Origin: Rubellimicrobium sp.
GTDB taxonomy: Bacteria; Pseudomonadota; Alphaproteobacteria; Rhodobacterales; Rhodobacteraceae
Direction: 5' to 3'
DNA: 64,000 bases
Assembly: GCA_019454835.1 (NCBI GenBank)
Contig: JACFNP010000013.1
Span: forward strand, 1-64,000
Under the pieces are notes generated by a model that was not told where the DNA came from, did no database searches, and saw only the letters and a program-made list of their open reading frames with translations. The translations under genes and the position numbers were made by a program. This document shows positions 1 through 64,000 of the stretch, piece after piece. Within the stretch, counting starts at the first letter, position 1, and the number at the start of each line of letters is the position of its first letter.

Positions 1-76
1 CGCGGCTACGCCTAAGCAACCCCGACCGCTCGCTCAACAACACCGGGGTTGCTTCGGCTTCGCCTCGCAATGACGG
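1..76. repeat. Palindromic interspersed repeat, copy 1 (cut by window edge)
   Basis: Right arm and part of the left arm of the 80-95 bp imperfect palindrome found throughout the window. The right arm reads ttgcttcggcttcgcctcgc followed by aatgacgg and is intact; the left arm is degraded or cut at the window start. It lies 28 bases beyond the stop codon of lysC. Confidence 0.85.
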
Positions 77-104
77 AATGTGCCGCCGCGCGGCGGGCCG
101 CCGC

Positions 105-1343
105 TCAGGCGGCCTGGCCCAGCCCGAACGTGTCGTGCAGCACCTGCACCGCCAGTTCCATGTATTTGCGGTCGATCAGCACCGAGATCTTGATCTCGGA
201 CGTGGTGATGACCTTGATGTTGATGCCCTCGGAGGCCAGCGCCCGGAACATCTGCGCGGCAACGCCCGCATGGCTGCGCATCCCGATCCCGACCACGGAC
301 ACCTTGGCCACGCCCTGGTCGACGACCAGATCGGCGAATTCGTAGTCGCCGCGCGCCCGCGCCGCATCGACGGCCTTCCTCGCGCGCTCGATCTGGTCGA
401 CCGGGCAGGAAAACGTCATGTCGGTCGTGCCGTCCTCGGAGATGTTCTGCACGATCATGTCGACGTTCACCCCGGCCTCGGCCAGCGGGCCGAAGATCGC
501 GGCGGCGATGCCGGGCCGGTCGGCCACGGCCAGAAGCGTCATCTTGGCCTCGTCGCGCGAATGGGCGATCCCGGCCACGGCCTTCTTTTCCATGATGTCC
601 TCCTCGTCGCAGACAAGGGTTCCCGCCCCGTCGGACGGTTCCTCGAAGCTCGACAGAACCCGCAGCTTCACCTTGTAGCGCATCGCCATCTCGACCGAGC
701 GGGTCTGCAGCACCTTGGCACCCATGCTGGCCAGTTCCAGCATTTCCTCGTAGGCGATGCGGTCGAGCTTGCGGGCGCTCTCGCAGATGCGCGGGTCGGT
801 GGTATAGACGCCGTCAACGTCGGTGTAGATGTCGCAGCGCTCGGCCCCGAACGACGCGGCGAAGGCCACGGCCGTCGTGTCCGAACCCCCGCGCCCAAGC
901 GTGGTGATGCGGTTCTCGTCGCTGATCCCCTGAAAGCCCGCGACCACCGCGACGCGCATCCCTTCGGCGAACTTGCGCAGGATGTTGTCGGTCGGAATGT
1001 CCTCGATCCGGGCGCTGCCATGCGCGGACGAGGTCATCACCGGCACCTGCCAGCCCTGCCACGACCGCGCAGGCACGCCCATTTCCTGCAACCGCAGCGC
1101 CATGAGGCCCGCCGTCACGTTCTCGCCCGACGAGGTGACGGCGTCGTATTCGCGCCCGTCATAGAGCGGCGAGGTCTCGGTCACCCAGCCGACGAGCTTG
1201 TTGGTCTCGCCCGCCATCGCCGAGACGATGCAGATGACATCATGGCCACGCGCGACCTCGAGCGAGATGCGCTTGGCGACCCGCTGGATGCGGTCAAGGC
1301 TGGCGACGGACGTGCCGCCGAACTTCATCACCAGAATGGGCAT
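105..1343 (-). CDS. lysC: Aspartate kinase
   Basis: Phosphorylates L-aspartate to L-4-aspartyl phosphate, the first step towards lysine, methionine, threonine and diaminopimelate; cytoplasmic. The start at 1343 gives 412 residues beginning MPILVMKFGGTSVA, the usual N-terminus with the KFGGTS nucleotide/aspartate loop at residues 7-12. Upstream in-frame codons would add about 43 residues read from repeat-derived DNA and are rejected. The C-terminal third holds two ACT domains (the first around DRPGIAAAIFGPLAEAGVNVD, the second around VGIGMRSHAGVAAQMFRALA), the usual site of allosteric feedback by lysine and/or threonine. Length fits the single-function alphaproteobacterial enzyme. It stands alone, with a palindromic repeat on each side, so it is probably monocistronic. 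Confidence 0.97.
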   Translation of the reverse strand: MPILVMKFGGTSVASLDRIQRVAKRISLEVARGHDVICIVSAMAGETNKLVGWVTETSPLYDGREYDAVTSSGENVTAGLMALRLQEMGVPARSWQGWQVPVMTSSAHGSARIEDIPTDNILRKFAEGMRVAVVAGFQGISDENRITTLGRGGSDTTAVAFAASFGAERCDIYTDVDGVYTTDPRICESARKLDRIAYEEMLELASMGAKVLQTRSVEMAMRYKVKLRVLSSFEEPSDGAGTLVCDEEDIMEKKAVAGIAHSRDEAKMTLLAVADRPGIAAAIFGPLAEAGVNVDMIVQNISEDGTTDMTFSCPVDQIERARKAVDAARARGDYEFADLVVDQGVAKVSVVGIGMRSHAGVAAQMFRALASEGINIKVITTSEIKISVLIDRKYMELAVQVLHDTFGLGQAA

Positions 1344-1438
1344 GAAAACCCCGCAGTTACCCGGCGGCTCATATCGCCGCGCGGGAAGAGGGGCAATGGG
1401 GCGATGAAGGGGGGTGGCGGGCGAGCGAACCGCATGTT

Positions 1439-1528
1439 CCGTCATTGCGAGGAGGCGCAGCCGACGAAGCAATCCCGATGGTGTGTATGAGAGGTCGGGG
1501 TTGCTTCGGCTTCGCCTCGCAATGACGG
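1439..1528. repeat. Palindromic interspersed repeat, copy 2
   Basis: Full 90-bp copy, from ccgtcattgcgagg to ctcgcaatgacgg, with inner arms agcaatcccga and gtcggggttgcttcggctt. It lies between lysC and choX. Its outer flanks (gcgaaccgcatgtt on the left; ttcgggctgtacatgccctt on the right) also match copy 8, so conservation extends beyond the palindrome here. Confidence 0.93.
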
Positions 1529-1787
1529 GGTTTTCGGGCTGTACATGCCCTTGCCCAGGTTCCGGCGCATATGAGATTCCGCCGTCGAACGCGGGGCCGG
1601 GTTATCCGAGGCTTGGCGTGTGATGCAAAGCGAACGAAGAACCCCGTGCAGATCATCGGGCTGCCCGGTCAGGTTGTCAGGAATACCCTGACATCCTGCC
1701 CTTGCCGGTATCCGCCCCCCGAAACCGGCCCCTGCTTCGGACAGACATTCCCTTCACGCTCGCATCTCTTCTCTCCCGGCCCTGCGT
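1529..1787. other. Gene-free stretch between copy 2 and choX
   Basis: No convincing coding frame. It holds the conserved right flank of repeat copy 2 and a small inverted repeat at 1675-1693 (tgtcagg, five-base loop, cctgaca). The inverted repeat lies about 95 bases beyond the choX stop and could be a weak processing or termination signal, although no T-run follows it. Confidence 0.4.
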
Positions 1788-2711
1788 TCAGTCGGAGAGC
1801 GCGGCCGTCACCGCCGCCATGGCGTCGCCGCCGTCGATGGTGGTCACGCCCTCGAGCCAGGGGGCCAGAACCTCGGGGTTCGCGGCCAGCCAGGCTGTCG
1901 CCGCGTCGCGCGGCGTGGCGCCGTCATCGAGGATCGCGCCCATGATCTCGTTCTCCATCGCCAGCGAGAATTCGAGGTTCTGCAGGAACCGTCCCACGTT
2001 CGGGCAGCGATCCACCCAGCCAGCGGGCGTGTTGGTGTAGACCTCGGCACCGCCGTAGTCGGGGCCGAACCAGTCGTCGCCGCCCGACAGGTAGGTGATG
2101 TCGAAATTCGCGTTCATCGGATGCGGCGCCCAGGCTAGGAACACCAGCGGTTCGTCACGGGTTTCGGCGCGGGCGACCTGCGCCAGCATCCCCTGTTCCG
2201 AGCTTTCGACCAGCTCGAACCCGGCAAGATCGAAGGCGTCGGCCTCGATCATTTCAAGGATCAGGCGATTGCCGTCATTGCCGGGCTCGATGCCGTAGAT
2301 CTGGTCGGCCAGCGCGTCGGCATGGGCGGCGATGTCAGCGAAATCGGCGATACCAAGGGCCGCGCCCCCGGCGTTGGTGGCGAGCGTGTATTTCGCCCCC
2401 GCGAGGTTGCGGCGCACGGTGTCGATGGTGCCCGCTTCAAGGTAGGGGGCGACATCGGCGGCCATCGACGGCTGCCAGTTGCCCAGATAGACATCGACAT
2501 CCCCGGTGGCGAGCGATTGCAGCGTGACCGGAATCGACAGGATCATGACCTCGGTTTCATACCCCAGCGCGTCGAGAATGAAGGTCGTCGCTGCCGTGGT
2601 CGAGGTGATGTCGGTCCAGCCGACATCGGAAAAGACGATATGATCGCAATCGGCCAGCACGGGTGCCGCAGCGACTGCGGCCAGCGCTGAAATCGTGGTA
2701 ATCAGTTTCAT
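1788..2711 (-). CDS. choX: Choline/betaine ABC transporter substrate-binding protein (ChoX-like)
   Basis: Periplasmic binding protein of 307 residues with a Sec signal peptide (about residues 1-20, ending APVLA) and mature start DCDHIVFSDVGWTDIT. The blocks FSDVGWTDITSTTAAT, VYLGNWQPSM, NLAGAKYTLAT and YGIEPGNDGNRLI closely match, as I remember them, the ChoX/ProX choline-binding family of rhizobia and Rhodobacterales. Expected ligands are choline, betaine or acetylcholine. No cognate permease or ATPase (choW, choV) is in the window; its neighbour upstream in the same direction is the acetone-carboxylase operon and its SDR, 78 bases away. It may work with a transporter elsewhere, or bind a different small ligand linked to that operon. 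Confidence 0.85.
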   Translation of the reverse strand: MKLITTISALAAVAAAPVLADCDHIVFSDVGWTDITSTTAATTFILDALGYETEVMILSIPVTLQSLATGDVDVYLGNWQPSMAADVAPYLEAGTIDTVRRNLAGAKYTLATNAGGAALGIADFADIAAHADALADQIYGIEPGNDGNRLILEMIEADAFDLAGFELVESSEQGMLAQVARAETRDEPLVFLAWAPHPMNANFDITYLSGGDDWFGPDYGGAEVYTNTPAGWVDRCPNVGRFLQNLEFSLAMENEIMGAILDDGATPRDAATAWLAANPEVLAPWLEGVTTIDGGDAMAAVTAALSD

Positions 2712-2789
2712 GGTTGCGGTCCTCCCTGGGTTGTTGTTCGTTCCCTGTCATCGTCCGAGCGGTCCGGGGTCGGTTGCGGGCTGATTTCC

Positions 2790-3611
2790 CTACCAGAGCG
2801 CGCCGCCGGTGATCTGGATGTTCTCCATCGTGATCCCGCGCGCGCCGTCGCTGCACAGGAACGCGGCCAGGGCGGCAATCTCGCCGGGCTGGATGATGCG
2901 TTGTTGCGGGTTCTGCGCGGCGACCTCGGCCAGCGCATCGTCCAGGCTGCGCCCCTTGCCCTCGCGCTCGACCACTTGCGTCAGGTTGCGGTGCATCAGT
3001 TCGGTCTCGACCCAGGTAGGCGAGATCATGGTGCAGGTGACGCCATGCGATGCCCCTTCCAGCGCAACGCAGCGGGTCAGCCCCAGCAGCCCCGATTTCG
3101 AGGCACAATAGGCCGGGTTGTCCTTCCAGCCCGTGGTCGCGGCGGTCGAGCCGATGTTGATGATCCGCCCCCAGCCCCGTTCGATCATGCCGGGCAACAG
3201 CTCGCGCGTCATGCGGAAGGCGCCGTTCAGGTTGGTATCGAGGATCTTTTCCCACAATTCATCGGAATGGCCCGAAACCGGCTGTTCGGCAGTGGTTCCG
3301 GCGGCGTTCACCAGAATATCGGCAGGGCCGCAGGCGGCCCGTGCGGCGGCAAGAAAGTCGCGGATCGCGCCGGTGTCGCGCACGTCCAGATGTCCGGCAT
3401 GGACCGCGCCGCCATGCGCGGCCAGCGCGTCGCGCACGGTGGTGACGGTGGCGTCTTCGGCATAGGCGGCGGCATCACCGGCGCGGCCCGCCCCGACGTA
3501 GGAGCCGACCGCCACCGCCGCCCCTTCGCGGGCCAGCGCGTGCGCAATGGCCAGGCCCTGTCCGGTCAGCCCCCCGGTGATGACGGCCGAGCGGCCCCTG
3601 AGCATGTGCAT
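2790..3611 (-). CDS. Short-chain dehydrogenase/reductase, 3-hydroxybutyrate-dehydrogenase-like
   Basis: NAD(P)-dependent SDR of 273 residues. The start at 3611 is preceded by AGGAG six bases upstream; an earlier in-frame codon would add 15 residues without a site. Cofactor motif TGGLTGQG at residues 12-19, the NAAGTT structural motif, catalytic Ser in INIGSTAATTGW and the active-site pair in AYCASK (YxxxK). The overall pattern resembles D-3-hydroxybutyrate dehydrogenases. It is last in the acx operon, 41 bases after acxC. Since acetone carboxylase makes acetoacetate, a reductase interconverting acetoacetate and 3-hydroxybutyrate is a natural role, but this is inferred from family and context. 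Confidence 0.8.
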   Translation of the reverse strand: MHMLRGRSAVITGGLTGQGLAIAHALAREGAAVAVGSYVGAGRAGDAAAYAEDATVTTVRDALAAHGGAVHAGHLDVRDTGAIRDFLAAARAACGPADILVNAAGTTAEQPVSGHSDELWEKILDTNLNGAFRMTRELLPGMIERGWGRIINIGSTAATTGWKDNPAYCASKSGLLGLTRCVALEGASHGVTCTMISPTWVETELMHRNLTQVVEREGKGRSLDDALAEVAAQNPQQRIIQPGEIAALAAFLCSDGARGITMENIQITGGALW

Positions 3612-3652
3612 GGCGGTCTCCTGTTGCTGATCGTCCGGGCGCTGGCCGCCGG

Positions 3653-4162
3653 TCACGCGGCGACACCCGGTTCGGGGGGCAGCGCGCGGCCAAGCCAGTC
3701 TTCGTAGAAGCCTTCGAGATCGGGCTGGAAATCATGCACCACCGGATAGCCGGGCGCGCAGGCCTCGACCTCGTGCAGATGGCCGCAGGTGGGGCAAATG
3801 AACTCGCGCAGCTCCATCCAGCGCGGGTCGGGCAGGTCGGCGGTCGGGTAGATTTCGGCCAGCAATTCGTCGCTGTCGCGGATCAGCACCGCCGCCGACA
3901 GTTTCCAGTTCTTCGTCCAGTGACCGAAATCATGGCCACATTCGCACAGGGTGTGCCGCCCCTTCGCGGTATCGGCGATGAACAGATGCGACGACACCGG
4001 CAGGATGATCGGCGCATCCCATTCCACCCGGTCCTGCAGCGCGGCGATGGCCTTGTCGAAGCGGTCATCGTCCTTGTAGGCGCTCATGATGCGACGGGTG
4101 TCGTGCCAGGGCAGATTGCCTTCGATCAGATCGGCGATCACTTCCTTGCTGTAGCTGGTCAT
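3653..4162 (-). CDS. acxC: Acetone carboxylase-type gamma subunit
   Basis: Small subunit of 169 residues, almost the length I recall for AcxC (about 168). It carries two cysteine pairs that look like zinc ligands: Cys73 and Cys75 in CECGHDFGH, Cys123 and Cys126 in CPTCGHLHEVEA. The start overlaps the stop of acxB by four bases (ATGA), indicating translational coupling. Acetone carboxylase is a cytoplasmic heteromer that carboxylates acetone to acetoacetate at the expense of ATP. The presence of this subunit separates the operon from plain hydantoinase or 5-oxoprolinase gene pairs, which lack it. A related ketone, such as acetophenone or butanone, is possible as the substrate. Confidence 0.82.
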   Translation of the reverse strand: MTSYSKEVIADLIEGNLPWHDTRRIMSAYKDDDRFDKAIAALQDRVEWDAPIILPVSSHLFIADTAKGRHTLCECGHDFGHWTKNWKLSAAVLIRDSDELLAEIYPTADLPDPRWMELREFICPTCGHLHEVEACAPGYPVVHDFQPDLEGFYEDWLGRALPPEPGVAA

Positions 4163-6354
4163 TTCGCGGACTCCATCTCGAAATCGGCCGGCAGGCCCCA
4201 GAACTCGGCGAACTCGGCGCGGAATTTTTCCGACAGACGCATCGCCTCGCGATACATCAGCCGCACTTCGGGGGCGAAGTCGCGCGCGGCAACCCGCCTG
4301 GCCTCGTCGGCCATCCATTCGGACACCGGACGCGCCCGCGACAGCCGTTCCGCCCGCTTGTCGGCGCGCAGCTTCGCGGTCGCCTCCAGATCGGCGTGCC
4401 AGCGGCCCTCGTCGCCTTCGGCCACGACGATGCCATAGACACTGCGCGCCGCGCCTTCGGTGATGAAGCCGTTCTCGACATCCTCGGCGGTCTTGACCGG
4501 ATCGCGTTCCAGCACGTCGCCAAAGCCGCCGCCGCCGTTGTAGCTGTGGGTGAAGATGTCACCTTCCGCATGCGGCTTCTCGATATAGGGCCCTTCGACA
4601 AGGACATGTTCGCCCTCGAGCAGCTCGAGCTCGCGCCGGTCATGGCCGATGCCGTGGGGCAGGGGCAGGCGGGCCTCGATCCGTTCGGCAAGGTTCGGCT
4701 CGCGCACCGCGCGGTGCTGCTGGCAGGTCGGGGCCGGATAGCCGCCGCACATGCCGCCGTTGTCGAACACGCGGCTGGAATGTTCCGAGGTGACAAGGCG
4801 CAGGTGGTCGGTCTTGTTCAGCAGCCAGGTCGAGATGAACGAACAGCCGCCGCGATATTTCCCCGCACCGCCTGAATCGGACAGGATCTGGCGGCCGATA
4901 TAGACCATCGGCATGTTCTGTTCCCAGATCTCGATATTGCCCATGTCGGATTCGGGGTTCCAGCCGACATAGGCGGTATCCAGCCCGTCCTTGATCGCCA
5001 GCGCGCCCGATCCGGCGGCGGCACATTCGAAATGCGCCATGCCGAAGGGGGTGCCGTATTGCGAGGTGCCGCCCATCTCGATCATCGGGCTGTTGACCTG
5101 GCCGACGAAGACTTCCTCGACGAAGCCGCGCGCAAGGAAGCTGCGCGACAGCAGCCGCTGGAACACCCCGTAGGAGGGCAGCAGCAGCGCCCAGCTTGTC
5201 GCCGTGGCCACCATCTCGTTGTCGGGGTTGGTCCAGGTGCCGTGCGGCAGGTTCAGTTCGGTCGCCATCCAGGCGCCGTCGTTGACCAGCCCCTCGAAGT
5301 TCATGTGCTGGGTCAGCGTCACGAACATGCCGCCGTCCATCCCTGCAGGCGTGCAGTTCATCGAGTGATAGCCCCAGGGCTGCGTGCCCTCGTAGTCGAG
5401 CTTCATCTTGCCGTCGCGGGTGATCTCGAGTTCGAGCGGGATATTGTAAAGCCAGTCCATCGGCCCGAGCGGCTGGAAGCCCTGCTTGCCCTCGGTGACA
5501 TGGCCGTAGAAGGTATGGCCGCGATAGATGCCGGGCACCGTCAGTTGCCGGGTGCGGGCAAGCTGGCCGCGGCGGCCTTCCTCGATGAATTCCTTCATCA
5601 CCCGCTTCCAGTAGTCGATGCCGACATCGCGGATGATGTTCTTCACGCCCTCGCGCATCTCGATGCAGGACGCGACCTTGGCCTGTTCGTCCAGAACCCA
5701 GTAGATCGGCATCCGCAGGTTGCGTTCGCAGCGGATCACGTAGTCGCGGCGGATTTCGTCGTTGGTGCCGATCTTCTCGGCGCAGACGAACAGCCCTTCG
5801 GTGAAACGCTCCTGTGCAAGGCAGACATCGCCGCCCGGCGTGATGCCGCCCGATTCCAGTTCGTGGCAGACCGCGCCGGCCCAGCCGACCAGTTCGCCCT
5901 CCCAGTAGATCGGCATCACGTCCATCACGTCCGGCACCTGCACGGTGCCGATGAAGGCGTCGTTGTTGGCGAAGATGTCGCCGTCGTTGATGCCGGGGTT
6001 TTCCTCGTAGCCGTTGTTGATCATCCATTTGATGAACCGGCTCATGGTGTGGACATGGACCATGATGCCGTTGGACAGCGCCACCGCGTCGCCTTCCGGC
6101 GTGTAGATGGCGACCACCATCTCGCCCACCTCGCGCACGCCGGGGCTGGCCGAGATGCGCCGCGCCATTTCGCGCGCCGACACGCAGGTGGCGCGCAGCT
6201 TGGTGTGCAGGGTTTCGTATTTCAGCGGGTCCTGCCTGCGCAGCCGCAGTTCGGTGATGCCGTCGTAGCAGCCGGTCTCCTCCATCAGCCGTTCCGAGGC
6301 CAGCAGGCGGTCGCGCAGCGGCATGTCCACCTTGATCGGATCGTGAATGGTCAT
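4159..6354 (-). CDS. acxB: Acetone carboxylase-type alpha subunit (HyuB/hydantoinase B family)
   Basis: 731-residue protein of the hydantoinase-B/oxoprolinase family. The start at 6354 follows AAGGGGGCGACG and gives MTIHDPIKVDMPLRDRLLAS; it lies 11 bases after acxA. Recognisable blocks include SNGIMVHVHTMSRFIKWMI, NDAFIGTVQVPDVMDVMPIY, CHELESGGITPGGDVCL and NGGGGFGDVLERDP near the C-terminus. The length suits the large subunit of acetone carboxylase (about 770 residues in Xanthobacter), and it sits between AcxA- and AcxC-like genes in the standard A-B-C order. In this family the subunit binds the substrate and metal and performs the carboxylation, while AcxA handles phosphorylation. Substrate identity is not proven by sequence. 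Confidence 0.86.
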   Translation of the reverse strand: MTIHDPIKVDMPLRDRLLASERLMEETGCYDGITELRLRRQDPLKYETLHTKLRATCVSAREMARRISASPGVREVGEMVVAIYTPEGDAVALSNGIMVHVHTMSRFIKWMINNGYEENPGINDGDIFANNDAFIGTVQVPDVMDVMPIYWEGELVGWAGAVCHELESGGITPGGDVCLAQERFTEGLFVCAEKIGTNDEIRRDYVIRCERNLRMPIYWVLDEQAKVASCIEMREGVKNIIRDVGIDYWKRVMKEFIEEGRRGQLARTRQLTVPGIYRGHTFYGHVTEGKQGFQPLGPMDWLYNIPLELEITRDGKMKLDYEGTQPWGYHSMNCTPAGMDGGMFVTLTQHMNFEGLVNDGAWMATELNLPHGTWTNPDNEMVATATSWALLLPSYGVFQRLLSRSFLARGFVEEVFVGQVNSPMIEMGGTSQYGTPFGMAHFECAAAGSGALAIKDGLDTAYVGWNPESDMGNIEIWEQNMPMVYIGRQILSDSGGAGKYRGGCSFISTWLLNKTDHLRLVTSEHSSRVFDNGGMCGGYPAPTCQQHRAVREPNLAERIEARLPLPHGIGHDRRELELLEGEHVLVEGPYIEKPHAEGDIFTHSYNGGGGFGDVLERDPVKTAEDVENGFITEGAARSVYGIVVAEGDEGRWHADLEATAKLRADKRAERLSRARPVSEWMADEARRVAARDFAPEVRLMYREAMRLSEKFRAEFAEFWGLPADFEMESAK

Positions 6355-6365
6355 CGTCGCCCCCT

Positions 6366-8537
6366 TCAGCCGTGGCGGTAGTGCAGCAGGGTCCACTCGT
6401 CGACGAAGACCTCGTCGCCGGGGAAAATCACCAGCGTGGTTGCGGGATGCTCGACGATGGCCGGGCCCTGGATGCGGTGGCCGGGCTGGAGCATGTCCAT
6501 TTCGTAAAGGTCGGCGTCGTGCCAGCGCCCGTACATGTAGGCGTTGCGCTTGCCCTTGTGGGCCGACGACGGGTCGGGCGGGTTCAGCGGGCGTTGCAGC
6601 AGCACCGGCTTGATCTTGTCGGCCACGGCGGTGACGCCGATCTCCATGATCGAGCTTCCCGCCGCGCCGTAGCGCGTCACCCTCTGGTTGATCGAGGCAT
6701 AGACGCGCTCGAACTCGGCGATGATCGCGCGCATGTCGTCGGCGCCCTTGGGATGACCGACAGGCGAGGCGACCTCGACATCTTCGAGCTGGCCGGTGAA
6801 GCGCATCATCAGGAAGGGATGGGTGCGGATCTTCTCGCGTGCATGGCCCTCGGCCTCCATCTCGGCGACGGCGGCGGCTTCGAGGTCGTCCATGATCCGG
6901 GCGACCTGGCGCGCATGGTCCTCAAGCTCGATGGCGGTTGCGGCGCTGGTGATGTCGATCTGCGTCGAGACCGAATGACGGCGCATGTAGTCGGCGGTGG
7001 TGCAGCCGAAGGCGGAAAACCCGGCGGCAAACTGGAAGGTCAGGATGTCGCGGAAGCCGATCCCGCGCGAACAGCCCGCCAGATGCAGCGGCCCCGAGCC
7101 GCCGTAGCTCAGCAGCGTGTATTGCGACGGGTGAATCCCCTGGCCGGAGATGACCCGCAGCAGCGCGTTGTTGGCGTCGGTCTCGAGCATCTCGATCATG
7201 CCCTCGGCCGCCTCGTAGACATCGACTCCCAGCGGATCGGCGCATTTTTCCTTGAAGATGCGCTTGGCCTTCTCGACATCCAGCACGACCTTGCCGCCGA
7301 GGAAGTAATGCGGGTTCAGCCGCCCGAGGATGGCGTCGCAATCGGCGATGGTGGGTTCGGTCCCGCCACGGTCAAAGCAGATCGGGCCGGGGTCGGACCC
7401 CGCGCTTTCCGGGCCGAGGCTGACCTTGCGGGTCAGCGGATCGACCTTGATGATCATGCCCGCGCCCGCGCCGATCGTGTCAAGATGCAGCGTCGGCACG
7501 TTGAGCTTGAAGCGGTCCATCAGCGGCTCGTTCTCGATCCGCGTCTGGCCACGGGTAATCACCCCCATGTCGAAGCTGGTGCCGCCCATGTCCGAGCACA
7601 CCAGGCTGTCGTTGCCGATCAGCTTGCCGATATAGGCCGCGCCGAGGATGCCGCCGATGGGGCCGGAAATCATGGTTTCGTGCAGGCGCGGATGGTGGAT
7701 CGAGGCAAGGCCGCCAAAGCTCAGCAGCGTCTGCACGCCGTAGCGGAAGCCGTATTTCTGCGATGCAGCCTCGATGGCCTGCAACTGCTCGCGGCCGCGC
7801 GCGGTGGCATAGGCTTCGATCAGGACCGAGTTCAACCGCGACTGCTCGCGGACCACGGGGCGGATGGCGTGGCTCATGTAGACGCGGATCTGTGCCCCGG
7901 CGGCGGCGATCTCTTCCTCGCACAATGCGGCGATGCGCTGCTCGTGCACCGGGTTCACATGGCTGAAGATCGTCATGATGCAGATCGAATCGACCTTGTC
8001 CGCGATCAGCGCGCGGGCCGCGCGGCGCACGTCGTCCTCGTAAAGCGGGATGACCACGTCGCCGAACTGGTCGATGCGCTCGGTCACGCCGTGGGTGCGA
8101 CGGCGCGGCACCAGCGGATCGGGATGCGCATGCGTGACCGCGTGCAGGCGGTCGGCATAGGAATAGTCGGCCCAGGCCTGCAACCCGCGGCCCATCAGCA
8201 CCATGTCCTCGAGGCCGCGGGTGGTGATCAGCCCCAGCCGGCGCCCGGTGCGCGACAGCAGCGTGTTCAGCATCCCGGTGCCGGAATAGAGCACCACATC
8301 CAGCCCGCCGAACAGATCGGCCAGCGTGATGCCCCAGGCGTCGGCGGCGTCCTCGGACGAGGCGACGAAGCCTTCGCTTTCGTCATGCGGCGTGGTGGCC
8401 GCCTTGCCGATGGTGAAATGGCCGTCACGGTTCACCAGGATCGTGTCGGTCATGGTGCCGCCGGCGTCGATGCCGATGACGATGGGCGGCTCGTTCGTAT
8501 GTCCGGGCTGCTCGTCGCGGGTCAGGGGCCTGTTCAC
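6366..8537 (-). CDS. acxA: Acetone carboxylase-type beta subunit (HyuA/hydantoinase A family)
   Basis: 723 residues from a GTG start at 8537, chosen because GCGAGG lies seven bases upstream and the length then fits AcxA (about 717); the open frame extends 25 codons further without support. The N-terminal ATP-binding fold shows VIGIDAGGTMTDT and YSGTGMLNTLLSR. The centre carries SGPIGGILGAAYIGK, CSDMGGTSFDMG and DTIGAGAGMI, and the C-terminal part FAAGFSAFGCTTADYMRR. These match, as I remember them, acetone-carboxylase beta subunits more closely than hydantoinases. First gene of the acxABC-SDR operon, divergent from the LuxR-type regulator. Expected role: ATP-dependent activation of the ketone enolate and bicarbonate. 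Confidence 0.86.
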   Translation of the reverse strand: MNRPLTRDEQPGHTNEPPIVIGIDAGGTMTDTILVNRDGHFTIGKAATTPHDESEGFVASSEDAADAWGITLADLFGGLDVVLYSGTGMLNTLLSRTGRRLGLITTRGLEDMVLMGRGLQAWADYSYADRLHAVTHAHPDPLVPRRRTHGVTERIDQFGDVVIPLYEDDVRRAARALIADKVDSICIMTIFSHVNPVHEQRIAALCEEEIAAAGAQIRVYMSHAIRPVVREQSRLNSVLIEAYATARGREQLQAIEAASQKYGFRYGVQTLLSFGGLASIHHPRLHETMISGPIGGILGAAYIGKLIGNDSLVCSDMGGTSFDMGVITRGQTRIENEPLMDRFKLNVPTLHLDTIGAGAGMIIKVDPLTRKVSLGPESAGSDPGPICFDRGGTEPTIADCDAILGRLNPHYFLGGKVVLDVEKAKRIFKEKCADPLGVDVYEAAEGMIEMLETDANNALLRVISGQGIHPSQYTLLSYGGSGPLHLAGCSRGIGFRDILTFQFAAGFSAFGCTTADYMRRHSVSTQIDITSAATAIELEDHARQVARIMDDLEAAAVAEMEAEGHAREKIRTHPFLMMRFTGQLEDVEVASPVGHPKGADDMRAIIAEFERVYASINQRVTRYGAAGSSIMEIGVTAVADKIKPVLLQRPLNPPDPSSAHKGKRNAYMYGRWHDADLYEMDMLQPGHRIQGPAIVEHPATTLVIFPGDEVFVDEWTLLHYRHG

Positions 8538-8609
8538 TGGCGTGCCTCGCTGTGCTGGAATGGTGCCAAGGTATTGCCTGAACGCTAGACGCGGGCCGCC
8601 GTCCCGGTC

Positions 8610-8629
8610 CATGTGCCGGAAGGCACATG
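8610..8629. promoter_or_regulatory. Inverted repeat between acxA and the LuxR-type gene
   Basis: Perfect 8-bp arms, catgtgcc and ggcacatg, around a 4-base centre (ggaa): 20 bp in all, the usual size of a LuxR-family binding site. It lies 73 bases before acxA and 43 before the regulator, where it could control both divergent units. A further similar half-site (catgtggc) begins at 8641. Assignment as operator is inferred from position and symmetry. Confidence 0.5.
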
Positions 8630-8671
8630 CGCGCCGCGCGCATGTGGCCCGCCTGCAGGGGAGGAACCGGC

Positions 8672-9445
8672 GTGTTGCCCGAACGGATCATCGGCCCGCT
8701 GACGGACGCGATCGGCGCCATCGCCGGGCCTGCGCATCTTGACCGGCTGATCGACCTCGTGGCCGCGACCCTGCCGCACGACAAGGTGACGGTGGTGCGC
8801 TACTCGGCCACGATGCGGCCGGAATTCGTCTCGTGGCGCAATTATTCGGCGGCACTGGTCGAGAAATATCTCGAACAATACTACCGTTTCGACCCGTTCT
8901 ACGCCATGTGGCGCGGCGGCTGCGGACCCGGCGTGGTGAACCTCGACCACGATGACGCCAGCCGGGGCGGCCCCTATATCGCCGATTTTCTGGGCGAATC
9001 GGACATCAGCGACGAGGTCGGCATCCTGCTGCCCGACGGCGGCGACTGGGCGCTGGGGGTGTTTCTCGACCGCAGCGGGCGGCGCTTCGACCGGGGCGAA
9101 CTTGCGCTGGCCACCCGGCTGTTCCCGGTCTTTGCGGCGCTGCACGCGCACGACCTTGCCCGGCGCGGTGCAGTGGCGCGGCGCACCGGGCAACCGTCCG
9201 CCCCCGGAGTCGCGCCGCTGCAACCGACCGCAAGTCCCGAGGACTGGCCCGAACTCACCCCGCGCGAGGTCGAGATCGTCACCCTCGTCCTGCGCGGCCA
9301 CCCGCCTGCGGGCATCGCACAGCGCCTAGGCATTTCGGCGGGCACGGTGAAGAACCACCGCCGGAACATCTACGAGAAGCTCGACATCACCAGCGAACGG
9401 GAACTGTTCCTGCGCTATCTCACGGTTGTCGCGCAGCGCGGCTAG
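8672..9445 (+). CDS. LuxR-family transcriptional regulator
   Basis: 257 residues from a GTG start at 8672, chosen for the GGGGAGG eight bases upstream. The C-terminal 65 residues form a LuxR/NarL helix-turn-helix: LTPREVEIVTLVLRGH, then IAQRLGISAGTVKNHRRNIYEKL. The N-terminal 170 residues (EKYLEQYYRFDPFYAMW, SDISDEVGILLPDGG) do not resemble a response-regulator receiver; they look like the GAF/autoinducer-like sensor part of solo LuxR proteins. Divergent from acxABC and separated by a palindrome, so probably the operon's regulator. Known acetone-carboxylase operons in Xanthobacter use a sigma54 activator (AcxR) instead; this protein has no AAA+ domain. Confidence 0.82.
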   Translation: MLPERIIGPLTDAIGAIAGPAHLDRLIDLVAATLPHDKVTVVRYSATMRPEFVSWRNYSAALVEKYLEQYYRFDPFYAMWRGGCGPGVVNLDHDDASRGGPYIADFLGESDISDEVGILLPDGGDWALGVFLDRSGRRFDRGELALATRLFPVFAALHAHDLARRGAVARRTGQPSAPGVAPLQPTASPEDWPELTPREVEIVTLVLRGHPPAGIAQRLGISAGTVKNHRRNIYEKLDITSERELFLRYLTVVAQRG

Positions 9446-9625
9446 GCGCTGCGCCATTCCTGCACATTTGCCGGCCTTGCCGTCGTGCCTGCCACAATGC
9501 CGAGAAGGATGGCTCTGTTCATGGCCGGACTCGTGCCATGCCTGCATCGAGGGTGGCAATCGGCGCAAGCGTGGTGAGAAAAAGGGCGGTCCCGGCGGCC
9601 CCGTATTCCTGCGATAATATCCCCG

Positions 9626-10135
9626 TCATCCAAACAGCGCTGCAATATCGGACATCGGGCGGAACAGCTTCATCGGCTGGTCCGGAAACGGCAGGAAGCT
9701 CTCGCGCTCATAGAAGCACCTCGCATTTGCGTCCTGGGCGTCCACGATCACCGCAAAGGACGCAATCTCGCTGCGGACTGCCCGGAAGAGCGCATCCGCG
9801 AGCAGGAATCGACCGTAACCTTTCCCCTGAAACCGCCGATCGACGGCAAGACGGCCGAGCAGGGTCGCGGGGATCAGCGGATAACGCGGCAGCTTGCGAA
9901 TCACGCCACCCGGCAGCTCTGCAAGCCGCACCGCCGTCGACGAGAGCGTATGATATCCGGCGATGCTGCCATCCGTCAGCACAAGGACGAACGGTGCCGC
10001 CGTTCTCTTTCTGGCATCCTGTCCAGCCTGAATCCGGAAGTATCGGTCGAGCGGCTCCACACCGCTATTGAACCCCGAGCGGTCGTGCTGCGGGCCGAGA
10101 ACCTCGACCCGCAAGATGTCGTCTGCCTCTCCCAC
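9626..10135 (-). CDS. tacT: GNAT-family toxin (TacT/AtaT-like acetyltransferase)
   Basis: 169-residue N-acetyltransferase with the acetyl-CoA pyrophosphate loop RFQGKGYG at residues 101-108 and catalytic-type Tyr142 in ARCFYER. The N-terminal FNSGVEPLDRYF and IAGYHTLSS are typical of toxins paired with DUF1778 antitoxins; characterised members acetylate the amino acid on charged tRNAs and stop translation. It starts at GTG 10135, four bases after the antitoxin stop codon. GGAGAGG inside the first codons could instead serve a TTG start seven codons later, so the N-terminus is uncertain. Part of a two-gene operon with the antitoxin first. Confidence 0.88.
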   Translation of the reverse strand: MGEADDILRVEVLGPQHDRSGFNSGVEPLDRYFRIQAGQDARKRTAAPFVLVLTDGSIAGYHTLSSTAVRLAELPGGVIRKLPRYPLIPATLLGRLAVDRRFQGKGYGRFLLADALFRAVRSEIASFAVIVDAQDANARCFYERESFLPFPDQPMKLFRPMSDIAALFG

Positions 10136-10138
10136 GTG

Positions 10139-10441
10139 TCAGACGCCCGTTTTCTCGCGGTAGCGGCGGATGGTGTCGTGCAGGCGCTCATTGACCGGCT
10201 GCGGTTCGAGCAGAGCCCGGACGAACGCCTGGCTGTCGCGCACCGAAAGCTCCAGATGCTGATGCTCCTCGATGGCCCGCCGCGCCGCATCCTGCAGGCT
10301 CGCCAGAACGAAATCCGTCACGGAGCGGCCCTGCAGGGCAGCGGCGTGTTCGATCAGGCGCTTCTGGTCAGCGGTCACGCGCGCCTCAAGGCGTTCCCCT
10401 CGGACACGGCTGGTAGTGGGCCTCTTTGCGGCTTCGGCCAT
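10139..10441 (-). CDS. tacA: DUF1778 ribbon-helix-helix antitoxin (TacA-like)
   Basis: 100 residues. The first half is the DUF1778 ribbon-helix-helix DNA-binding region (RLEARVTADQKRLIEHAAALQGRSVTDFVLAS); the charged C-terminal half would wrap the GNAT toxin. GGAGA lies seven bases before the ATG. Antitoxins of this family neutralise the toxin and, with it, repress their own promoter. An inverted repeat at 10473-10485, about 30 bases upstream of the start, is the obvious candidate operator. Confidence 0.9.
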   Translation of the reverse strand: MAEAAKRPTTSRVRGERLEARVTADQKRLIEHAAALQGRSVTDFVLASLQDAARRAIEEHQHLELSVRDSQAFVRALLEPQPVNERLHDTIRRYREKTGV

Positions 10442-10472
10442 TTCTCGATCTCCGGCTTATCGGTGATACGTA

Positions 10473-10485
10473 CGGCCATTGGCCG
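10473..10485. promoter_or_regulatory. Candidate tacAT operator
   Basis: Inverted repeat cggcca-t-tggccg lying 32 bases upstream of the tacA start, in the only intergenic space available for its promoter. The position and short symmetry suit a ribbon-helix-helix dimer; no binding data. Confidence 0.4.
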
Positions 10486-10609
10486 GAAAAATCAAGCTGC
10501 AGCCCTGCCAGCGAAAAGATAACGCTACCGGCGGCACCGTGAAGCGAAGAAATGGGTGCCATCAGCGTCAGCCGGGAACGCGGCCATCCCCGCTCCATCC
10601 CCGCCCCGG

Positions 10610-11674
10610 TCATGCACCCGCCTTCCGGTTCGCTTCCAGCCAGCGCTCGACCCCCGCGATCACGGCGGCGGCCTGTGGTGACAGGTTGCCCCGCGCCAGC
10701 GCGCGCGGCAGGAGGTCGGCGCGCTCCACCTGCAAGGCGCCTGCGGCCAGCGCGCGGGCGACGGCGGCGGGCAGGGTCAGGGCGCGGGCCGCTTCGGCGT
10801 AGCGGTCGAACGGCACCAGCAGGCCGGGCGGGGTGCCGGTGGCGCGCAGGATCGCGCAGGTCTCGTCATAGATCGCGCGGCTGGCGGCGGGGTCGCGCCA
10901 GACGGCCTCGGCAATCGGGATCGCGCCGGTCTTGGTGATCGAGCGGTAGTTGCCCGCCATCAGCATCGGCAGCTTCACCAGCGGCAGAAACGGCGAGTCT
11001 CCGGCGATCAGCCGCACCGGGACCGGCACCTCCTGCCCCGCGACGGTGGCGCGCGTCGCGGCGATGTCGGCGGCAAGGCGATCAAGCGCCGCCTGCGCCT
11101 GCGGATCGCCCAGCGGTGCGCATTTGATGTTGCTTGCCAGCGTCACCCGCAGCGCGTTGGGGCGCGCCGGGTCGGGGCGGACGGCCTGGGCGTCGGGACT
11201 CGCCGCGCTCAGCGGCAGGGGGCGCAGCAGGTGCCAGGTCCCGGCGGCCGCATGGATGCCGCCGAAATCGACCCCGGAAAACGCCGCGATCCGTTCGAGA
11301 CAGGCCAGCGGCGCGAGGTTCATCAGCGCCACCACCGGCAGGCGGGCCTCGGCGATCCGGGCGATCAATGCCGCGATCGCGGGCGCGGCGGCCTGCGGTT
11401 CCTGCACGACGAGAAAGCACAGATCGTGGCCCGCCACCCGCGCCTGCGGCGGCGTGGCAAGCTGCAGGTCGTGAGTGTCGGGGCCAAGGCGGAACGGATG
11501 CCGCAGGCCGAGGTGGCGGAACGGCATGTCGATGGTCAGCCCCTCGCGGGTGATGGCGTCGCATTCCGCCGCATGACCGACCAGCGTGACCCGGTGCCCC
11601 GCCTGCAGGATGCGCGCGGCGATCAGGGCGCCGTAGCTTGCGCCGATCACGAGGCATGAGAGCGGCGCGCTCAT
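10610..11674 (-). CDS. Ketopantoate-reductase-like (ApbA/PanE fold) dehydrogenase
   Basis: 354 residues from ATG 11674. N-terminal dinucleotide-binding fold SCLVIGASYGALIAARILQAGHRVTLVGH, then AITREGLTI, the layout of ApbA/PanE reductases that convert 2-keto acids to 2-hydroxy acids. The helical C-terminal region (KLPMLMAGNYRSITKTGAIPIAEAVW) is not one I can match to a named enzyme. Last gene of the six-gene dlt-like operon, with its ATG overlapping the stop of the 51-residue gene by four bases, so it is translationally coupled. It could supply a hydroxy-acid substrate for the ligase of the same operon; that role is inference, and true ketopantoate reductase is unlikely in this setting. Confidence 0.6.
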   Translation of the reverse strand: MSAPLSCLVIGASYGALIAARILQAGHRVTLVGHAAECDAITREGLTIDMPFRHLGLRHPFRLGPDTHDLQLATPPQARVAGHDLCFLVVQEPQAAAPAIAALIARIAEARLPVVALMNLAPLACLERIAAFSGVDFGGIHAAAGTWHLLRPLPLSAASPDAQAVRPDPARPNALRVTLASNIKCAPLGDPQAQAALDRLAADIAATRATVAGQEVPVPVRLIAGDSPFLPLVKLPMLMAGNYRSITKTGAIPIAEAVWRDPAASRAIYDETCAILRATGTPPGLLVPFDRYAEAARALTLPAAVARALAAGALQVERADLLPRALARGNLSPQAAAVIAGVERWLEANRKAGA

Positions 11675-11826
11675 CCGCGCCTCGGGTCGATGTAGCGGAT
11701 CACCTCCTGATCGGCGCCGAGACTGACGACGATCAGCGCAAGCAGGATCGCATAGATGACGGCGACCAGCACCGAGGCGAGCCATTTCGGCATCCTTCTC
11801 TCCAGCACGCGCAGCAGCGGGGTCAT
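11671..11826 (-). CDS. 51-residue single-pass membrane protein, DltX-like in size and position
   Basis: Tiny gene nested between MBOAT and reductase genes by ATGA overlaps on both sides (start at 11826 overlaps the MBOAT stop; stop at 11671 overlaps the next ATG). The protein has a basic N-terminus (RVLERRMPKW), one membrane helix at about residues 16-36 (ASVLVAVIYAILLALIVVSL) and a short tail GADQEVIRYIDPRRG with Tyr45. In Gram-positive dlt operons a similar-size protein, DltX, partners the MBOAT DltB and carries a conserved C-terminal tyrosine motif thought to relay the acyl group. The resemblance here is in size, topology, position and the tail tyrosine; there is no strong residue-level homology. 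Confidence 0.6.
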   Translation of the reverse strand: MTPLLRVLERRMPKWLASVLVAVIYAILLALIVVSLGADQEVIRYIDPRRG

Positions 11827-12890
11827 GGCGCGCCTCCCCCGAGTGCCAGCGCCAGCACCGGCCCGGCCAGCGACAGCCAGCCGAGGATCAGCACCGGCGA
11901 CACGATCCCCCCGATCCGGCGCGGCAATGGCGGCCCGCGCCGCAGCACCAGATGCGACACCACGATCCCCGCCGCCTGCCAGACCGCCCAGAGCACGTAA
12001 TGCAGGCTGGTCTCGTGCCACAGGCCCATCGCCAGCATCGCCGCCGCGACCCCGGCCACCGGCGAACGCATGGCCACCGCGACCGGCTGATAGACATAGT
12101 CACGCACCCAGAACGACAGGCTCATGTGCCAGCGCAGCCAGAACCCGGCCAGATCGCGGGCGCGCCAAGGGTGGTCGAAATTCTCCTCGATCTTCAGCCC
12201 GGCCATGCGGGCGCTGCCGATGGCGACGGCGCTGAGTCCGGCGAAGACGAAGAACAGATAGACCCAGTCGCAGGCCGACAGCAGCCAGCGGGCCATGAAC
12301 GACGGCACCTCGATCACGCGCAGGGGTTCGCGCGCGATGTCGTCGAAGCGGGTGGCAAGGACGACGCACGAGGCAAGGCCCATCAGCACCCGCTCGGCCC
12401 CCGCCGCAAGGTCTTCGACGCCCGGACGGCGGCGACGCCATTCGCGCTGAAACTCGGGGAAACGGTGGATCGGCCCGGCGACCAGCACCGGCAGGAACAG
12501 GTTGTAGCGGGCGAGATCGGCCAGTGTCGGGGCCACCCCGCGCCCGCGCCACCAGTCGAACAGCACATGCAGGTTGCGCAGGGTGAAATAGGCCCCGCCC
12601 AGCCAGACGATCCCCGGCAGTTCGCGCAAACCCAGCAGCGCGGCCAGCGCGGCGGCGGTGACCAGCGCCACCGGCAGGTCGCGGTGCCCGCGCGTCTCGC
12701 CGCCACGCATCGCTGCCCAAGTCGCGGCGATCAGCGCCAGCAGCCACAGCAGCGCCAGCGGCGCCCAGACCGCAAGCGCCGCAGCGGCGGCAATCATTGA
12801 AAACCAGCGGGCGGGCCGGTCGGGCAGGACATGCAGCACCAGCCCGGTCGCCACCGAGGCAAGCGCGAAGATCAGCGCCAGATCATTCAT
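11823..12890 (-). CDS. MBOAT-family membrane O-acyltransferase (DltB/AlgI-like)
   Basis: 355 residues, predominantly membrane helices. Family marks: VLVAGPIHRFPEFQREW near residues 136-151, FWLRWHMSLSFWVRDYVY near 250-267, and the catalytic-type histidine His292 in MGLWHETSLHYVLWAVWQ. MBOAT proteins move an acyl group across or at the membrane onto an extracytoplasmic acceptor; DltB (teichoic acid D-alanylation) and AlgI (alginate acetylation) are the best-known relatives. Its start overlaps the end of the SGNH gene by 8 bases. It is shorter than AlgI (about 500 residues) and nearer to DltB (about 400). The neighbouring carrier-fused ligase suggests a carrier-bound thioester donor rather than acetyl-CoA. 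Confidence 0.85.
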   Translation of the reverse strand: MNDLALIFALASVATGLVLHVLPDRPARWFSMIAAAAALAVWAPLALLWLLALIAATWAAMRGGETRGHRDLPVALVTAAALAALLGLRELPGIVWLGGAYFTLRNLHVLFDWWRGRGVAPTLADLARYNLFLPVLVAGPIHRFPEFQREWRRRRPGVEDLAAGAERVLMGLASCVVLATRFDDIAREPLRVIEVPSFMARWLLSACDWVYLFFVFAGLSAVAIGSARMAGLKIEENFDHPWRARDLAGFWLRWHMSLSFWVRDYVYQPVAVAMRSPVAGVAAAMLAMGLWHETSLHYVLWAVWQAAGIVVSHLVLRRGPPLPRRIGGIVSPVLILGWLSLAGPVLALALGGGAP

Positions 12891-13707
12891 CGTGCCGCTC
12901 CAGCCAGGCGGCGAATTCCTGCACGAACCGCGCCCGCCCGGCGCGGTTCATGTGGCCGCCGGTGGTGAAACGGCCCGCCTCCCACCACGGCGCAGGCTGG
13001 AACAGCCCGGCCCCCATCTGCCCCGCGAGGGTGCGGGCATGGTCCTGCTCTTGCGCCCGGCGGTCACGATCCGACCGGGTCAGGACAAGATCGACACGCG
13101 GCGGATCGACCAGCACCAGCGCGCCGCCCCGCGCTGCCAGCACCTCGGCCAGCGCGCGCCAGCGGGCAAGGTCGGCCACCGGCAAAGGGTCGGGGGCCGG
13201 GATGCTGCGCGGTCCGACCGGGTCGTCGCGATCCACGAATTCGCTTTCGCGCCGCAGGTCGAGCAGGTCCGCGCCCTCGACATCGGCGACCGCGCGGGCC
13301 TCGTTGCGCAGATGGCGGCTGAAATCGAACAGCACCGAGGCGGGCCAGACGGCATCGGAACCGCCCGCCCGCAGCAGAGCTGCGGCCTCGACGAACAGGA
13401 AGCGGGTGTAGGGCGTCACCGCCTCGGCCATTATCAGCAGGTCGTGGCGGTCGGCGCCGTTGCGAAACAGGCGCTGCCAGTCGAGATCGGGCGTCTCCGG
13501 TCCGCCCGCGTTCACCGGCGGCACCGCCGCGCCGATCAGGGACGAGCCGATAAAGACCGCCTCCGGCCCCGACGCGGCCAGCGTGGCGGCCTCATGCCCC
13601 AGCGCCATGTCATCGTCGTTGCCCCGCGCGAACGGGGCCAGCATCGCGCCTGCCAGCAGGAAGGCCGCCGCCCAGATCGCCGCAAGGCGCAGGCCCGCGC
13701 GCACCAC
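12883..13707 (-). CDS. Membrane-anchored SGNH-type / DltD-like protein
   Basis: 274 residues starting at GTG 13707, one base after the ligase stop. A single N-terminal membrane anchor (about residues 5-25, LRLAAIWAAAFLLAGAML) leads to an exported domain. VFIGSSLIG puts a serine at residues 55-56 in the position of the SGNH nucleophile block, and GGHMNRAGRARF near the end (His252, Asn254) matches the final block of DltD/AlgX-type acyltransferases. The domain therefore probably accepts the acyl group outside the inner membrane and passes it to the final polymer, as DltD does. Divergence from named families is large; the assignment rests on anchor, motifs and operon. Confidence 0.65.
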   Translation of the reverse strand: MVRAGLRLAAIWAAAFLLAGAMLAPFARGNDDDMALGHEAATLAASGPEAVFIGSSLIGAAVPPVNAGGPETPDLDWQRLFRNGADRHDLLIMAEAVTPYTRFLFVEAAALLRAGGSDAVWPASVLFDFSRHLRNEARAVADVEGADLLDLRRESEFVDRDDPVGPRSIPAPDPLPVADLARWRALAEVLAARGGALVLVDPPRVDLVLTRSDRDRRAQEQDHARTLAGQMGAGLFQPAPWWEAGRFTTGGHMNRAGRARFVQEFAAWLERHDE

Positions 13708-13708
13708 C

Positions 13709-15475
13709 CTAACCGCCGCTGGCCGCCACCGCGCGGGCCAGATCGGCCAGACAGCGGATGTCGGCGGCGTGGCGCACCGGGATGCGGATGTCGAACGCCT
13801 CCTCGGTGGCCAGCAGCAGGTTCATGTGGGTGAAACTGTCCCAGCCCGCGACATCGCCGGTGCCGCTGCGCAGGGTCAGCGCCTCGGGCGCACAGCGGAA
13901 CACCCCGGCGGCAAGGGCAAGGATGCGCGCCTCGCGGGTGCCGGTCCCCGCAGGCAGGGCGGCAGCGCGCCTTGCGGCAAGTTCCGCAACCAGATCGCGG
14001 GTGCGCACCTTGCCCGACAGCCCGCGCGGGATCTGCGCCACCACCGCGATCAGGCGCGGCTGCTTCAGCCGTTCGAGCCAGCGGGCGGCATGCGCGGCCA
14101 GATCGACCTCGCTCACCTCGCCCGCCACTTCAACGGCGGTGGCGGTGATCTCGCCGAAATCGGCATCGGGCAGGCCGACGGTGGCCGAGGCGGTCACCTG
14201 CGGATGGCGCAGCATCGCCTCGTCGACCTCCTCGGGGCGGATCAGCAGGCCGCCCGACAGGATCACGGTCTTGAGCCGCCCGAGATAGTCGAAAGCCCCG
14301 TCACCCCGCACCCGCACGATGTCGCCGGTGCGAAACCAGCCGTCTGCGGTAAAGCTCTCGGCGGTGCGGGCGGGGTTCTGCCAGTAGCCGGGAAAGATGT
14401 TGGCGCCGCGCAACTGCAACTCGCCCGCACCGGGATCGAACCCGTCGAGCGGCGCTGCGCGTGCCTCGCAATCGACGGGACGGCCGAGGCTGCCGCGCGG
14501 GCCGGTATCGGGGCCACCACCGGCGTAGAGGGCGCAGGATACGGTTTCGGTCAGGCCGTATTCGTTGATCAGCCTGCGGCCAAAGCGTGTCTCGATCCGC
14601 GCCCAGAGGTCAGGGTCGAGAAAGGACGAAGACGACACAAGCCAGCGCAGCGCCGGTGCAGCGAAATAATCGTCATGCGCGGCATGGCGCTCGATCAACG
14701 CCCAGACGGTGGGCACGGTGAAGACATGGCTGCAGCCCTCGCGCTGCACCGTGTCGAGCCAGTGTTCGAGCCGGTCGAGCGCAAAGCCGCCCGCGCGGAT
14801 CAGGGTCGCCCCCGCGTATGAGTTCAGAAGCGGCCCCTGCACCAGCCCGTCGGCATGGGCAAGTGGCATGTCGTTGAAGAACCGCGACTCCGGCCCGACC
14901 CCCAGCACGCGGGCAAGCGTGGCAAGATTGGCGAGCACGTTGCCGCGCGTCAGCATCACCCCGGTCGGCGCCTGCGTCGTGCCCGAGGTGAAAAGCAGAT
15001 AGGCGGGGGCGGCCAGGTCTTCGGGCAAGGCGGGGTCTTCGGGCACCGGGTCATGCCCCGCGATGCGCCACGCCACCTGCGCCCTGCGCCAGCGCCGCGC
15101 GGCGGCGCGGGTGATCGAGAGGGCCGGACAGGGACAGTCCCAGCCCTCGGCCAGCCCCTCGTCCGCCAGCAGCAGCGCCGCGCCGGTGTCGCGGGCGATG
15201 GCGACCGCACGGGCGCCGGGCGTGTCGGCCTGCAGCAGCACCGGCACCAGCCCGTGCAGCAGCGCCCCCAGATGCAGCGAGATCGCGGCGAAATCGTCGC
15301 CGCTGACGATCACCACGCGGTCGCCCCCGGCCAGCCCGCGCAGCCGCCACAGCCCGCAGGCCTGCCGCACCGCCGCCGCCAGCGCCGCGCGGCTGTAGCG
15401 TGCCTCGGGCGTGACGAGAAATTCGCCCGAGGGCCGGGCAAGCACCGCCTGCCACCACCCGGCGAGGCTGCTCAC
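13709..15475 (-). CDS. Acyl/aminoacyl-adenylating ligase fused to a carrier-protein domain (DltA-DltC-like fusion)
   Basis: 588 residues from a GTG start that overlaps the stop of the acetyltransferase gene. Residues 1-500 form an adenylating enzyme: FTSGTTQAPTG at 162-172 (ATP loop), NEYGLTETVS at 304-313, GWFRTGD at 379-385, and the catalytic lysine Lys489 in GLSGKVRTRDL. Residues 515-588 form an acyl-carrier domain whose phosphopantetheine site is Ser547 in AGWDSFTHMNLLLATEEAF. It should activate a carboxylic acid as an adenylate and load it on its own carrier arm. In dlt operons these two steps use separate proteins. The substrate cannot be read from sequence: an amino acid, a hydroxy acid or a short fatty acid are all possible. 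Confidence 0.85.
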   Translation of the reverse strand: MSSLAGWWQAVLARPSGEFLVTPEARYSRAALAAAVRQACGLWRLRGLAGGDRVVIVSGDDFAAISLHLGALLHGLVPVLLQADTPGARAVAIARDTGAALLLADEGLAEGWDCPCPALSITRAAARRWRRAQVAWRIAGHDPVPEDPALPEDLAAPAYLLFTSGTTQAPTGVMLTRGNVLANLATLARVLGVGPESRFFNDMPLAHADGLVQGPLLNSYAGATLIRAGGFALDRLEHWLDTVQREGCSHVFTVPTVWALIERHAAHDDYFAAPALRWLVSSSSFLDPDLWARIETRFGRRLINEYGLTETVSCALYAGGGPDTGPRGSLGRPVDCEARAAPLDGFDPGAGELQLRGANIFPGYWQNPARTAESFTADGWFRTGDIVRVRGDGAFDYLGRLKTVILSGGLLIRPEEVDEAMLRHPQVTASATVGLPDADFGEITATAVEVAGEVSEVDLAAHAARWLERLKQPRLIAVVAQIPRGLSGKVRTRDLVAELAARRAAALPAGTGTREARILALAAGVFRCAPEALTLRSGTGDVAGWDSFTHMNLLLATEEAFDIRIPVRHAADIRCLADLARAVAASGG

Positions 15476-16140
15476 TCTGCACCCTCGATGTTCAGGGCCG
15501 AACGCGCCGGATCGAACACCCGCGCCCGCGCCGGGCTGCCCGCGACGAAGGCACCGTCGGGAACATCCTCGCGCACGAGCGATCCCGCCGCGATGATGCA
15601 GCCCGCGCCGATGCGCAGGTCGGGCAGGATCACCGCGCCCGCACCAATCATGCAGCCCGCGCCGACATGGATGTTGCCCGCAAGCACCGCCCCCGGCCCG
15701 ATGCTGGTGAAATCGCCGATCATCGCATGATGGCCGATGCTGGCGGCACGGTTCACCAGCACCCCCTGCCCGAGCAACGACAGCGCGCCGATGATGGCCC
15801 CGGCATTGACGAAGCTCGCCTCGCCCGCCCGCACCGAACGCGCGAGCACCGCATGCGGATCAACCAGCGCGGGCGCCGGGACCAGACCGAGCGCCCCCGC
15901 CTGCTCCGCCAGCGCCCGCCGCCGCGCGGGGGTGAAGGCGCAGGCCAGAAACGGCGCGGCCCCTTGCGGCGCAAACCGCGCGAGCTCGACCACCGGCGCG
16001 GGGTCCATCACCCTCGGCGCCCCCTCAACCGACACCGCCGCCGCAATGGCGATGCCGCAGCGGTGCAGGCTTTCCTCATACTCGACCACCAGCGGCGAGC
16101 GGATGCCGAAAAGCGTGACCGAATGTGGTTCCGATACCAT
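15472..16140 (-). CDS. NeuD/PglD-like left-handed beta-helix acetyltransferase
   Basis: 222 residues from ATG 16140. An N-terminal alpha/beta domain (VTLFGIRSPLVVEYEESL) is followed by hexapeptide-repeat coils (IGDFTSIGPGAVLAGNIHVGAG, then IGAGAVILPDLRIGAGCII) and the usual closing segment VREDVPDGAFVAGSPARARVF. His137 and His138 in ASIGHHAMIGDF fit the catalytic histidine of PglD/NeuD enzymes, which transfer acetyl from acetyl-CoA to an amino sugar. It is first in the dlt-like operon and overlaps the ligase gene (GTGA). It might acetylate the acceptor or the activated small molecule; in this operon either is speculative. Confidence 0.72.
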   Translation of the reverse strand: MVSEPHSVTLFGIRSPLVVEYEESLHRCGIAIAAAVSVEGAPRVMDPAPVVELARFAPQGAAPFLACAFTPARRRALAEQAGALGLVPAPALVDPHAVLARSVRAGEASFVNAGAIIGALSLLGQGVLVNRAASIGHHAMIGDFTSIGPGAVLAGNIHVGAGCMIGAGAVILPDLRIGAGCIIAAGSLVREDVPDGAFVAGSPARARVFDPARSALNIEGAE

Positions 16141-16253
16141 GTTTGCGTCCGCGCAGGCCGGTCGGGGAGGGTGATGCGTGGGGCCGACTGTAGAAAGCGC
16201 GGTCACGGCGGGCAAGGGGTTGGCGGCGGGGGGTTATCTGCGCGCGGCATGTT

Positions 16254-16350
16254 CCGTCATTGCGAGTTCCGTCATTGCGAACGAAGTGAAGCAACCCCGA
16301 CCGCTCATGCACAACATCGGGGTTGCTTCGGCTTCGCCTCGCAATGACGG
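16254..16350. repeat. Palindromic interspersed repeat, copy 3, with duplicated left end
   Basis: Full copy with the left terminal block present twice in tandem (ccgtcattgcgagtt followed by ccgtcattgcgaacg); the single right arm ends gcctcgcaatgacgg. It lies in the divergent gap between the acetyltransferase gene and dctP. The right flank continues into the conserved tail seen at copies 6 and 7 (gccgcgtcaacccgcgcagg, about 16384-16403). Confidence 0.9.
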
Positions 16351-16455
16351 GATTTGCATTGTCAGGGTTTGCGGGCGGCGGTGCCGCGTCAACCCGCGCA
16401 GGGCAAGTCGCCTGATCGCCCTGGCGGCGGGGGTGAGAGCGGCGCGCGGCATGTT

Positions 16456-16489
16456 CCGTCATTGCGAGGTGCAAGCCGAAGCAACCCCT
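16456..16489. repeat. Palindromic interspersed repeat, copy 4 (solo left arm)
   Basis: Only the left half is present: ccgtcattgcgaggtgcaag followed by ccgaagcaacccc; no matching right arm occurs in the next 200 bases. It is a decayed or truncated copy about 105 bases after copy 3, preceded by the same gcggcatgtt flank as other copies. Confidence 0.75.
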
Positions 16490-16718
16490 TCCAGAACATC
16501 CTCCAAGGCGCCGACGCGCGGGTGGCGGCAGATGCCCCCGGCGCACGGCGTGGCACTACGGATGCCGGACCTGTTGCGGCGGCGGCAGCGCCCGGATCGC
16601 GCGGGAATGCTGTTGCGGCGACCGCCAAGCAATCGTTGCGCGGCAGTATGGTTTGCCCTAGCGTAACCCTGCACGCCTTTTCGGACCTCATGACCGAGGC
16701 AACCGGAGGAGAGCATCC
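16490..16718. other. Upstream region of dctP; no gene seen
   Basis: Beyond the solo repeat arm I see no credible coding frame. The segment must hold the dctPQM promoter but no clear -35/-10 pair stands out. A strong ribosome-binding site (ggagga at 16705-16710) precedes the dctP ATG. Confidence 0.4.
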
Positions 16719-17716
16719 ATGATGAACCACCCCTTCACCGTTTTGCGCCGCACCTTCCTTGCATCGGCCGCCGCACTTGCCGTTGTCGCCTTTGCAGGCC
16801 CGGCTGCCGCGCAGCGGTGTTGCGCTTCGCCCATGTCTACGAACCCTCGACGATCTTCCACGAGGCCATCCTGCGCGCGGCCGACGAAATCGCCGAGACC
16901 ACCGACGGGCGCTACACGATGGAGGTGTTCCCGTCCTCGTCGCTTGGCAACGAGGAGGCGATCAACGAGGGCCTCAGCCTTGGTTCCGTCGATGCGATCT
17001 ACACCGGCCCGGCCTTCATGGCGCAAAGCTCGCCCGACATCGGCATCGCCGACTATCCGTTCGTCTTCCGCGACTTTGCCCATTGGGAGGCATTCTGGAA
17101 CAGCGACCTGCTTGACGAGATGTCGCAAGCCTATACCGAGGCCACCGGCAACGTCCTGGTCGCACATACCTATTATGGCGCGCGGCAGATCACCTCGAAC
17201 CGGCCGATCCTGCAGCCTTCGGACATGCAGGGCCTGAAGATCCGCGTGCCCAACGCCCCGGCCTACACGCTGTTCCCGCTTGCGGTCGGGGCCAACCCGA
17301 CGCCGATGGCGCTGGGCGAGGTCTATCTGGGCCTGCAGCAGGGCGTCGTCGACGCGCAGGAAAACCCGCTGCCGACCATCTTTGCGGCACAGTTCCACGA
17401 GGTGCAGAGCGACATCAGCCTGACCTCGCACACGATCGCGACCCTGACCACCATCGTCTCGGGCATCACCATCGCCTCGATGTCGGACGAGGACCGCGAC
17501 GCGGTCTTTACCGCGCTGCGCAATGCCGCCGCCTGGGCCGACCAGCGCGTGATCGACCAGGAGAACGAACTGGTGGCGTTCTTCGAGAGCCAGGGCGTTG
17601 CGGTCCACGAGGTCGACCGGCAGCCGTTCATCGACGCGGTCAAGCCCTATCTCGCCTCGGACGACATGCCCTGGGGGCCGGGCATCTACGAGCGGCTCGA
17701 GGCCATCGGCCAGTAG
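16719..17716 (+). pseudogene. dctP: TRAP transporter solute-binding protein DctP, apparent frameshift after the signal peptide
   Basis: Periplasmic binding protein of a TRAP importer. The ATG at 16719 (GGAGGA eight bases upstream) opens a frame for a signal peptide, FLASAAALAVVAFAGPAAAQ. The mature domain (VLRFAHVYEPSTIFHEAILRAADEIAE through NAPAYTLFPLAVGANPTPM to the end) runs in another frame from about 16815. One extra G near 16815 would rejoin them as AAQ-AVLRFAHVYEP and give about 332 residues, the normal DctP length. So one base is missing near 16812-16817: a real inactivating mutation or a sequence error. The mature part has no other damage. First gene of dctPQM plus an enolase-superfamily dehydratase, so the ligand is probably a sugar acid. 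Confidence 0.85.
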
Positions 17717-17740
17717 GCTGTACGCAGTTGCATCACAAAG

Positions 17741-17763
17741 CGGGCGGCCTGCGGGGCCGCCCG
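17741..17763 (+). terminator. Hairpin after dctP
   Basis: Nine-bp GC stem (cgggcggcc / ggccgcccg) with a five-base loop and no T-run, directly after the binding-protein gene and before dctQ. Its position inside the operon suggests transcript stabilisation or partial termination, keeping the binding protein in excess over the membrane subunits. Confidence 0.6.
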
Positions 17764-17782
17764 GCTTCAGACGGGTGACCCC

Positions 17783-18300
17783 ATGGCCGAGCCTTCCCAC
17801 AGCCCGAGCTTGACGCCGGGCTGATCGCCGAGATCGACCTCGCCAACGACCGCATCGACGACATCTCGTGGTGGGATGCGCCGGTCCTCGCGGTGTTCTG
17901 GATCCTGATGCTCGTCGTCTTCCTGCAGTTCGTCTCGCGCTACGTGTTCAACAGCTCGATTCCCTGGACCGAGGAGGTCGCGCGCTATCTGATGATCGTG
18001 GTGGCCTTTGCCGGGTCGATCATCTGCGCGCGCAAGAATTCGCATATCTTCCTCGATTTCTTCCATCTCTATATCCCGGCACGGGCCTCGAAATGGCTGT
18101 TTGCCGCCATGGATGCGGTCACCACGGTCTTTTTCGCCTATGCGGCCTGGACCGGAATCACCCTGGTCCAGCGCACCGGCAACCAGCGGATGATCTCGAT
18201 CGACGTGTCGCGCAGCTATCTGATCTGGGTCGTGGTCATCAGCCTCGCGCTGACCGCCGCCGTCACCCTCTACCGCCTCGTCAAGACCCTGAGGAGCTGA
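17783..18300 (+). pseudogene. dctQ: TRAP transporter small permease DctQ, apparent frameshift near the start
   Basis: Small membrane subunit of the TRAP importer. The long intact frame covers FWILMLVVFLQFVSRYVFNSSIPWTEEVARYLMI through four membrane segments to the stop at 18300. It extends upstream as PELDAGLIAEIDLANDRIDD without any start codon before a stop. The expected ATG at 17783 (MAEPSH) is in a different frame; one base missing near 17801-17803 would join them into a normal 172-residue DctQ. If initiation used GTG 17893 the first membrane helix would be cut. This is the second single-base defect in one operon, so sequence error should be considered alongside decay. Confidence 0.75.
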
Positions 18301-18303
18301 ACC

Positions 18304-19581
18304 ATGGGCCTTGCCCTGCTTTTCATCGTGCTCGCGGTCCTGCTGATCGGCGGTGCGCCGGTTGCGGTGGCGCTGGGGGCGGCGTCGCTTGTCTATATCT
18401 TCATCGCGGGGCTGCCGCCGGTCACGATGCTGCACACGATGATCAACGGCGTGAACAGCTTCACTCTGCTGGCGGTGCCGTTCTTCATCATGGTCGGGCA
18501 TCTGATGAATACCGGCGGCATCACGACGCGCATCTTCACCTTCGCCCGCGCGCTGGTCGGCTGGCTGCCCGGCGGGCTGGGTCATGTGAACGTCGGTGCG
18601 AGCGTCATCTTCGCGGGCATGTCGGGTGCCGCCGTCGCCGATGCCGGGGGCCTGGGCAATATCGAGATCAAGGCGATGCGCGATGCGGGCTATGACATCG
18701 ACTTTTCGGTCGGGATCACCGCCGCGTCGTCAACCATCGGCCCGATCATTCCGCCGTCGCTGCCGCTGATCATCTACGGCGTGATCGCCTCGACCTCGAT
18801 CGGCCAGCTATTCGCCGCCGGGGTCGTGCCCGGCTTCATGATGGCGATCGCGCTGATGATCATGGTGTCGTGGTACGCCAGGCGGCGCAACTATCCGCGC
18901 GACGAGGCATTCAACTTCCGCAATCTCGGCGCGGCGACGAAATCGGCCTTCCTGCCGTTGCTGACCCCGGCGATCATCATCGGCGGCATCGGCACCGGCG
19001 CCTTCACCCCCACCGAGGCTGCGGTCGTCGCGGTCGTCTATGCGCTGATCCTCGGCGGGCTGGTCTACCGCACGCTCACCTGGCGGCACCTGCTGCGCGT
19101 CACCATGGATACGGTCGAGACCACCGCCGCGATCCTGATGATCGTTGCCACCGCAGCGATCTTCGCGTGGATCCTCACCGCCAACCAGTCGGCGCTGCAC
19201 GTCACCAATTTCATCCTCGGCCTGACCGACAACAAGCATGTCATCCTGCTCCTGATGATGGCGGTGATCCTCGTGGTCGGCTGCTTCATGGAGACGATTG
19301 CCGCGCTCACCATCCTCGTGCCGGTGCTGCTGCCGGTGGCGGCGACGATCGGCGTCGATCCGGTGCATCTGGGCATCATCGTCGTCCTCAACCTGATGAT
19401 CGGCCTGCTGACGCCGCCGGTCGGCATGGTGCTTTATGTCCTGTCGCGGGTGTCGGGGGTCCGGTTCGAGGATTGCGTGCGGGCGACGGCACCGTTTCTT
19501 GTGCCGCTGCTGATCGTGCTCATGCTGCTGGTGTTCATCCCCGAGCTGAGCCTGTGGCTGCCGACGATGCTTTATCGCTGA
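18304..19581 (+). CDS. dctM: TRAP transporter large permease DctM
   Basis: 425-residue integral membrane protein, intact, starting three bases after the dctQ stop with GAGGAG just upstream. It carries the family's multi-helix layout with GMSGAAVADAGGLGNIEIKAM and ASSTIGPIIPPSLPLIIYG, conserved loops of the DctM/ion-transporter fold, and LTPPVGMVLYVLSRVSG near the C-terminus. DctM is the transport channel, driven by the sodium or proton gradient and fed by DctP. Its intact frame beside two frameshifted partners argues that the defects are recent or artefactual. Confidence 0.95.
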   Translation: MGLALLFIVLAVLLIGGAPVAVALGAASLVYIFIAGLPPVTMLHTMINGVNSFTLLAVPFFIMVGHLMNTGGITTRIFTFARALVGWLPGGLGHVNVGASVIFAGMSGAAVADAGGLGNIEIKAMRDAGYDIDFSVGITAASSTIGPIIPPSLPLIIYGVIASTSIGQLFAAGVVPGFMMAIALMIMVSWYARRRNYPRDEAFNFRNLGAATKSAFLPLLTPAIIIGGIGTGAFTPTEAAVVAVVYALILGGLVYRTLTWRHLLRVTMDTVETTAAILMIVATAAIFAWILTANQSALHVTNFILGLTDNKHVILLLMMAVILVVGCFMETIAALTILVPVLLPVAATIGVDPVHLGIIVVLNLMIGLLTPPVGMVLYVLSRVSGVRFEDCVRATAPFLVPLLIVLMLLVFIPELSLWLPTMLYR

Positions 19582-19592
19582 GGGTGGCTGAC

Positions 19593-20702
19593 ATGAAGAT
19601 AACCGCAATTCACACCTTCATCCTGCATGTGCCGGTCACGCGCGGCAGCATTTCCGACAGCCTGCACAGCCTGACCCACTGGGGTGCACCCGGCGTCGTG
19701 ATCGAGACCGATGCCGGGATCACCGGCTACGGCTATTCGGGCACCCATGCGCATCTGCCGTCCGACCGCCTGATCACGCAATGTATCGACGACAGCCTTG
19801 CCGCGCTGGTCCTTGGCCGCGACCCGCGCGAGGTGACGGCGCTGTGGCACGAGATGACGCGCTTTCCGCCGCTGCAATGGGTCGGGCGCGGGGGGATCGT
19901 GCAACTGGCCATCGGTGCGGTGGACGTGGCGCTGTGGGACATCAAGGCCAAGGCCGCCGGGCAGCCGCTGTGGCAGTTGATGGGCGGCACCGCGCGCCCG
20001 ATCCGCGCCTACAATACCGACGGCGGCTGGCTGAACTGGCCGCTGGAAACCCTGGTCGCCGACTGCCGCCGCCTGGTCGAGGACGAGGGTTACTCGGGCG
20101 TGAAGATCAAGGTCGGCAGCGACCTCCTGACCGACGACATCCGCAGGCTCGGGGCGGTGCGCCGTGCCATCGGTCCCGATGTCACGCTGGCGGTTGATGC
20201 CAACGGGCGCATGGACCTGCCGCAGGCGATCCGCTTTGGTCCGGCGCTGGCCGACAATGACGTGATGTGGTTCGAGGAGCCGCTCTGGTACGATGACATC
20301 GCCGGTCATCGCCGCCTCGCGCGCGTGATTTCCACGCCGGTCGCCCTGGGCGAGCAGCTTTACCTGCCCGAGAATTTCCAGGCCTTCCTCGATGCCGAGG
20401 CCGTCCATTTCGTGCAGCCCGATGTCGCGCGCCTCGGCGGCGTGACGCCGTGGATCCGGGTCGCCGACATGGCCGCCGGTCGCGCCCTGCCGGTCGTGTC
20501 CCATGTCGGCGACATGATGCAGACCCACCTCCACACCGCCATCGGCCATCCGGCCTGCACCATGCTCGAATACATCCCCTGGATGCGCGAGTGTTTCACC
20601 GAACCGGCCACGGTGCGCGACGGCTGGTTCCTCGTTCCCGAAGAGCCGGGCGCAGGCACCACGCTGCGCCCCGATGCGATCACCCGGTTCGGGGTCGGTT
20701 AG
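19593..20702 (+). CDS. Mandelate racemase-type enolase superfamily enzyme, probable sugar-acid dehydratase
   Basis: 369 residues, start ATG 19593. Active-site residues match mandelate racemase with a constant offset of seven: Lys171 and Lys173 (GVKIKVG), metal ligands Asp202 (VDANG), Glu228 (WFEEP) and Glu254 (LGEQ), and the His304-Asp277 dyad (VVSHVGD; QPDVAR). The KxK plus His-Asp arrangement places it in the mandelate racemase subgroup, where most members dehydrate aldonic or uronic sugar acids to 2-keto-3-deoxy acids. It is 11 bases after dctM and surely part of the same operon, so the TRAP cargo is presumably its substrate. The specific acid cannot be told from sequence. Confidence 0.88.
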   Translation: MKITAIHTFILHVPVTRGSISDSLHSLTHWGAPGVVIETDAGITGYGYSGTHAHLPSDRLITQCIDDSLAALVLGRDPREVTALWHEMTRFPPLQWVGRGGIVQLAIGAVDVALWDIKAKAAGQPLWQLMGGTARPIRAYNTDGGWLNWPLETLVADCRRLVEDEGYSGVKIKVGSDLLTDDIRRLGAVRRAIGPDVTLAVDANGRMDLPQAIRFGPALADNDVMWFEEPLWYDDIAGHRRLARVISTPVALGEQLYLPENFQAFLDAEAVHFVQPDVARLGGVTPWIRVADMAAGRALPVVSHVGDMMQTHLHTAIGHPACTMLEYIPWMRECFTEPATVRDGWFLVPEEPGAGTTLRPDAITRFGVG

Positions 20703-20780
20703 AGCGGCCCGATTCCGGACCGGGACCGCTTCGATCTTGCCAGCCCACCGGAAGGGCACCGCCCGGTCGCGCAGCCCCCT

Positions 20781-21761
20781 TCACCCGTTATCCGTCAGCC
20801 GCACATAGATCGCCGTCACCAGCAGGATGATGCCGCCGAAGATGATGCGCCGCGCGCCTTCGGGCATCTGCAGCAGGGTGAGCAGCGTGCCCAGCACGGT
20901 CAGGATCAGGGCGCCGACGATGGTGCCCGCATAGGATCCCCGGCCGCCGAAGATCGAGGTGCCGCCGATCACCGCCGCCGCGACCGAGGGCAGCAGCAGC
21001 GGGTCGGCCAGCGACAGCGATGTCGTGCGGATGATCCCGGCATAAAGCAGCCCCGTCACCCCGGCGATCAGCGCGACCAGCACATAAAGCGCGAAATAGA
21101 GCTGCCAGGGGCGAAGCCCGGACAGCCGCGCGGCCCTTTCGTTGGCGCCGGCCGCGTAGAGCATCCGGCCAAAGCCGGTGCGGTTCTGCACGAAGAACAC
21201 GAAGGCCGCGAAAGGCACGAACAGGAACAGCGCATTCGGCACCGACCTCGTGCGCCCCGTCCCCAGCCATTCGAGAACCGGCGCGACCTCGGACCCCGTG
21301 GCGATGGTGTAGCGCTGGTAGACCTGCAGGCAGCCGATGCCGATCAGCCCCGAACCCAGCGTCATGATCAGCGGATGCACCCGGCAGATGGCGACGCCAA
21401 AGCCGTTCAGCAGCCCGATCAGCACCGCAGGCACCAGCGCGATGAAAATCCCCCAGCCCTGTCCGAAATGCGGCACCAGCGTCGCCATGACGAAGCCGGT
21501 GATCGTCGCCACCGCCGCCGCCGACAGGTCGATGCCGCCGGTATACATGGTCAGCGTCTGGCAGGCGGCCAGCATCGCCAGCGGGATCGCGAATTTCACC
21601 GTGTTGCCGATCCAGCGCTCGTTCACGATGCCCGGCGACAGGTATTCGAGCAGCGCCACCAGCGCCACCAGCAGCACGATCAGCGCGATGATCGGCGTCT
21701 CGCGCAGCCACAGCAGCGCGCGGCGGCCGGGGCCGTCCGGCTGAAGGCTTGCATCGCTCAT
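20781..21761 (-). CDS. Sugar ABC transporter permease (RbsC family), second permease
   Basis: 326-residue membrane protein; ATG 21761 overlaps the stop of the other permease by four bases. Typical RbsC/AraH marks are LTMYTGGIDLSAAAVATITGFVMATLV and SVAAAVIGGTSIFGGRGSYAGTIVGALIL, with about nine or ten membrane helices. Last gene of a leftward operon: binding protein, two-domain ATPase, permease 1, permease 2. Two different permeases point to a heterodimeric channel, as in YtfT-YjfF of the galactofuranose importer, rather than the RbsC homodimer. Confidence 0.92.
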   Translation of the reverse strand: MSDASLQPDGPGRRALLWLRETPIIALIVLLVALVALLEYLSPGIVNERWIGNTVKFAIPLAMLAACQTLTMYTGGIDLSAAAVATITGFVMATLVPHFGQGWGIFIALVPAVLIGLLNGFGVAICRVHPLIMTLGSGLIGIGCLQVYQRYTIATGSEVAPVLEWLGTGRTRSVPNALFLFVPFAAFVFFVQNRTGFGRMLYAAGANERAARLSGLRPWQLYFALYVLVALIAGVTGLLYAGIIRTTSLSLADPLLLPSVAAAVIGGTSIFGGRGSYAGTIVGALILTVLGTLLTLLQMPEGARRIIFGGIILLVTAIYVRLTDNG

Positions 21762-22717
21762 CGGCGTTTCTCCCTCAGCGCAACAAGACCGCCGATCATG
21801 ACGACGACGGCCATGATCGTGCCCTCGACGATGGTCGTGACGTTCGGATCGACCGACATCAGCGTCAGGTCCAGCCGCGCCAGCCGCAGGATGAAGACGG
21901 CGATGACCGGCCCGAGGATGCCGCCGATCCCGCCGGTCAGGGCCACGCCGCCCAGCACCGCCGCCGCGACCGAGGCCATGAGATAGGGGCCGGGGATCGG
22001 CTCGCCCACGCCGGTGGACAGCGTCAGCGACAGCCCGCCCAGCGCCGCGAGCATCCCGCCGATGGCATAGGCTGCCACCCGCGTCGGCCCGACGGCCACG
22101 CCCGAGCGAAAGGCCGCAGTCTGGTCCGAGCCGATGGCATAGATCGACAGCCCCAGTTTCGAGCGGCGCAGCGACCACCAGATGCCGCCGATGACCACGG
22201 CCATCACCAGTGCCGCCTGTGGCAGCCAGCGCAGGCCGGGCAACGGCACCTGCCCGAGGATCAGTTCGCGCAGCCACGGCGTCGCCGTGCCGCCCGGCCC
22301 GTTCAGGATCAGCAGCGCCACGCCGCCCCAGACATACATCATCGCCAGCGTCACGACGATATCGGGCACGCGGCTCAGCACCACCGCCACCCCGTTCACC
22401 GCCCCCATGGCCGCGCCTGCAAGCATGACGACAAGCAGTGCCGGAACCGTCCCGGCGACACCCCATTTGGCCATCAGCACGGCAGATAATGTGCCGCCGA
22501 CCGCCATCATGCTGGCCACCGACAGCTCGATCCCGCCCGCGATGATGGTGATCGACATGGCGGCGGTGGCAAAGGCATAGGGCAGCGCGGCGCGGGTCAC
22601 GCTTTCGAGGCCCGAGATTCCGAAACCCGGCTGGATGATCCGGGTGAGTCCGAGCATCAGCACGAACAGCACCGCAAGCCCCGTCACCCAGTAATGGCGC
22701 GCGAGAAACCGCCTCAT
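21758..22717 (-). CDS. Sugar ABC transporter permease (RbsC family), first permease
   Basis: 319 residues, ATG 22717 overlapping the ATPase stop (ATGA) and its own stop overlapping the next permease ATG. Motifs ITIIAGGIELSVASMMAVGGTLSAVLM and SVAAAVLGGVALTGGIGGILGPVIAVFILRL are those of the ribose/galactofuranose permease family. Pairs with the permease encoded just downstream. Confidence 0.92.
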   Translation of the reverse strand: MRRFLARHYWVTGLAVLFVLMLGLTRIIQPGFGISGLESVTRAALPYAFATAAMSITIIAGGIELSVASMMAVGGTLSAVLMAKWGVAGTVPALLVVMLAGAAMGAVNGVAVVLSRVPDIVVTLAMMYVWGGVALLILNGPGGTATPWLRELILGQVPLPGLRWLPQAALVMAVVIGGIWWSLRRSKLGLSIYAIGSDQTAAFRSGVAVGPTRVAAYAIGGMLAALGGLSLTLSTGVGEPIPGPYLMASVAAAVLGGVALTGGIGGILGPVIAVFILRLARLDLTLMSVDPNVTTIVEGTIMAVVVMIGGLVALREKRR

Positions 22718-24267
22718 GCCGGGGCGCCCGCAGCGGTTTCGCGGTCCCTGGCGGTCAGCCCGTAGGCGGCGCGGAGCAGATGCGCCTCGTCGGCCTCGCC
22801 CGCCGGGATTTCATCGACCAGCCGACCGCCGAAGATCACGATGGTGCGGTCGCAGGCCTGTTCGACCTCGGCCAGTTCGGAGGTGTAATACAGTATCGCC
22901 GCCCCCTGCGCCGCAAGGTCGCGGCAAAGCTGATAGATCTGGCGCTTGGTGCGCACGTCGATCCCGCGCGTCGGGTCGAAGAGCAGCAGCGTTCGGACGC
23001 CATGCGCGATCCAGCGCCCGATGGTGACCTTCTGCTGGTTGCCCCCCGAAAGACGGCGAACCTCGCCCATGGCGCGGGTGTCGATCTGCAACCGCTCGAC
23101 CGCCGCCTGCACGCGCGCGGCCTCGGCCCGCATCGGGATTGCGCCCCAGTTGCGGGCGCGCGCGACACCGGGCAGCGCGATATTGTCGCGCACCGAACGG
23201 ATCATCGCCAGCGCCTCGGCCCGGTTGCCGGGCACGAGCGTGATGCCGGCCGCGATGGCGTCGGCGGGATCGCGCAGCCGCACCGGCGCCCCGTCGATCA
23301 GCACCTGCCCGGCATCGGGGCGGCGAAATCCCGCGATGGCGTCGAAAAGTTCGTCCTGCCCCTGTCCTTCCAGACCGACGACGCCCAGCACCTCGCCCGC
23401 GCGCAGGGTGAACGAGACATTCTCGACCCTGCCCGCAACGCTCAGCCCGCGCAGTTCCAGTTGCGGCGGGCCGATCGTCCCGGCCTGCACCGGCGCGCGG
23501 GCAACCTGCGTCGCGGCATCCAGCTTCTGGCCGAGCATCAGTTCGACCACCTCCTCCTCGATCCCCGGCTCGACGGCCAGATCGCCGACCTTGGCCCCGT
23601 CGCGCAGCACCGTGGCGCGGTCGCAGATGTCGGCGATTTCCGAGAAGCGGTGCGAGATGTAGATGATCGCGCGGCCCCGGTCGGCCTCGGCCCGCACCGC
23701 TGCCAGAACGCGCTTCACAAGGTCGGTCGGCAGCGCCGCCGTCACCTCGTCCAGCAGCAGCACGTCGGGTTCCGCCGCCAGCGCCCGCGCGATGTCGAGG
23801 ATGCGCAGCGTCGCCAGCGGCAGCGCGCGGATCATGTCGTCAAGGCGCAGGTCATCGACCCCGAGTTCACGGACGCGCGCAAGGAATGCCTCGACCGGGG
23901 TGCCGCCGAGGCGCAGGTTCATCGCCACGTCCAGATCGGGGATCAGCGCCGGTTCCTGATAGACCGGGATCAGCCCGGCCCGGCGCGCGGCGGCGGGCGA
24001 GGCGAAGCGGCAGGGCCGCCCGTTCAGCGTGATCTCGCCGCCGTCGTGACGCAGCGCGCCGGTGAGGATCTTCACGAAGGTGGACTTGCCCGCGCCGTTG
24101 GCACCCATCAGGGCGACGATCTCGCCACGGTGCAGCGTGAGGCGCGCGTCACGCAAGGCCCGCACGGCGCCGAAGCTCTTTGCGATACCCTCCGCTTTCA
24201 GGATGGGGTCTCCGGTGGCCGCCATCTGTGCCGCGCCGCTCCTGTCTCGTGCCTGCCGGTCGTTCAT
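22714..24267 (-). CDS. Sugar ABC transporter two-domain ATPase (RbsA family) with degenerate first signature
   Basis: 517 residues with two nucleotide-binding domains. Domain 1 has an intact Walker A (GANGAGKST) and Walker B followed by Glu (VLLLDEVTAAL), but where the LSGGQ signature belongs it reads IRALPLATLRILDIARAL, with neither the Gly pair nor the Gln. Domain 2 has a proper signature (LSGGNQQKVTIGRW) but a Walker A without the lysine (GLEGQGQDEL). One composite ATP site is thus canonical and the other is doubly degenerate. RbsA-like proteins commonly have one weak site; losing the first signature so completely is unusual. Start ATG 24267; the first 20 residues are poorly conserved, so a later start is possible. 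Confidence 0.88.
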   Translation of the reverse strand: MNDRQARDRSGAAQMAATGDPILKAEGIAKSFGAVRALRDARLTLHRGEIVALMGANGAGKSTFVKILTGALRHDGGEITLNGRPCRFASPAAARRAGLIPVYQEPALIPDLDVAMNLRLGGTPVEAFLARVRELGVDDLRLDDMIRALPLATLRILDIARALAAEPDVLLLDEVTAALPTDLVKRVLAAVRAEADRGRAIIYISHRFSEIADICDRATVLRDGAKVGDLAVEPGIEEEVVELMLGQKLDAATQVARAPVQAGTIGPPQLELRGLSVAGRVENVSFTLRAGEVLGVVGLEGQGQDELFDAIAGFRRPDAGQVLIDGAPVRLRDPADAIAAGITLVPGNRAEALAMIRSVRDNIALPGVARARNWGAIPMRAEAARVQAAVERLQIDTRAMGEVRRLSGGNQQKVTIGRWIAHGVRTLLLFDPTRGIDVRTKRQIYQLCRDLAAQGAAILYYTSELAEVEQACDRTIVIFGGRLVDEIPAGEADEAHLLRAAYGLTARDRETAAGAPA

Positions 24268-24270
24268 GTG

Positions 24271-24297
24271 CAGGCCCCCGGAACCTCCGGGGGCCTG
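24271..24297 (-). terminator. Hairpin between sugar-binding protein and ATPase genes
   Basis: Perfect 11-bp stem (caggcccccgg / ccgggggcctg) with a five-base loop, filling the 43-base gap inside the operon. No T-run follows. Probably an mRNA-stabilising or partial-termination element that raises binding-protein expression above the downstream genes. Confidence 0.7.
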
Positions 24298-24310
24298 CCT
24301 GTCGGCGTGA

Positions 24311-25336
24311 TTATTCGCCGGGGCCGTCGCAGGCGATGATCTGGTCCATCGTGTAGGTGGTCCAGCCCGGAATCTCGACCGAGACCGGCCATTCGGGATC
24401 GAGATTCGGGTTCTGCGCGGCGGCGATGGCGGCGCGGCCCTCGTCCGTCGTGTTGGCCCAGATCGAGGGGGTGACGTGGACGGTATGTTCCGCAGGCGGG
24501 TTGCCGTCGAGGATCTGCAACGCGAGCGTCAGACCCGCGCCGCCGATCGAGCCGGGGTTCGACACGGCCGCACCCTCAAGGCCGTCAGCCGCGGCAAGCT
24601 GGCCCACGAAGCCCGCATTGTCGGCGCCGACCACCGGCACGAACGGTTCGTCAGATTCGACGAAGGCATCGACGATCACGTTGTCGATCCCCGAGGTCCA
24701 GACGCCGTCGAACGGGATGCCCGAGGCGATGAAGTCGAGCATCTGCTGCTTGCCCTGGTCCTGCTGCCAGTTGGTGAAGACCTCCTGCACGACCGAGATG
24801 CCGGGGAATTCGGCCATCGCGCGCTGCACGCCTGCATCGCGGTCGTTGTCCGCCCCCGCACCGGCGGCGCCGCGCATGTAGAAGAACCGGCCTTCGCCGC
24901 CCATCTGTTCAAACAGCCAGTGCGCGCCGAGATAGCCGTATTCCTCCTGGTCGTTCGAGATGTTGTAGGCGCTGGGTTCGGTCACGGCCTGATCGACCGC
25001 GACGACGACGATGCCCGCGTCGGTTGCCTCCTTGATCGCCGGGTTCACCGCGTCCGCCGAGGCCGGATTCACCACGATGGCATCGACACCGGCCTGAATC
25101 AGGTTGCGGATATCCTCGAGCTGACCTGCCGCGTCGGTGTTGCGGTGGGCGATGTTCAGGCTGGCGACCTGGCCCGACGCCAGCGCCTGCGCCTTGATCG
25201 CGCAGACCATTTCCTCGCGCCAGCCGTTGCCCTGAACGGTGTTCGACACACCGATGACATAGCCGTCGGCCATCGCCATTCCCGCGATACCCGACAGAAG
25301 CGCGGTCGCTGCCGCGCCTTGCAGAAGTCTTGTCAT
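24311..25336 (-). CDS. Sugar ABC transporter substrate-binding protein (RbsB/YtfQ type)
   Basis: 341 residues from ATG 25336, with GGAG about ten bases upstream. Signal peptide LLQGAAATALLSGIAGMAMA, then DGYVIGVSNTVQGNGWREEM, the usual opening of periplasmic-binding-fold I sugar receptors. Ligand-site features: NPASADAVNPAIKEATDAGI, VAVDQAV and GVWTSGIDNVIVDAF. First gene of the importer operon reading left, after an isomerase 46 bases upstream. The ligand is probably a pentose, hexose or polyol processed by the neighbouring isomerases and dehydrogenases. Confidence 0.9.
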   Translation of the reverse strand: MTRLLQGAAATALLSGIAGMAMADGYVIGVSNTVQGNGWREEMVCAIKAQALASGQVASLNIAHRNTDAAGQLEDIRNLIQAGVDAIVVNPASADAVNPAIKEATDAGIVVVAVDQAVTEPSAYNISNDQEEYGYLGAHWLFEQMGGEGRFFYMRGAAGAGADNDRDAGVQRAMAEFPGISVVQEVFTNWQQDQGKQQMLDFIASGIPFDGVWTSGIDNVIVDAFVESDEPFVPVVGADNAGFVGQLAAADGLEGAAVSNPGSIGGAGLTLALQILDGNPPAEHTVHVTPSIWANTTDEGRAAIAAAQNPNLDPEWPVSVEIPGWTTYTMDQIIACDGPGE

Positions 25337-25382
25337 GTCCGGTTTCTCCCTGATCTGGACGCCTTGCAAATGATTAATGATC

Positions 25383-26294
25383 TCACTTCACGAATGGGCG
25401 CAAGATATCCCGCGCAAGCAGGAAACCGCGCTTCACCTTCTCGTCGGTGCCCTCGAAATCGCGATCCTCGTGTTCGATGACGACCGGCCCGTCATAGCCC
25501 GCACGATACAGCCCGGCGAAGAACGCCTGCCAGTCGACCTCGCCCAGGCCGGGCAGGCGCGGCACCTGCCAGCCCATGCCCGCCGCAAGGATGCCGCGTT
25601 CATACAGCCCGTCGCGGTCGATCATCAGGTCCTTGGCATGGACATGGGCGAAATGCGGGCCGAATTCGGCGATGAACCGCTTCAGGTCGATGAATTGCAG
25701 GATCAGATGGCTCGGGTCGAAGTTCATGCCGACGCCCGGCCAGGCCTCGAGGATGCGCCGCCAGATACGCGGCGAATAGGCGATATTGTGCCCGCCCGGC
25801 CATTCGTCGTTCGAGAAGATCATCGGGCAGTTTTCAAACGCCAGACGCACGCCGTGGTCGGCGGCGTGTTGCAGGATGTCGGGAAAGATCGCCTCGGCGC
25901 GGGTCCAGTTGTCGTCCACCGTCAGCGTCCGGTCGCCGCCGACGAAGGTGTTCACGACCCCCACATCCATGAGGCTGGCTGCCGTGATGACCTTCTTGAG
26001 ATGGCCGATGACGGCGGCGCGGTGATCCGCGTCGGCGTGGAGCGGGTTGGGGTAGTAGCCGAGCGCCGAAATGGTCAGCCCCGTCTCGCGCACCATGGCG
26101 GCGATGTCCTGCGCCTGCGCACGGCCCAGACCGTCCACGTCGATATGGCTGGTGCCCGCATAACGGCGCGCCTCGCCGCCCGAGGCAGGCCAGCAGGCGA
26201 TCTCGAGCGCCTCGAACCCGGCGCCTGCGGCCCAGTCGGCAACGGTGCCCAGCGCATCGTCCGCAAACGGCGCGGTCAGAATCCCCAGTTGCAT
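25383..26294 (-). CDS. Xylose-isomerase-like TIM-barrel sugar epimerase/isomerase
   Basis: 303 residues. The second ATG (26294) is preferred because GGGGG lies six bases before it. Metal-binding residues expected of the family are visible: Glu in LAFENCPM, Asp in GMNFDPSHLI, His in FAHVHAKDLM and Glu in VVIEHEDRDFEG. Such enzymes epimerise or isomerise ketoses or cyclitol derivatives with a divalent metal. It precedes the sugar-binding gene by 46 bases and follows the mannitol-dehydrogenase-family gene by 75, so it belongs to the catabolic part of this importer operon. Substrate unknown. Confidence 0.85.
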   Translation of the reverse strand: MQLGILTAPFADDALGTVADWAAGAGFEALEIACWPASGGEARRYAGTSHIDVDGLGRAQAQDIAAMVRETGLTISALGYYPNPLHADADHRAAVIGHLKKVITAASLMDVGVVNTFVGGDRTLTVDDNWTRAEAIFPDILQHAADHGVRLAFENCPMIFSNDEWPGGHNIAYSPRIWRRILEAWPGVGMNFDPSHLILQFIDLKRFIAEFGPHFAHVHAKDLMIDRDGLYERGILAAGMGWQVPRLPGLGEVDWQAFFAGLYRAGYDGPVVIEHEDRDFEGTDEKVKRGFLLARDILRPFVK

Positions 26295-26369
26295 CGTCAT
26301 CCCCCCTGTCGACCCCAGGCCAGTCTCACATCATCGCGGGTGGCAGGTAAAGGAAGATTCCGCGCGGGT

Positions 26370-27863
26370 TCAGGCGGCATACCCCGCCACCGCCATCGGC
26401 GGCGCCCCGTCCATCAGCGCCGACACCCTTCCGGCGACCCGGTCCGCCAGCGCCGCGTCCTGCGCAAGGTCCGCACCGAAGATCGGCTCAAGCGCGAGGG
26501 TACCGCGCGCGAATGCCCCGAGGTCGCCCCGCGTATCGCGGGCCAGTGCCGCCGCCGCACCGGCCACCGGGTCCGCAACCTCCCAGCGCCCGCCGAACGC
26601 AGGCTGTCCGGCGGCCAGCCAGGCGATCCAGGCGGCAATCGCGGTCTCGAGCCCCGGCGCCGCCTCGCCCGCCGCGCGGGTCAGCCGCAGCGGATCGAGC
26701 AGTCGCTGCCTGATCTTCTGCGAGGTGTCGGTGGCGATCTGCTGGCAGCGATGGCCCAGCGCGGCGTTGCGGATGCGTTCGAGACTGCGCGCAAGATAGG
26801 CCGCGCCCTCCATGCCCGGTACCTGCGGCAGATGCGGCAGGGTCTCGCGCGCGATCATCGCGCCGGTGAACCCGGCCAGCGCCGGATCGCGCACCGCGTC
26901 GGCCGAGTATTCATGCCCGGCAAGCGCGCCCAGCAGCGACAGCGTGGTCTGCGCCGCGTTCAACACCCGCATCTTCACATGCTCGTGGGGCGTGACATCG
27001 GCGACGATCTCGACCCCCGCCGCCTCCCACGGGGGGCGCGGGGCGCGGAAGCTGTCCTCGATCACCCATTGCCGGAACTTCTCGCCCATGACGGCACCCG
27101 CGTCGGCCAGACCCAGCGCCGCCTCGATGCGGGCACGGTCGGCAGCGCGGGTGGCGGGCACGATGCGGTCCACCATGGTCGAGGGGAAGGCCGCGTGATC
27201 CTCAATCCAGCGGGCCAGATCGCCGCCCGCCGCCCCGGCCATGGCGAGCACGACATTGCGCAGCACGACGCCGTTCCCGGCGATATTGTCGCAGCTGATC
27301 AGATTGATTGCCCCCGCCCCGGCAGCCCGCCGCGCCGCGAGGGCGGCAACCAGAAATCCGGGCAGGGTCGCGGGCGCGGCGAGGCGCGTATCAAGGTCAT
27401 GCCGGATGCCCGCATGGCCGGGGTCCAGCTCTCCGGTTGCGGGGATATGACAATAGCCCTTCTCGGTGACGGTCATCGTCACCGTGGTGACGGCAGGATC
27501 GGCCAGCAGCGCCAGACAGCGCGCCGGGGCGGCGGCGTGATCGGCCACCTCGGTGATGACGCCGATCACCCGCGTCTCGCACGCATCGCCATCGGCAAGC
27601 GTGCGCGAATAAAGCCCGTCCTGCGGCCCCAGAACCGGAACGATCCCCGGCGGCGCCAGATTGATGCCCGCCATGCCGACCGGATGGCCCGCCTCGACGA
27701 CATCCTGCAGGAAATCGGCCTGATGGCAGCGGTGGAACGCCCCGACGCCGATATGGACGATGCGGGTGGTCAGGTCTTCGCGCGCAAACTGCGGCACACG
27801 GATGCTGTCCTGCACCTGCGACAGGTTGCGCGCGGACAGGCGGGCGGCCCCGGCGGCGGTCAT
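26370..27863 (-). CDS. Mannitol-dehydrogenase-family oxidoreductase (UxuB-like) with altered catalytic residue
   Basis: 497 residues from ATG 27863 (GAGG eight bases upstream). Polyol-specific long-chain dehydrogenase fold: IVHIGVGAFHRCHQADF near 35-51, the NLISCDNIAGNG motif near 187-198 and the active-site strand VKMRVLNAAQTTLSLLGALAG. The family signature is Lys-x4-Asn-x2-His. Here Lys297 and Asn302 are present but position 305 is Gln instead of His, whereas the paralogue at 49796-51268 keeps all three. The family reduces fructuronate or tagaturonate or oxidises mannitol, arabinitol and similar compounds. Context (sugar importer, isomerases, Gfo/Idh enzyme) supports a sugar-acid or polyol substrate. 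Confidence 0.82.
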   Translation of the reverse strand: MTAAGAARLSARNLSQVQDSIRVPQFAREDLTTRIVHIGVGAFHRCHQADFLQDVVEAGHPVGMAGINLAPPGIVPVLGPQDGLYSRTLADGDACETRVIGVITEVADHAAAPARCLALLADPAVTTVTMTVTEKGYCHIPATGELDPGHAGIRHDLDTRLAAPATLPGFLVAALAARRAAGAGAINLISCDNIAGNGVVLRNVVLAMAGAAGGDLARWIEDHAAFPSTMVDRIVPATRAADRARIEAALGLADAGAVMGEKFRQWVIEDSFRAPRPPWEAAGVEIVADVTPHEHVKMRVLNAAQTTLSLLGALAGHEYSADAVRDPALAGFTGAMIARETLPHLPQVPGMEGAAYLARSLERIRNAALGHRCQQIATDTSQKIRQRLLDPLRLTRAAGEAAPGLETAIAAWIAWLAAGQPAFGGRWEVADPVAGAAAALARDTRGDLGAFARGTLALEPIFGADLAQDAALADRVAGRVSALMDGAPPMAVAGYAA

Positions 27864-28028
27864 GGCAGGGGCCTCATGGCCGATGGCGTCGGGGCGGCAC
27901 GGCAGGCGCGACACCGGCGGGGGCCGCAGGCCCGCAGGTCCGGCACATCCGCAAGGGGGCGGGTCATACGCAGGGCAAGCGGGCGAGCCGCCCTGCGCAG
28001 GTCCGCACGGCACCGCCGCCCGCAAACC

Positions 28029-28120
28029 CCGTCATTGCGAGCCGACAGGCGAAGCAACCCCGACCGCTCGCGCGTGAACCTCGGGGTTGCTTCGTCGCCT
28101 GCGGCTCCTCGCAATGACGG
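28029..28120. repeat. Palindromic interspersed repeat, copy 5
   Basis: Full copy from ccgtcattgcgagccgacag to gctcctcgcaatgacgg. It splits an otherwise leftward row of genes, between the isomerase at 28150-29064 and the mannitol-dehydrogenase-family gene. The conserved tail (cgggcgagccgccctgcgca, about 27979-27998) lies on its left side, i.e. inverted relative to copies 3, 6 and 7; the box ttcgcccgattgccctg is on its right. Confidence 0.93.
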
Positions 28121-28149
28121 GGTATGCCGTTCGCCCGATTGCCCTGGGG

Positions 28150-29064
28150 TCATACGCCGTTTGCCCGGAACCTGCCCTCAAGAAACGCCTTCGCGCGCGG
28201 CACGTCGGCCTCGTCGAGATGCTCGATGATGACCTCGATGTTGGGATGTTTCTCGGACAGCCGCTTCAGGTAGAGATCGTAATTGAGCACCCCCAGCCCC
28301 GGCGCGGGCAGCTCGATCTCGCCCACGCCGCGGAAGGTCAGGCCCTCATGCGCGTCGGCATCGCCGATATCGGCGTGCTTTTCCGACTTGTCGTCGCCGG
28401 AACGCTTCACGTCCTTGGCATGGGCGATGCGAATATGCCCGCTCAGCGTGTCGAAGACCTGGTTCAGGATCCGGTCCATGTCGTCGATGTTGTGGGACTC
28501 GAAATAGTTGGTCGGGTCCATGAGCAGCCCGAGGCCCGGATGATCGACCTGCGCGAACATCCGCACGGTTTCCTCGACCGAACCCACGACATTGTTGACA
28601 TAGGTTTCCAGCAGGAAGACCGCGCCGTGGTCATGGGCGGTCTGCGCCAGATCGGCGATCACGGCGCGGCAGTCCTCGAAACCTTCCTCAGTCCGGTTCC
28701 TGGGATGCGCGACCCAGTCCGACTCGGTGTTGAAGGTGCCGGTCTCGGAAATCACGTAGGGCGAGCCGAAGTCGCGGGCGTGGCGGATGATCTCCTTGAG
28801 ATAGGCCAGCCTGCGCGCGCGTTCGGACGGGTCGGGGTGGACGATGTTCGTATAGCCCGAGATGCAGCAGATCGGCAGGTTATGGTCGCGGAACGTGTCG
28901 CGGACCTTCCTCGCCTTGTCCTTCGTGATCTGCCCGGCGGACAGGTCGATGTCGCGGAAATGCGGGTCAAGCTGCACGGTATTGAAATCAAGGGCGCGGA
29001 TGCGCCTTGCGGTCTCTTCCAGCGTGTAGGGGAAATAGCCGGTGAACACGCCCGCCTGCATCAT
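28150..29064 (-). CDS. Xylose-isomerase-like TIM-barrel sugar epimerase/isomerase
   Basis: 304 residues, ATG 29064 with GGAGG seven bases upstream. Metal-ligand pattern: Glu in VFLLETYVNN, Asp in LLMDPTNYF, His in RIAHAKDVKR and Glu in VIIEHLDEADV. Similar in fold to the protein at 25383-26294 but clearly a different subfamily, with low residue similarity. It follows the Gfo/Idh/MocA gene by 19 bases, a common pairing in inositol and unusual-sugar catabolism, where the oxidoreductase makes a keto sugar and the TIM-barrel enzyme acts on it. Confidence 0.85.
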   Translation of the reverse strand: MMQAGVFTGYFPYTLEETARRIRALDFNTVQLDPHFRDIDLSAGQITKDKARKVRDTFRDHNLPICCISGYTNIVHPDPSERARRLAYLKEIIRHARDFGSPYVISETGTFNTESDWVAHPRNRTEEGFEDCRAVIADLAQTAHDHGAVFLLETYVNNVVGSVEETVRMFAQVDHPGLGLLMDPTNYFESHNIDDMDRILNQVFDTLSGHIRIAHAKDVKRSGDDKSEKHADIGDADAHEGLTFRGVGEIELPAPGLGVLNYDLYLKRLSEKHPNIEVIIEHLDEADVPRAKAFLEGRFRANGV

Positions 29065-29083
29065 GTGAAATCCTCCCTCGATA

Positions 29084-30175
29084 TCAGCCCGTCGGAATTT
29101 CGGCCAACCGCACCGTGCGCCTTTCGGCGATCGAGCGATAGCCCGCCTCGACCAGCGCCATGGTCCTGACGTTGTCGGCCACGGTCAATGCCGGGGGTGT
29201 CCCGGTCTTCACCGCGTATTGAAGCTGTTCCATCACGCCGATGAAGGCATCCGGGAACCACATCGTGTCCCATGTCGGGCTGACCCATTTGCCGCCCGTG
29301 GCGACGGTCGAGGCATATTCGAGCGTGGACGGCACCCCTTTCGGCCAACCGATGGTGCCGCGCGCCACGCCCTGCGTGCCGTCGACGCGCCAGCGGATGT
29401 GCTGGTCGTCCTCGTAACCCTCCTCGCGCGGGCCGGACCAGACATCCTCGAGCGATACCGCCATGACGCCCGAAGGAAACTTCAGCGTCGAGACGGTGAT
29501 GCCGTCGGTATGCGCGAACGCGGTGCGCGGATCGGTGCGGGCGAGGGTGGTGATCTCGTCGGGGTCGCCGAACAGGAAGCGAAGCACATCAAGGTGATGA
29601 ACCGCCATGTTCGACAGGGTCAGCCTGTCGTAACCGGCGAGAAACGGCTGCCAGTGCGGGATCGCGTGCATGTCGATCTGGGCAAAGACGATCTCGCCCA
29701 GATCGCCGCGTTCGATGATCTGTTTCAGCACCCGCATCGACTGGTCGTAACGCATGTTCTGGTTGACCGAGAGAATCTTGCCCGCCGCGCGCGCATCCTC
29801 GCGCAGGGCGATGGCTTCGGCCAGCGACAGCGCCAGCGGCTTCTGCGTCAGCACCGCCTTCACATGCGGCTGGCGCAGGGCATGGCGGATCAGCGCGGGC
29901 TGCCGGTCGGGCGGGAATGCCAGATCGACGATCTCGATCTGCGGGTCTTCGATCAGTTGTTCGGGCGAGTCGTGGACCGTGGCGATGTTCCAGCGGTCTG
30001 CCACCGCCTGCGCATGGGCCTTCGTGCGCGACGCGATGGCCGCGACCGTGAACCCGGCCTTGGCATAGGCGGCAAGGTGGCAATCGGCCATGATCATGCC
30101 CGCGCCGATGCAGCCGATCCGGTAATCCCTGACGCGCACCGTCACGTCAGGCTCGAAACCCGAGGTATTGGCCAT
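29084..30175 (-). CDS. Gfo/Idh/MocA-family oxidoreductase
   Basis: 363 residues from ATG 30175 (AAGGGGGC upstream). N-terminal Rossmann fold RIGCIGAGMIMADCH (19-33); the HHLDVLRFLFGD motif of the substrate domain is present. The family's usual EKP lysine motif reads QKP here (Gln111-Lys112-Pro113), so the lysine is kept but the glutamate is replaced. Members oxidise a sugar or cyclitol hydroxyl with NAD(P)+. It leads a two-gene unit with the downstream isomerase and is itself downstream of the LacI regulator, separated by repeat copy 6. A TAAAAT box on the minus strand near 30308-30313 might be part of its promoter. Confidence 0.85.
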   Translation of the reverse strand: MANTSGFEPDVTVRVRDYRIGCIGAGMIMADCHLAAYAKAGFTVAAIASRTKAHAQAVADRWNIATVHDSPEQLIEDPQIEIVDLAFPPDRQPALIRHALRQPHVKAVLTQKPLALSLAEAIALREDARAAGKILSVNQNMRYDQSMRVLKQIIERGDLGEIVFAQIDMHAIPHWQPFLAGYDRLTLSNMAVHHLDVLRFLFGDPDEITTLARTDPRTAFAHTDGITVSTLKFPSGVMAVSLEDVWSGPREEGYEDDQHIRWRVDGTQGVARGTIGWPKGVPSTLEYASTVATGGKWVSPTWDTMWFPDAFIGVMEQLQYAVKTGTPPALTVADNVRTMALVEAGYRSIAERRTVRLAEIPTG

Positions 30176-30385
30176 ATTGCCCCCTTCGATCGCCCCGTCC
30201 GGTTGCGGCACCCTGCCGCTGGCGCCATGGCGCCTGCGGACACACGCCACGCCATCACCTGCTGCCTGCGCCTTAGCCTGCCACGAACGGCCCGAAACAC
30301 CGAGTACAATTTTACCTCGCGGAAGATGCCCGCCCGGCGTGCCGTGCCTGCCCTCGCGCCAGGGTAATCTGGCACACGGCATATT

Positions 30386-30475
30386 CCGTCATTGCGAGGC
30401 GGCGCAGCCGACGAAGCAACCTCGATGTCGTGTATGAGCGGTCGGGGTTGCTTCGGCTTCGCCTCGCAATGACGG
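30386..30475. repeat. Palindromic interspersed repeat, copy 6
   Basis: Full 90-bp copy (ccgtcattgcgaggcggcgc ... ttcgcctcgcaatgacgg) in the 428-base gap between the LacI gene and the Gfo/Idh/MocA gene. The right tail (gccgcgccaacccgcgcagg, then tcgcccgattgcccc) matches copies 3 and 7. The rest of the gap shows no coding frame; the part left of the repeat should hold the promoter of the downstream oxidoreductase. Confidence 0.93.
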
Positions 30476-30603
30476 GGTTTGCGACCGGCGATGCCGCGCC
30501 AACCCGCGCAGGGCCGCTCGCCCGATTGCCCCGCCTCGCGCGAACTGTCTTGCGTCGGGGACATGCACCTCGGGTTGATGACCCTGACCGCCGGAGCGGG
30601 CGA

Positions 30604-31617
30604 TCATTCCGCAGGCAGGTTCTCGCGGAAGAACACGGTGATGCGCAACGGGTGCATGGCCCAGGGCTCGCCGGAAGCCAGGCGGGTGAGCTGCGAGATC
30701 ACCTCGCGCACCTCGACCCGGACATTCTGGTCGATCACGGCGTCCATGGTCCCGTCGAGCAGCATCGCCTTGGTATGCGCTGTCAGCTCGTGGCCGATCA
30801 TGATGACCTTGCGGGCAAGGTCGCGCTCTTTCAGGGCGCGGGCGATGCCCCGGTTGCCTGCGCCGATGTTGTAGATGGCGGCGATGTCGTGATGCGCATC
30901 GAGATGCGCGGCGGCGGCGCGGTAGGCGCGCTCGACATCATCGAGCACCTCGGTCAGGCCGATGATCTCCAGATCGGGAAATTCCTCGGCGAGGATGTGG
31001 CGAAAGCCCGCCTCGCGTTCCTCATGGCCGCGATAGGACAGTGATCCGGCGAAAAGCGCCACCCGATGTTGCCCCGGCCCGAGAAGCCGCCCCATCAGCC
31101 AGCCGGCCAGCCGCCCCGCGCTGCGATTGTCGATGCCGACAAAGCCCGCACGCGGCGCATGCGGGATGTCGGAGGCCAGGGTCACCACAGGCACGCCATC
31201 GACGACCAGGGCGCGGATCGCCTCGCGCACCATGGGGTGATCGGGACCGATGAGCGCGACACCGTCGCTGCGTCGCCCGATTTCACCAAGGCGGGCGGCA
31301 AGCGTTGCCGGGTTGAACCCCTCGATGGCATGGATGCGCAGGTTCGTGCCCGCGATTGCGCGGCGTTGATCGACGAACTGCTGGCGCAGGTCTTCGATGT
31401 AGCTGTTGGTGCCCGCAGGCAGGATGATGTCGAACGCCAACGCCCGTTGCGCGGCCATCGGGGCCGGGGCGTCGCCGATATAGCCAAGCTGCCGCGCCGC
31501 TTCGGTCACGACCTCGCGCGTGCGCGACCGCACGCCGCTGCGCGCGTTCAGGACACGATCGACCGTCGCGGTCGAAACTCCGGCCTCGCGGGCCACGTCG
31601 GCAAGGGTCACACGCAC
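30604..31617 (-). CDS. LacI-family transcriptional regulator
   Basis: 337 residues from GTG 31617 (GAGGTG six bases upstream). The N-terminal LacI headpiece VTLADVAREAGVSTATVDRVLNARSGV is followed by a periplasmic-binding-like sensor domain (FDIILPAGTNSYIEDLRQQF; VGIDNRSAGRLAGWLMGRLLG; IYNIGAGNRGIARAL). Divergent from the second sugar ABC operon across a 248-base AT-rich gap and codirectional with the Gfo/Idh/MocA gene. It probably represses one or both sides in response to the imported sugar. Confidence 0.92.
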   Translation of the reverse strand: MRVTLADVAREAGVSTATVDRVLNARSGVRSRTREVVTEAARQLGYIGDAPAPMAAQRALAFDIILPAGTNSYIEDLRQQFVDQRRAIAGTNLRIHAIEGFNPATLAARLGEIGRRSDGVALIGPDHPMVREAIRALVVDGVPVVTLASDIPHAPRAGFVGIDNRSAGRLAGWLMGRLLGPGQHRVALFAGSLSYRGHEEREAGFRHILAEEFPDLEIIGLTEVLDDVERAYRAAAAHLDAHHDIAAIYNIGAGNRGIARALKERDLARKVIMIGHELTAHTKAMLLDGTMDAVIDQNVRVEVREVISQLTRLASGEPWAMHPLRITVFFRENLPAE

Positions 31618-31865
31618 GAATCACCTCGAGGCTTTCACCCTTTGATGATGTGATTTGATGTTAATGTAAAGGTGCAGCCCTGAAATACGTCAGGAGATGC
31701 ACGACCATCATCATCAAGACTACCACGTAAAAACAGTATGATACATAATATCCCCGCAGTTCTGCATCCTGATCTGTGGTTGACTCCACGGCGCATATCA
31801 CATCAACTACCGCGCATCCGGTCGGCGGACGGCCGCGAAATTTGCTTCCGGGAGGAGGAGTGCAG
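31618..31865. promoter_or_regulatory. Divergent promoter/operator region, LacI gene / sugar ABC operon
   Basis: Unusually AT-rich for this genome. Two inverted half-sites, ttgatgatg (31642-31650) and catcatcaa (31709-31717), lie about 60 bases apart; related pieces (tttgatgtta, catcaact) occur nearby and are candidates for LacI-family binding with looping. A possible -35 ttgact (31780-31785) with tcaact 17 bases downstream could drive the binding-protein gene. A strong site (ggaggaggag) precedes its ATG. Confidence 0.4.
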
Positions 31866-32804
31866 ATGACGGGACTCAGACTGACGATGATGGCAGCGGC
31901 GACGGCGGCACTGGGGCTGGTGGCGTCGGGGCCTGCGCTGGCGCAGGACCAGCAGGTCTTCTACCTGCTATCGCATGGTGGCGCATCCGATCCTTTCTGG
32001 ATCGACTGGAACGCTGGGGCGACTTCGGCTTGCGATCAGCTCGGGGTGGATTGCCGCATCTCGTTCTCGGGCGGCGACATGGCGGCCCAGAAAGAGGCGT
32101 TCAATTCGGCGCTGGCGGCGCATCCCGACGGGATCGCCACGACCTCGGCCGAGCCGGGCCTGTGGAACGAGGAGGTGGCTGCCGCGCGCGCGGCCGGCAT
32201 CCCCATCATCTTCTTCAATACGGACGACCCGGCGACCGGCCGCCAGGCCTATGTTGGCGCCGATCTGACGCAGGCGGGCGTCGCCTGGGCGCAATACATG
32301 GTCGACAACGACATGGTGGCCGAGGGTGATACCGTCTTTCTGCCGGTCGAAGTCCCCGGCGCAAGCTATCAGCAGCTCGAGACGGCGGGCATTGCCTCGG
32401 TCTTCGATCCCCTGGGCATCAGCTATGATGTCGTCGATACCGGCGTCGATCAGGCCGGGGTGATCGCGCGCATGGCCGACTACATGGTGGCCAACAGCCC
32501 GAGCGCCATCATCCCGCTGGGTGACATGGTCGCGGCCAGCATCAAGCGCGTCTTCGACCAGGTCGGCGTGGAACCCGGTTCGGTCGCCGTGGTCGGCTGG
32601 GGCAACTCGAAGGAGGCGGCGGAACAGGTGCGTGACGGCTACATGCAGGCTGCGGCCTGGCAGTTTCCGTCGGCCCAGGGCTTCATGCCCGTGGCGCTGT
32701 TGAAACTGGCCGCCGACGGAGAGCCGATCGGCTACGACGTGCTGACGTTCGCGCTCTACGACGAAACGAGTGTCGATCCGATTCTCAACCTCTACAATCA
32801 GTAA
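31866..32804 (+). CDS. Sugar ABC transporter substrate-binding protein (FrcB-like)
   Basis: 312 residues from ATG 31866 (ggaggaggag upstream). The signal peptide MMAAATAALGLVASGPALAQ is followed by DQQVFYLLSHGGASDPFWIDWNAG, a type I periplasmic sugar receptor. Ligand-loop elements: FFNTDDPATGRQAYVGADLTQAG and NSPSAIIPLGDMVAASIKRVF. First gene of a long rightward operon with permease, single-domain ATPase and four enzymes. The arrangement resembles the fructose importer frcBCA of rhizobia, but the enzymes downstream indicate another sugar. Confidence 0.9.
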   Translation: MTGLRLTMMAAATAALGLVASGPALAQDQQVFYLLSHGGASDPFWIDWNAGATSACDQLGVDCRISFSGGDMAAQKEAFNSALAAHPDGIATTSAEPGLWNEEVAAARAAGIPIIFFNTDDPATGRQAYVGADLTQAGVAWAQYMVDNDMVAEGDTVFLPVEVPGASYQQLETAGIASVFDPLGISYDVVDTGVDQAGVIARMADYMVANSPSAIIPLGDMVAASIKRVFDQVGVEPGSVAVVGWGNSKEAAEQVRDGYMQAAAWQFPSAQGFMPVALLKLAADGEPIGYDVLTFALYDETSVDPILNLYNQ

Positions 32805-32812
32805 GGCGGTCC

Positions 32813-32845
32813 GGTCTGGCCGACAGCGTCACTGTCGGCCAGACC
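32813..32845 (+). terminator. Strong hairpin after the sugar-binding-protein gene
   Basis: Perfect 14-bp stem (ggtctggccgacag / ctgtcggccagacc) with a five-base loop, followed by tttccctc. The best-formed of the four hairpins placed directly after importer binding-protein genes in this window. Acts inside an operon, so probably partial termination or 3'-end protection rather than a full stop. Confidence 0.75.
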
Positions 32846-32873
32846 TTTCCCTCGCTCAGATAACGGAACTGAA

Positions 32874-33851
32874 ATGAAGTCATCGCGCTGGGCCAAGGTG
32901 TTGCGGCTGCCCGAAGTATCCTCGTTCGGCATCCTGTGCCTTGTCGTCGTGGCCTTCGTGCTGGGTAACCGGGATTTCCTGTCGCCCCTCAACATCTCGA
33001 ACATGCTGGCCTTCCTGCCCGAGCTCGGCATCATCGCCCTGGCCATGACCCTGCTGCTCACCGCCGGAGAGTTCGACCTGTCGGTCGGCGCGGTCTTTGC
33101 GCTTTGTCCGGTGACAATGGCGCTGCTGGTCCAGAACGCGGGGATGAGCTTCACGCTCGCGCTGCTGATCGGATTCCTGATCGCGGTGGCGGTCGGGCTC
33201 ATCAACGGGCTTCTGGTGACAAAGATCGGCATCTCGTCCTTCCTCGTGACCCTGTCGATGCTGTTCGTGGTGCGCGGGGTGGCGCTCTATGCCACGCAGG
33301 GCTTTCCGCTCAAGTCGCTGGAAGTCGACAACGCCTTCGTGAACCTGCTGGTCGGCAACGCCTACATCGGACCGTTCCGCATCTATGCGTCGTTCTGGTG
33401 GTTCATCGCCTTCGTCGCGCTTGCAATCTACGTTCTCGACTATTCAAAGGCGGGCAACTGGATTTCCGCCGTCGGCAGCAACCGCGATGCGGCGGTAGCG
33501 CGCGGGGTTCCGGCAGACCGGGTGAAGATCTGGCTGTTCGTCATCACCTCGGTCGCGGCGGGCTTCGCCGGTCTCATCAGCGCGTTGCGTATTTCGTCGG
33601 CGTCGCCGGTGGCGGGCACCAATTACGAACTCGAGGTGATCGCCATGGTCGTCGTCGGCGGCACCGCGCTGATGGGCGGCCGCGGCACGATCTTCGGCAC
33701 GCTGGTCGGCATCTTCATGCTGCGGATCATCCGCAACGGCATCGTCATGGTCGGCGTGCCCGGCCTCGCCTACAACATCTTCGTCGGCGCCATCATCCTG
33801 GTGATGCTGGTCATGCACGCGCTCATGCAGCGCCGTCACGGGAGGGCATGA
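32874..33851 (+). CDS. Sugar ABC transporter permease (FrcC/RbsC family)
   Basis: 325-residue membrane protein with MTLLLTAGEFDLSVGAVFALCPVTMALLV and VVVGGTALMGGRGTIFGTLVGIFMLRII, conserved in the ribose/fructose permease family. The only permease of this importer, so it should act as a homodimer. Its stop overlaps the upstream ATG of the ATPase gene. Confidence 0.92.
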   Translation: MKSSRWAKVLRLPEVSSFGILCLVVVAFVLGNRDFLSPLNISNMLAFLPELGIIALAMTLLLTAGEFDLSVGAVFALCPVTMALLVQNAGMSFTLALLIGFLIAVAVGLINGLLVTKIGISSFLVTLSMLFVVRGVALYATQGFPLKSLEVDNAFVNLLVGNAYIGPFRIYASFWWFIAFVALAIYVLDYSKAGNWISAVGSNRDAAVARGVPADRVKIWLFVITSVAAGFAGLISALRISSASPVAGTNYELEVIAMVVVGGTALMGGRGTIFGTLVGIFMLRIIRNGIVMVGVPGLAYNIFVGAIILVMLVMHALMQRRHGRA

Positions 33852-33853
33852 TC

Positions 33854-34648
33854 ATGGCCGCAGACATCCTGCGCATTGCGCATCTGCACAAGCATTTCGG
33901 CGGCCTGCACGCGCTGAACGACGTTTCCCTCGTGGTGCGCGAGGGTGAGGTGCTGGCGCTGCTCGGCGATAACGGCGCCGGAAAATCCACTCTCATCAAG
34001 ACGATATCGGGGGTTCACCGCCCCGATTCAGGCGAAATCTTCGTTCGCGACCGTCAGGTGACGATCCGTTCGGCGCGCGATGCGATCGAACTCGGGATCG
34101 AGACCATCCACCAGGACACCTCGCTCGCGCCAGACCTGAGCATCGCGCGCAATCTGTTTCTCGGGCGCGAACCGACACATATGTCGTGGCTCGGGGTTCT
34201 GGCACCGATGCGCCGCGACGAGATCGCCGCCGCCGCGACGCAGCTTCTCGGTCGCGTCGGCATCACCAAGCGCCTTGATGCGGCGGCTCCGGTGCGCATG
34301 CTCTCGGGCGGCGAGCGGCAGTCCATCGCCATCTCGCGGGCCATGCAGTTTGCGGCCAAGGTCATCATTCTCGACGAGCCGACGAACAACCTTGGCGTCG
34401 AGGAAACCAACGGCGTCCTGCGCTTCATCCGCGAGGTGCGCGATGCCGGTCATTCGGTCGTGCTGGTGACGCACAACCTGCACCACGTCTTTCAGGTGGC
34501 GGACCGCGCCGTCGTCATGCGGCAGGGGCAGATCGTCGCGGGCTTCGACATCGCGCTCAGTTCGATGGTCGAGGTCGAGGCTGCCATCACCGGCGCCGAT
34601 GTGGCTGAACTTCTGGCCGCTGGCGCTGCCGCACAGGGAGGTCGCTGA
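33854..34648 (+). CDS. Sugar ABC transporter ATPase, single-domain (FrcA-like)
   Basis: 264 residues if started at ATG 33854, which has GGAGG eight bases upstream; an ATG at 33848 overlapping the permease stop is an alternative that adds two residues. Walker A GDNGAGKST, signature LSGGERQSIAISRAM and Walker B VIILDEPTNNL are all canonical. Single nucleotide-binding domain, unlike the two-domain RbsA type in the importer at 20.8-25.3 kb; this is the FrcA form. It energises the permease encoded upstream as a homodimer. Confidence 0.93.
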   Translation: MAADILRIAHLHKHFGGLHALNDVSLVVREGEVLALLGDNGAGKSTLIKTISGVHRPDSGEIFVRDRQVTIRSARDAIELGIETIHQDTSLAPDLSIARNLFLGREPTHMSWLGVLAPMRRDEIAAAATQLLGRVGITKRLDAAAPVRMLSGGERQSIAISRAMQFAAKVIILDEPTNNLGVEETNGVLRFIREVRDAGHSVVLVTHNLHHVFQVADRAVVMRQGQIVAGFDIALSSMVEVEAAITGADVAELLAAGAAAQGGR

Positions 34649-34649
34649 G

Positions 34650-35831
34650 ATGGTGCAGCTCCACGGACAGACGTATGACGCGCGCTCGCTGCGCGAACGC
34701 ACCGGGATGCTGTCGCAGGTTGCGGGCGTCCGGCTGATGACGCTGGGCGACGGGGTCGAGCGCGGCATCCGGATGCTCGAATTCCGCACCGGCAGCGGGC
34801 TGCGTTTCACCGTGCTGGTGGACCGGGCCATGGACATCGCCGATTGCGAATGGTGCGGCATGTCCGTCGGCTGGCATTCGCCCGCAGGCTTTCGCCATCC
34901 CGGCCTGCACGAATACGAGGGCGAGGGCGGGCTGGCCTGGGCGCGGTCGTTCTCGGGGCTGATGGTGACCTGCGGTCTCGATCACATCCTGTTCATGAAC
35001 GACGTACCCGCCGACAATTATGTCTACGGCCCGAAAAGGACCGTCAGCCATTCGCTGCACGGCCGCATCAGCACGATCCCGGCGCGGCTGACCGGCTATG
35101 GCGAGCGGTGGGAGGGCGAGCGCTGCATTCTCTGGGCCGAGGGAATCGTGCAGCAGTCCGCCGTCTTCGGCGAGGATCTGCATCTGGTCCGCCGGATCGA
35201 GGCCGATGTCGGCGGCAACGAGATCAGGCTGCATGACCGGGTGGTGAATCACGGTTTCTACCGCACGCCGCATATGTTCCTCTACCACATCAACCCGGCA
35301 TGGCCGCTGCTGGACGCGGGCAGCCGCTATCTGGCCCCGATCCGCGATGTGGTCTGGGCGGCCCATGCGGGCGGTGACTACAGCAGGCAGGGCGTGGGCT
35401 ATCGCACCATGCCTGCACCGCAGCACGGCTTTCACGAACAGGTCTGGCAGCACGAGATGGGCGCCGACGCTGCCGGGCGGGTGCCGGTGGCGCTGGTCAA
35501 CGACCGGCTGGCGCTGGGTTTCGAGGTCGAGACGCTGAAGGCGCAATTCCCCTGTCAGTACGAATGGCAGAACTTTCAGGCCGGGCAGTATGCCTTCGGG
35601 ATCGAACCTTCGACGCATCACGTCCTCGGCAACCTCGCCGCGCGCGAGCGGGGCGAGATGATCTGGCTCGATGCGGGCGACGCGCGCCGCTACGACACCA
35701 CATTGCGCATCCTGCCCGACGCCGCAGCCATCGCCGCCAGCGAGGCGCGGATTCGTGCCATTGCGGCACAGCCGGACGAGGACTACCCCGCGCCGTCGGG
35801 CAACCATCTGCCACTGGAGGGGCGATCATGA
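34650..35831 (+). CDS. DUF4432-family aldose-epimerase-like protein
   Basis: 393 residues from ATG 34650 (AGGGAGG upstream). A beta-rich galactose-mutarotase-like fold is suggested by LVDRAMDIADCEWCGMSVGWHSPAGFRHPGL, SGLMVTCGLDHI, HLHLVRRIEADVGG-like strands near the centre and the conserved FLYHINPAWPLLDAGSRY. DUF4432 proteins occur repeatedly beside sugar importers and are thought to be anomer or epimer interconverting enzymes. Close spacing in the operon supports a role early in processing the imported sugar. The exact reaction is unknown. Confidence 0.8.
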   Translation: MVQLHGQTYDARSLRERTGMLSQVAGVRLMTLGDGVERGIRMLEFRTGSGLRFTVLVDRAMDIADCEWCGMSVGWHSPAGFRHPGLHEYEGEGGLAWARSFSGLMVTCGLDHILFMNDVPADNYVYGPKRTVSHSLHGRISTIPARLTGYGERWEGERCILWAEGIVQQSAVFGEDLHLVRRIEADVGGNEIRLHDRVVNHGFYRTPHMFLYHINPAWPLLDAGSRYLAPIRDVVWAAHAGGDYSRQGVGYRTMPAPQHGFHEQVWQHEMGADAAGRVPVALVNDRLALGFEVETLKAQFPCQYEWQNFQAGQYAFGIEPSTHHVLGNLAARERGEMIWLDAGDARRYDTTLRILPDAAAIAASEARIRAIAAQPDEDYPAPSGNHLPLEGRS

Positions 35832-36601
35832 ACGGACAGGACAGCTTCGGCTCGCTGAAGGGGCGCAGGGTGCTGTATACCGGCGCCGCAGGCGGTCTCG
35901 GCCATGAGACGACGCTTGCGCTCCTGCGCACCGGCGCGCGGGTGATTGCGGTCGACAACGATCCCGCCAAGCGCGAGGCGCTGGCGCGCGCAGTTGCCGA
36001 CGAGGGGCTGGACGGGCTCGACCTGCAGGCGCTCGACCTGGCCGACCTGGCGGGGCTGCGCGCGGCGCTGGACGATCTGGCCCGCAGGCACGGCGGCATC
36101 GATGTCGTCTTCAACAACGCGGCAATCTATCCGTCGCGGCCGTTCGAGGACTACACCATCGAGGACTTCCAGCTTGTCCACCGGATCAATGTCGATGCGG
36201 GCATCGTCTGCGTCCAGGCCGCCCTGCCATGGATGCGCGAAAAGGGCTGGGGCCGGATCGTCAACGTGTCCTCCGTGACCGTCAGCGGCGGCTGGGCCGA
36301 CCTGTCACCCTATGTCGAGACCAAGATGGCCGTCATCGGCATGGTGCGTGCCTGGGCGCGCGAGTTCGGCAAATGGGGCATCACCGCCAATGCCGTCGCC
36401 CCCGGCGCGTTCCCGACCGATGCCGAAAAGATTCATCCCGATCTGGTGGCCTATGAACGGCGCATCTACGACCATCAGGCGATCCAGCGGCGGGGCCACC
36501 CCCGCGACATCGCCAATGCGATGATGTTCCTCGCATCCGATGCGGCATCCTTCATCACCGGCCAGACGCTGCATGTCGACGGCGGCTGGGTCATGCATTG
36601 A
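35828..36601 (+). CDS. Short-chain dehydrogenase/reductase
   Basis: 257 residues; ATG 35828 overlaps the preceding stop by four bases. TGAAGGLG cofactor motif near residue 20, NNAAIY, catalytic Ser in VNVSSVTVSGGW and Tyr-x3-Lys in SPYVETKMAVIG, and the normal C-terminal ITGQTLHVDGGW. NAD(P)-dependent oxidation of a sugar hydroxyl to a lactone or keto sugar is expected from its place after the epimerase-like protein. Substrate not determinable. Confidence 0.87.
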   Translation: MNGQDSFGSLKGRRVLYTGAAGGLGHETTLALLRTGARVIAVDNDPAKREALARAVADEGLDGLDLQALDLADLAGLRAALDDLARRHGGIDVVFNNAAIYPSRPFEDYTIEDFQLVHRINVDAGIVCVQAALPWMREKGWGRIVNVSSVTVSGGWADLSPYVETKMAVIGMVRAWAREFGKWGITANAVAPGAFPTDAEKIHPDLVAYERRIYDHQAIQRRGHPRDIANAMMFLASDAASFITGQTLHVDGGWVMH

Positions 36602-36616
36602 GGTCAGGAGGTCTCG

Positions 36617-37810
36617 ATGGGCATTCTTTCAGGTTATCGCGTGCTTGATTGTTCGATCGCCATGGCGGGGCCGTTCGCGGCGCAGCGTCTGGGCGATCTG
36701 GGCGCCGACGTGGTGAAGATCGAGCCGCCGCAGGGTGAATGGCAGCGCCATGTCTCGGCCGGGGGCGCGCAGGGGAACCGGGTCAATGTCTCGTTCCTGT
36801 CGCTGAACCGCAACAAGCGCTCGCTCGCCGTCGATCTGAAATCGCCTGACGGGCGGGCGGTGCTGCTTGAACTGGTGAAGACGGCGGATGTCTTTTTGCA
36901 GAATTACCGCCCCGGCGTCGCAAGGCGCCTAGGAATCGACTATGAAAGCCTGAGCGCCATCAACCCGCGCCTCGTCTATGTGTCGATGTCGGGCTATGGC
37001 GAGGACGGGCCTTATGTGGACTGGCCGGGGCAGGACCTGATCCTGCAGGGCCTGTCCGGCGCCATGCTGTCCGCAGGCCGCGAGGGCGAGGCGCCGAACC
37101 CCGCCGGGCAATACCTTGTCGATGCGGTGACCGCCTATACCGCGTTCGAGGGCGCGCTGGCCGCGCTGCTGCACCGCGAACGCACCGGCGAGGGGCAGCT
37201 TGTCACCGTGAACATGCTCGACGCGATCACCGCGTTGCAGATGCAGGAGCTGTCGGTTTTCACCGTCGCCGGAAAGCCGCAGGCGCGGTCTGCCGAACCC
37301 CATGCCCATGTCTACATCCGCGCGCCCTATGGTGCCTTTGCGACCTCGGACGGGTTCATCATCGTCTCGTTCCCGAACCTCAAGACCTTCGGCGAGGTGA
37401 TCGGCGAGCCGTCCTTCCTGACCATGGAGGACGAGGTCGACGGCTGGACGCAGCGCGACGCCATCTATGCAAGAACCCGCGAGAGGCTGAAGACCCGCAC
37501 CAGCGCCGAATGGTTGGCCGTGCTGCGGGCAGCGGGGATCTGGTGCGGTCCGGTCTATGGCTACGCCGATCTCGTAGCCGACCCGCAGATCGCCCATAAC
37601 GGCAGTTTCGTCGAATACGACCACCCGACCGAGGGCCATGTGAAGACGCCGGGTTTCCCGATCCGCTTCTCGCGCACGCCGTCGGCGGTGGATCGCGGCG
37701 CGCCGTTGGCCGGGCAGCACACACGCGAGGTTCTGGCCGAGGCGGGCTATGACGATGCAACGGTCGAGGCACTGCTGGCGCAAGGTGCACTTGCCGAGAC
37801 AAAGCTCTGA
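36617..37810 (+). CDS. Class III CoA-transferase (CaiB/BaiF family)
   Basis: 397 residues. LDCSIAMAGPFAAQRLGDLGADVVKIEPPQGEW opens the family fold, and the catalytic aspartate falls at Asp169 (QYLVDAVTAYTAFEGAL), the number used by formyl-CoA transferase. FLQNYRPGVARRLGIDYE and YVSMSGYGEDGPY are also typical. These enzymes move CoA between carboxylic acids. In an otherwise sugar-handling operon, this implies that the pathway forms a carboxylic acid that is activated to a CoA thioester before the crotonase encoded next acts on it. Confidence 0.92.
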   Translation: MGILSGYRVLDCSIAMAGPFAAQRLGDLGADVVKIEPPQGEWQRHVSAGGAQGNRVNVSFLSLNRNKRSLAVDLKSPDGRAVLLELVKTADVFLQNYRPGVARRLGIDYESLSAINPRLVYVSMSGYGEDGPYVDWPGQDLILQGLSGAMLSAGREGEAPNPAGQYLVDAVTAYTAFEGALAALLHRERTGEGQLVTVNMLDAITALQMQELSVFTVAGKPQARSAEPHAHVYIRAPYGAFATSDGFIIVSFPNLKTFGEVIGEPSFLTMEDEVDGWTQRDAIYARTRERLKTRTSAEWLAVLRAAGIWCGPVYGYADLVADPQIAHNGSFVEYDHPTEGHVKTPGFPIRFSRTPSAVDRGAPLAGQHTREVLAEAGYDDATVEALLAQGALAETKL

Positions 37811-37823
37811 AAGGGGGGCGAGG

Positions 37824-38594
37824 ATGAGCGGAGAAATTCGGGTCGAACACGAGGGCCACGTCGCCCTTGTCACCATCGACCGCCCGGAAAAGGCCAATGC
37901 CATGACGCCCGAGATGGCCGTGACGCTGGCCGATGTCGTTGCGGGCTTCAACACCGATGACGCGGTGCGCTGCGTCATCATCACCGGCGCGGGCGAGAAG
38001 GCATTCTGCGCGGGGTCCGACATCCGCGAACTCGACCGCTACGATACACCGTGGAACTTTCGCAACCGCGCCGATTACTGCGACCAGATTCGCGCACTGC
38101 AAAAGCCTGTCATCGCCGCCGTGAACGGCTATGCCTTCGGCGGCGGGCTGGAGACGGCGATGGCCTGCGACATCCGGCTGGCCTCGGAAAACGCCACCTT
38201 CGCCGCCCCCGAGATCAAGCTCGGCTGGATCGGCGGCGGCGGCATGGCCTCGGGTCTTGCCCATGCCGTCGGGCCGTCGAATGCGGCGCTGATGATCCTG
38301 ACCGGCGATCCGGTCGATGCGGCGACCGCCGAACGCTGGGGGCTTGTCTCGCAGGTGCTGCCACAGGCCGAACTGCTGCCAGCCGCACGCAGGCTGGCCG
38401 CCACCATCGCCGCGCGCGCACCGATTGCTGCGGAAACCGCCAAGCTGAACCTCAAGGCCGCCTGGGACCTGAGCATCCGCGACGCGATCACCTACGAGAA
38501 AGACCTGCAGACCATCTGCTACGCCACCGAAGACGCCGCCGAGGGCCGCGCCGCCTTCAAGGAAAAACGCGCGCCGGTGTTTCGCAGGAGGTGA
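37824..38594 (+). CDS. Enoyl-CoA hydratase/isomerase (crotonase family)
   Basis: 256 residues from ATG 37824 (AAGGGGGGCGAGG upstream). Oxyanion-hole segments KAFCAGSDIREL (59-70) and NGYAFGGGLETAMACDIRLA (101-120) are normal. Of the two catalytic glutamates of true hydratases, the first is present (Glu130 in AAPEIKLG) but the second position is Leu156 (PSNAALMILTGD), and the usual PGAGGTQRL is replaced by GGGGMASGL. The protein may therefore be an isomerase, lyase or hydrolase on a CoA ester rather than a standard hydratase. Last gene of the sugar operon. Confidence 0.87.
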   Translation: MSGEIRVEHEGHVALVTIDRPEKANAMTPEMAVTLADVVAGFNTDDAVRCVIITGAGEKAFCAGSDIRELDRYDTPWNFRNRADYCDQIRALQKPVIAAVNGYAFGGGLETAMACDIRLASENATFAAPEIKLGWIGGGGMASGLAHAVGPSNAALMILTGDPVDAATAERWGLVSQVLPQAELLPAARRLAATIAARAPIAAETAKLNLKAAWDLSIRDAITYEKDLQTICYATEDAAEGRAAFKEKRAPVFRRR

Positions 38595-38732
38595 AGCCAG
38601 ACGCCCGACCCACGGCCGCGTGACCGGACGCATCCACGTCCTGAACCAGCGCGGCAAGGTGGTGCGGGCCTGCAACCATGCGCATCTGGCGCAGAGGCGG
38701 GGTGAGGGGGGCGGCGCGCGAACCGCATCTTT

Positions 38733-38822
38733 CGTCATTGCGAGGAGGCGCAGCCGACGACGCAACCCCGATGTTGTATGCGAGCGGTCGGGGTTGCTTC
38801 GGCTGCGCCTTGCAATGACGGG
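38733..38822. repeat. Palindromic interspersed repeat, copy 7
   Basis: Full copy between the convergent ends of the crotonase gene and the DUF2218 gene; the right arm is slightly changed (ggctgcgccttgcaatgacgg). The 315-base gap (38595-38909) holds no gene; right of the copy it carries the conserved tail (gacccgcgcagccgcagttc, then gcccgattgccctg). Confidence 0.9.
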
Positions 38823-38909
38823 ATTTTCAGGCGGCGACGCCGTGGCGACCCGCGCAGCCGCAGTTCGCCCGATTGCCCTGATGCCGGGGCCGGGCAATGC
38901 CTGCCGCGC

Positions 38910-39194
38910 TCAGGCCTCGGCCCAGTCCATCCGCTCGAACCCTTCGCGGAACGCAAACCGGGCAAGGTGATCGTCGATGATCGCGCGGGCGCGGGGGGCC
39001 ATTTCCGGGTCATTCAGCGTGATCTCGACCCGCAGTTCCGCGGCGGTGGCGGTAAAGGCCGCCGGGCCGACCGGCAGCGCGGCGTGGCCGTCGCTGTCAC
39101 CGACCTGCACCTCGATCTTGTGGGCGAAATGCTTGAGCAGTTGCTGCATGTAGCGGGCGGCATGGACGGTGGCGTAGGTGCCGGTCAGGGTCAT
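38910..39194 (-). CDS. DUF2218 family protein
   Basis: 94 residues from ATG 39194 (AAGGAA nine bases upstream). Short alpha/beta protein with YATVHAARYMQQLLKHFAHK at the start and LNDPEMAPRARAIIDDHLARFAFREGF near the end, the DUF2218 pattern. Proteins of this family are usually found beside siderophore or iron transport genes, as here, divergent from the siderophore importer. Biochemical role unknown; probably cytoplasmic and iron-linked. Confidence 0.85.
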   Translation of the reverse strand: MTLTGTYATVHAARYMQQLLKHFAHKIEVQVGDSDGHAALPVGPAAFTATAAELRVEITLNDPEMAPRARAIIDDHLARFAFREGFERMDWAEA

Positions 39195-39207
39195 CGCGTA
39201 TTCCTTA

Positions 39208-39223
39208 TCAGAATGGTCAGAAT
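39208..39223. promoter_or_regulatory. Candidate iron-regulatory site between DUF2218 and siderophore-importer genes
   Basis: AT-rich island with a direct repeat, tcagaat-gg-tcagaat, in the 127-base divergent gap. On the minus strand it overlaps a TATATT box suitable as a -10 for the DUF2218 gene. Position suits an iron-responsive repressor; I cannot match it firmly to a Fur, Irr or RirA box. Confidence 0.35.
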
Positions 39224-39321
39224 ATAGCTTTACCGGCGCTGCGCAAGCGGCTAGACGCGCGGGCGCCACCAGCCAGCCTCGGCACGCCACGGCGCATATT
39301 GCAAACGGACGAGGATCCCAG

Positions 39322-40224
39322 ATGCAGCATTCTTCGCTTTTCCCCGCCCTTGCCGCCGCCCTGCTGATGCCCCTTGCGGCGGCCGCAGACGAGGTGACGA
39401 TCAACACCGCACTGGGCGAGGCCACGGTCGAGAGCAGCCCCGCCACCATCGCGGTGTTCGACATCGCCGCCATCGACACGCTTGATGCGCTGGGGGTGCA
39501 GATCGACGGTGTGCCCGGCCCGATCTATCTGGAACGCCTGACCCCGGTGGCCGAGGCGGCAGTGCAGGTGGGATCGCTGTTCGAGCCGGATTACGAAGCG
39601 CTTGCCAACCTCACCCCCGATCTCATCATCGCCGGCGGGCGTTCGGCGGCGGTGGTCCCCGATCTTGGCCGCATCGCCCCGGTGATCGACATGACCATCG
39701 GCGGCGATCTTGTCGCCGACGCGCGCGCGCGCACGCTGGCTTACGGCGCGATCTTCGGCCTTGAGGATCGGGCCGAGGCGCTGGTCGCCGATCTGGATGC
39801 AAGGATCGCCGAGGTCGCCGCCACGGTCGAGGGGCGCGGCAATGCGCTGATCGTGCTGACCAATGGCGGGCAGGTGTCGGCCTATGGTGTCGGGTCGCGC
39901 TTTGGCTGGATTCACGAGGCGCTTGGCCTGCCCGAGGCGGTGCCCGGCGTGGAAACCCGAACCCATGGCGAGGCGATCTCGTTCGAGTTCATCGCCGAGG
40001 CCAACCCTGACTGGCTGATCGTGGTCGATCGCGGTGCTGCCGTCGGGCAAGAGGGCGAATCGGCGCGCGCCACGCTCGACAATCCGCTGGTCACCGGCAC
40101 CACCGCCTGGAGCGCGGGTCAGGTGATCCAAGTCGATCCGGCGGAAATCTACATCTCGGGCGGCGGCTACGGCGCGATCATGCGTGTGGCCGACCAGATC
40201 GGCGCGGCCTTCGCCGGTGAGTGA
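39322..40224 (+). CDS. Siderophore ABC transporter substrate-binding protein (FecB/FatB-like)
   Basis: 300 residues from ATG 39322 (GACGAGGA upstream). Signal peptide LFPALAAALLMPLAAAADE. The mature part has the class III helical-backbone pattern: PATIAVFDIAAIDTLDALGV, FEPDYEALANLTPDLIIAGG, VLTNGGQVSAYGVGSRFGWIHEALGL and EFIAEANPDWLIVVDRG. Such proteins deliver ferric siderophores, here most like the catecholate (ViuP/FatB) group, to FecCD-type permeases. First gene of a four-gene operon. Confidence 0.9.
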   Translation: MQHSSLFPALAAALLMPLAAAADEVTINTALGEATVESSPATIAVFDIAAIDTLDALGVQIDGVPGPIYLERLTPVAEAAVQVGSLFEPDYEALANLTPDLIIAGGRSAAVVPDLGRIAPVIDMTIGGDLVADARARTLAYGAIFGLEDRAEALVADLDARIAEVAATVEGRGNALIVLTNGGQVSAYGVGSRFGWIHEALGLPEAVPGVETRTHGEAISFEFIAEANPDWLIVVDRGAAVGQEGESARATLDNPLVTGTTAWSAGQVIQVDPAEIYISGGGYGAIMRVADQIGAAFAGE

Positions 40225-40245
40225 TCGCAGACGCGCAAGCCCGGC

Positions 40246-41256
40246 ATGAACGGCATCCGCCCGACCTCACTTTCCGCCCGCCCACGCCCCGACACCGGGG
40301 CGCGGGTGCGGCGGTGGCGGCCCTCGCCGCTGGTGCTGTGCGGGATCGCGATCCTCGCGCTGGCGCTGCTGTCGCTGGCACTGGGGGCGGCGCGGCTTGA
40401 GGGGCAGGCGTGGTTCCTGCTGTGGGTGTCGCGCATCCCGCGCACGGCGGCGGCGCTGCTGTGCGGCGCGGCGCTGTCGGTCGCGGGCGTCATCATGCAG
40501 AATCTGGTACGCAACCGTTTTGTCGAACCCTCGACCACCGGCGTGACCGAGGGCGCGATGCTCGGCCTGATCGCCGTCACCCTGCTCGCCCCCGCCGCAC
40601 CTGTGGTGGTGAAGATGCTGGTGGCGGCAGTTGCGGCGCTGGCCTCGCTCGCGGGGTTTCTGGCGCTGTTGCGCGCGGTGCGGCCGCGCGATCCGTTCAT
40701 GGTGCCGCTGATCGGGCTGATCTGGGGCGGCATCCTTGGCGCCGGGGCGACCTGGTTCGCCTGGGGCGCGGACCTCGTGCAATATCTGGGCGCCTGGATG
40801 CAGGGCAGCTTTGCGGGCGCCATCGCCGGGCGTTATGAGCTGCTGTGGATCGCCGGGCTGGTGGCGGTGCTGGCCTATTTCGCCGCCGACCGGCTGACCA
40901 TCGTTTCCCTGGGCGAGGCGCGGGCGGCGGGCCTTGGCCTGAACCCGGCGCGGGTGATCCGCTTCGGCCTTGCGGCGGTGGCGGTGGTGACCGCGCTGGT
41001 GGTGGTCACCGTCGGGTCGGTACCGTTTCTGGGGTTGGTGGTGCCCAATATCGTCTCGCGGATCATGGGCGACAACCTGCGCCGCAGCCTGCCGGTGGTG
41101 GCCGCTGCCGGGGCGGCGCTGACGCTGGGCGCCGATATCATCGGCCGGGTGATCCGCTGGCCCTATGAAATCCCCGTGGGGACCGTGCTCGGCGTTGCGG
41201 GCGCGGCGATCTTTCTGGTGCTGCTCATGCGCTCGCCCGCCCGCCATGCGAGTTGA
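40246..41256 (+). CDS. Siderophore ABC transporter permease (FecCD family), first
   Basis: 336-residue membrane protein. LLCGAALSVAGVIMQNLVRNRFVEPSTTGVTEGAMLGL matches the conserved start of FecCD permeases (GAxLaxaGxxxQxxxRNPLaxPxxLG), and VPFLGLVVPNIVSRIMGDNLRRSLPVVAAAGA is the cytoplasmic coupling region. The last codons overlap the next permease gene. Confidence 0.92.
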   Translation: MNGIRPTSLSARPRPDTGARVRRWRPSPLVLCGIAILALALLSLALGAARLEGQAWFLLWVSRIPRTAAALLCGAALSVAGVIMQNLVRNRFVEPSTTGVTEGAMLGLIAVTLLAPAAPVVVKMLVAAVAALASLAGFLALLRAVRPRDPFMVPLIGLIWGGILGAGATWFAWGADLVQYLGAWMQGSFAGAIAGRYELLWIAGLVAVLAYFAADRLTIVSLGEARAAGLGLNPARVIRFGLAAVAVVTALVVVTVGSVPFLGLVVPNIVSRIMGDNLRRSLPVVAAAGAALTLGADIIGRVIRWPYEIPVGTVLGVAGAAIFLVLLMRSPARHAS

Positions 41257-42190
41257 GCGGCTGGCGCTGCCGGGGCTGGCGCTGCTGGTCGCCTGCGCGC
41301 TGTTCCTGTGCTGGGGCCTGTCGGGGCGCGTCTGGTTCATCCTTGAACTGCGGGCGGTAAAGCTGCTGGCGCTGGTCGTGGTCGGCGCTTCGGTCGGGGT
41401 CGGCACCGTGCTGTTCCAGACCGTGACCGGCAACCGCATCCTGACCCCCGGCATCCTCGGATTCGATTCGCTGTTCCTGTTCCTGCAAACCCTGCTGGTG
41501 ATGGGGCTGGGCGGCATCGGTTTTGCCGGCCTGCCCGCGACGCCGAAATTCCTGATCGAGGCGGCGCTGATGATGGTCGCGGCAACCGCGCTCTTCGGCC
41601 TGCTGGTGCTGCGCGGCCCGCGCGACCTGACCAGGGTACTGCTGATCGGCGTAGTGCTGGGCGCGCTGCTGCGCTCGCTGGCCGCGCTGATGCAGAGGCT
41701 GATGGACCCCAGCGAATTCGCCATGGTGCAGGGCGCGATGTTCGCCAGTTTCGGCTCGGTGGACCGGGCCAGCCTTGCCGTCACCACCGCGCTGGTGGTG
41801 CCGATGCTGGCGCTGGCCTTCGCGCTGGCGCCACGGCTGGACGTGATGGCGCTGGGGCGGACACGGGCGGTGGCGCTGGGGCTGCGGTTCGACCTGCTGA
41901 CATTGGGCATTCTGGCCCTGGTCGCCGGGCTGACGGCGGTGGGCACGGCGCTGGTGGGGCCGATCTCGTTTCTGGGGCTGCTGGTGGCCGCGCTGGCGCA
42001 TGGCGTCACGGGCAGCCACCGCCACGCAGCGCTGTTGCCCGCCGCAGCGATGATCGGGGCCGGGGTGCTGGTGATCGGCCAATGGCTGTTCGAGCGCGTG
42101 CTGGTGCAGCAATCCTCGCTTGCCGTGGTGATCGAGTTTCTGGGCGGGCTGGTGTTCCTTGCCCTCGTCATAAAGGGGGCGCGGCGATGA
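41246..42190 (+). CDS. Siderophore ABC transporter permease (FecCD family), second
   Basis: 314 residues from ATG 41246, overlapping the first permease by 11 bases. GTVLFQTVTGNRILTPGILGFDSLFLFLQ and VGPISFLGLLVAALAHGVTGSHRHAALLPAAAMIGAG mark the family. Forms a heterodimeric channel with the preceding gene product. Its stop overlaps the ATPase start (ATGA). Confidence 0.92.
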   Translation: MRVERLALPGLALLVACALFLCWGLSGRVWFILELRAVKLLALVVVGASVGVGTVLFQTVTGNRILTPGILGFDSLFLFLQTLLVMGLGGIGFAGLPATPKFLIEAALMMVAATALFGLLVLRGPRDLTRVLLIGVVLGALLRSLAALMQRLMDPSEFAMVQGAMFASFGSVDRASLAVTTALVVPMLALAFALAPRLDVMALGRTRAVALGLRFDLLTLGILALVAGLTAVGTALVGPISFLGLLVAALAHGVTGSHRHAALLPAAAMIGAGVLVIGQWLFERVLVQQSSLAVVIEFLGGLVFLALVIKGARR

Positions 42191-42952
42191 TCCGTATCGA
42201 GGGGCTGAACCACCGCATCGGCGGCGCGGCGATCCTGAGCGGGATCGACGCCGTGATCCCGAAAGGCGGCATCACCGCGCTGATCGGCCCGAACGGCGCG
42301 GGCAAATCCACGCTGCTGCATCTGATCGCGCGGCTGATGCCACTGCAATCGGGCCGGATTCAGGTCGACGGGATCGACCTAGCGAGCGCCGACACCGCCG
42401 ATCTGGCCCGCCGGATCGCGATCCTGCCGCAGAATACCGGGATTCCGGCGCGGCTCACGGTCGCGGACCTCGTGGCCTTCGGTCGCTGGCCCCACCATCG
42501 CGGCCGCCCCCGGCGCGGACGACCGGCGCGTGATCGACGAGGCGATCACCACCTTCGGCCTCGCGCCGCTGGCCGGGCGCTACATGGACGAGCTCTCGGG
42601 CGGGCAGCAACAGCGCGCCCATGTCGCGATGGCACATGCGCAGCGGACCGACTGGCTGCTGCTGGACGAGCCGCTGAACAACCTCGACCCGCATCACGCC
42701 CGCGACCTGATGGCCCGCCTGCACGCAATGTCGCGCCCCGGCCCCGCCATGCGCAGCGTGGTGATCGTGGTGCACGAGGTGAACTACGCCGCCGCCTGGG
42801 CCGATCATGTCGTGGCGATGAAGGACGGCAGCATCGCCGCCGCAGGCGCGCGCGAACAGGTGATGACGGCCGCACTGATGGCGCAGCTTTACGACTTTTC
42901 CTGCCCGGTGCTGCAACTGGACGAACGGCAGGTGGTGCTGCATCACAGGTAG
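42187..42952 (+). pseudogene. Siderophore ABC transporter ATPase (FepC/FecE type), apparent frameshift
   Basis: Start ATG 42187. The first part has Walker A GPNGAGKST (34-42), the Q-loop region RRIAILPQNTGIPARLTVADLVAFGRWPHHRGR, then shifts frame. The second part, from about 42512, continues PGADDRRVIDEAITTFGLAPLAGRYMDELSGGQQQRAHVAMAHAQRTDWLLLDEPLNNLDPHH to a normal end at 42952. The break is at a run of five C (42507-42511); four would keep a single frame of about 254 residues, the normal family length. So one base is extra in a homopolymer: a sequencing or assembly slip, or a genuine mutation that would disable this iron importer. Confidence 0.88.
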
Positions 42953-42992
42953 GATCACCACGCCCGCCGACACAGCATGTCCCCTCGGTCCG

Positions 42993-43016
42993 CCCCCCCC
43001 GCCCCCCGCCCGACCC
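42993..43016 (-). other. C-run tract with G-quadruplex potential on the minus strand
   Basis: Eight C, G, six C, G, three C, GA, three C on the plus strand; the minus strand therefore has four G-runs of three or more with loops of one or two bases. It lies in the 115-base gap between the iron ATPase gene and the HAD gene. Function unknown. Confidence 0.45.
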
Positions 43017-43067
43017 GTTGAAGCCTTCCGCCAAATGGGCAATGCTCGCCGACAGATGCGCCCTGTC

Positions 43068-43742
43068 ATGCCCCATCCTGTCTTGCTCGTGATCTTCGAC
43101 TGCGACGGCGTGCTGATCGACAGCGAGATCATCAGTGCCGGTGTCCTGATCGACGAGGCCGCGCGGGACGGTGTCGTGCTGACCCTGGCGCATGTGCGCG
43201 AGCATTTCCTCGGCCGCAGCTTCCCGACCGTGGCGGCCACGATCCGCGCGCAGTTCGCCGTCGCGCTGCCCGAGGATTTCGAGCGCCGCTATCGTGCCCG
43301 GCTGCTGGCGCGATTCGAGGACGAATTGCGCCTGACCGCAGGCGTTCTCGATATCCTCACGCGCCTGCGGGTGCCGTTTTGCGTCGCCACCTCGTCCAGC
43401 CCGCCCCGGCTGGCGCGGTCGCTGGAGATCGCCGGGATCGGGGGCCTCTTCCCGCACCGCTTCACCGCGTCCGAGGTGGCGCATGGCAAGCCCGCGCCCG
43501 ACCTGTTTCTCCATGCGGCGGCGCGAATGGGGGTGGCGCCGGAAAACTGCCTAGTGATCGAGGACACGCAGCCCGGCGTTCAGGCGGCGCAGGCGGCGGG
43601 GATGCAGGTCGGGCGCTATCTCGGTGCCAGCCACATGCGCGGCCACATGCCGCCCGCAGCGGTGCCGGGGGTGATCCTGTTTGACGACTGGGCCGCATTT
43701 GCGACACTCTGGCCCGCGATCATCGAAAGGCCCGGCGCGTGA
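43068..43742 (+). CDS. HAD-superfamily phosphatase (beta-phosphoglucomutase-like)
   Basis: 224 residues if started at 43068 ([20 protein letters not shown]); ATGs at 43035 and 43056 are alternatives and none has a clear ribosome site. DxD nucleophile motif [11 protein letters not shown], second motif ATSSSP, Lys in [15 protein letters not shown] and the acidic pair [12 protein letters not shown]. Small sugar-phosphate phosphatases and mutases share this pattern. Its stop overlaps the start of the SorC regulator (GTGA), which ties it to the polyol operon; removal of a sugar phosphate is a plausible role. Confidence 0.85.
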
Positions 43743-44698
43743 CCCTGCCACGATCTGCCACCGAACCGACCCGCCTTGACGACGCGGCGCGCGCGGGCTG
43801 GCTTTACTATGTCGCGGGCCATACCCAGGACGAGATCGCGCGCACGCTCGGCGTCTCGCGCCAGAGCGCGCAGAGGCTGGTGGCGATGGCCGTGTCCGAA
43901 CGGCTGGTGAAGGTGCGCATCGACCATCCGATCGGCCATTGCATGGACCTTGGCCGCCGCCTGCGCGAACATTTCGGGCTGGCTCTGGCCGAGGTCGTGC
44001 CCTCCGACCCGGATGCGCCCGAACTGCTGACCGGGGTTGCCATCGCCACGGCGGCGGAACTGGAACGCCTGCTGCGCGAGGACGAACCCCGCATCATCGC
44101 GCTGGGAACCGGGCGGGCGCTGAAGGCCACGGTCGAGCAGTTGTCGCGGATGTCCTGCCCGCAACATTCGGTCGTCTCGCGGCTGGGCAACATGATGTCC
44201 GACGGCGAGGCGACCCCCTACAATGCCGTCATCCGCATGGCCGACCGGGTCGGCGCGCGGCATTATCCGTTTCCGCTGCCGGTGCTGGTCGAGGACCGGG
44301 CCGAGCTGCGCCAGTTGCACGCCCTCGGGCCGGTGCGCAACACGCTGGCGCTGTGCGCCGAAGCCGATCTGACCGTGGTTGGCATCGGCCAGATCGGGGC
44401 GCATGCGCCGCTGGTTCTGGACGGTTTCCTGACCGCCGCCGAGGCCGAGGCGCTGGTCGCGCGCGGGGCCACAGGCGAGATCACGAGCTGGGTCTACGAC
44501 CGCGCCGGGCGGTTGCTGGACTGCGCCCATAACGAACGTGTGGCCTCGGCGGCGCTGGATTGTCAGGGGACGCGGCCGATGATCGCGGTCGCCCTGGGTG
44601 CGGCCAAGGTCGCCGCAATCCATGCCGCCGTCACCGGCGGTCTGGTGACCGGGCTGGTGACCGACGAGGCGACGGCGGAACGCCTGCTGGCGCGGTAA
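43739..44698 (+). CDS. smoC: SorC/DeoR-type sugar-binding transcriptional regulator of the polyol operon
   Basis: 319 residues from GTG 43739. Helix-turn-helix in [33 protein letters not shown] (about 24-58), then a SorC sugar-phosphate-sensing domain ([81 protein letters not shown]). Immediately upstream of the smo genes in the same direction, as for the regulator of the R. sphaeroides sorbitol/mannitol operon. The symbol rests on that synteny. Confidence 0.85.
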
Positions 44699-44840
44699 CC
44701 CTACCTCCGCCCCGCGCGACATTTCCCTTCGCCTGCGCAGCGCAACACCGGCCCGGTCGTGCCGCACCCGCCCGCGACTTCACACAAGCCATTGACCGGA
44801 CAGAGATGCCGTCGCGCCGCGCTGCGGCGGTTGTCCCGGC

Positions 44841-44905
44841 TTGACAGAATCACTTCATCATCCGAAGATTTGCCCGCTAGTTTAGCATTTGCCCAAACTT
44901 GGGCA
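44841..44905 (+). promoter_or_regulatory. Promoter/operator of the smo polyol operon
   Basis: A ttgaca at 44841-44846 is a good -35; gaagat 17 bases on is a weak -10. Downstream, tttgccc occurs twice (44869-44875 and 44888-44894, 19 bases apart) and the second copy forms part of a perfect palindrome tgcccaa-ac-ttgggca (44890-44905). These lie just before the smoE ribosome site, where the SorC-type regulator would be expected to bind. Confidence 0.55.
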
Positions 44906-44921
44906 GAGAGGGAGGAATGCC

Positions 44922-46238
44922 ATGAAGACCCATCTGCACGCGCTGCTTGGCGCGGTCGCAGCCAGTGCGCTTGCCCTGCCGGTGCTGGCGCAGGATCCCG
45001 TGACGCTGACCATCGCCACCGTGAACAACGGCGACATGATCCGCATGCAGGGCCTGACCGACGCCTTCACCGAGGCCCATCCCGACATCGCCTTGCAATG
45101 GGTGACGCTCGAGGAAAACACCCTGCGCCAGAACGTGACCACCGACATCGCCACCAACGGCGGCCAGTATGACATCATGACCATCGGCACCTACGAAGTG
45201 CCGATCTGGGGCGCGCGCGGCTGGCTGGCGCCGCTGAACTTCTCGGCCGGTTACGACGTGGACGACCTGCTGCCGCCGATCCGGGCCGGGCTGACGGTCG
45301 ACGGCAACCTGTATGCCGCACCGTTCTACGGCGAAAGCTCGATGGTCATGTATCGCGCCGACCTGATGGAGGCGGCGGGCCTCGAGATGCCCGAGGCACC
45401 GACCTGGGACTTCATCGAACAGGCCGCAACCGCGATGACCGACAAGGACGCGGGCGTCTACGGCATCTGCCTGCGCGGCAAGGCGGGCTGGGGCGAGAAC
45501 ATGGCCTTCCTGACCGCGATGTCCAATTCGTTCGGGGCGCGCTGGTTCGACATGGACTGGCAGCCGCAGTTCGACAGCCCCGAATGGGCCGCGACCATCG
45601 ACACCTATCTGCGCCTGATGGAGAATTACGGGCCGCCGGGCGCATCGTCGAACGGTTTCAACGAGAACCTGACCCTGTTCCAGCAGGGCAAGTGCGGCAT
45701 GTGGATCGACGCCACCGTCGCGGCGTCCTTCGTTACCGACCCGAACAACTCGACCGTGGCTGATGACGTGGCCTTCGCGCTGGCCCCGGACACCGGGCTG
45801 GGCAAGCGCGGCAACTGGCTCTGGGCATGGTCGCTGGCGATCCCGAATTCGTCGGCCCATCAGGACGCGGCCACGACCTTCATCGAATGGGCGACCTCGA
45901 AGGACTATCTCGCGCTCGTCGCCGATCACGAAGGCTGGGCCAACGTGCCGCCGGGCACGCGCACCTCGCTCTACGAGAACCCGGACTATGCGCAGGTGCC
46001 GTTCGCGGCGATCACGCTCGCCTCGATCAACTCGGCCGACCCGATCCACCCCTCGGTGCAGGACGTGCCCTATACCGGGGTCCAGTTCGTGGCGATCCCC
46101 GAGTTCCAGAGCATCGGCACCTCGGTCGGGCAGGAATTCGCCGCCGCCCTTGCCGGTCAGAAAAGCGCGGCAGACGCGCTTGCCGCCGCGCAGGCGCTGA
46201 CCCTGCAGGAGATGGAAGCCGCAGGCTACTACGACTGA
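44922..46238 (+). CDS. smoE: Polyol (sorbitol/mannitol) ABC transporter substrate-binding protein
   Basis: 438 residues from ATG 44922 (GAGAGGGAGG upstream). Signal peptide ALLGAVAASALALPVLAQ; the mature domain is a family 1 sugar-binding protein (VNNGDMIRMQGLTDAFTEAHPDI; YDIMTIGTYEVPIWGARGWLAPL; YGESSMVMYRADLMEAAGLEMPEAPTWDF). Gene order binding protein, two permeases, ATPase, sorbitol dehydrogenase, mannitol dehydrogenase is that of smoEFGK-smoS-mtlK, which imports and oxidises sorbitol, mannitol and arabitol. Confidence 0.92.
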   Translation: MKTHLHALLGAVAASALALPVLAQDPVTLTIATVNNGDMIRMQGLTDAFTEAHPDIALQWVTLEENTLRQNVTTDIATNGGQYDIMTIGTYEVPIWGARGWLAPLNFSAGYDVDDLLPPIRAGLTVDGNLYAAPFYGESSMVMYRADLMEAAGLEMPEAPTWDFIEQAATAMTDKDAGVYGICLRGKAGWGENMAFLTAMSNSFGARWFDMDWQPQFDSPEWAATIDTYLRLMENYGPPGASSNGFNENLTLFQQGKCGMWIDATVAASFVTDPNNSTVADDVAFALAPDTGLGKRGNWLWAWSLAIPNSSAHQDAATTFIEWATSKDYLALVADHEGWANVPPGTRTSLYENPDYAQVPFAAITLASINSADPIHPSVQDVPYTGVQFVAIPEFQSIGTSVGQEFAAALAGQKSAADALAAAQALTLQEMEAAGYYD

Positions 46239-46247
46239 CCGCTCGCC

Positions 46248-46272
46248 CCGGCCGGGCCATCCGCCCGGCCGG
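46248..46272 (+). terminator. Hairpin after smoE
   Basis: Perfect 10-bp stem (ccggccgggc / gcccggccgg) with a five-base loop, directly after the binding-protein gene and before smoF. No strong T-run. Likely sets the higher level of SmoE over the membrane subunits. Confidence 0.7.
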
Positions 46273-46299
46273 ACCCTTCCCGCACCCGAAGGGGTCGCC

Positions 46300-47172
46300 A
46301 TGTCCACCCGATCCTCACGCAAGGCCGCACGGCTGATGCTGTCGCCCTCGGTCATCGTGCTGCTGGTCTGGATGATCGTGCCGCTGGCGGTGACGGTCTG
46401 GTATTCGCTCCTGCGCTACAACCTGCTGCGCCCCGAGCGCACCGGCTTCATCTGGTTCAGGAACTACACGAATTTCGTGGCCTCGCCCGCGTTTCTGTCG
46501 TCGATCGTCAACACGCTGATCCTTGTTGTCGGCGTCCTGGTCATCACCGTGGTGCTGGGCATCCTGATCGCGCTGCTGATCGACCGGCCGATCTGGGGAC
46601 AGGGGATCGTGCGCATCCTCGTCATCTCGCCGTTCTTCATCATGCCGCCGGTCGCGGCGCTGATCTGGAAGAACATGTTCATGAACCCGACCAACGGCCT
46701 GTTCGCCGAAGCCGCCAAATTCCTCGGGCTGCCGCCCTTCGACTTTCTGGGCCATGCGCCGCTGGCCTCGATCACGCTCATGGTGGCGTGGCAGTGGCTG
46801 CCCTTTGCAACCCTGATCCTGCTGACCGCGCTGCAAAGCATGTCGAGCGAACAGATCGAGGCCGCCGAGATGGATGGTGCCAATGCGCTGAACCGCTTCT
46901 GGTTCATCGTGCTGCCGCATCTGTCGCGCGCAATCACCGTGGTGATCCTGATCCAGACGATCTTTCTGCTGGGCGTGTTCGCGGAAATCCTCGTCACCAC
47001 CAACGGCGGGCCGGGAACGGCCTCAACGACGCTGACCTTCCTGATCTACAAGGAGGCGCTGCTGGGCTTCAACGCCGGGACCGCCGCGGCCGGCGGGGTC
47101 ATCGCCGTCATCCTTGCCAATATCGTCGCGATCTTCCTGATGATCGCGGTCGGCAGGAACCTTGACGCCTGA
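46300..47172 (+). CDS. smoF: Polyol ABC transporter permease
   Basis: 290-residue MalF-type inner-membrane protein with six helices and the ATPase-contact EAA loop SEQIEAAEMDGANALNRFWFIVLPHLS. Ends LMIAVGRNLDA. Follows smoE after the hairpin. Confidence 0.93.
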   Translation: MSTRSSRKAARLMLSPSVIVLLVWMIVPLAVTVWYSLLRYNLLRPERTGFIWFRNYTNFVASPAFLSSIVNTLILVVGVLVITVVLGILIALLIDRPIWGQGIVRILVISPFFIMPPVAALIWKNMFMNPTNGLFAEAAKFLGLPPFDFLGHAPLASITLMVAWQWLPFATLILLTALQSMSSEQIEAAEMDGANALNRFWFIVLPHLSRAITVVILIQTIFLLGVFAEILVTTNGGPGTASTTLTFLIYKEALLGFNAGTAAAGGVIAVILANIVAIFLMIAVGRNLDA

Positions 47173-47187
47173 AGAGGGAGGGGAACC

Positions 47188-48018
47188 ATGGCCCGCGCCG
47201 TCAGCATCCGCCGCAAGAGCCTCAACACCTTCTGGGCGTGGCTGGTCGCGCTCATCCTGTTCTTTCCGATCCTCTGGACGGTGCTGACATCGTTCAAGCC
47301 CGAGGCGCAGGCGGTGGCCTCGCCGCCGCTGTTCGTCGATTTCGACTGGACGCTGCAGAACTACCGCGACGTGCAGGCGCAACGGGCCTATTTCGGCTAT
47401 TTCTGGAACTCGGTCGTGATCGCGCTGGGATCGACCGGCCTCGGCGTCCTGATCGGGATCCCGGCGGCCTGGTCGATGGCCTTCGTGCCGGGGCGGCACA
47501 CGCGCGACCTGCTGATGTGGATGCTGTCCACCAAGATGATGCCTGCGGTCGGCGTGCTGGTGCCGATCTATCTGATCTTCCGCGATCTGGGGCTGCTGGA
47601 CACCCGCACCGGGCTGGTCGTCGTCGTCATGCTGATGAACCTGCCGATCATCATCTGGATGCTCTACACCTATTTCAAGGAAATCCCCGGTGAAATCCTT
47701 GAGGCGGCGCGGATGGATGGCGCGACGCTGGGCAAGGAAATCCTTTACGTGCTGACGCCGATGGCAGTGCCGGGGATCGCCTCGACCCTGCTGCTCAACA
47801 TCATCCTTGCCTGGAACGAAGCCTTCTGGACGCTGAACCTCGCCGTGGTGAAGGCGGCGCCGCTGTCGAAGTTCATCTCGGGCTTCTCCAGCCCCGAGGG
47901 CCTGTTCTACGCCAAACTCTCGGCGGCCTCGACCATGGCGATCGCGCCGATCCTCATCCTCGGCTGGTTCAGCCAGAAGCAACTCGTCCGCGGGCTGACC
48001 TTCGGCGCGGTGAAATAG
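47188..48018 (+). CDS. smoG: Polyol ABC transporter permease
   Basis: 276-residue MalG-type permease, start ATG 47188 after GAGGGAGGGG. EAA loop [33 protein letters not shown]; conserved C-terminal [19 protein letters not shown]. Forms the channel with SmoF. Confidence 0.94.
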
Positions 48019-48029
48019 GGGGGCCGCAG

Positions 48030-49027
<998 letters not shown>

Positions 49028-49031
<4 letters not shown>

Positions 49032-49792
49032 GACTGAAGGGCAGGACAGCGCTTGTCACCGGGGGGGCACGCGGCATCGGGCTGGCCTTCGTGCAGGCCT
49101 ATCTGCGCGAAGGGGCGCGCGTCGCCATCGCCGACATCAGCGGCGCCGACGAGGCCGCCGCCTCGCTGGGCGGCGATTGCATCGGCCTGCGCATGGATGT
49201 GACCGATCAGGCCAGCATCGACGCGGGCGTGGCGCGCGCCGCCGACTGGGGCGGCGGCATCGACATATTGCTGAACAACGCCGCCGTGTTCGATCTGGCA
49301 CCGATCACCGACATCACCCGCGCCAGCTATGACCGCGTCTTCGCGATCAATGTCGCGGGCACCCTGTTCGTCATGCAGGCGGTGGCGCGGCGCATGATCG
49401 CGCAGGGCCGGGGCGGGCGGATCATCAACATGGCCTCGCAGGCCGGGCGGCGGGGCGAGCCGCTGGTTGCGGTCTATTGCGCCTCGAAGGCCGCGGTCAT
49501 CAGCCTCACGCAGTCGGCGGGGCTGAACCTGATCGGGCACGGCATCAACGTGAACGCCATCGCGCCGGGCGTGGTCGACACGCCGATGTGGGACGAGGTC
49601 GATGCCCTGTTCGCCCGATACGAGAACAAGCCCATCGGCCAGAAGAAGCGCGAGGTCGGCCTTGCCGTGCCCTACGGCCGCATGGGCCGGCCCGACGACC
49701 TGACCGGCATGGCCGTCTTTCTTGCCTCGGACGAGGCCGAATACATCGTCGCCCAGACCTACAACGTCGACGGCGGCCAGTGGATGAGCTGA
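49028..49792 (+). CDS. smoS: Sorbitol dehydrogenase (SDR family)
   Basis: 254 residues. TGGARGIG cofactor site near residue 12, NNAAVF, catalytic Ser in [13 protein letters not shown], Tyr-x3-Lys in [11 protein letters not shown] and C-terminal [13 protein letters not shown]. Length and operon position match the R. sphaeroides sorbitol dehydrogenase, which oxidises D-sorbitol to D-fructose and galactitol to tagatose with NAD+. Translationally coupled to smoK. Confidence 0.92.
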
Positions 49793-49795
49793 GCC

Positions 49796-51268
49796 ATGCC
49801 CGAACCCCTGTCCCTTGCCCTGCTTGCCGCGCCGCCCGCCGGTGTTGCCGTGCCGCGCCACGACCGCGCGGCGCTGCGCCCCGGAATCCTGCATGTCGGC
49901 GTCGGCAATTTTCACCGCGCGCATATGCAGGTCTATCTCGACCGGCTGTTCTCCATGGGCCGCGATCACGACTGGGCCATCATCGGCGCGGGGGTGAAGC
50001 CGGGCGATGCCGCGATGCGCGCCCGGCTTGCGGCGCAGGACTGGCTGACGACGGTGGTGGAACTCGATCCGGCGGGTCTTTCGGCCCGGATCACCGGCGC
50101 GATGACGGGTTACGCCGAGGTCACGCCCGAGGCGACCATCGCCGCCATGGCCGATCCGGCGATCCGCATCGTCTCGATGACGGTGACCGAAGGCGGCTAT
50201 TTCGTCGATGCGCAGACCGACGGCTTCGACACCGCCCACCCCGAGATCAAGGCCGATGCCGCCAGCCCCGACGCCCCCCGCACCGTCTTCGGCATGATCC
50301 TCGCCGCGCTGCGCCGCCGCCGGGCGGCAGGTATCGCGCCCTTTACCGTGCTGTCGTGCGACAACCTGCCCGGCAACGGCCACGCCGCCGAACGCACCGT
50401 GACCGGGCTTGCCCGCCTGTCCGACCCGGCCCTTGCCGACTGGATCGCGGCCAATGTGGCCTTCCCCAATTCCATGGTCGACTGCATCACCCCCGCCACC
50501 AGCGACCGCGAGCGCGCGCTGGTCGCCGACCGCTTCGGCATCATCGACGCCGCCCCGGTCATCTGCGAGCCGTTCCGGCAATGGGTGCTCGAGGACAGGT
50601 TCCCGCTGGGGCGTCCCGCGCTGGAAGAGGTGGGGGTCGAATTCGTCGCCGACGTGGTGCCCTACGAGCTGATGAAGCTGCGCATCCTCAACGGCGGCCA
50701 TGCCGCCATCGCCTATCCGGGCGCGCTGCTGGGCCATCACTTCGTGCATGACGCCATGGCCGATCCCCGCATCCGGGGCTGGCTCGACGCCCTGACCCGG
50801 CGCGAGATCGAGCCGACGCTGGCCCCGATCGCGGGCGTCAGCTACGGTGCCTACCGCGAGAAGGTCGCCGAACGCTTTGCCAACCCCGAGGTCGGCGACA
50901 CCATCGCGCGGCTCTGTCTCGACGGCTCGAACCGGCAGCCGAAATTCATCCTGCCGACGATCCGCCATGCGCTGGATCACGGGCAGCCGGTTGCGGGGCT
51001 GGCGCTCGAGGTGGCGCTCTGGTGCCGCTACTGCGCGGGCACGGACGAGGCGGGCCAGCCGATCCCGCCCAACGACGAGAACGCCGCCGACCTGAAGGCC
51101 CGCGCGCTGGCCGCGCGCGCCGACCCCGACGCCTTTCTGCAGAACCGCGCGGTGTTCGGCAATCTGGGCGGCAAGGAACGGTTCCGCACCGCTTTCGCCG
51201 CCGCATTGACCGGGTTGTGGACGCAGGGCGTCGCGGCCACGCTGGCGGGGTATGTGGGGCGGGGGTAG
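49796..51268 (+). CDS. mtlK: Mannitol 2-dehydrogenase
   Basis: 490 residues from ATG 49796, three bases after smoS. Polyol-specific long-chain dehydrogenase: ILHVGVGNFHRAHMQVYLDRLF near 31-52, VLSCDNLPGNGHAAERTV, and the complete catalytic triad Lys294, Asn299, His302 (MKLRILNGGHAAIAYPGALLGHHFV). Oxidises D-mannitol to fructose, or arabitol to xylulose, with NAD+. Last gene of the smo operon; the kinase often found next in other species is absent, and repeat copy 8 follows. Confidence 0.94.
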   Translation: MPEPLSLALLAAPPAGVAVPRHDRAALRPGILHVGVGNFHRAHMQVYLDRLFSMGRDHDWAIIGAGVKPGDAAMRARLAAQDWLTTVVELDPAGLSARITGAMTGYAEVTPEATIAAMADPAIRIVSMTVTEGGYFVDAQTDGFDTAHPEIKADAASPDAPRTVFGMILAALRRRRAAGIAPFTVLSCDNLPGNGHAAERTVTGLARLSDPALADWIAANVAFPNSMVDCITPATSDRERALVADRFGIIDAAPVICEPFRQWVLEDRFPLGRPALEEVGVEFVADVVPYELMKLRILNGGHAAIAYPGALLGHHFVHDAMADPRIRGWLDALTRREIEPTLAPIAGVSYGAYREKVAERFANPEVGDTIARLCLDGSNRQPKFILPTIRHALDHGQPVAGLALEVALWCRYCAGTDEAGQPIPPNDENAADLKARALAARADPDAFLQNRAVFGNLGGKERFRTAFAAALTGLWTQGVAATLAGYVGRG

Positions 51269-51325
51269 GGGCGGAACCGGCCCGGATGTGCGGGGCTGCC
51301 AGGGCCATCGGGCGAACCGCATGTT

Positions 51326-51414
51326 CCGTCATTGCGAGGAGGCGAAGCCGACGAAGCAACCCGATGCTGCGAGTGAGCGGTCGGGGTTGCTTCGGCTTCG
51401 CCTCGCAATGACGG
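51326..51414. repeat. Palindromic interspersed repeat, copy 8
   Basis: Full copy between mtlK and recQ. Both flanks extend the match with copy 2: gcgaaccgcatgtt on the left and ttcgggctg, one differing base, acatgcccttgcccag on the right. Confidence 0.93.
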
Positions 51415-51496
51415 GGGTTTCGGGCTGCACATGCCCTTGCCCAGTGCCGCCCGCGCGGCCTATGACCCGCCCTGCGAAACCCTGACGGAAACCCCC

Positions 51497-53527
51497 ATGA
51501 CCCCTGCGCTCGCCCTTCTGCGCGAGGTGTTCGGATTCGACGCCTTCCGCCCCGGTCAGGAAGAGATCGTCGAGGCCGTGGCCGCCGGGCGCGACACGCT
51601 GGCGATCATGCCGACCGGGGGCGGCAAGTCGCTGTGCTTCCAGTTGCCCGCGCTGATGCGCGACGGGGTGACGCTGGTGGTCTCGCCGCTGATCGCGCTG
51701 ATGCGCGATCAGGTCCGCGCCCTGCGCGCGGCGGGGGTGGCGGCGGGGGCGATCACCTCGGGCAACACGCCCGAGGAAACCGCCGAGGTGCAGGCCGCGC
51801 TGGCCGGGGGGCGGCTGAAGCTGCTCTACCTCGCGCCCGAGCGGCTGGCGCTGTCGTCCACCCTGACCTGGCTGCGCCGCGCGGGCGTCAGCCTGATCGC
51901 CGTGGACGAGGCCCATTGCGTGAGCCAGTGGGGCCACGACTTTCGCCCCGACTACCTGCGCATCGGCGAGTTGCGCCGCGCGCTCGACGTGCCGCTGGCC
52001 GCCTTCACCGCCACGGCGGACGAGGAAACCCGCGCCGAGATCGTCGCGCGGCTGTTCGGCGCCGCGCCGCTGACCTTCCTGCGCGGCTTCGACCGCCCGA
52101 ACATCCATCTGGCCTTTGCGGTCAAGGACAAGCCGCGCGAGCAGGTGCTGGGCTTTGCCGCCGCGCGGCGCGGGCAGGCGGGGATCGTCTATTGCGCCAC
52201 CCGCGCCCGCACCGAGACGCTGGCCGCCGCGCTGCGCGAGGCGGGCCATGCCGCGATCCACTATCACGGCGGCATGGAGGCCGATGCGCGCCGCGCCGCC
52301 GAGGAACGCTTCCAGCGCGAGGACGGGCTGATCGTAGCCGCCACCATCGCCTTCGGCATGGGGGTGGACAAGCCCGACATCCGCTGGGTCGTCCATGCCG
52401 ACCTGCCGAAATCCATCGAGGGCTATTATCAGGAGATCGGCCGCGCCGGGCGTGACGGGGCACCGGCGGACACGCTGACCCTCTATGGCGCCGACGACAT
52501 CCGGATGCGCCGCGCCCAGATCGACGAGGGCGCCGCCCCGCCCGAACGCAAGCACGCCGATCACGGGCGGCTGAACGCGCTGCTGGGGCTGGCCGAGGCG
52601 CAGGTGTGCCGCAGGCAGGTGCTGCTTGGCTTCTTCGGCGAGGAGAGCGCGCCCTGCGGCAACTGCGATCTCTGCGCCGCCCCGCCCGACCTGTTCGACG
52701 CCACCCGCGAGGCGCAGATGGCGCTGTCGGCGGCGCTGCGCACCGGCGAGAGTTTCGGCGCCGCGCATCTGATCGCCGTGCTGACCGGCGAGACATCCGA
52801 GCGGGTCCGCGCGCGCGGCCATGACGCGCTGCCCACGTTCGGCGTCGGGCGCGCCCGTTCGCGGCGCGAGTGGCAGGCGATGCTGCGGCAGATGATGGGC
52901 CAGGACCTGCTGCGCCCCGACGCCGCCCGCCACGGCGCCCTGCGGGTGATGCCCGCCGCCCATCCGGTGCTGCGCGGCGAGGCGCGGGTGATGCTGCGCC
53001 GCGACACGCTGAAGGTCCGCCCCGCCCCCGAGGCCCGCGCGCAGGTCGCCGACGAGGACGAGGGGCTGCTGGCGGCGCTCAAGGCCCGCCGCAGGGCGCT
53101 GGCGGATGCGATCAACGCGCCTGCCTATGTCGTCTTTCCCGACCGCACCCTGATCGAGATGGCCGCCGGGCGGCCCGCGACGCTGGACCAGATGGCGCGG
53201 ATTCACGGGGTCGGGGCGAAGAAGCTGGAAAGCTACGGTCAGGCGTTTCTCGAGGTGATCGCCGGTCAGGCCGCGCCGGTGCATCCGGCGCGGGTGAAAG
53301 CTGCGGCAAACGGACGCGGCGACCTGTTCGACCGGCTGCAGGATGCGCAGGCGGGCTTGCGCCACGGGCCGGACGGGGCGGAACGGCCGATGGAATGTTC
53401 GCCCCGCGACATCGCCCGCGTCGCCGAACACCGCCCGCGCGATGCCGCGGCGCTGGCCCGCCTGATCGGCGCCCGCCACGCCGAGAGGTTCGGGGACGCC
53501 TTCCTCGCGGTGCTGGCCGAGAGGTAG
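51497..53527 (+). CDS. recQ: ATP-dependent DNA helicase RecQ
   Basis: 676 residues from ATG 51497. Superfamily 2 helicase: FRPGQEEIVEAVAAGRDTLAIMPTGGGKSLCFQLPAL (Walker A at 39-45), VDEAHCVSQWGHDFRPDYLRI, FTATADEETR, IVYCATRARTETLA, IAFGMGVDKPDIRWVVHADLPKS, EIGRAGRDG. The RecQ zinc site CRRQVLLGFFGEESAPCGNCDLC is present, then the winged-helix region and an HRDC domain (TLDQMARIHGVGAKKLESYGQAFLEVI), plus an extra about 80-residue tail with a second HRDC-like segment (SPRDIARVAEHRPRDAAALARL). Unwinds DNA 3' to 5' in recombination and fork repair. Bounded by repeats on both sides, so monocistronic. Confidence 0.96.
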   Translation: MTPALALLREVFGFDAFRPGQEEIVEAVAAGRDTLAIMPTGGGKSLCFQLPALMRDGVTLVVSPLIALMRDQVRALRAAGVAAGAITSGNTPEETAEVQAALAGGRLKLLYLAPERLALSSTLTWLRRAGVSLIAVDEAHCVSQWGHDFRPDYLRIGELRRALDVPLAAFTATADEETRAEIVARLFGAAPLTFLRGFDRPNIHLAFAVKDKPREQVLGFAAARRGQAGIVYCATRARTETLAAALREAGHAAIHYHGGMEADARRAAEERFQREDGLIVAATIAFGMGVDKPDIRWVVHADLPKSIEGYYQEIGRAGRDGAPADTLTLYGADDIRMRRAQIDEGAAPPERKHADHGRLNALLGLAEAQVCRRQVLLGFFGEESAPCGNCDLCAAPPDLFDATREAQMALSAALRTGESFGAAHLIAVLTGETSERVRARGHDALPTFGVGRARSRREWQAMLRQMMGQDLLRPDAARHGALRVMPAAHPVLRGEARVMLRRDTLKVRPAPEARAQVADEDEGLLAALKARRRALADAINAPAYVVFPDRTLIEMAAGRPATLDQMARIHGVGAKKLESYGQAFLEVIAGQAAPVHPARVKAAANGRGDLFDRLQDAQAGLRHGPDGAERPMECSPRDIARVAEHRPRDAAALARLIGARHAERFGDAFLAVLAER

Positions 53528-53555
53528 CGCGGGGCACGCGGGCGAGGGGCAGATT

Positions 53556-53645
53556 CCGTCATTGCGAGGCGCAGCCGAAGCAACCTCGACCGCTCACACA
53601 CGACATCGGGGTTGCCGCGTCGCCTGCGGCTCCTCGCAATGACGG
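53556..53645. repeat. Palindromic interspersed repeat, copy 9
   Basis: Full copy 28 bases after recQ, ending gctcctcgcaatgacgg; the inner right arm has ttgccgcg where other copies have ttgcttcg. Followed nine bases later by copy 10, the only tandem pair of full copies here. Together they occupy most of the 317-base gap before the thioredoxin-TPR gene. Confidence 0.92.
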
Positions 53646-53654
53646 TGCTCTTCT

Positions 53655-53746
53655 CGTCATTGCGAGCCGACAGGCAAAGCAACCTCGACCGCTCGCGCAA
53701 TGCCCTCGGGGTTGCTTCGTCGCCTTCGGCTCCTCGCGGGTGACGG
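53655..53746. repeat. Palindromic interspersed repeat, copy 10
   Basis: Full copy with left end cgtcattgcgagccgacagg; the right end has drifted (ctcctcgcgggtgacgg instead of ctcctcgcaatgacgg). Inner arms agcaacctcgaccgctcg and cctcggggttgcttcgtc are intact. Confidence 0.88.
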
Positions 53747-53844
53747 AACATGCTGATCGGCCGGGCACCGGGCCGCCGCCCCTTGGCGCCCCGCGATCAT
53801 CGGCCCATATAGGGCGAAACCCCTTTCCCGCAGGATGGACTGCC

Positions 53845-54729
53845 ATGCTCGACACCGACCTCAAGCCCGTCATCGACGGCAGCGACGCCACCTTCATGGC
53901 CGACGTGATCGAAGCCTCCAAGACCACCCCCGTCATCGTCGATTTCTGGGCGACCTGGTGCGGCCCCTGCCGCCAGTTGGGCCCGGCCATCGAGAGCGCG
54001 GTGACGAGGCAGAAGGGCAAGGTCCGGCTGGTGAAGATCGACGTGGACCAGAACCCCGGCATCGCCGGGCAGTTGCGCATCCAGTCGATCCCGACGGTCT
54101 ATGCCTTCTGGCAGGGCCAGCCGGTCGACGGGTTCCAGGGCGCGCTGCCGCCGTCGCAGGTCGATCAGTTCGTCGACAAGATCGTCGCGCTGGGCGGTGA
54201 CGGCGGGCTGGCCGACGCCATCGACGCCGCCGAGGAGATGCTCGAACAGGGCGCGGCGGCGGATGCCGCCGAGACCTTCGCCGCGATCCTGCAGGAAGAC
54301 CCCGAGAACGCCGCTGCCTATGGCGGGCTGGTGCGCTGCTATGTGGCGATGGGCGAACTCGACCAGGCCGAGGCGGTGCTGAACGGCGCCCCCGCCGCCA
54401 TCGCCGCCAAGCCCGAACTCGAGGCCGCGCGCGCCCGGCTTGGCCTTGCCCGGCAGGCGGCCAAGGCCGGGCCGGTGGACGAATTGCGCGCCCGCGTCGC
54501 CGCCGATCCGGCCGACCATCAGGCGCGGTTCGATCTGGCGACGGCGCTGCATGCGACGGGTGACGTGCAGGGCGCCGTGGACGAGTTGCTCGACCTGTTC
54601 CGCCGCGACCGCGACTGGAACGACGGCGCCGCCAAGACCCAGCTCTTCACGATCTTCGACGCGCTGGCGCCGCAGGACCCGATCGCCCTGACCGGGCGGC
54701 GGCGGCTGTCGTCGCTCGTCTTTGCCTGA
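53845..54729 (+). CDS. Thioredoxin-TPR protein (CnoX/YbbN-like)
   Basis: 294 residues from ATG 53845. Residues 1-110 are a thioredoxin domain with an intact redox site Cys39-Gly-Pro-Cys42 (VDFWATWCGPCRQLGP) and cis-Pro in SIPTVYAF. The rest is helical TPR-like repeats (AAETFAAILQEDPENAAAYGGLVRCYVAMGELDQAEAVL). Characterised relatives bind unfolded or hypochlorous-acid-oxidised proteins and hand them to chaperonins; some have lost one active-site cysteine, but here both are kept. First of a three-gene unit (next gene starts on its last base). Confidence 0.92.
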   Translation: MLDTDLKPVIDGSDATFMADVIEASKTTPVIVDFWATWCGPCRQLGPAIESAVTRQKGKVRLVKIDVDQNPGIAGQLRIQSIPTVYAFWQGQPVDGFQGALPPSQVDQFVDKIVALGGDGGLADAIDAAEEMLEQGAAADAAETFAAILQEDPENAAAYGGLVRCYVAMGELDQAEAVLNGAPAAIAAKPELEAARARLGLARQAAKAGPVDELRARVAADPADHQARFDLATALHATGDVQGAVDELLDLFRRDRDWNDGAAKTQLFTIFDALAPQDPIALTGRRRLSSLVFA

Positions 54730-55370
54730 TGCGCTGGCGGGGCGATCTGCCCAAGATCATCCCCGTCTTTCCGCTGCCGGGCGCGCTGCTGCTGCCGCGC
54801 GCCCGGCTGCCGCTGCACGTCTTCGAGCCGCGCTATCTGGCGATGCTGACCTCGGTTTTGGGGTCCGAGGACCGGCTCATCGGCATGATCCAGCCCGAGG
54901 ACGACACGGACGGCGCGCCGCTGCGGGCCGTCGGTTGCGCGGGCCGCGTCACCGGCTTTCAGGAAACCGACGACGGACGGATGATGATTACCCTGACCGG
55001 AATCAGCCGCTTTCGCGTTGCCGAAGAACTGTCCGGCCCGCAGCCCTGGCGCCGGGTGCGGGCCGACTGGTCGGGGTTCGCGCGCGATCCGGGCGGCCCC
55101 GAGGACGATCCCGGCTTTGACCGGCAGGCGTTCCTGCGCACGCTGGGGCGCTTCATGCGCGCGCGCGACCTGTCGACCGACTGGGACTCGATCGGCGAGG
55201 CCGCCGACGAGACGCTGATCGACGCGCTGGCCATGCTGCTGCCCTTCGGCCCCGAGGACCGGCAGGCGCTGCTCGAGGCGCCGACCCTGGCCGAGAGGCG
55301 GCAGATACTCGGGGCGCTGATGGAATTCGCGCTCCATGGCGGCGACGAGGGCGAGGAGCGGCTGCAATGA
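54729..55370 (+). CDS. Lon-substrate-binding-domain (LON N-terminal) protein
   Basis: 213 residues; its ATG shares one base with the preceding stop. Whole protein resembles the N-terminal substrate-recognition domain of Lon protease without ATPase or peptidase: [33 protein letters not shown], then [47 protein letters not shown]. Stand-alone LON proteins are common beside thioredoxin-TPR genes in this group; precise role is unknown, probably in protein quality control. Confidence 0.9.
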
Positions 55371-55558
55371 CCGGACCGGCACAGCGACCGGGTTTCGACC
55401 CGAGGATGCTCGAGGCGCTGGTCTGCCCGCTGACGCAGGCGCCGCTGGCCTATGATGCCGGGCGGCAGGAACTGGTCAGCCGCGCCGCCAATCTTGCCTT
55501 CCCGATCCGCGACGGGATTCCGGTGATGATCGAAAGCGAGGCGCGGGTGCTGGAATAG
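55367..55558 (+). CDS. Trm112 family protein
   Basis: 63 residues, ATG overlapping the previous stop (ATGA). [42 protein letters not shown] is the compact Trm112/UPF0434 fold. Only one cysteine of the usual zinc site is present, as in many bacterial members. Family members activate methyltransferases; the bacterial partner here is unknown. Confidence 0.9.
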
Positions 55559-55570
55559 CGTTGCGCTGCA

Positions 55571-55632
55571 AGGGGGCGCTGCCCCCTCGGCGCCTGCGGC
55601 GCCTCACCCCCGGAGTATTTCGGCAAGGATGA
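55571..55632. repeat. Rhodobacterales-type intergenic GC repeat, probable bidirectional terminator
   Basis: Two adjacent hairpins (gggggc-gct-gcccc and ggcgcc-tgc-ggcgcc) followed by cacccccggagtatttcggc. The last part is a sequence I recognise as frequent between genes in Rhodobacter/Paracoccus genomes. It separates the convergent ends of the Trm112-like gene and the UbiH-type gene, a natural terminator position. Unrelated to the 80-95 bp palindrome. Confidence 0.7.
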
Positions 55633-55639
55633 GAGAGGT

Positions 55640-56854
55640 TCAGCGCATCAGCGCGGGCAGATCGCCGGTCAGGCCCGCCGCCTCGCGGATGAAGGCGCGG
55701 CGCAGCGCGGGCAGGCGCTGCACGGCGCCGAGGCCCAGCCCGCGCCCGAGCCGCAGGACGGGGCTGTCGTTCGAGAACAGCCGGTTGAGACCATCGGTCG
55801 CCGCCGCCAGCGTCCCCGAATCGAAGCGCCGCCAGCGGGCATAGCGGTCAAGGACGGGCGCGGCGCCCGGATCCTCGCCCCGGCGGTGCGCCGTGGACAG
55901 CACATCGGCCAGCGCCGCCACGTCGCGCAGCCCGGCGTTCAGCCCCTGCCCGGCGATGGGATGCAGCCCGTGCGCCGCATCCCCGACCAGCGCCACGCGG
56001 TCGGCGGTGAAACTGTCGGCAAGGGTGATGTTCAGCGGATAGCTGAACCGCTTGCTGGCCAGGCTGATCGCGCCAAGATGCGAGCCGAACACCGGCCTCA
56101 GGGCCTCAAGGAAGGCGTCCTCGTCCATCGCCATGAGATCGGCGGCATGGGCGTCACCGGCGCTCCAGACGATGGACGAGCGGTTCCCCGACAGGGGCAG
56201 GATCGCGAACGGGCCTTCGGGCATGAAGAATTCATGCGCGGCGCCATCATGCGGGCGGGCATGGGCCACGGCGCAGGTCACGGCGGTCTGGCCGTAGCCG
56301 TGGCCGTGGCGGCGGATGTCGGCGCGTTGCGCCGTGCCCGATCCGCGCCCGTCGCAGCCCACGATCAGCGCGCCGCGCAACTGCCGCCCGTCAGCCAGCG
56401 TCAGCGTCACGCCGCCCGCATCCACCGCCTGCGATTCGACCCGCGCCGAATCGAGCACGGTAACGGCGGGCGTGGCGTCGATGGTGTCGAGGAAGGCGCG
56501 ACGCAGGAAGCGGTCCTCGATCATCTGGCCCATGGCGCCTTCCTCGATTTCGGCCGAATCGAAGGTCAGCGCGAACGGCCCCGCACCCTCGCCGGGGCGG
56601 CCGTCGGTAATGACGATGCGCTCGATGGGCTGCGCCTCGGGCGCGATGGCGGGCCAGATGCCGATGCCGCGCAGCAGCCGCACCGAGGCCAGCGCCAGCG
56701 CATAGGCGCGCCCGTCGAATCCGGGATCGGTGCGGGTCTGGCGCGGCAGGGCGTCGATGACGGTCGAGGTCAGCCCGCCCTTCGCCAGCGCCAGCGCCAG
56801 CGCGGGCCCGTTCAGCCCGCCGCCGGTGATGAGGATGTCGCTGTCATGTGCCAT
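55640..56854 (-). CDS. UbiH/UbiF-family FAD-dependent hydroxylase
   Basis: 404 residues from ATG 56854. N-terminal FAD site ILITGGGLNGPALALALAKGGL, the middle DGRGSGTAQRADI, and the flavin-binding GDAAHGLHPIAGQGLNAGLRDVAAL near the C-terminus, all typical of ubiquinone-biosynthesis monooxygenases. It hydroxylates the polyprenyl-benzoquinone ring using NAD(P)H and oxygen at the membrane face. Which ring position (UbiH, UbiF or UbiL type) cannot be decided by eye. Confidence 0.88.
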   Translation of the reverse strand: MAHDSDILITGGGLNGPALALALAKGGLTSTVIDALPRQTRTDPGFDGRAYALALASVRLLRGIGIWPAIAPEAQPIERIVITDGRPGEGAGPFALTFDSAEIEEGAMGQMIEDRFLRRAFLDTIDATPAVTVLDSARVESQAVDAGGVTLTLADGRQLRGALIVGCDGRGSGTAQRADIRRHGHGYGQTAVTCAVAHARPHDGAAHEFFMPEGPFAILPLSGNRSSIVWSAGDAHAADLMAMDEDAFLEALRPVFGSHLGAISLASKRFSYPLNITLADSFTADRVALVGDAAHGLHPIAGQGLNAGLRDVAALADVLSTAHRRGEDPGAAPVLDRYARWRRFDSGTLAAATDGLNRLFSNDSPVLRLGRGLGLGAVQRLPALRRAFIREAAGLTGDLPALMR

Positions 56855-56963
56855 GCCCCCGACTAGAGCATTTCGCCGCCGGATGGAACATTTGGCGCCC
56901 GCGACGATTGGGCAGGCGGGGGCGCCGTGCCGCGACGGTTCCTGCGGCAGGCCGGGCGCAGCA

Positions 56964-58043
56964 TCACCCGTCGGGCGCGGCATCCCGTCGCTCCCAGGCA
57001 TCGAGCCGGGTTGCCGCATTGGCGCGGATATCGGCCCAGAACAGCGCAATATCGAAGACGTGGTAGTTACCGGCCTCGAAGATGCCGCCATCGTCGAAAA
57101 GGTCCGCCAGGTCCGGCACCGGCGTGACAAGCGCAAAGTCGGCGGCAACGCGCACACCGACCAGACGCGGCACGATCCGGGCGAAATGGCTGCCCCGCAC
57201 ACCGAAAGGCACCGCACCGAGATGGGCCTCGACCGGCGCCATCACGCCGCCCATGCGCCAGCTTACCGGATTCACGTTCACCAGTTCCATACCCAGCGCC
57301 GTGCGCCACCGGCCTTGCGCGCTGTCCCAGAAATGATTGACGGCCTTCCAGTCGTCGAAATCCGTGTAGCCGTCGGCGAATGTGCCCCAGGCGGCGACGC
57401 AGCCGGTTTGCGTCGGCGTGGCACAGGGCGGAACGGTTGCAAGATCGCCGTCGAACACGGCAAGCGGCACCGGCATTCCGGGAAGATAGGCGCCGACGAG
57501 CAGGTTCTGCAGCGGGCTGCCCGCAACCTCATCGGCAAGAAGGCGCAGGGCGTGGTTGCTGCCCTGGCTGTGTGCGACGATGAAGAACGGCCGTCCGCGA
57601 TTGTCGTGCCGGACGTAGTGAACGAAGGCCCGGCGCACGTCCTGATAGGCAAGATTCATCGGCGCCTGCACCTCGGCAAGGTCGCGCCCGAACACCGGCA
57701 GCGCCGCCTGCCGGTAGCGCGGCGCGAAGATGCGGGCGACACCGTTGAACGGCGTGGCCTGTGTCATGAGCATGAGCCGGGCCGTCGCCAGCGCGCTTTC
57801 GTCATCGACCGGCACGTTGTCGATGTCCGTATTCATCCCGGTGGTCGGGTGGATATAGAAGGCATCGGCGGGCAATGAAGCATCATCGGCAATCCGGTCG
57901 CCGCCCGGCACGAGCAGGGCAGGCGACTCGATCCCCGGCCGGGCCAGCCATGAGTCGGCGAGGTCATAATCCGGCGCGCTGTCGGCCATTGCCCCCGCCG
58001 CCATCACGGCCAGCACGAATGCGCAGGGAAGGCCACCCGTCAT
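56964..58043 (-). CDS. DUF3089 alpha/beta-hydrolase-like secreted protein
   Basis: 359 residues from ATG 58043, which overlaps the upstream membrane-protein stop by four bases. Signal peptide GGLPCAFVLAVMAAGAMA, then DSAPDYDLADSWLARPG. YIHPTTGMNTDIDN near the N-terminus and FFIVAHSQGSNHALRLL near the middle (the Ser elbow of DUF3089 hydrolases) are visible, with HVFDIALFWADIRANAATRL at the end. Probably a periplasmic esterase or lipase-like enzyme of unknown substrate, co-expressed with the small membrane protein. Confidence 0.85.
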   Translation of the reverse strand: MTGGLPCAFVLAVMAAGAMADSAPDYDLADSWLARPGIESPALLVPGGDRIADDASLPADAFYIHPTTGMNTDIDNVPVDDESALATARLMLMTQATPFNGVARIFAPRYRQAALPVFGRDLAEVQAPMNLAYQDVRRAFVHYVRHDNRGRPFFIVAHSQGSNHALRLLADEVAGSPLQNLLVGAYLPGMPVPLAVFDGDLATVPPCATPTQTGCVAAWGTFADGYTDFDDWKAVNHFWDSAQGRWRTALGMELVNVNPVSWRMGGVMAPVEAHLGAVPFGVRGSHFARIVPRLVGVRVAADFALVTPVPDLADLFDDGGIFEAGNYHVFDIALFWADIRANAATRLDAWERRDAAPDG

Positions 58044-58519
58044 GCCTTTCGCGGCACCCACCAGTAACGCAAGGCCAGCAGGCCGAGCAGGATGGCGGCG
58101 ATCAATGCGTCGACGAAGATCATGAAGAAATTGTTATGCGCGTAATTGGCGTTATGGATCGTGTCGATCAGATGCCCCCAGGCTGCCCCAAGCATGAAGA
58201 ACGACCAGCCAATCCCCGTTGCCAGCCAGAAGCGGTCACGAAAGCGGATGCAGAGAAATCCGAGAATGCCCCAGGCGCCGTCATGGAAACCGACCTCATA
58301 CTGGAAATGGCTGCCGGTTTCCCATCCGATCAGCCCGGCGGCGTAATCGGCATAGAACACATGCGGGATGAAGCCGAAGAAGAAGCCGACGAAACCGACG
58401 TTGAAGACCAGCGAATGAAGCAGGAATATGTCCACCACATCGGCCCGCCCCGTAGGGCGCCTGACGGCAAGATGAATCAGCGCGGCGACAATGCTGGTGA
58501 CAACGAAGACGAATCCCAT
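58040..58519 (-). CDS. Small polytopic membrane protein (DUF6790-like)
   Basis: 159 residues from ATG 58519 (GGAG six bases upstream); a TTG at 58564 would add 15 residues. Four or five membrane helices: MGFVFVVTSIVAALIHLAV, FLLHSLVFNVGFVGFFFGFIPHVF, GAWGILGFLC, WLATGIGWSFFMLGAAWGHLIDT, FFMIFVDALIAAILLGLLAL. The conserved pattern HVFYADYAAGLIGWETGSHFQYEVGFHDGAWG resembles DUF6790 membrane proteins. Function unknown; coupled to the DUF3089 gene. Confidence 0.75.
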   Translation of the reverse strand: MGFVFVVTSIVAALIHLAVRRPTGRADVVDIFLLHSLVFNVGFVGFFFGFIPHVFYADYAAGLIGWETGSHFQYEVGFHDGAWGILGFLCIRFRDRFWLATGIGWSFFMLGAAWGHLIDTIHNANYAHNNFFMIFVDALIAAILLGLLALRYWWVPRKA

Positions 58520-58800
58520 TCCCCGCTCCAGGACAGGAATTGATTTTCCGACGAACCCGCGCAACCCCCGTCACGAATGTCGATATCGCACGGATATTGT
58601 GATGCGGCAGAGTATCCGTCGCGTGGTTTCGTCCTGTCAATCGGGAAAACGGGTGAAATCAGACCGACTCGCCCGGCAGGACGCGGCACCCGGCGGGCAT
58701 CAATTCCCGACATTATGGCGCATTTCATCCCCGGCGCGGGGCGTTTCGCGCCGGAGCCGTGACGAAATGCCGCATTCCGGGATTGCGGGCCTTTCCGGCG

Positions 58801-59994
58801 TCAGTTTGCCCGGTTTGCCCCGTCCGGCGCTGCCCAGCGGCCCTCGAAATCCTCGGGGACCAGCAGGATGTCGCGGTCCACCTCGCGGATGTCGCGGTGG
58901 CCGCAGAGCGCCATGGTGATGTCGATTTCGCCCTTCAGCACGTCGAGCGCCTTCGTCACGCCCCTCTGGCCCATCGCGCCGAGGCCGTAGACATAGGCCC
59001 GCCCGACCATCGTCGCATCCGCGCCCAGCGCCAGCGCCTTGAGGATGTCCTGTCCGGTGCGTATGCCGCTGTCGAGCCAGATTTCCACCTCGCCCTTCAC
59101 CTCGCGCACGATCGAGGGCAGCACCCGGATCGTGCTCAGCGCGCCGTCGAGCTGCCGCCCGCCGTGGTTCGAGACGATGATCGCATCGGCGCCCAGTTCG
59201 ACGGCCTTGCGCGCATCTTCGGCATCGAGGATGCCCTTCAGGATCAGCTTGCCGCCCCAGCGGTCGCGCAGCCGCGCCACCTTGTCCCAGTCAAGGCGCG
59301 GGTCGAACTGTTCGTTGGCCCAGGAGGTCAGCGACGAGAGATTGCCCACGTCCTTTGCATGGCCGACGATGTTGCCGAAGGTGCGGTTCCGCGTCCCCAG
59401 CATCTCGATCCCCCAGCGCCAGCGGGTGCTGAGATCGGCAATCGCCGAAAGCGTGGGGCGCGGCGGCGCGGACAGCCCGTTGATCAGATCCTTGTGCCGC
59501 TGGCCGAGGATCTGCAGGTCGAGCGTCACGATCAGCGCCGACACGCCGCAGGCCTTGGCCCGGTCGATGGCGCCGTTCACGAATTCCTCGTCGCGCATGA
59601 CGTAGAGCTGATACCAGAACGGCGCCTGCGTCGCCTCGGCCACCGCCTCCATCGAGCAGATCGACATGGTCGACAGCGCGAAGGGCACGCCATAGTCACG
59701 CGCCGCCTTCGCGGCCTTGATCTCGCCGTCGGCGCGCTGCATCCCGGTCGATCCCACCGGCGAGAGGCCGACCGGCATCGCCACCTCCTGCCCGAGCATG
59801 GTCGATTTCAGGCTGCGGTTCGACATGTCGACCGCGACCCGCTGGCGAAAGCGCAGCTTGCCGAAATCGGTGACGTTCTCGCGGAAAGTCTGCTCGGTAT
59901 AGCTGCCGGTCTCGCAATAGTCGTAGAACATCGTCGGCGTGACGCGCTTGTAGATGCGGCGCAGGTCCTCGATGCAGGTGATGACGGGTGCCAT
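58801..59994 (-). CDS. FMN-dependent alpha-hydroxy-acid dehydrogenase (LldD-like)
   Basis: 397 residues from ATG 59994. PVITCIEDLRRIYKRVTPTMFYDYCETGSYTEQTF opens the family; the FMN barrel has MPVGLSPVGSTGMQRADGE, FWYQLYVMRD, LIVTLDLQILGQRH, LILKGILDAEDARKAVELGADAIIVSNHGGRQLDG (catalytic His and Arg) and LDSGIRTGQDILKALALGADATMVGRAYVYGL. Oxidises L-lactate or a related 2-hydroxy acid, feeding electrons to quinone or oxygen. Substrate range (lactate, glycolate, mandelate) not settled by sequence. Stands alone, divergent from pabB. Confidence 0.92.
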   Translation of the reverse strand: MAPVITCIEDLRRIYKRVTPTMFYDYCETGSYTEQTFRENVTDFGKLRFRQRVAVDMSNRSLKSTMLGQEVAMPVGLSPVGSTGMQRADGEIKAAKAARDYGVPFALSTMSICSMEAVAEATQAPFWYQLYVMRDEEFVNGAIDRAKACGVSALIVTLDLQILGQRHKDLINGLSAPPRPTLSAIADLSTRWRWGIEMLGTRNRTFGNIVGHAKDVGNLSSLTSWANEQFDPRLDWDKVARLRDRWGGKLILKGILDAEDARKAVELGADAIIVSNHGGRQLDGALSTIRVLPSIVREVKGEVEIWLDSGIRTGQDILKALALGADATMVGRAYVYGLGAMGQRGVTKALDVLKGEIDITMALCGHRDIREVDRDILLVPEDFEGRWAAPDGANRAN

Positions 59995-60098
59995 GGCGGG
60001 GTCTCCGGTCAGCGGTCCGGCAGATGCGGGCCCGCCCTGCCTTAGCAATCCGCCGGAGGTGCCGCAATGCGGGCGGCGGGGGGCGGGGCGGCGTCTTT

Positions 60099-60175
60099 CG
60101 TCATTGCGAGGCGCAGCCGAAGCAATCCATGCCGGGGATGATGGATTGCTTCGGCTTCGCCTCCTCGCAATGACG
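60099..60175. repeat. Palindromic interspersed repeat, copy 11 (short loop variant)
   Basis: 77-bp copy between divergent lldD-like and pabB genes. Outer arms match (cgtcattgcgaggcgcagcc ... cctcgcaatgacg), but the inner loop is gcaatccatgccggggatga, then tggattgc, unlike the gaccgctc... loop of the others, so this is a second sub-type. Confidence 0.9.
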
Positions 60176-60285
60176 AAAATATGCCGCGCGCCCGATTGCC
60201 CCGAACTGGGGGCAGGTCCGGCACCGCGCCCTGCCCCGCCACGTCCGCCCTTCAAAGCACGCGCGCGACATGCCAAGGCGCGGAC

Positions 60286-61431
60286 ATGGATGTGCCGCTG
60301 ATTCTGATCGAGGCCGGGCCGGGGGGCGCTCCGGCGCTTTTCGTGCGCCCGCGCGAGGTGGTGGTCGTGCATGACGGCGCCGGTCTGGCCCCGGCGCTGG
60401 CGCGGCTTGACGCGCTGCGGGCGGCGGGGGCCTGGCTGGCAGGGTTCGTCGCCTACGAGGCGGGCTATGCGCTTGAACCGCGGCTCGTGCCGCTGATGCG
60501 CGGCGATGGTCCGCTGCTGGTCATCGGCGTCTTCGACGGCCCGCAGGATGCGGCGCCGTTCCTGGCCCGTGCCGCTGCCGGGGCCGATGCCGCCCGCATC
60601 ACCGCGCCCGAGCCGCAGATCGGCCGCGCCGCCTATGCCGCCGCCTTCGCCCGGCTGCAGGCGCATATCGCGGCGGGCGACTGCTATCAGGCAAACCTGA
60701 CCTTTCCTCTGAAGGCGCGCCTCGTGACGGGCACGCCTTGCGGGCTGTACGGGCGTCTGCGGCAGGCGGGCGTGCCGGGGCACGGGGCCTTTGTCGATCT
60801 GGGTGCGGGGCCGGTGGTGGTGTCGCTGTCGCCGGAACTGTTCTTCCGCCTCGATGCGGAGGGCCGCATCACCGCACGCCCGATGAAGGGCACCCGCCCC
60901 CGCGACGCCGACCCGGCGCGCGATGCGCTTCTGGCGGCGGAACTGGCCGCCAGTGCCAAGGACCGGGCCGAGAACCTGATGATCGTGGACCTGCTGCGCA
61001 ACGACATCGGCAGGCTGGCGCGGCCCGGCAGCGTGCGCGTGCCTGCGCTGCACGCCGTCGAGCTGCACCCGACCGTGCACCAGATGACCTCGACCATCGA
61101 GGCCGAACTGGCCGAACCGCCCGCGCTGGCGACGCTGCTGCCCGCGCTCTTTCCCTGCGGCTCGGTCACCGGCGCGCCACGGATTCGCGCCATGGAGATC
61201 ATTGCCGACCTCGAACCCGCGCCGCGCGGGGTCTATTGCGGGGCGGTCGGCTGGATGGCACCGGACGGGCGGGCGGATTTCTCGGTGGCGATCCGGACGC
61301 TGTCGGTCGCGGGCCACGACATCACCCTGAACGTGGGCGGCGGCGTGACCGTCGGCTCGACCGCCGCAGGCGAATGGGAGGAAGCGCTGTGGAAGACCCG
61401 CTTCGCACTGGCAGCCGTGACCCCGGACTGA
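60286..61431 (+). CDS. pabB: Aminodeoxychorismate synthase component I
   Basis: 381 residues from ATG 60286. Chorismate-binding enzyme fold: ARLQAHIAAGDCYQANLTFPL, VVVSLSPELFFRLDAEGRITARPMKGTRPRDADP, SAKDRAENLMIVDLLRNDIGRLA, FPCGSVTGAPRIRAMEIIADLEPAPRGVYCGAVGW and VGSTAAGEWEEALWK. Converts chorismate with ammonia to 4-amino-4-deoxychorismate for folate; the amidotransferase partner is not in the window. Overlaps pabC by 43 bases. Confidence 0.93.
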   Translation: MDVPLILIEAGPGGAPALFVRPREVVVVHDGAGLAPALARLDALRAAGAWLAGFVAYEAGYALEPRLVPLMRGDGPLLVIGVFDGPQDAAPFLARAAAGADAARITAPEPQIGRAAYAAAFARLQAHIAAGDCYQANLTFPLKARLVTGTPCGLYGRLRQAGVPGHGAFVDLGAGPVVVSLSPELFFRLDAEGRITARPMKGTRPRDADPARDALLAAELAASAKDRAENLMIVDLLRNDIGRLARPGSVRVPALHAVELHPTVHQMTSTIEAELAEPPALATLLPALFPCGSVTGAPRIRAMEIIADLEPAPRGVYCGAVGWMAPDGRADFSVAIRTLSVAGHDITLNVGGGVTVGSTAAGEWEEALWKTRFALAAVTPD

Positions 61432-62018
61432 GGCTGATCGAGACCCTCGCCGGTGACGCGCCCGACGCGCGGCTGGCGCTGCATCTGGCGCGGATGGCGC
61501 GCGGGGCGGCGCGGCTGGGCTGGCGGTTAGATCCGGCGGAGGCTCGGGCGGCGCTGGCGCCGCTGCGCGGGCAGGCGCTGCGGCTGCGGCTGACGCTGGA
61601 CCGGGCGGGCGCGCTGCGGGTCGAAAGCGCGCCGCTGCCTGCCGCGCCCGCATCGTGGCGGGTCGTGGTCGCGGCGCAGGTGCTCGACCCGGACGACCCC
61701 TGGCTCGGCGTGAAATCCACCCGCCGCGCCGCGCATGACGCCGCCCGCGCCGCGCTGCCTGCGGGCGCTCACGAGGCGATCCTGGCGAACACGCGCGGCG
61801 AAATGTGCGAGGGCACGATCTCGACCCTGTTTTTCGACCGGGGCGACGGGCTGCGCACGCCGCCGCTGGCATCGGGCCTGCTGCCCGGCGTGCTGCGCGC
61901 GGAAATGCTGGCGCAGGGTGCCGTGCGCGAGGAATCCTTGCGCGCCGCCGACCTGCCCGGCCTGCGGCTGTGGATGGGCAATTCGCTGCGCGGGCTGATT
62001 CCGGCGCGGCTGGTCTGA
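61389..62018 (+). CDS. pabC: Aminodeoxychorismate lyase-like class IV aminotransferase
   Basis: 209 residues from GTG 61389, with GGGAGG seven bases upstream inside pabB. RLIETLAGDAPDARLALHLARMARGAARLGW, VKSTRRAAHDAARAALPAG (PLP lysine in GVKSTRR), EAILANTRGEMCEGTISTLFF and LASGLLPGVLRAEML are class IV aminotransferase/4-amino-4-deoxychorismate lyase marks. Releases 4-aminobenzoate and pyruvate. Shorter than many PabC proteins (about 270) but of normal size for this clade, where it follows pabB. Confidence 0.88.
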   Translation: MEDPLRTGSRDPGLRLIETLAGDAPDARLALHLARMARGAARLGWRLDPAEARAALAPLRGQALRLRLTLDRAGALRVESAPLPAAPASWRVVVAAQVLDPDDPWLGVKSTRRAAHDAARAALPAGAHEAILANTRGEMCEGTISTLFFDRGDGLRTPPLASGLLPGVLRAEMLAQGAVREESLRAADLPGLRLWMGNSLRGLIPARLV

Positions 62019-62090
62019 CCCTATGTTCCTGCGCATTGTCGCGGGCGCCGGATGTGCCATCCGGCAGGGCAATCGAGCGAACGGCATGTC

Positions 62091-62180
62091 CCGTCATTGC
62101 GAGCCGAAGGCGAAGCAACCCCGACCGCTCACACGCAATATCGGGGTTGCTTCGTCGGCTTCGCCTCCTCGCAATGACGG
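62091..62180. repeat. Palindromic interspersed repeat, copy 12
   Basis: Full 90-bp copy (ccgtcattgcgagccgaagg ... gcctcctcgcaatgacgg) between the convergent ends of pabC and the methyltransferase gene. The left flank cagggcaatcgagcgaacgg is the same box seen reversed at the right of copy 5. Confidence 0.93.
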
Positions 62181-62222
62181 GATTTGCGGACGCTGGATGT
62201 TACCACCCGGCTGCGAAATGCT

Positions 62223-63452
62223 TTATTCCGCCGCCTGCGCCACCGGCTGCGGGCCGTCCCGATACAGATAGTCGCGGGTGATCGGCACCGCGTCCTTCCT
62301 GCGGGCAAGCTGGAGGTGGAACACCACCTGGTGCCCCTGCACGAAGGCCAGTTCGGAGGCGATCAGGTAGAACCGCCACATCCTCGTGAAACGTTCGTCG
62401 TATAGCGCCTTTGCCTCGTCGATGCGGGCCATGAAGCGGGCGTGCCACTGGTGCAGCGTGTAGGCGTAATGCAGGCGCCAGACCTCGATGTCGGTCTCGA
62501 CCAGCGCTTCCTTTTCGACGGCGTGCATGGTTTCCGACAGGGCGGGCGTATAGCCGCCGGGGAAGATGTATTTCTCGATCCACGGGCTGGTATAGGTCGG
62601 CGGCGCGGCGCGGCCGATGGTATGGATCAGCGCGATACCGTCCTCGGTCAGCAGGTCGTGCACCTTGCCGAAGAAGGTGCGGTATTGCGGCACGCCGACA
62701 TGCTCGAACATCCCGACCGACACGATGCGGTCGAACGGCCCCGTCACCTTGCGATAGTCGATGAGCTGGAATTCGACCCGGTCCTCGAGCCCGGCATCGC
62801 GGGCGCGCTGCGTGGCGATCTTGAACTGTTCCTCGGACAGCGTGACGCCCAGCACCCTCGCGCCGTAGTCGCGGGCCAGCGTCAGCGCCATGCCGCCCCA
62901 GCCGCAGCCGATGTCGAGAATCCGCATCCCCGGCTCGATCAGCAGCTTGCGGGCGATATGGGCCTTCTTGGCGGCCTGTGCCTCGTCCAGCGTGGTCACG
63001 CCCTCGGGCCAGTAGGCGCAGGAATATTGCTTGTCCGCGTCGAGAAACAGGTCGTAGAGCTTGCCGGACAGGTCGTAGTGATGCGCCACGTTCGACTTTG
63101 AACGCGCGACCGGGTTCCACTGGTCCAGCCCGCGCGTCCAGCGGCGCAGCACCGCCAGCGGCGCCTGCCAGAGCGGCAGTTCGGGGGCCTGGCCGGTGTT
63201 TTCGGTGACGAAAGTAAGGAAACCGTAGAGATCGTCGTTCTCGATGAGGATCCTGCCGTCGACATAGCCTTCGCCAACCGCAAGCTCGGGGTTCAGGCAC
63301 AGCCTGCGGATGAGCGCCGGATCGGTGATCCGCACCGAGACGACCGGCTCTCCGGACCCGGCGACGATCCTGCCACCCGACGGCAGGTCAATGTTTATCT
63401 GACCCTTTTTCGTAAAAGTCTTCAGAAAGGTTTCAAGCAGGCGTTCCCACAT
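62223..63452 (-). CDS. Cyclopropane-fatty-acid synthase-type methyltransferase
   Basis: 409 residues from ATG 63452 (GGGGA six bases upstream). SAM-dependent methyltransferase of the CFA synthase family: NVAHHYDLSGKLYDLFLDADKQYSCAYW (121-148), MRILDIGCGWGGMALTLARDYGARVLGVTLSEEQ, DRIVSVGMFEHVGVPQYRTFF and YIFPGGYTPAL. Adds a methylene group from SAM to unsaturated phospholipid acyl chains at the membrane, a stationary-phase or acid-stress adaptation. A UfaA-type or fatty-acid-C-methyl role is also possible in this family. Confidence 0.9.
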   Translation of the reverse strand: MWERLLETFLKTFTKKGQINIDLPSGGRIVAGSGEPVVSVRITDPALIRRLCLNPELAVGEGYVDGRILIENDDLYGFLTFVTENTGQAPELPLWQAPLAVLRRWTRGLDQWNPVARSKSNVAHHYDLSGKLYDLFLDADKQYSCAYWPEGVTTLDEAQAAKKAHIARKLLIEPGMRILDIGCGWGGMALTLARDYGARVLGVTLSEEQFKIATQRARDAGLEDRVEFQLIDYRKVTGPFDRIVSVGMFEHVGVPQYRTFFGKVHDLLTEDGIALIHTIGRAAPPTYTSPWIEKYIFPGGYTPALSETMHAVEKEALVETDIEVWRLHYAYTLHQWHARFMARIDEAKALYDERFTRMWRFYLIASELAFVQGHQVVFHLQLARRKDAVPITRDYLYRDGPQPVAQAAE

Positions 63453-63665
63453 CGCGTCCCCACCATCGCTTCCCGTCCCCCGCACGGGCCAGAACACAGG
63501 CCCCGCGCGGCGGCGTCAACCCGCAACCTGTTGCCTGAATTCCGCAACCTGCGGTCAAATCACCGTTTCAGCCGCACACTATGCGCCCCTCGCGCGCCGA
63601 TTGCAAAACCCCCTGCGGCAGTTTTCGGGGCCGTCGGGCGAGCGGCATCTCCCGTCCCCATATTT

Positions 63666-63754
63666 CGTCATTGCGAGGCGAAGCCGAAGCAACCTCGACC
63701 GCTCGCGCACGACATCGGGGTTGCTTCGTCGGCTTCGCCTCCTCGCAATGACGG
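63666..63754. repeat. Palindromic interspersed repeat, copy 13
   Basis: Full copy (cgtcattgcgaggcgaagcc ... gcctcctcgcaatgacgg) upstream of the methyltransferase gene. A second tgacggga follows at 63763, and the right flank (atatgcccttcgcccccttg) resembles the conserved right box of copies 5 and 11. Confidence 0.92.
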
Positions 63755-64000
63755 AAGATAATGACGGGATATGCCCTTCGCCCCCTTGCCCTGCGGCAGT
63801 TCCGGGGCCGCATGTCCGCCCGCCCTGCGCCGGACGCATGGCTGCCCTGCACGCGAATGGCTCTTGTGGCCCGATGCGGCCCGGCTCATGTTCAGCGGAT
63901 GGCCGCGCGGGCCGTCGCGCGGCGACTCTCCCGTCCCCGCGCGAAGGTCAGGGCCTGCGCGACGGGAACCTGTGATCGAACCGGGACACCGATGCCGGAC
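63755..64000. other. Window end; no gene recognised
   Basis: Beyond the flank of repeat copy 13 I see no frame with a family pattern or ribosome site. A gene may begin beyond the window edge. The 63453-63665 stretch before the copy likewise shows only the expected promoter space of the methyltransferase gene. Confidence 0.4.

Follow-up and report, generated by a model that had tools for sequence, protein, structure and literature searches.

Conserved genes for a ligase-carrier fusion, a tail-less DltB-like MBOAT and a small tyrosine protein suggest a carrier-dependent envelope acylation system in Rubellimicrobium sp.

The window analyzed here, a 64-kb stretch (64,000 nucleotides) from Rubellimicrobium sp., a member of the Rhodobacteraceae, carries an operon of six genes on the minus strand, spaced by -4, +1, -8, -4 and -4 bases according to the ORF coordinates (Table 1). 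All six reading frames are unbroken and tightly packed, and an earlier note on this DNA, which had described a translationally coupled set of six genes, proved accurate in both coordinates and spacing. Pfam assigns Hexapep to the NeuD-like protein (E-value 7.1e-16), MBOAT to the DltB-like protein (1.1e-19) and ApbA to the PanE-like protein (6.6e-5), while the ligase-carrier matches AMP-binding (1.2e-48), AMP-binding_C (1.6e-6) and PP-binding (1.9e-4). Pfam returned no family for the SGNH-like protein and no match over the cut-off for the 51-residue protein. Adjoining the operon, at 9626-10441, are genes for a TacA1-type antitoxin and a GNAT protein, which likely form a toxin-antitoxin pair. 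Upstream of the operon, at 16240-16560, words resembling GTCATTGCGA recur and were read by eye as possibly a dispersed repeat.

Table 1. Genes of the operon and features of their products (coordinates in the 64-kb window)
Product	Coordinates	Strand	Features
NeuD/PglD-like acetyltransferase	15472..16140	-	222 aa; left-handed beta-helix; GHH with aligned His kept
Ligase-carrier	13709..15475	-	588 aa; AMP-forming acid ligase with C-terminal phosphopantetheine carrier domain (GWDSF); A4 motif LAHADG
SGNH-like protein	12883..13707	-	274 aa; hydrophobic N-terminus; GSS (Ser56); His252; Thr249 replacing the block V Asp
DltB-like MBOAT	11823..12890	-	355 aa; His255 and His292; without C-terminal FxYxxF
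Small protein	11671..11826	-	51 aa; one strongly hydrophobic stretch; DltX-like layout; end ...IRYIDPRRG
PanE-like protein	10610..11674	-	354 aa; ketopantoate-reductase / D-mandelate-dehydrogenase fold

A search for the neighborhood of ligase-carrier, MBOAT and small protein, a check that the earlier note had put forward, found the block in six other loci. Together with the window, seven loci (the window, L018, L019, L020, L031, L032 and L034) encode the ligase-carrier, the SGNH-like protein, the MBOAT and the small protein in identical order. L018, from a Comamonadaceae MAG, and L019, from Alsobacter metallidurans, come from a pattern scan of genome contigs, which detects close relatives only. 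Profile searches contributed L031 and L032, from 385 genomes of the class, as well as L034, from 398 of the phylum. L020, a plasmid of Sulfitobacter pontiacus, is the sole close relative in the plasmid collection, where searches with the ligase and with the NeuD-like protein each matched one of 72,556 records. The ligase and the MBOAT have BLAST matches to those of the window in every one of the seven loci. In L020, L032 and L034 the SGNH-like protein had no such match to that of the window, nor did the small protein in L020 and L034; these were assigned by position and motif. A NeuD-like gene lies upstream of the four-gene block in six of the seven loci, the exception being L034, where a second AMP-binding protein stands in its place; a radical-SAM-like protein, named by eye, follows the operon there (L034:4246-10568). 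The PanE-like gene lies downstream of the block at two loci, the window and Sulfitobacter. The system is rare in the family of the window, with one positive genome among 394 at E <= 1e-50; that genome is the window's own, and the 393 others yielded no further member at this threshold. The recurrence of the four-gene block in seven loci, together with the small ORF described next, is more than chance would give.

In each of these loci an ORF of 49-54 residues begins at the MBOAT stop codon, with a 4-base overlap in six and after a 1-base gap in L034. All seven small proteins have a strongly hydrophobic stretch and a near-terminal Tyr-x-Asp, which is Tyr45-x-Asp47 in the window. When the region downstream of 45 other MBOATs was scanned, a small hydrophobic ORF with a near-terminal Tyr appeared once, and that one resembles a carrier protein. 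The scan covers the downstream side of the MBOAT only, and dlt-type loci, in which the DltX gene lies upstream of the MBOAT, score 0/3 for that reason. Chance as an explanation of the small ORF was rejected on this comparison (7/7 clade loci vs 1/45 other MBOAT loci). The DltX of B. thuringiensis is described as having the same layout and ending in FIYNEF (PMC5541007). The dlt-type FxYxxF was not found in the small proteins of the clade, whose motif is YxD; L034 alone comes near it (FIYWDN). As background, among 4431 small ORFs (25-60 aa) from all fetched loci, FxYxxF occurs in 16, overlapping loci being entered twice in this count.

The MBOAT of the window matches solved DltB (6bug) with a phmmer E-value of 4.1e-30, and in the alignment its His255 and His292 fall on His289 and His336 of that structure, which are reported to be key residues (PMC11035591). 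It scores 141.3 bits against the curated DltB model TIGR04091, under the 375-bit cut-off, which is a strict one, since 0 of 398 genomes of the phylum pass it, including those with dlt-type operons. In the relay as described, DltB hands D-Ala to the Tyr in the FxYxxF of DltX, and PatA-type MBOATs carry an FxYxxF-type motif on their own C-terminus (PMC12148441). An exact C-terminal FxYxxF is present in 39 of 45 other MBOATs of the window's phylum, or 41 with a relaxed first residue; the four misses kept in the count are L016, L044, L009, which is truncated where its contig stops, and L064, which is the L035 gene once more. In the alignment, none of the seven MBOATs of the window's clade has this tail. 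The seven form one branch (SH-aLRT 99) apart from three DltB of dlt-type operons, in a quick tree with SH-aLRT support only and a long-branch warning, from which L009, L016 and L064 were dropped.

The ligases depart from DltA at the residue that holds the substrate's amino group. In an alignment with three DltA (L072-L074), all seven clade ligases have LAH[AGNT]DG where the DltA have FSFDLS, and the amino-anchoring Asp of these DltA is missing at the aligned position. This Asp, D197 in DltA and D235 in GrsA, is described as the residue that binds the amino group; DhbE, an aryl-acid enzyme, does without it, and McyG has Val at this position, yet accepts L-Phe (PMC11253843). With their nearest solved relatives, the oxalyl- and malonyl-CoA ligases, the clade ligases align in an unambiguous register, His on His. 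They share 19-20% identity with the three DltA. The A10 lysine and the carrier serine (WDS) are retained in 7/7 ligases, the carrier is fused to the ligase, and a free-standing DltC is absent from the operon. A profile search of the PDB with alignment A4 gave zero matches at E <= 1e-60. With the amino-anchoring Asp absent from the aligned position and oxalyl- and malonyl-CoA ligases as the nearest relatives, D-alanine is probably not the donor. The earlier note's equation of the ligase with DltA is thus not borne out: judged from its motifs and relatives, the enzyme is probably not DltA-like, and the acid that it activates probably lacks a free alpha-amino group. Simple D-alanylation was rejected as first choice on the ligase motif.

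A true aminoacylation of LPS or another anionic envelope molecule, resembling D-alanylation and performed by a ligase with a divergent pocket, is the rival that survives best, although we regard it as unlikely. The set of functions is identical, and Gram-negative dlt operons exist; for those of Dickeya and Pectobacterium, aminoacylation of LPS or an anionic envelope molecule has been suggested (PMC5541007). The amino-anchoring Asp is dispensable in one known A domain (PMC11253843), and a one-residue register error relative to DltA is possible, because the clade ligases have an invariant Asp one residue past the aligned position (LAHADG). These points are offset by the contrast between LAH[AGNT]DG in 7/7 ligases and FSFDLS in all three DltA, by the nearest solved ligases, which use oxalate and malonate, by the identity of about 20% to these DltA, and by the separate MBOAT clade.

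The neighborhoods of the related loci were inspected by eye, with domain searches for two proteins. The Sulfitobacter plasmid operon lies near annotated glycosyltransferase and tviB genes and is flanked by two transposase genes; no polysaccharide genes were recognized beside the other six loci in this reading. Natural-product clusters often hold ligase-carrier fusions, hexapeptide transferases and reductases. An operon that makes or exports a small acylated product, such as a lipid or a secondary metabolite, would fit these frequent companions and flanks in which no polysaccharide genes were recognized at six of the seven loci. We nevertheless consider such a product improbable in place of the decoration of an envelope polymer, because the combination of MBOAT, SGNH protein and shuttle Tyr is the pattern described for transfer to extracytoplasmic polymers (PMC12148441), the operon is without further biosynthetic core genes, and one locus does sit among glycosyltransferase genes.

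The third protein of the operon is the most variable. Its model, built from an alignment of 6 rows, has low confidence (pLDDT 57), and Foldseek with this model returned no match under 0.001, the best being an esterase at 7.5e-3. The 50 structural neighbors listed by VIA-align for the same low-confidence model have Z from 8.5 to 6.7 and are by title mostly of the GDSL/SGNH type. Among them are PatB (8tlb; Z 7.5, rmsd 4.5, 143 aligned) and an acetyltransferase domain acting on Salmonella LPS (6se1; Z 7.4, rmsd 4.0, 155 aligned); for this model, Z near 8 may reflect a common arrangement. The weak model and its neighbors, with the GxS and His motifs, point to a putative SGNH fold. Ser56, in the GxS motif, and His252 are invariant in all seven proteins. 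An Asp precedes the His by three residues in five loci and by four in L032; Thr249 replaces this usual Asp in the window, which leaves the activity of the window copy uncertain. With a mean pairwise identity of 28% (6 loci), the SGNH-like protein is the least conserved of the set, whereas the NeuD-like protein is the best conserved (57%, 6 loci). This difference suggests a shared donor and acceptors that vary across loci. Decay or re-purposing of the window copy, with the last transfer left to another protein or to none, is the least probable rival: Thr249 at this one of seven loci, the weak conservation of the whole protein and the zero other members at E <= 1e-50 among the 393 genomes would fit it, but the six intact, tightly packed reading frames, the retained Ser56 and His252 and the intact motifs of ligase, carrier, MBOAT, small protein and NeuD-like protein argue against it.

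The two genes at the ends of the operon differ in standing. The NeuD-like protein scores 137.8 bits against TIGR03570, short of the cut-off of 160.8, and retains the hexapeptide repeats and the aligned His; the top-ranking solved relatives are a pilin glycosylation protein and perosamine N-acetyltransferase. The PanE-like protein passes the cut-off of PF02558 (ApbA N-terminal domain), with 23.0 bits against 22.2. Its model (pLDDT 88) matches ketopantoate reductases and D-mandelate dehydrogenases, with a Foldseek E-value of 1.4e-11 to 3hwr and, for 5ayv, Z 25.8 and rmsd 4.2 over 288 aligned residues. At E <= 1e-15, a search of 118 other genomes found relatives in 9. One of these relatives, in the same family (L092:5490-7763), lies upstream of an aminotransferase-like gene, with a pair of transporter genes close by, as read by eye. 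Because relatives are found in other genomes, one of them before an aminotransferase-like gene, the PanE-like protein may have been recruited to the operon, and we class it as accessory since it adjoins the operon in 2/7 loci only. A reductase as the general source of the donor was rejected for the same distribution. The acetyltransferase and the reductase had both been proposed as additions to a dlt-like core; the first, conserved in six of seven loci, has kept that place and the second has not.

Several known systems share parts of this design. Like Gram-positive dlt as described, the operon has a ligase, a carrier, a tail-less DltB-like MBOAT, a single-pass small protein with a C-terminal Tyr and a putative SGNH protein. 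It differs in that the carrier is fused to the ligase, the aligned amino-anchoring Asp is missing, the small-protein motif is YxD with its gene downstream of the MBOAT, and a NeuD-like gene is added, joined by a PanE-like gene in 2/7 loci. Gram-negative dlt operons are in print for Dickeya and Pectobacterium (cited in PMC5541007). In the window's phylum, L072-L076, typed as Gram-negative dlt by gene content, each have an ORF of 39-40 residues ending in FEYQ[QK]F, ORFs being listed for L072-L074. They share with the window a separate small DltX and a short MBOAT. Unlike the window, they have the order SGNH gene, DltX, DltB, DltA, DltC, with separate DltA (FSFDLS) and DltC; their DltB have Asn at the MBOAT His in the three aligned and fall on a branch distinct from the window clade. 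In MBOAT-SGNH O-acetylation of the PatAB type, as described, an MBOAT with an invariant His, an SGNH-type protein (putative in the window) and the logic of an acyl-Tyr shuttle are shared; the shuttle motif there lies on the MBOAT and the donor is acyl-CoA (shown for PatA), whereas the window has a separate protein and a carrier domain. AlgIJFX and WssHIFG are also named as O-acetylation systems of this kind (PMC12148441). Another locus of our set, L063, likewise holds a ligase, a carrier-like protein and an MBOAT together, but its ligase keeps FSFD and its MBOAT keeps FLYFQF, neither of which is present in the window. L063 thus has a dlt-like set with a fused shuttle, and its carrier-like protein, named by eye, comes directly after the MBOAT.

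We assign the operon to the MBOAT-SGNH-shuttle kind and do not call it a dlt operon, because it departs from dlt in the ligase Asp, the free carrier, FxYxxF and the DltB cut-off. Since Gram-negative dlt was already in print, the Gram-negative setting, which the earlier note had pointed out, is not itself new, and the operon is a variant; L072-L076 are similar cases. The dlt-like roles proposed for the ligase-carrier, MBOAT, small protein and SGNH-like protein are supported. Among the literature matches listed, judged from titles and abstract openings, no paper describes such an operon, in keeping with the suggestion of an uncharacterized envelope acylation pathway. The operon is real and conserved and, as far as the searches reach, uncharacterized, with an uncertain activity of the window copy (Thr249).

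With moderate confidence, and on the strength of gene order and motifs, we read the operon as a carrier-dependent, DltX-type envelope acylation system that would work in a dlt-like manner with a donor other than an amino acid. The ligase would adenylate a small carboxylic acid that has no free alpha-amino group and load it onto the carrier domain to which it is fused. From this carrier, the DltB-like MBOAT would pass the acyl group across the inner membrane to Tyr45 of the 51-residue protein, which would stand in for DltX and also for the fused FxYxxF tail that most of the other MBOATs examined possess. Ser56 of the SGNH-like protein would then accept the acyl group and transfer it to a glycan that is secreted or part of the envelope. 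Synthesis of the donor acid is probably aided by the NeuD-like acetyltransferase, acylation of an amino or hydroxy acid being one example. In the window and in Sulfitobacter, the PanE-type reductase may supply or alter the donor as a 2-hydroxy acid.

The chances seem evenly balanced for a broader proposal, that these loci represent a separate branch of envelope acylation. A non-amino acid, such as an N-acetylated amino acid or a D-2-hydroxy acid, would travel on a ligase-fused carrier to a tail-less MBOAT, from there to a Tyr-x-Asp small protein and finally to surface glycans, the acyl-Tyr relay existing in fused and split versions for chemically different donors. MBOAT-SGNH systems other than dlt are described as being without a carrier protein and without a DltX-like microprotein (PMC12148441). 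The window clade appears to possess the two, and its ligase does not look made for amino acids. The general idea of an acyl-Tyr relay can be tested here on a new donor and on a motif that has diverged, and the relay tail is found in fused and split forms within one phylum. Within the literature searched, judged from titles and abstract openings, this points to an envelope modification of undescribed chemistry.

Two further groups of loci came to light around these MBOATs. L033, L077 and L035 were found by MBOAT similarity and excluded from the seven because their gene content differs: they have a sulfotransferase-like gene, no NeuD-like match was obtained, and the small Tyr ORF was not found. 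Their MBOATs lack the FxYxxF tail, and none of the three has a small Tyr ORF beginning at its stop codon (0/3), which counts against the reading proposed here. These sister systems (L033:5023-10198, L077:6742-11916 and L035:8937-13899) comprise an SGNH-like protein, a ligase, a sulfotransferase-like protein (by eye) and a short MBOAT, and the ligases of L033 and L077 come with a carrier. In the second group, the DltB of L072:5841-6965, L073:6106-7227 and L074:5880-7001 have Asn (GAWNG) at the catalytic His position of the MBOAT alignment; the operons of these Asn-bearing DltB still have DltX, DltA, DltC and an SGNH-type gene.
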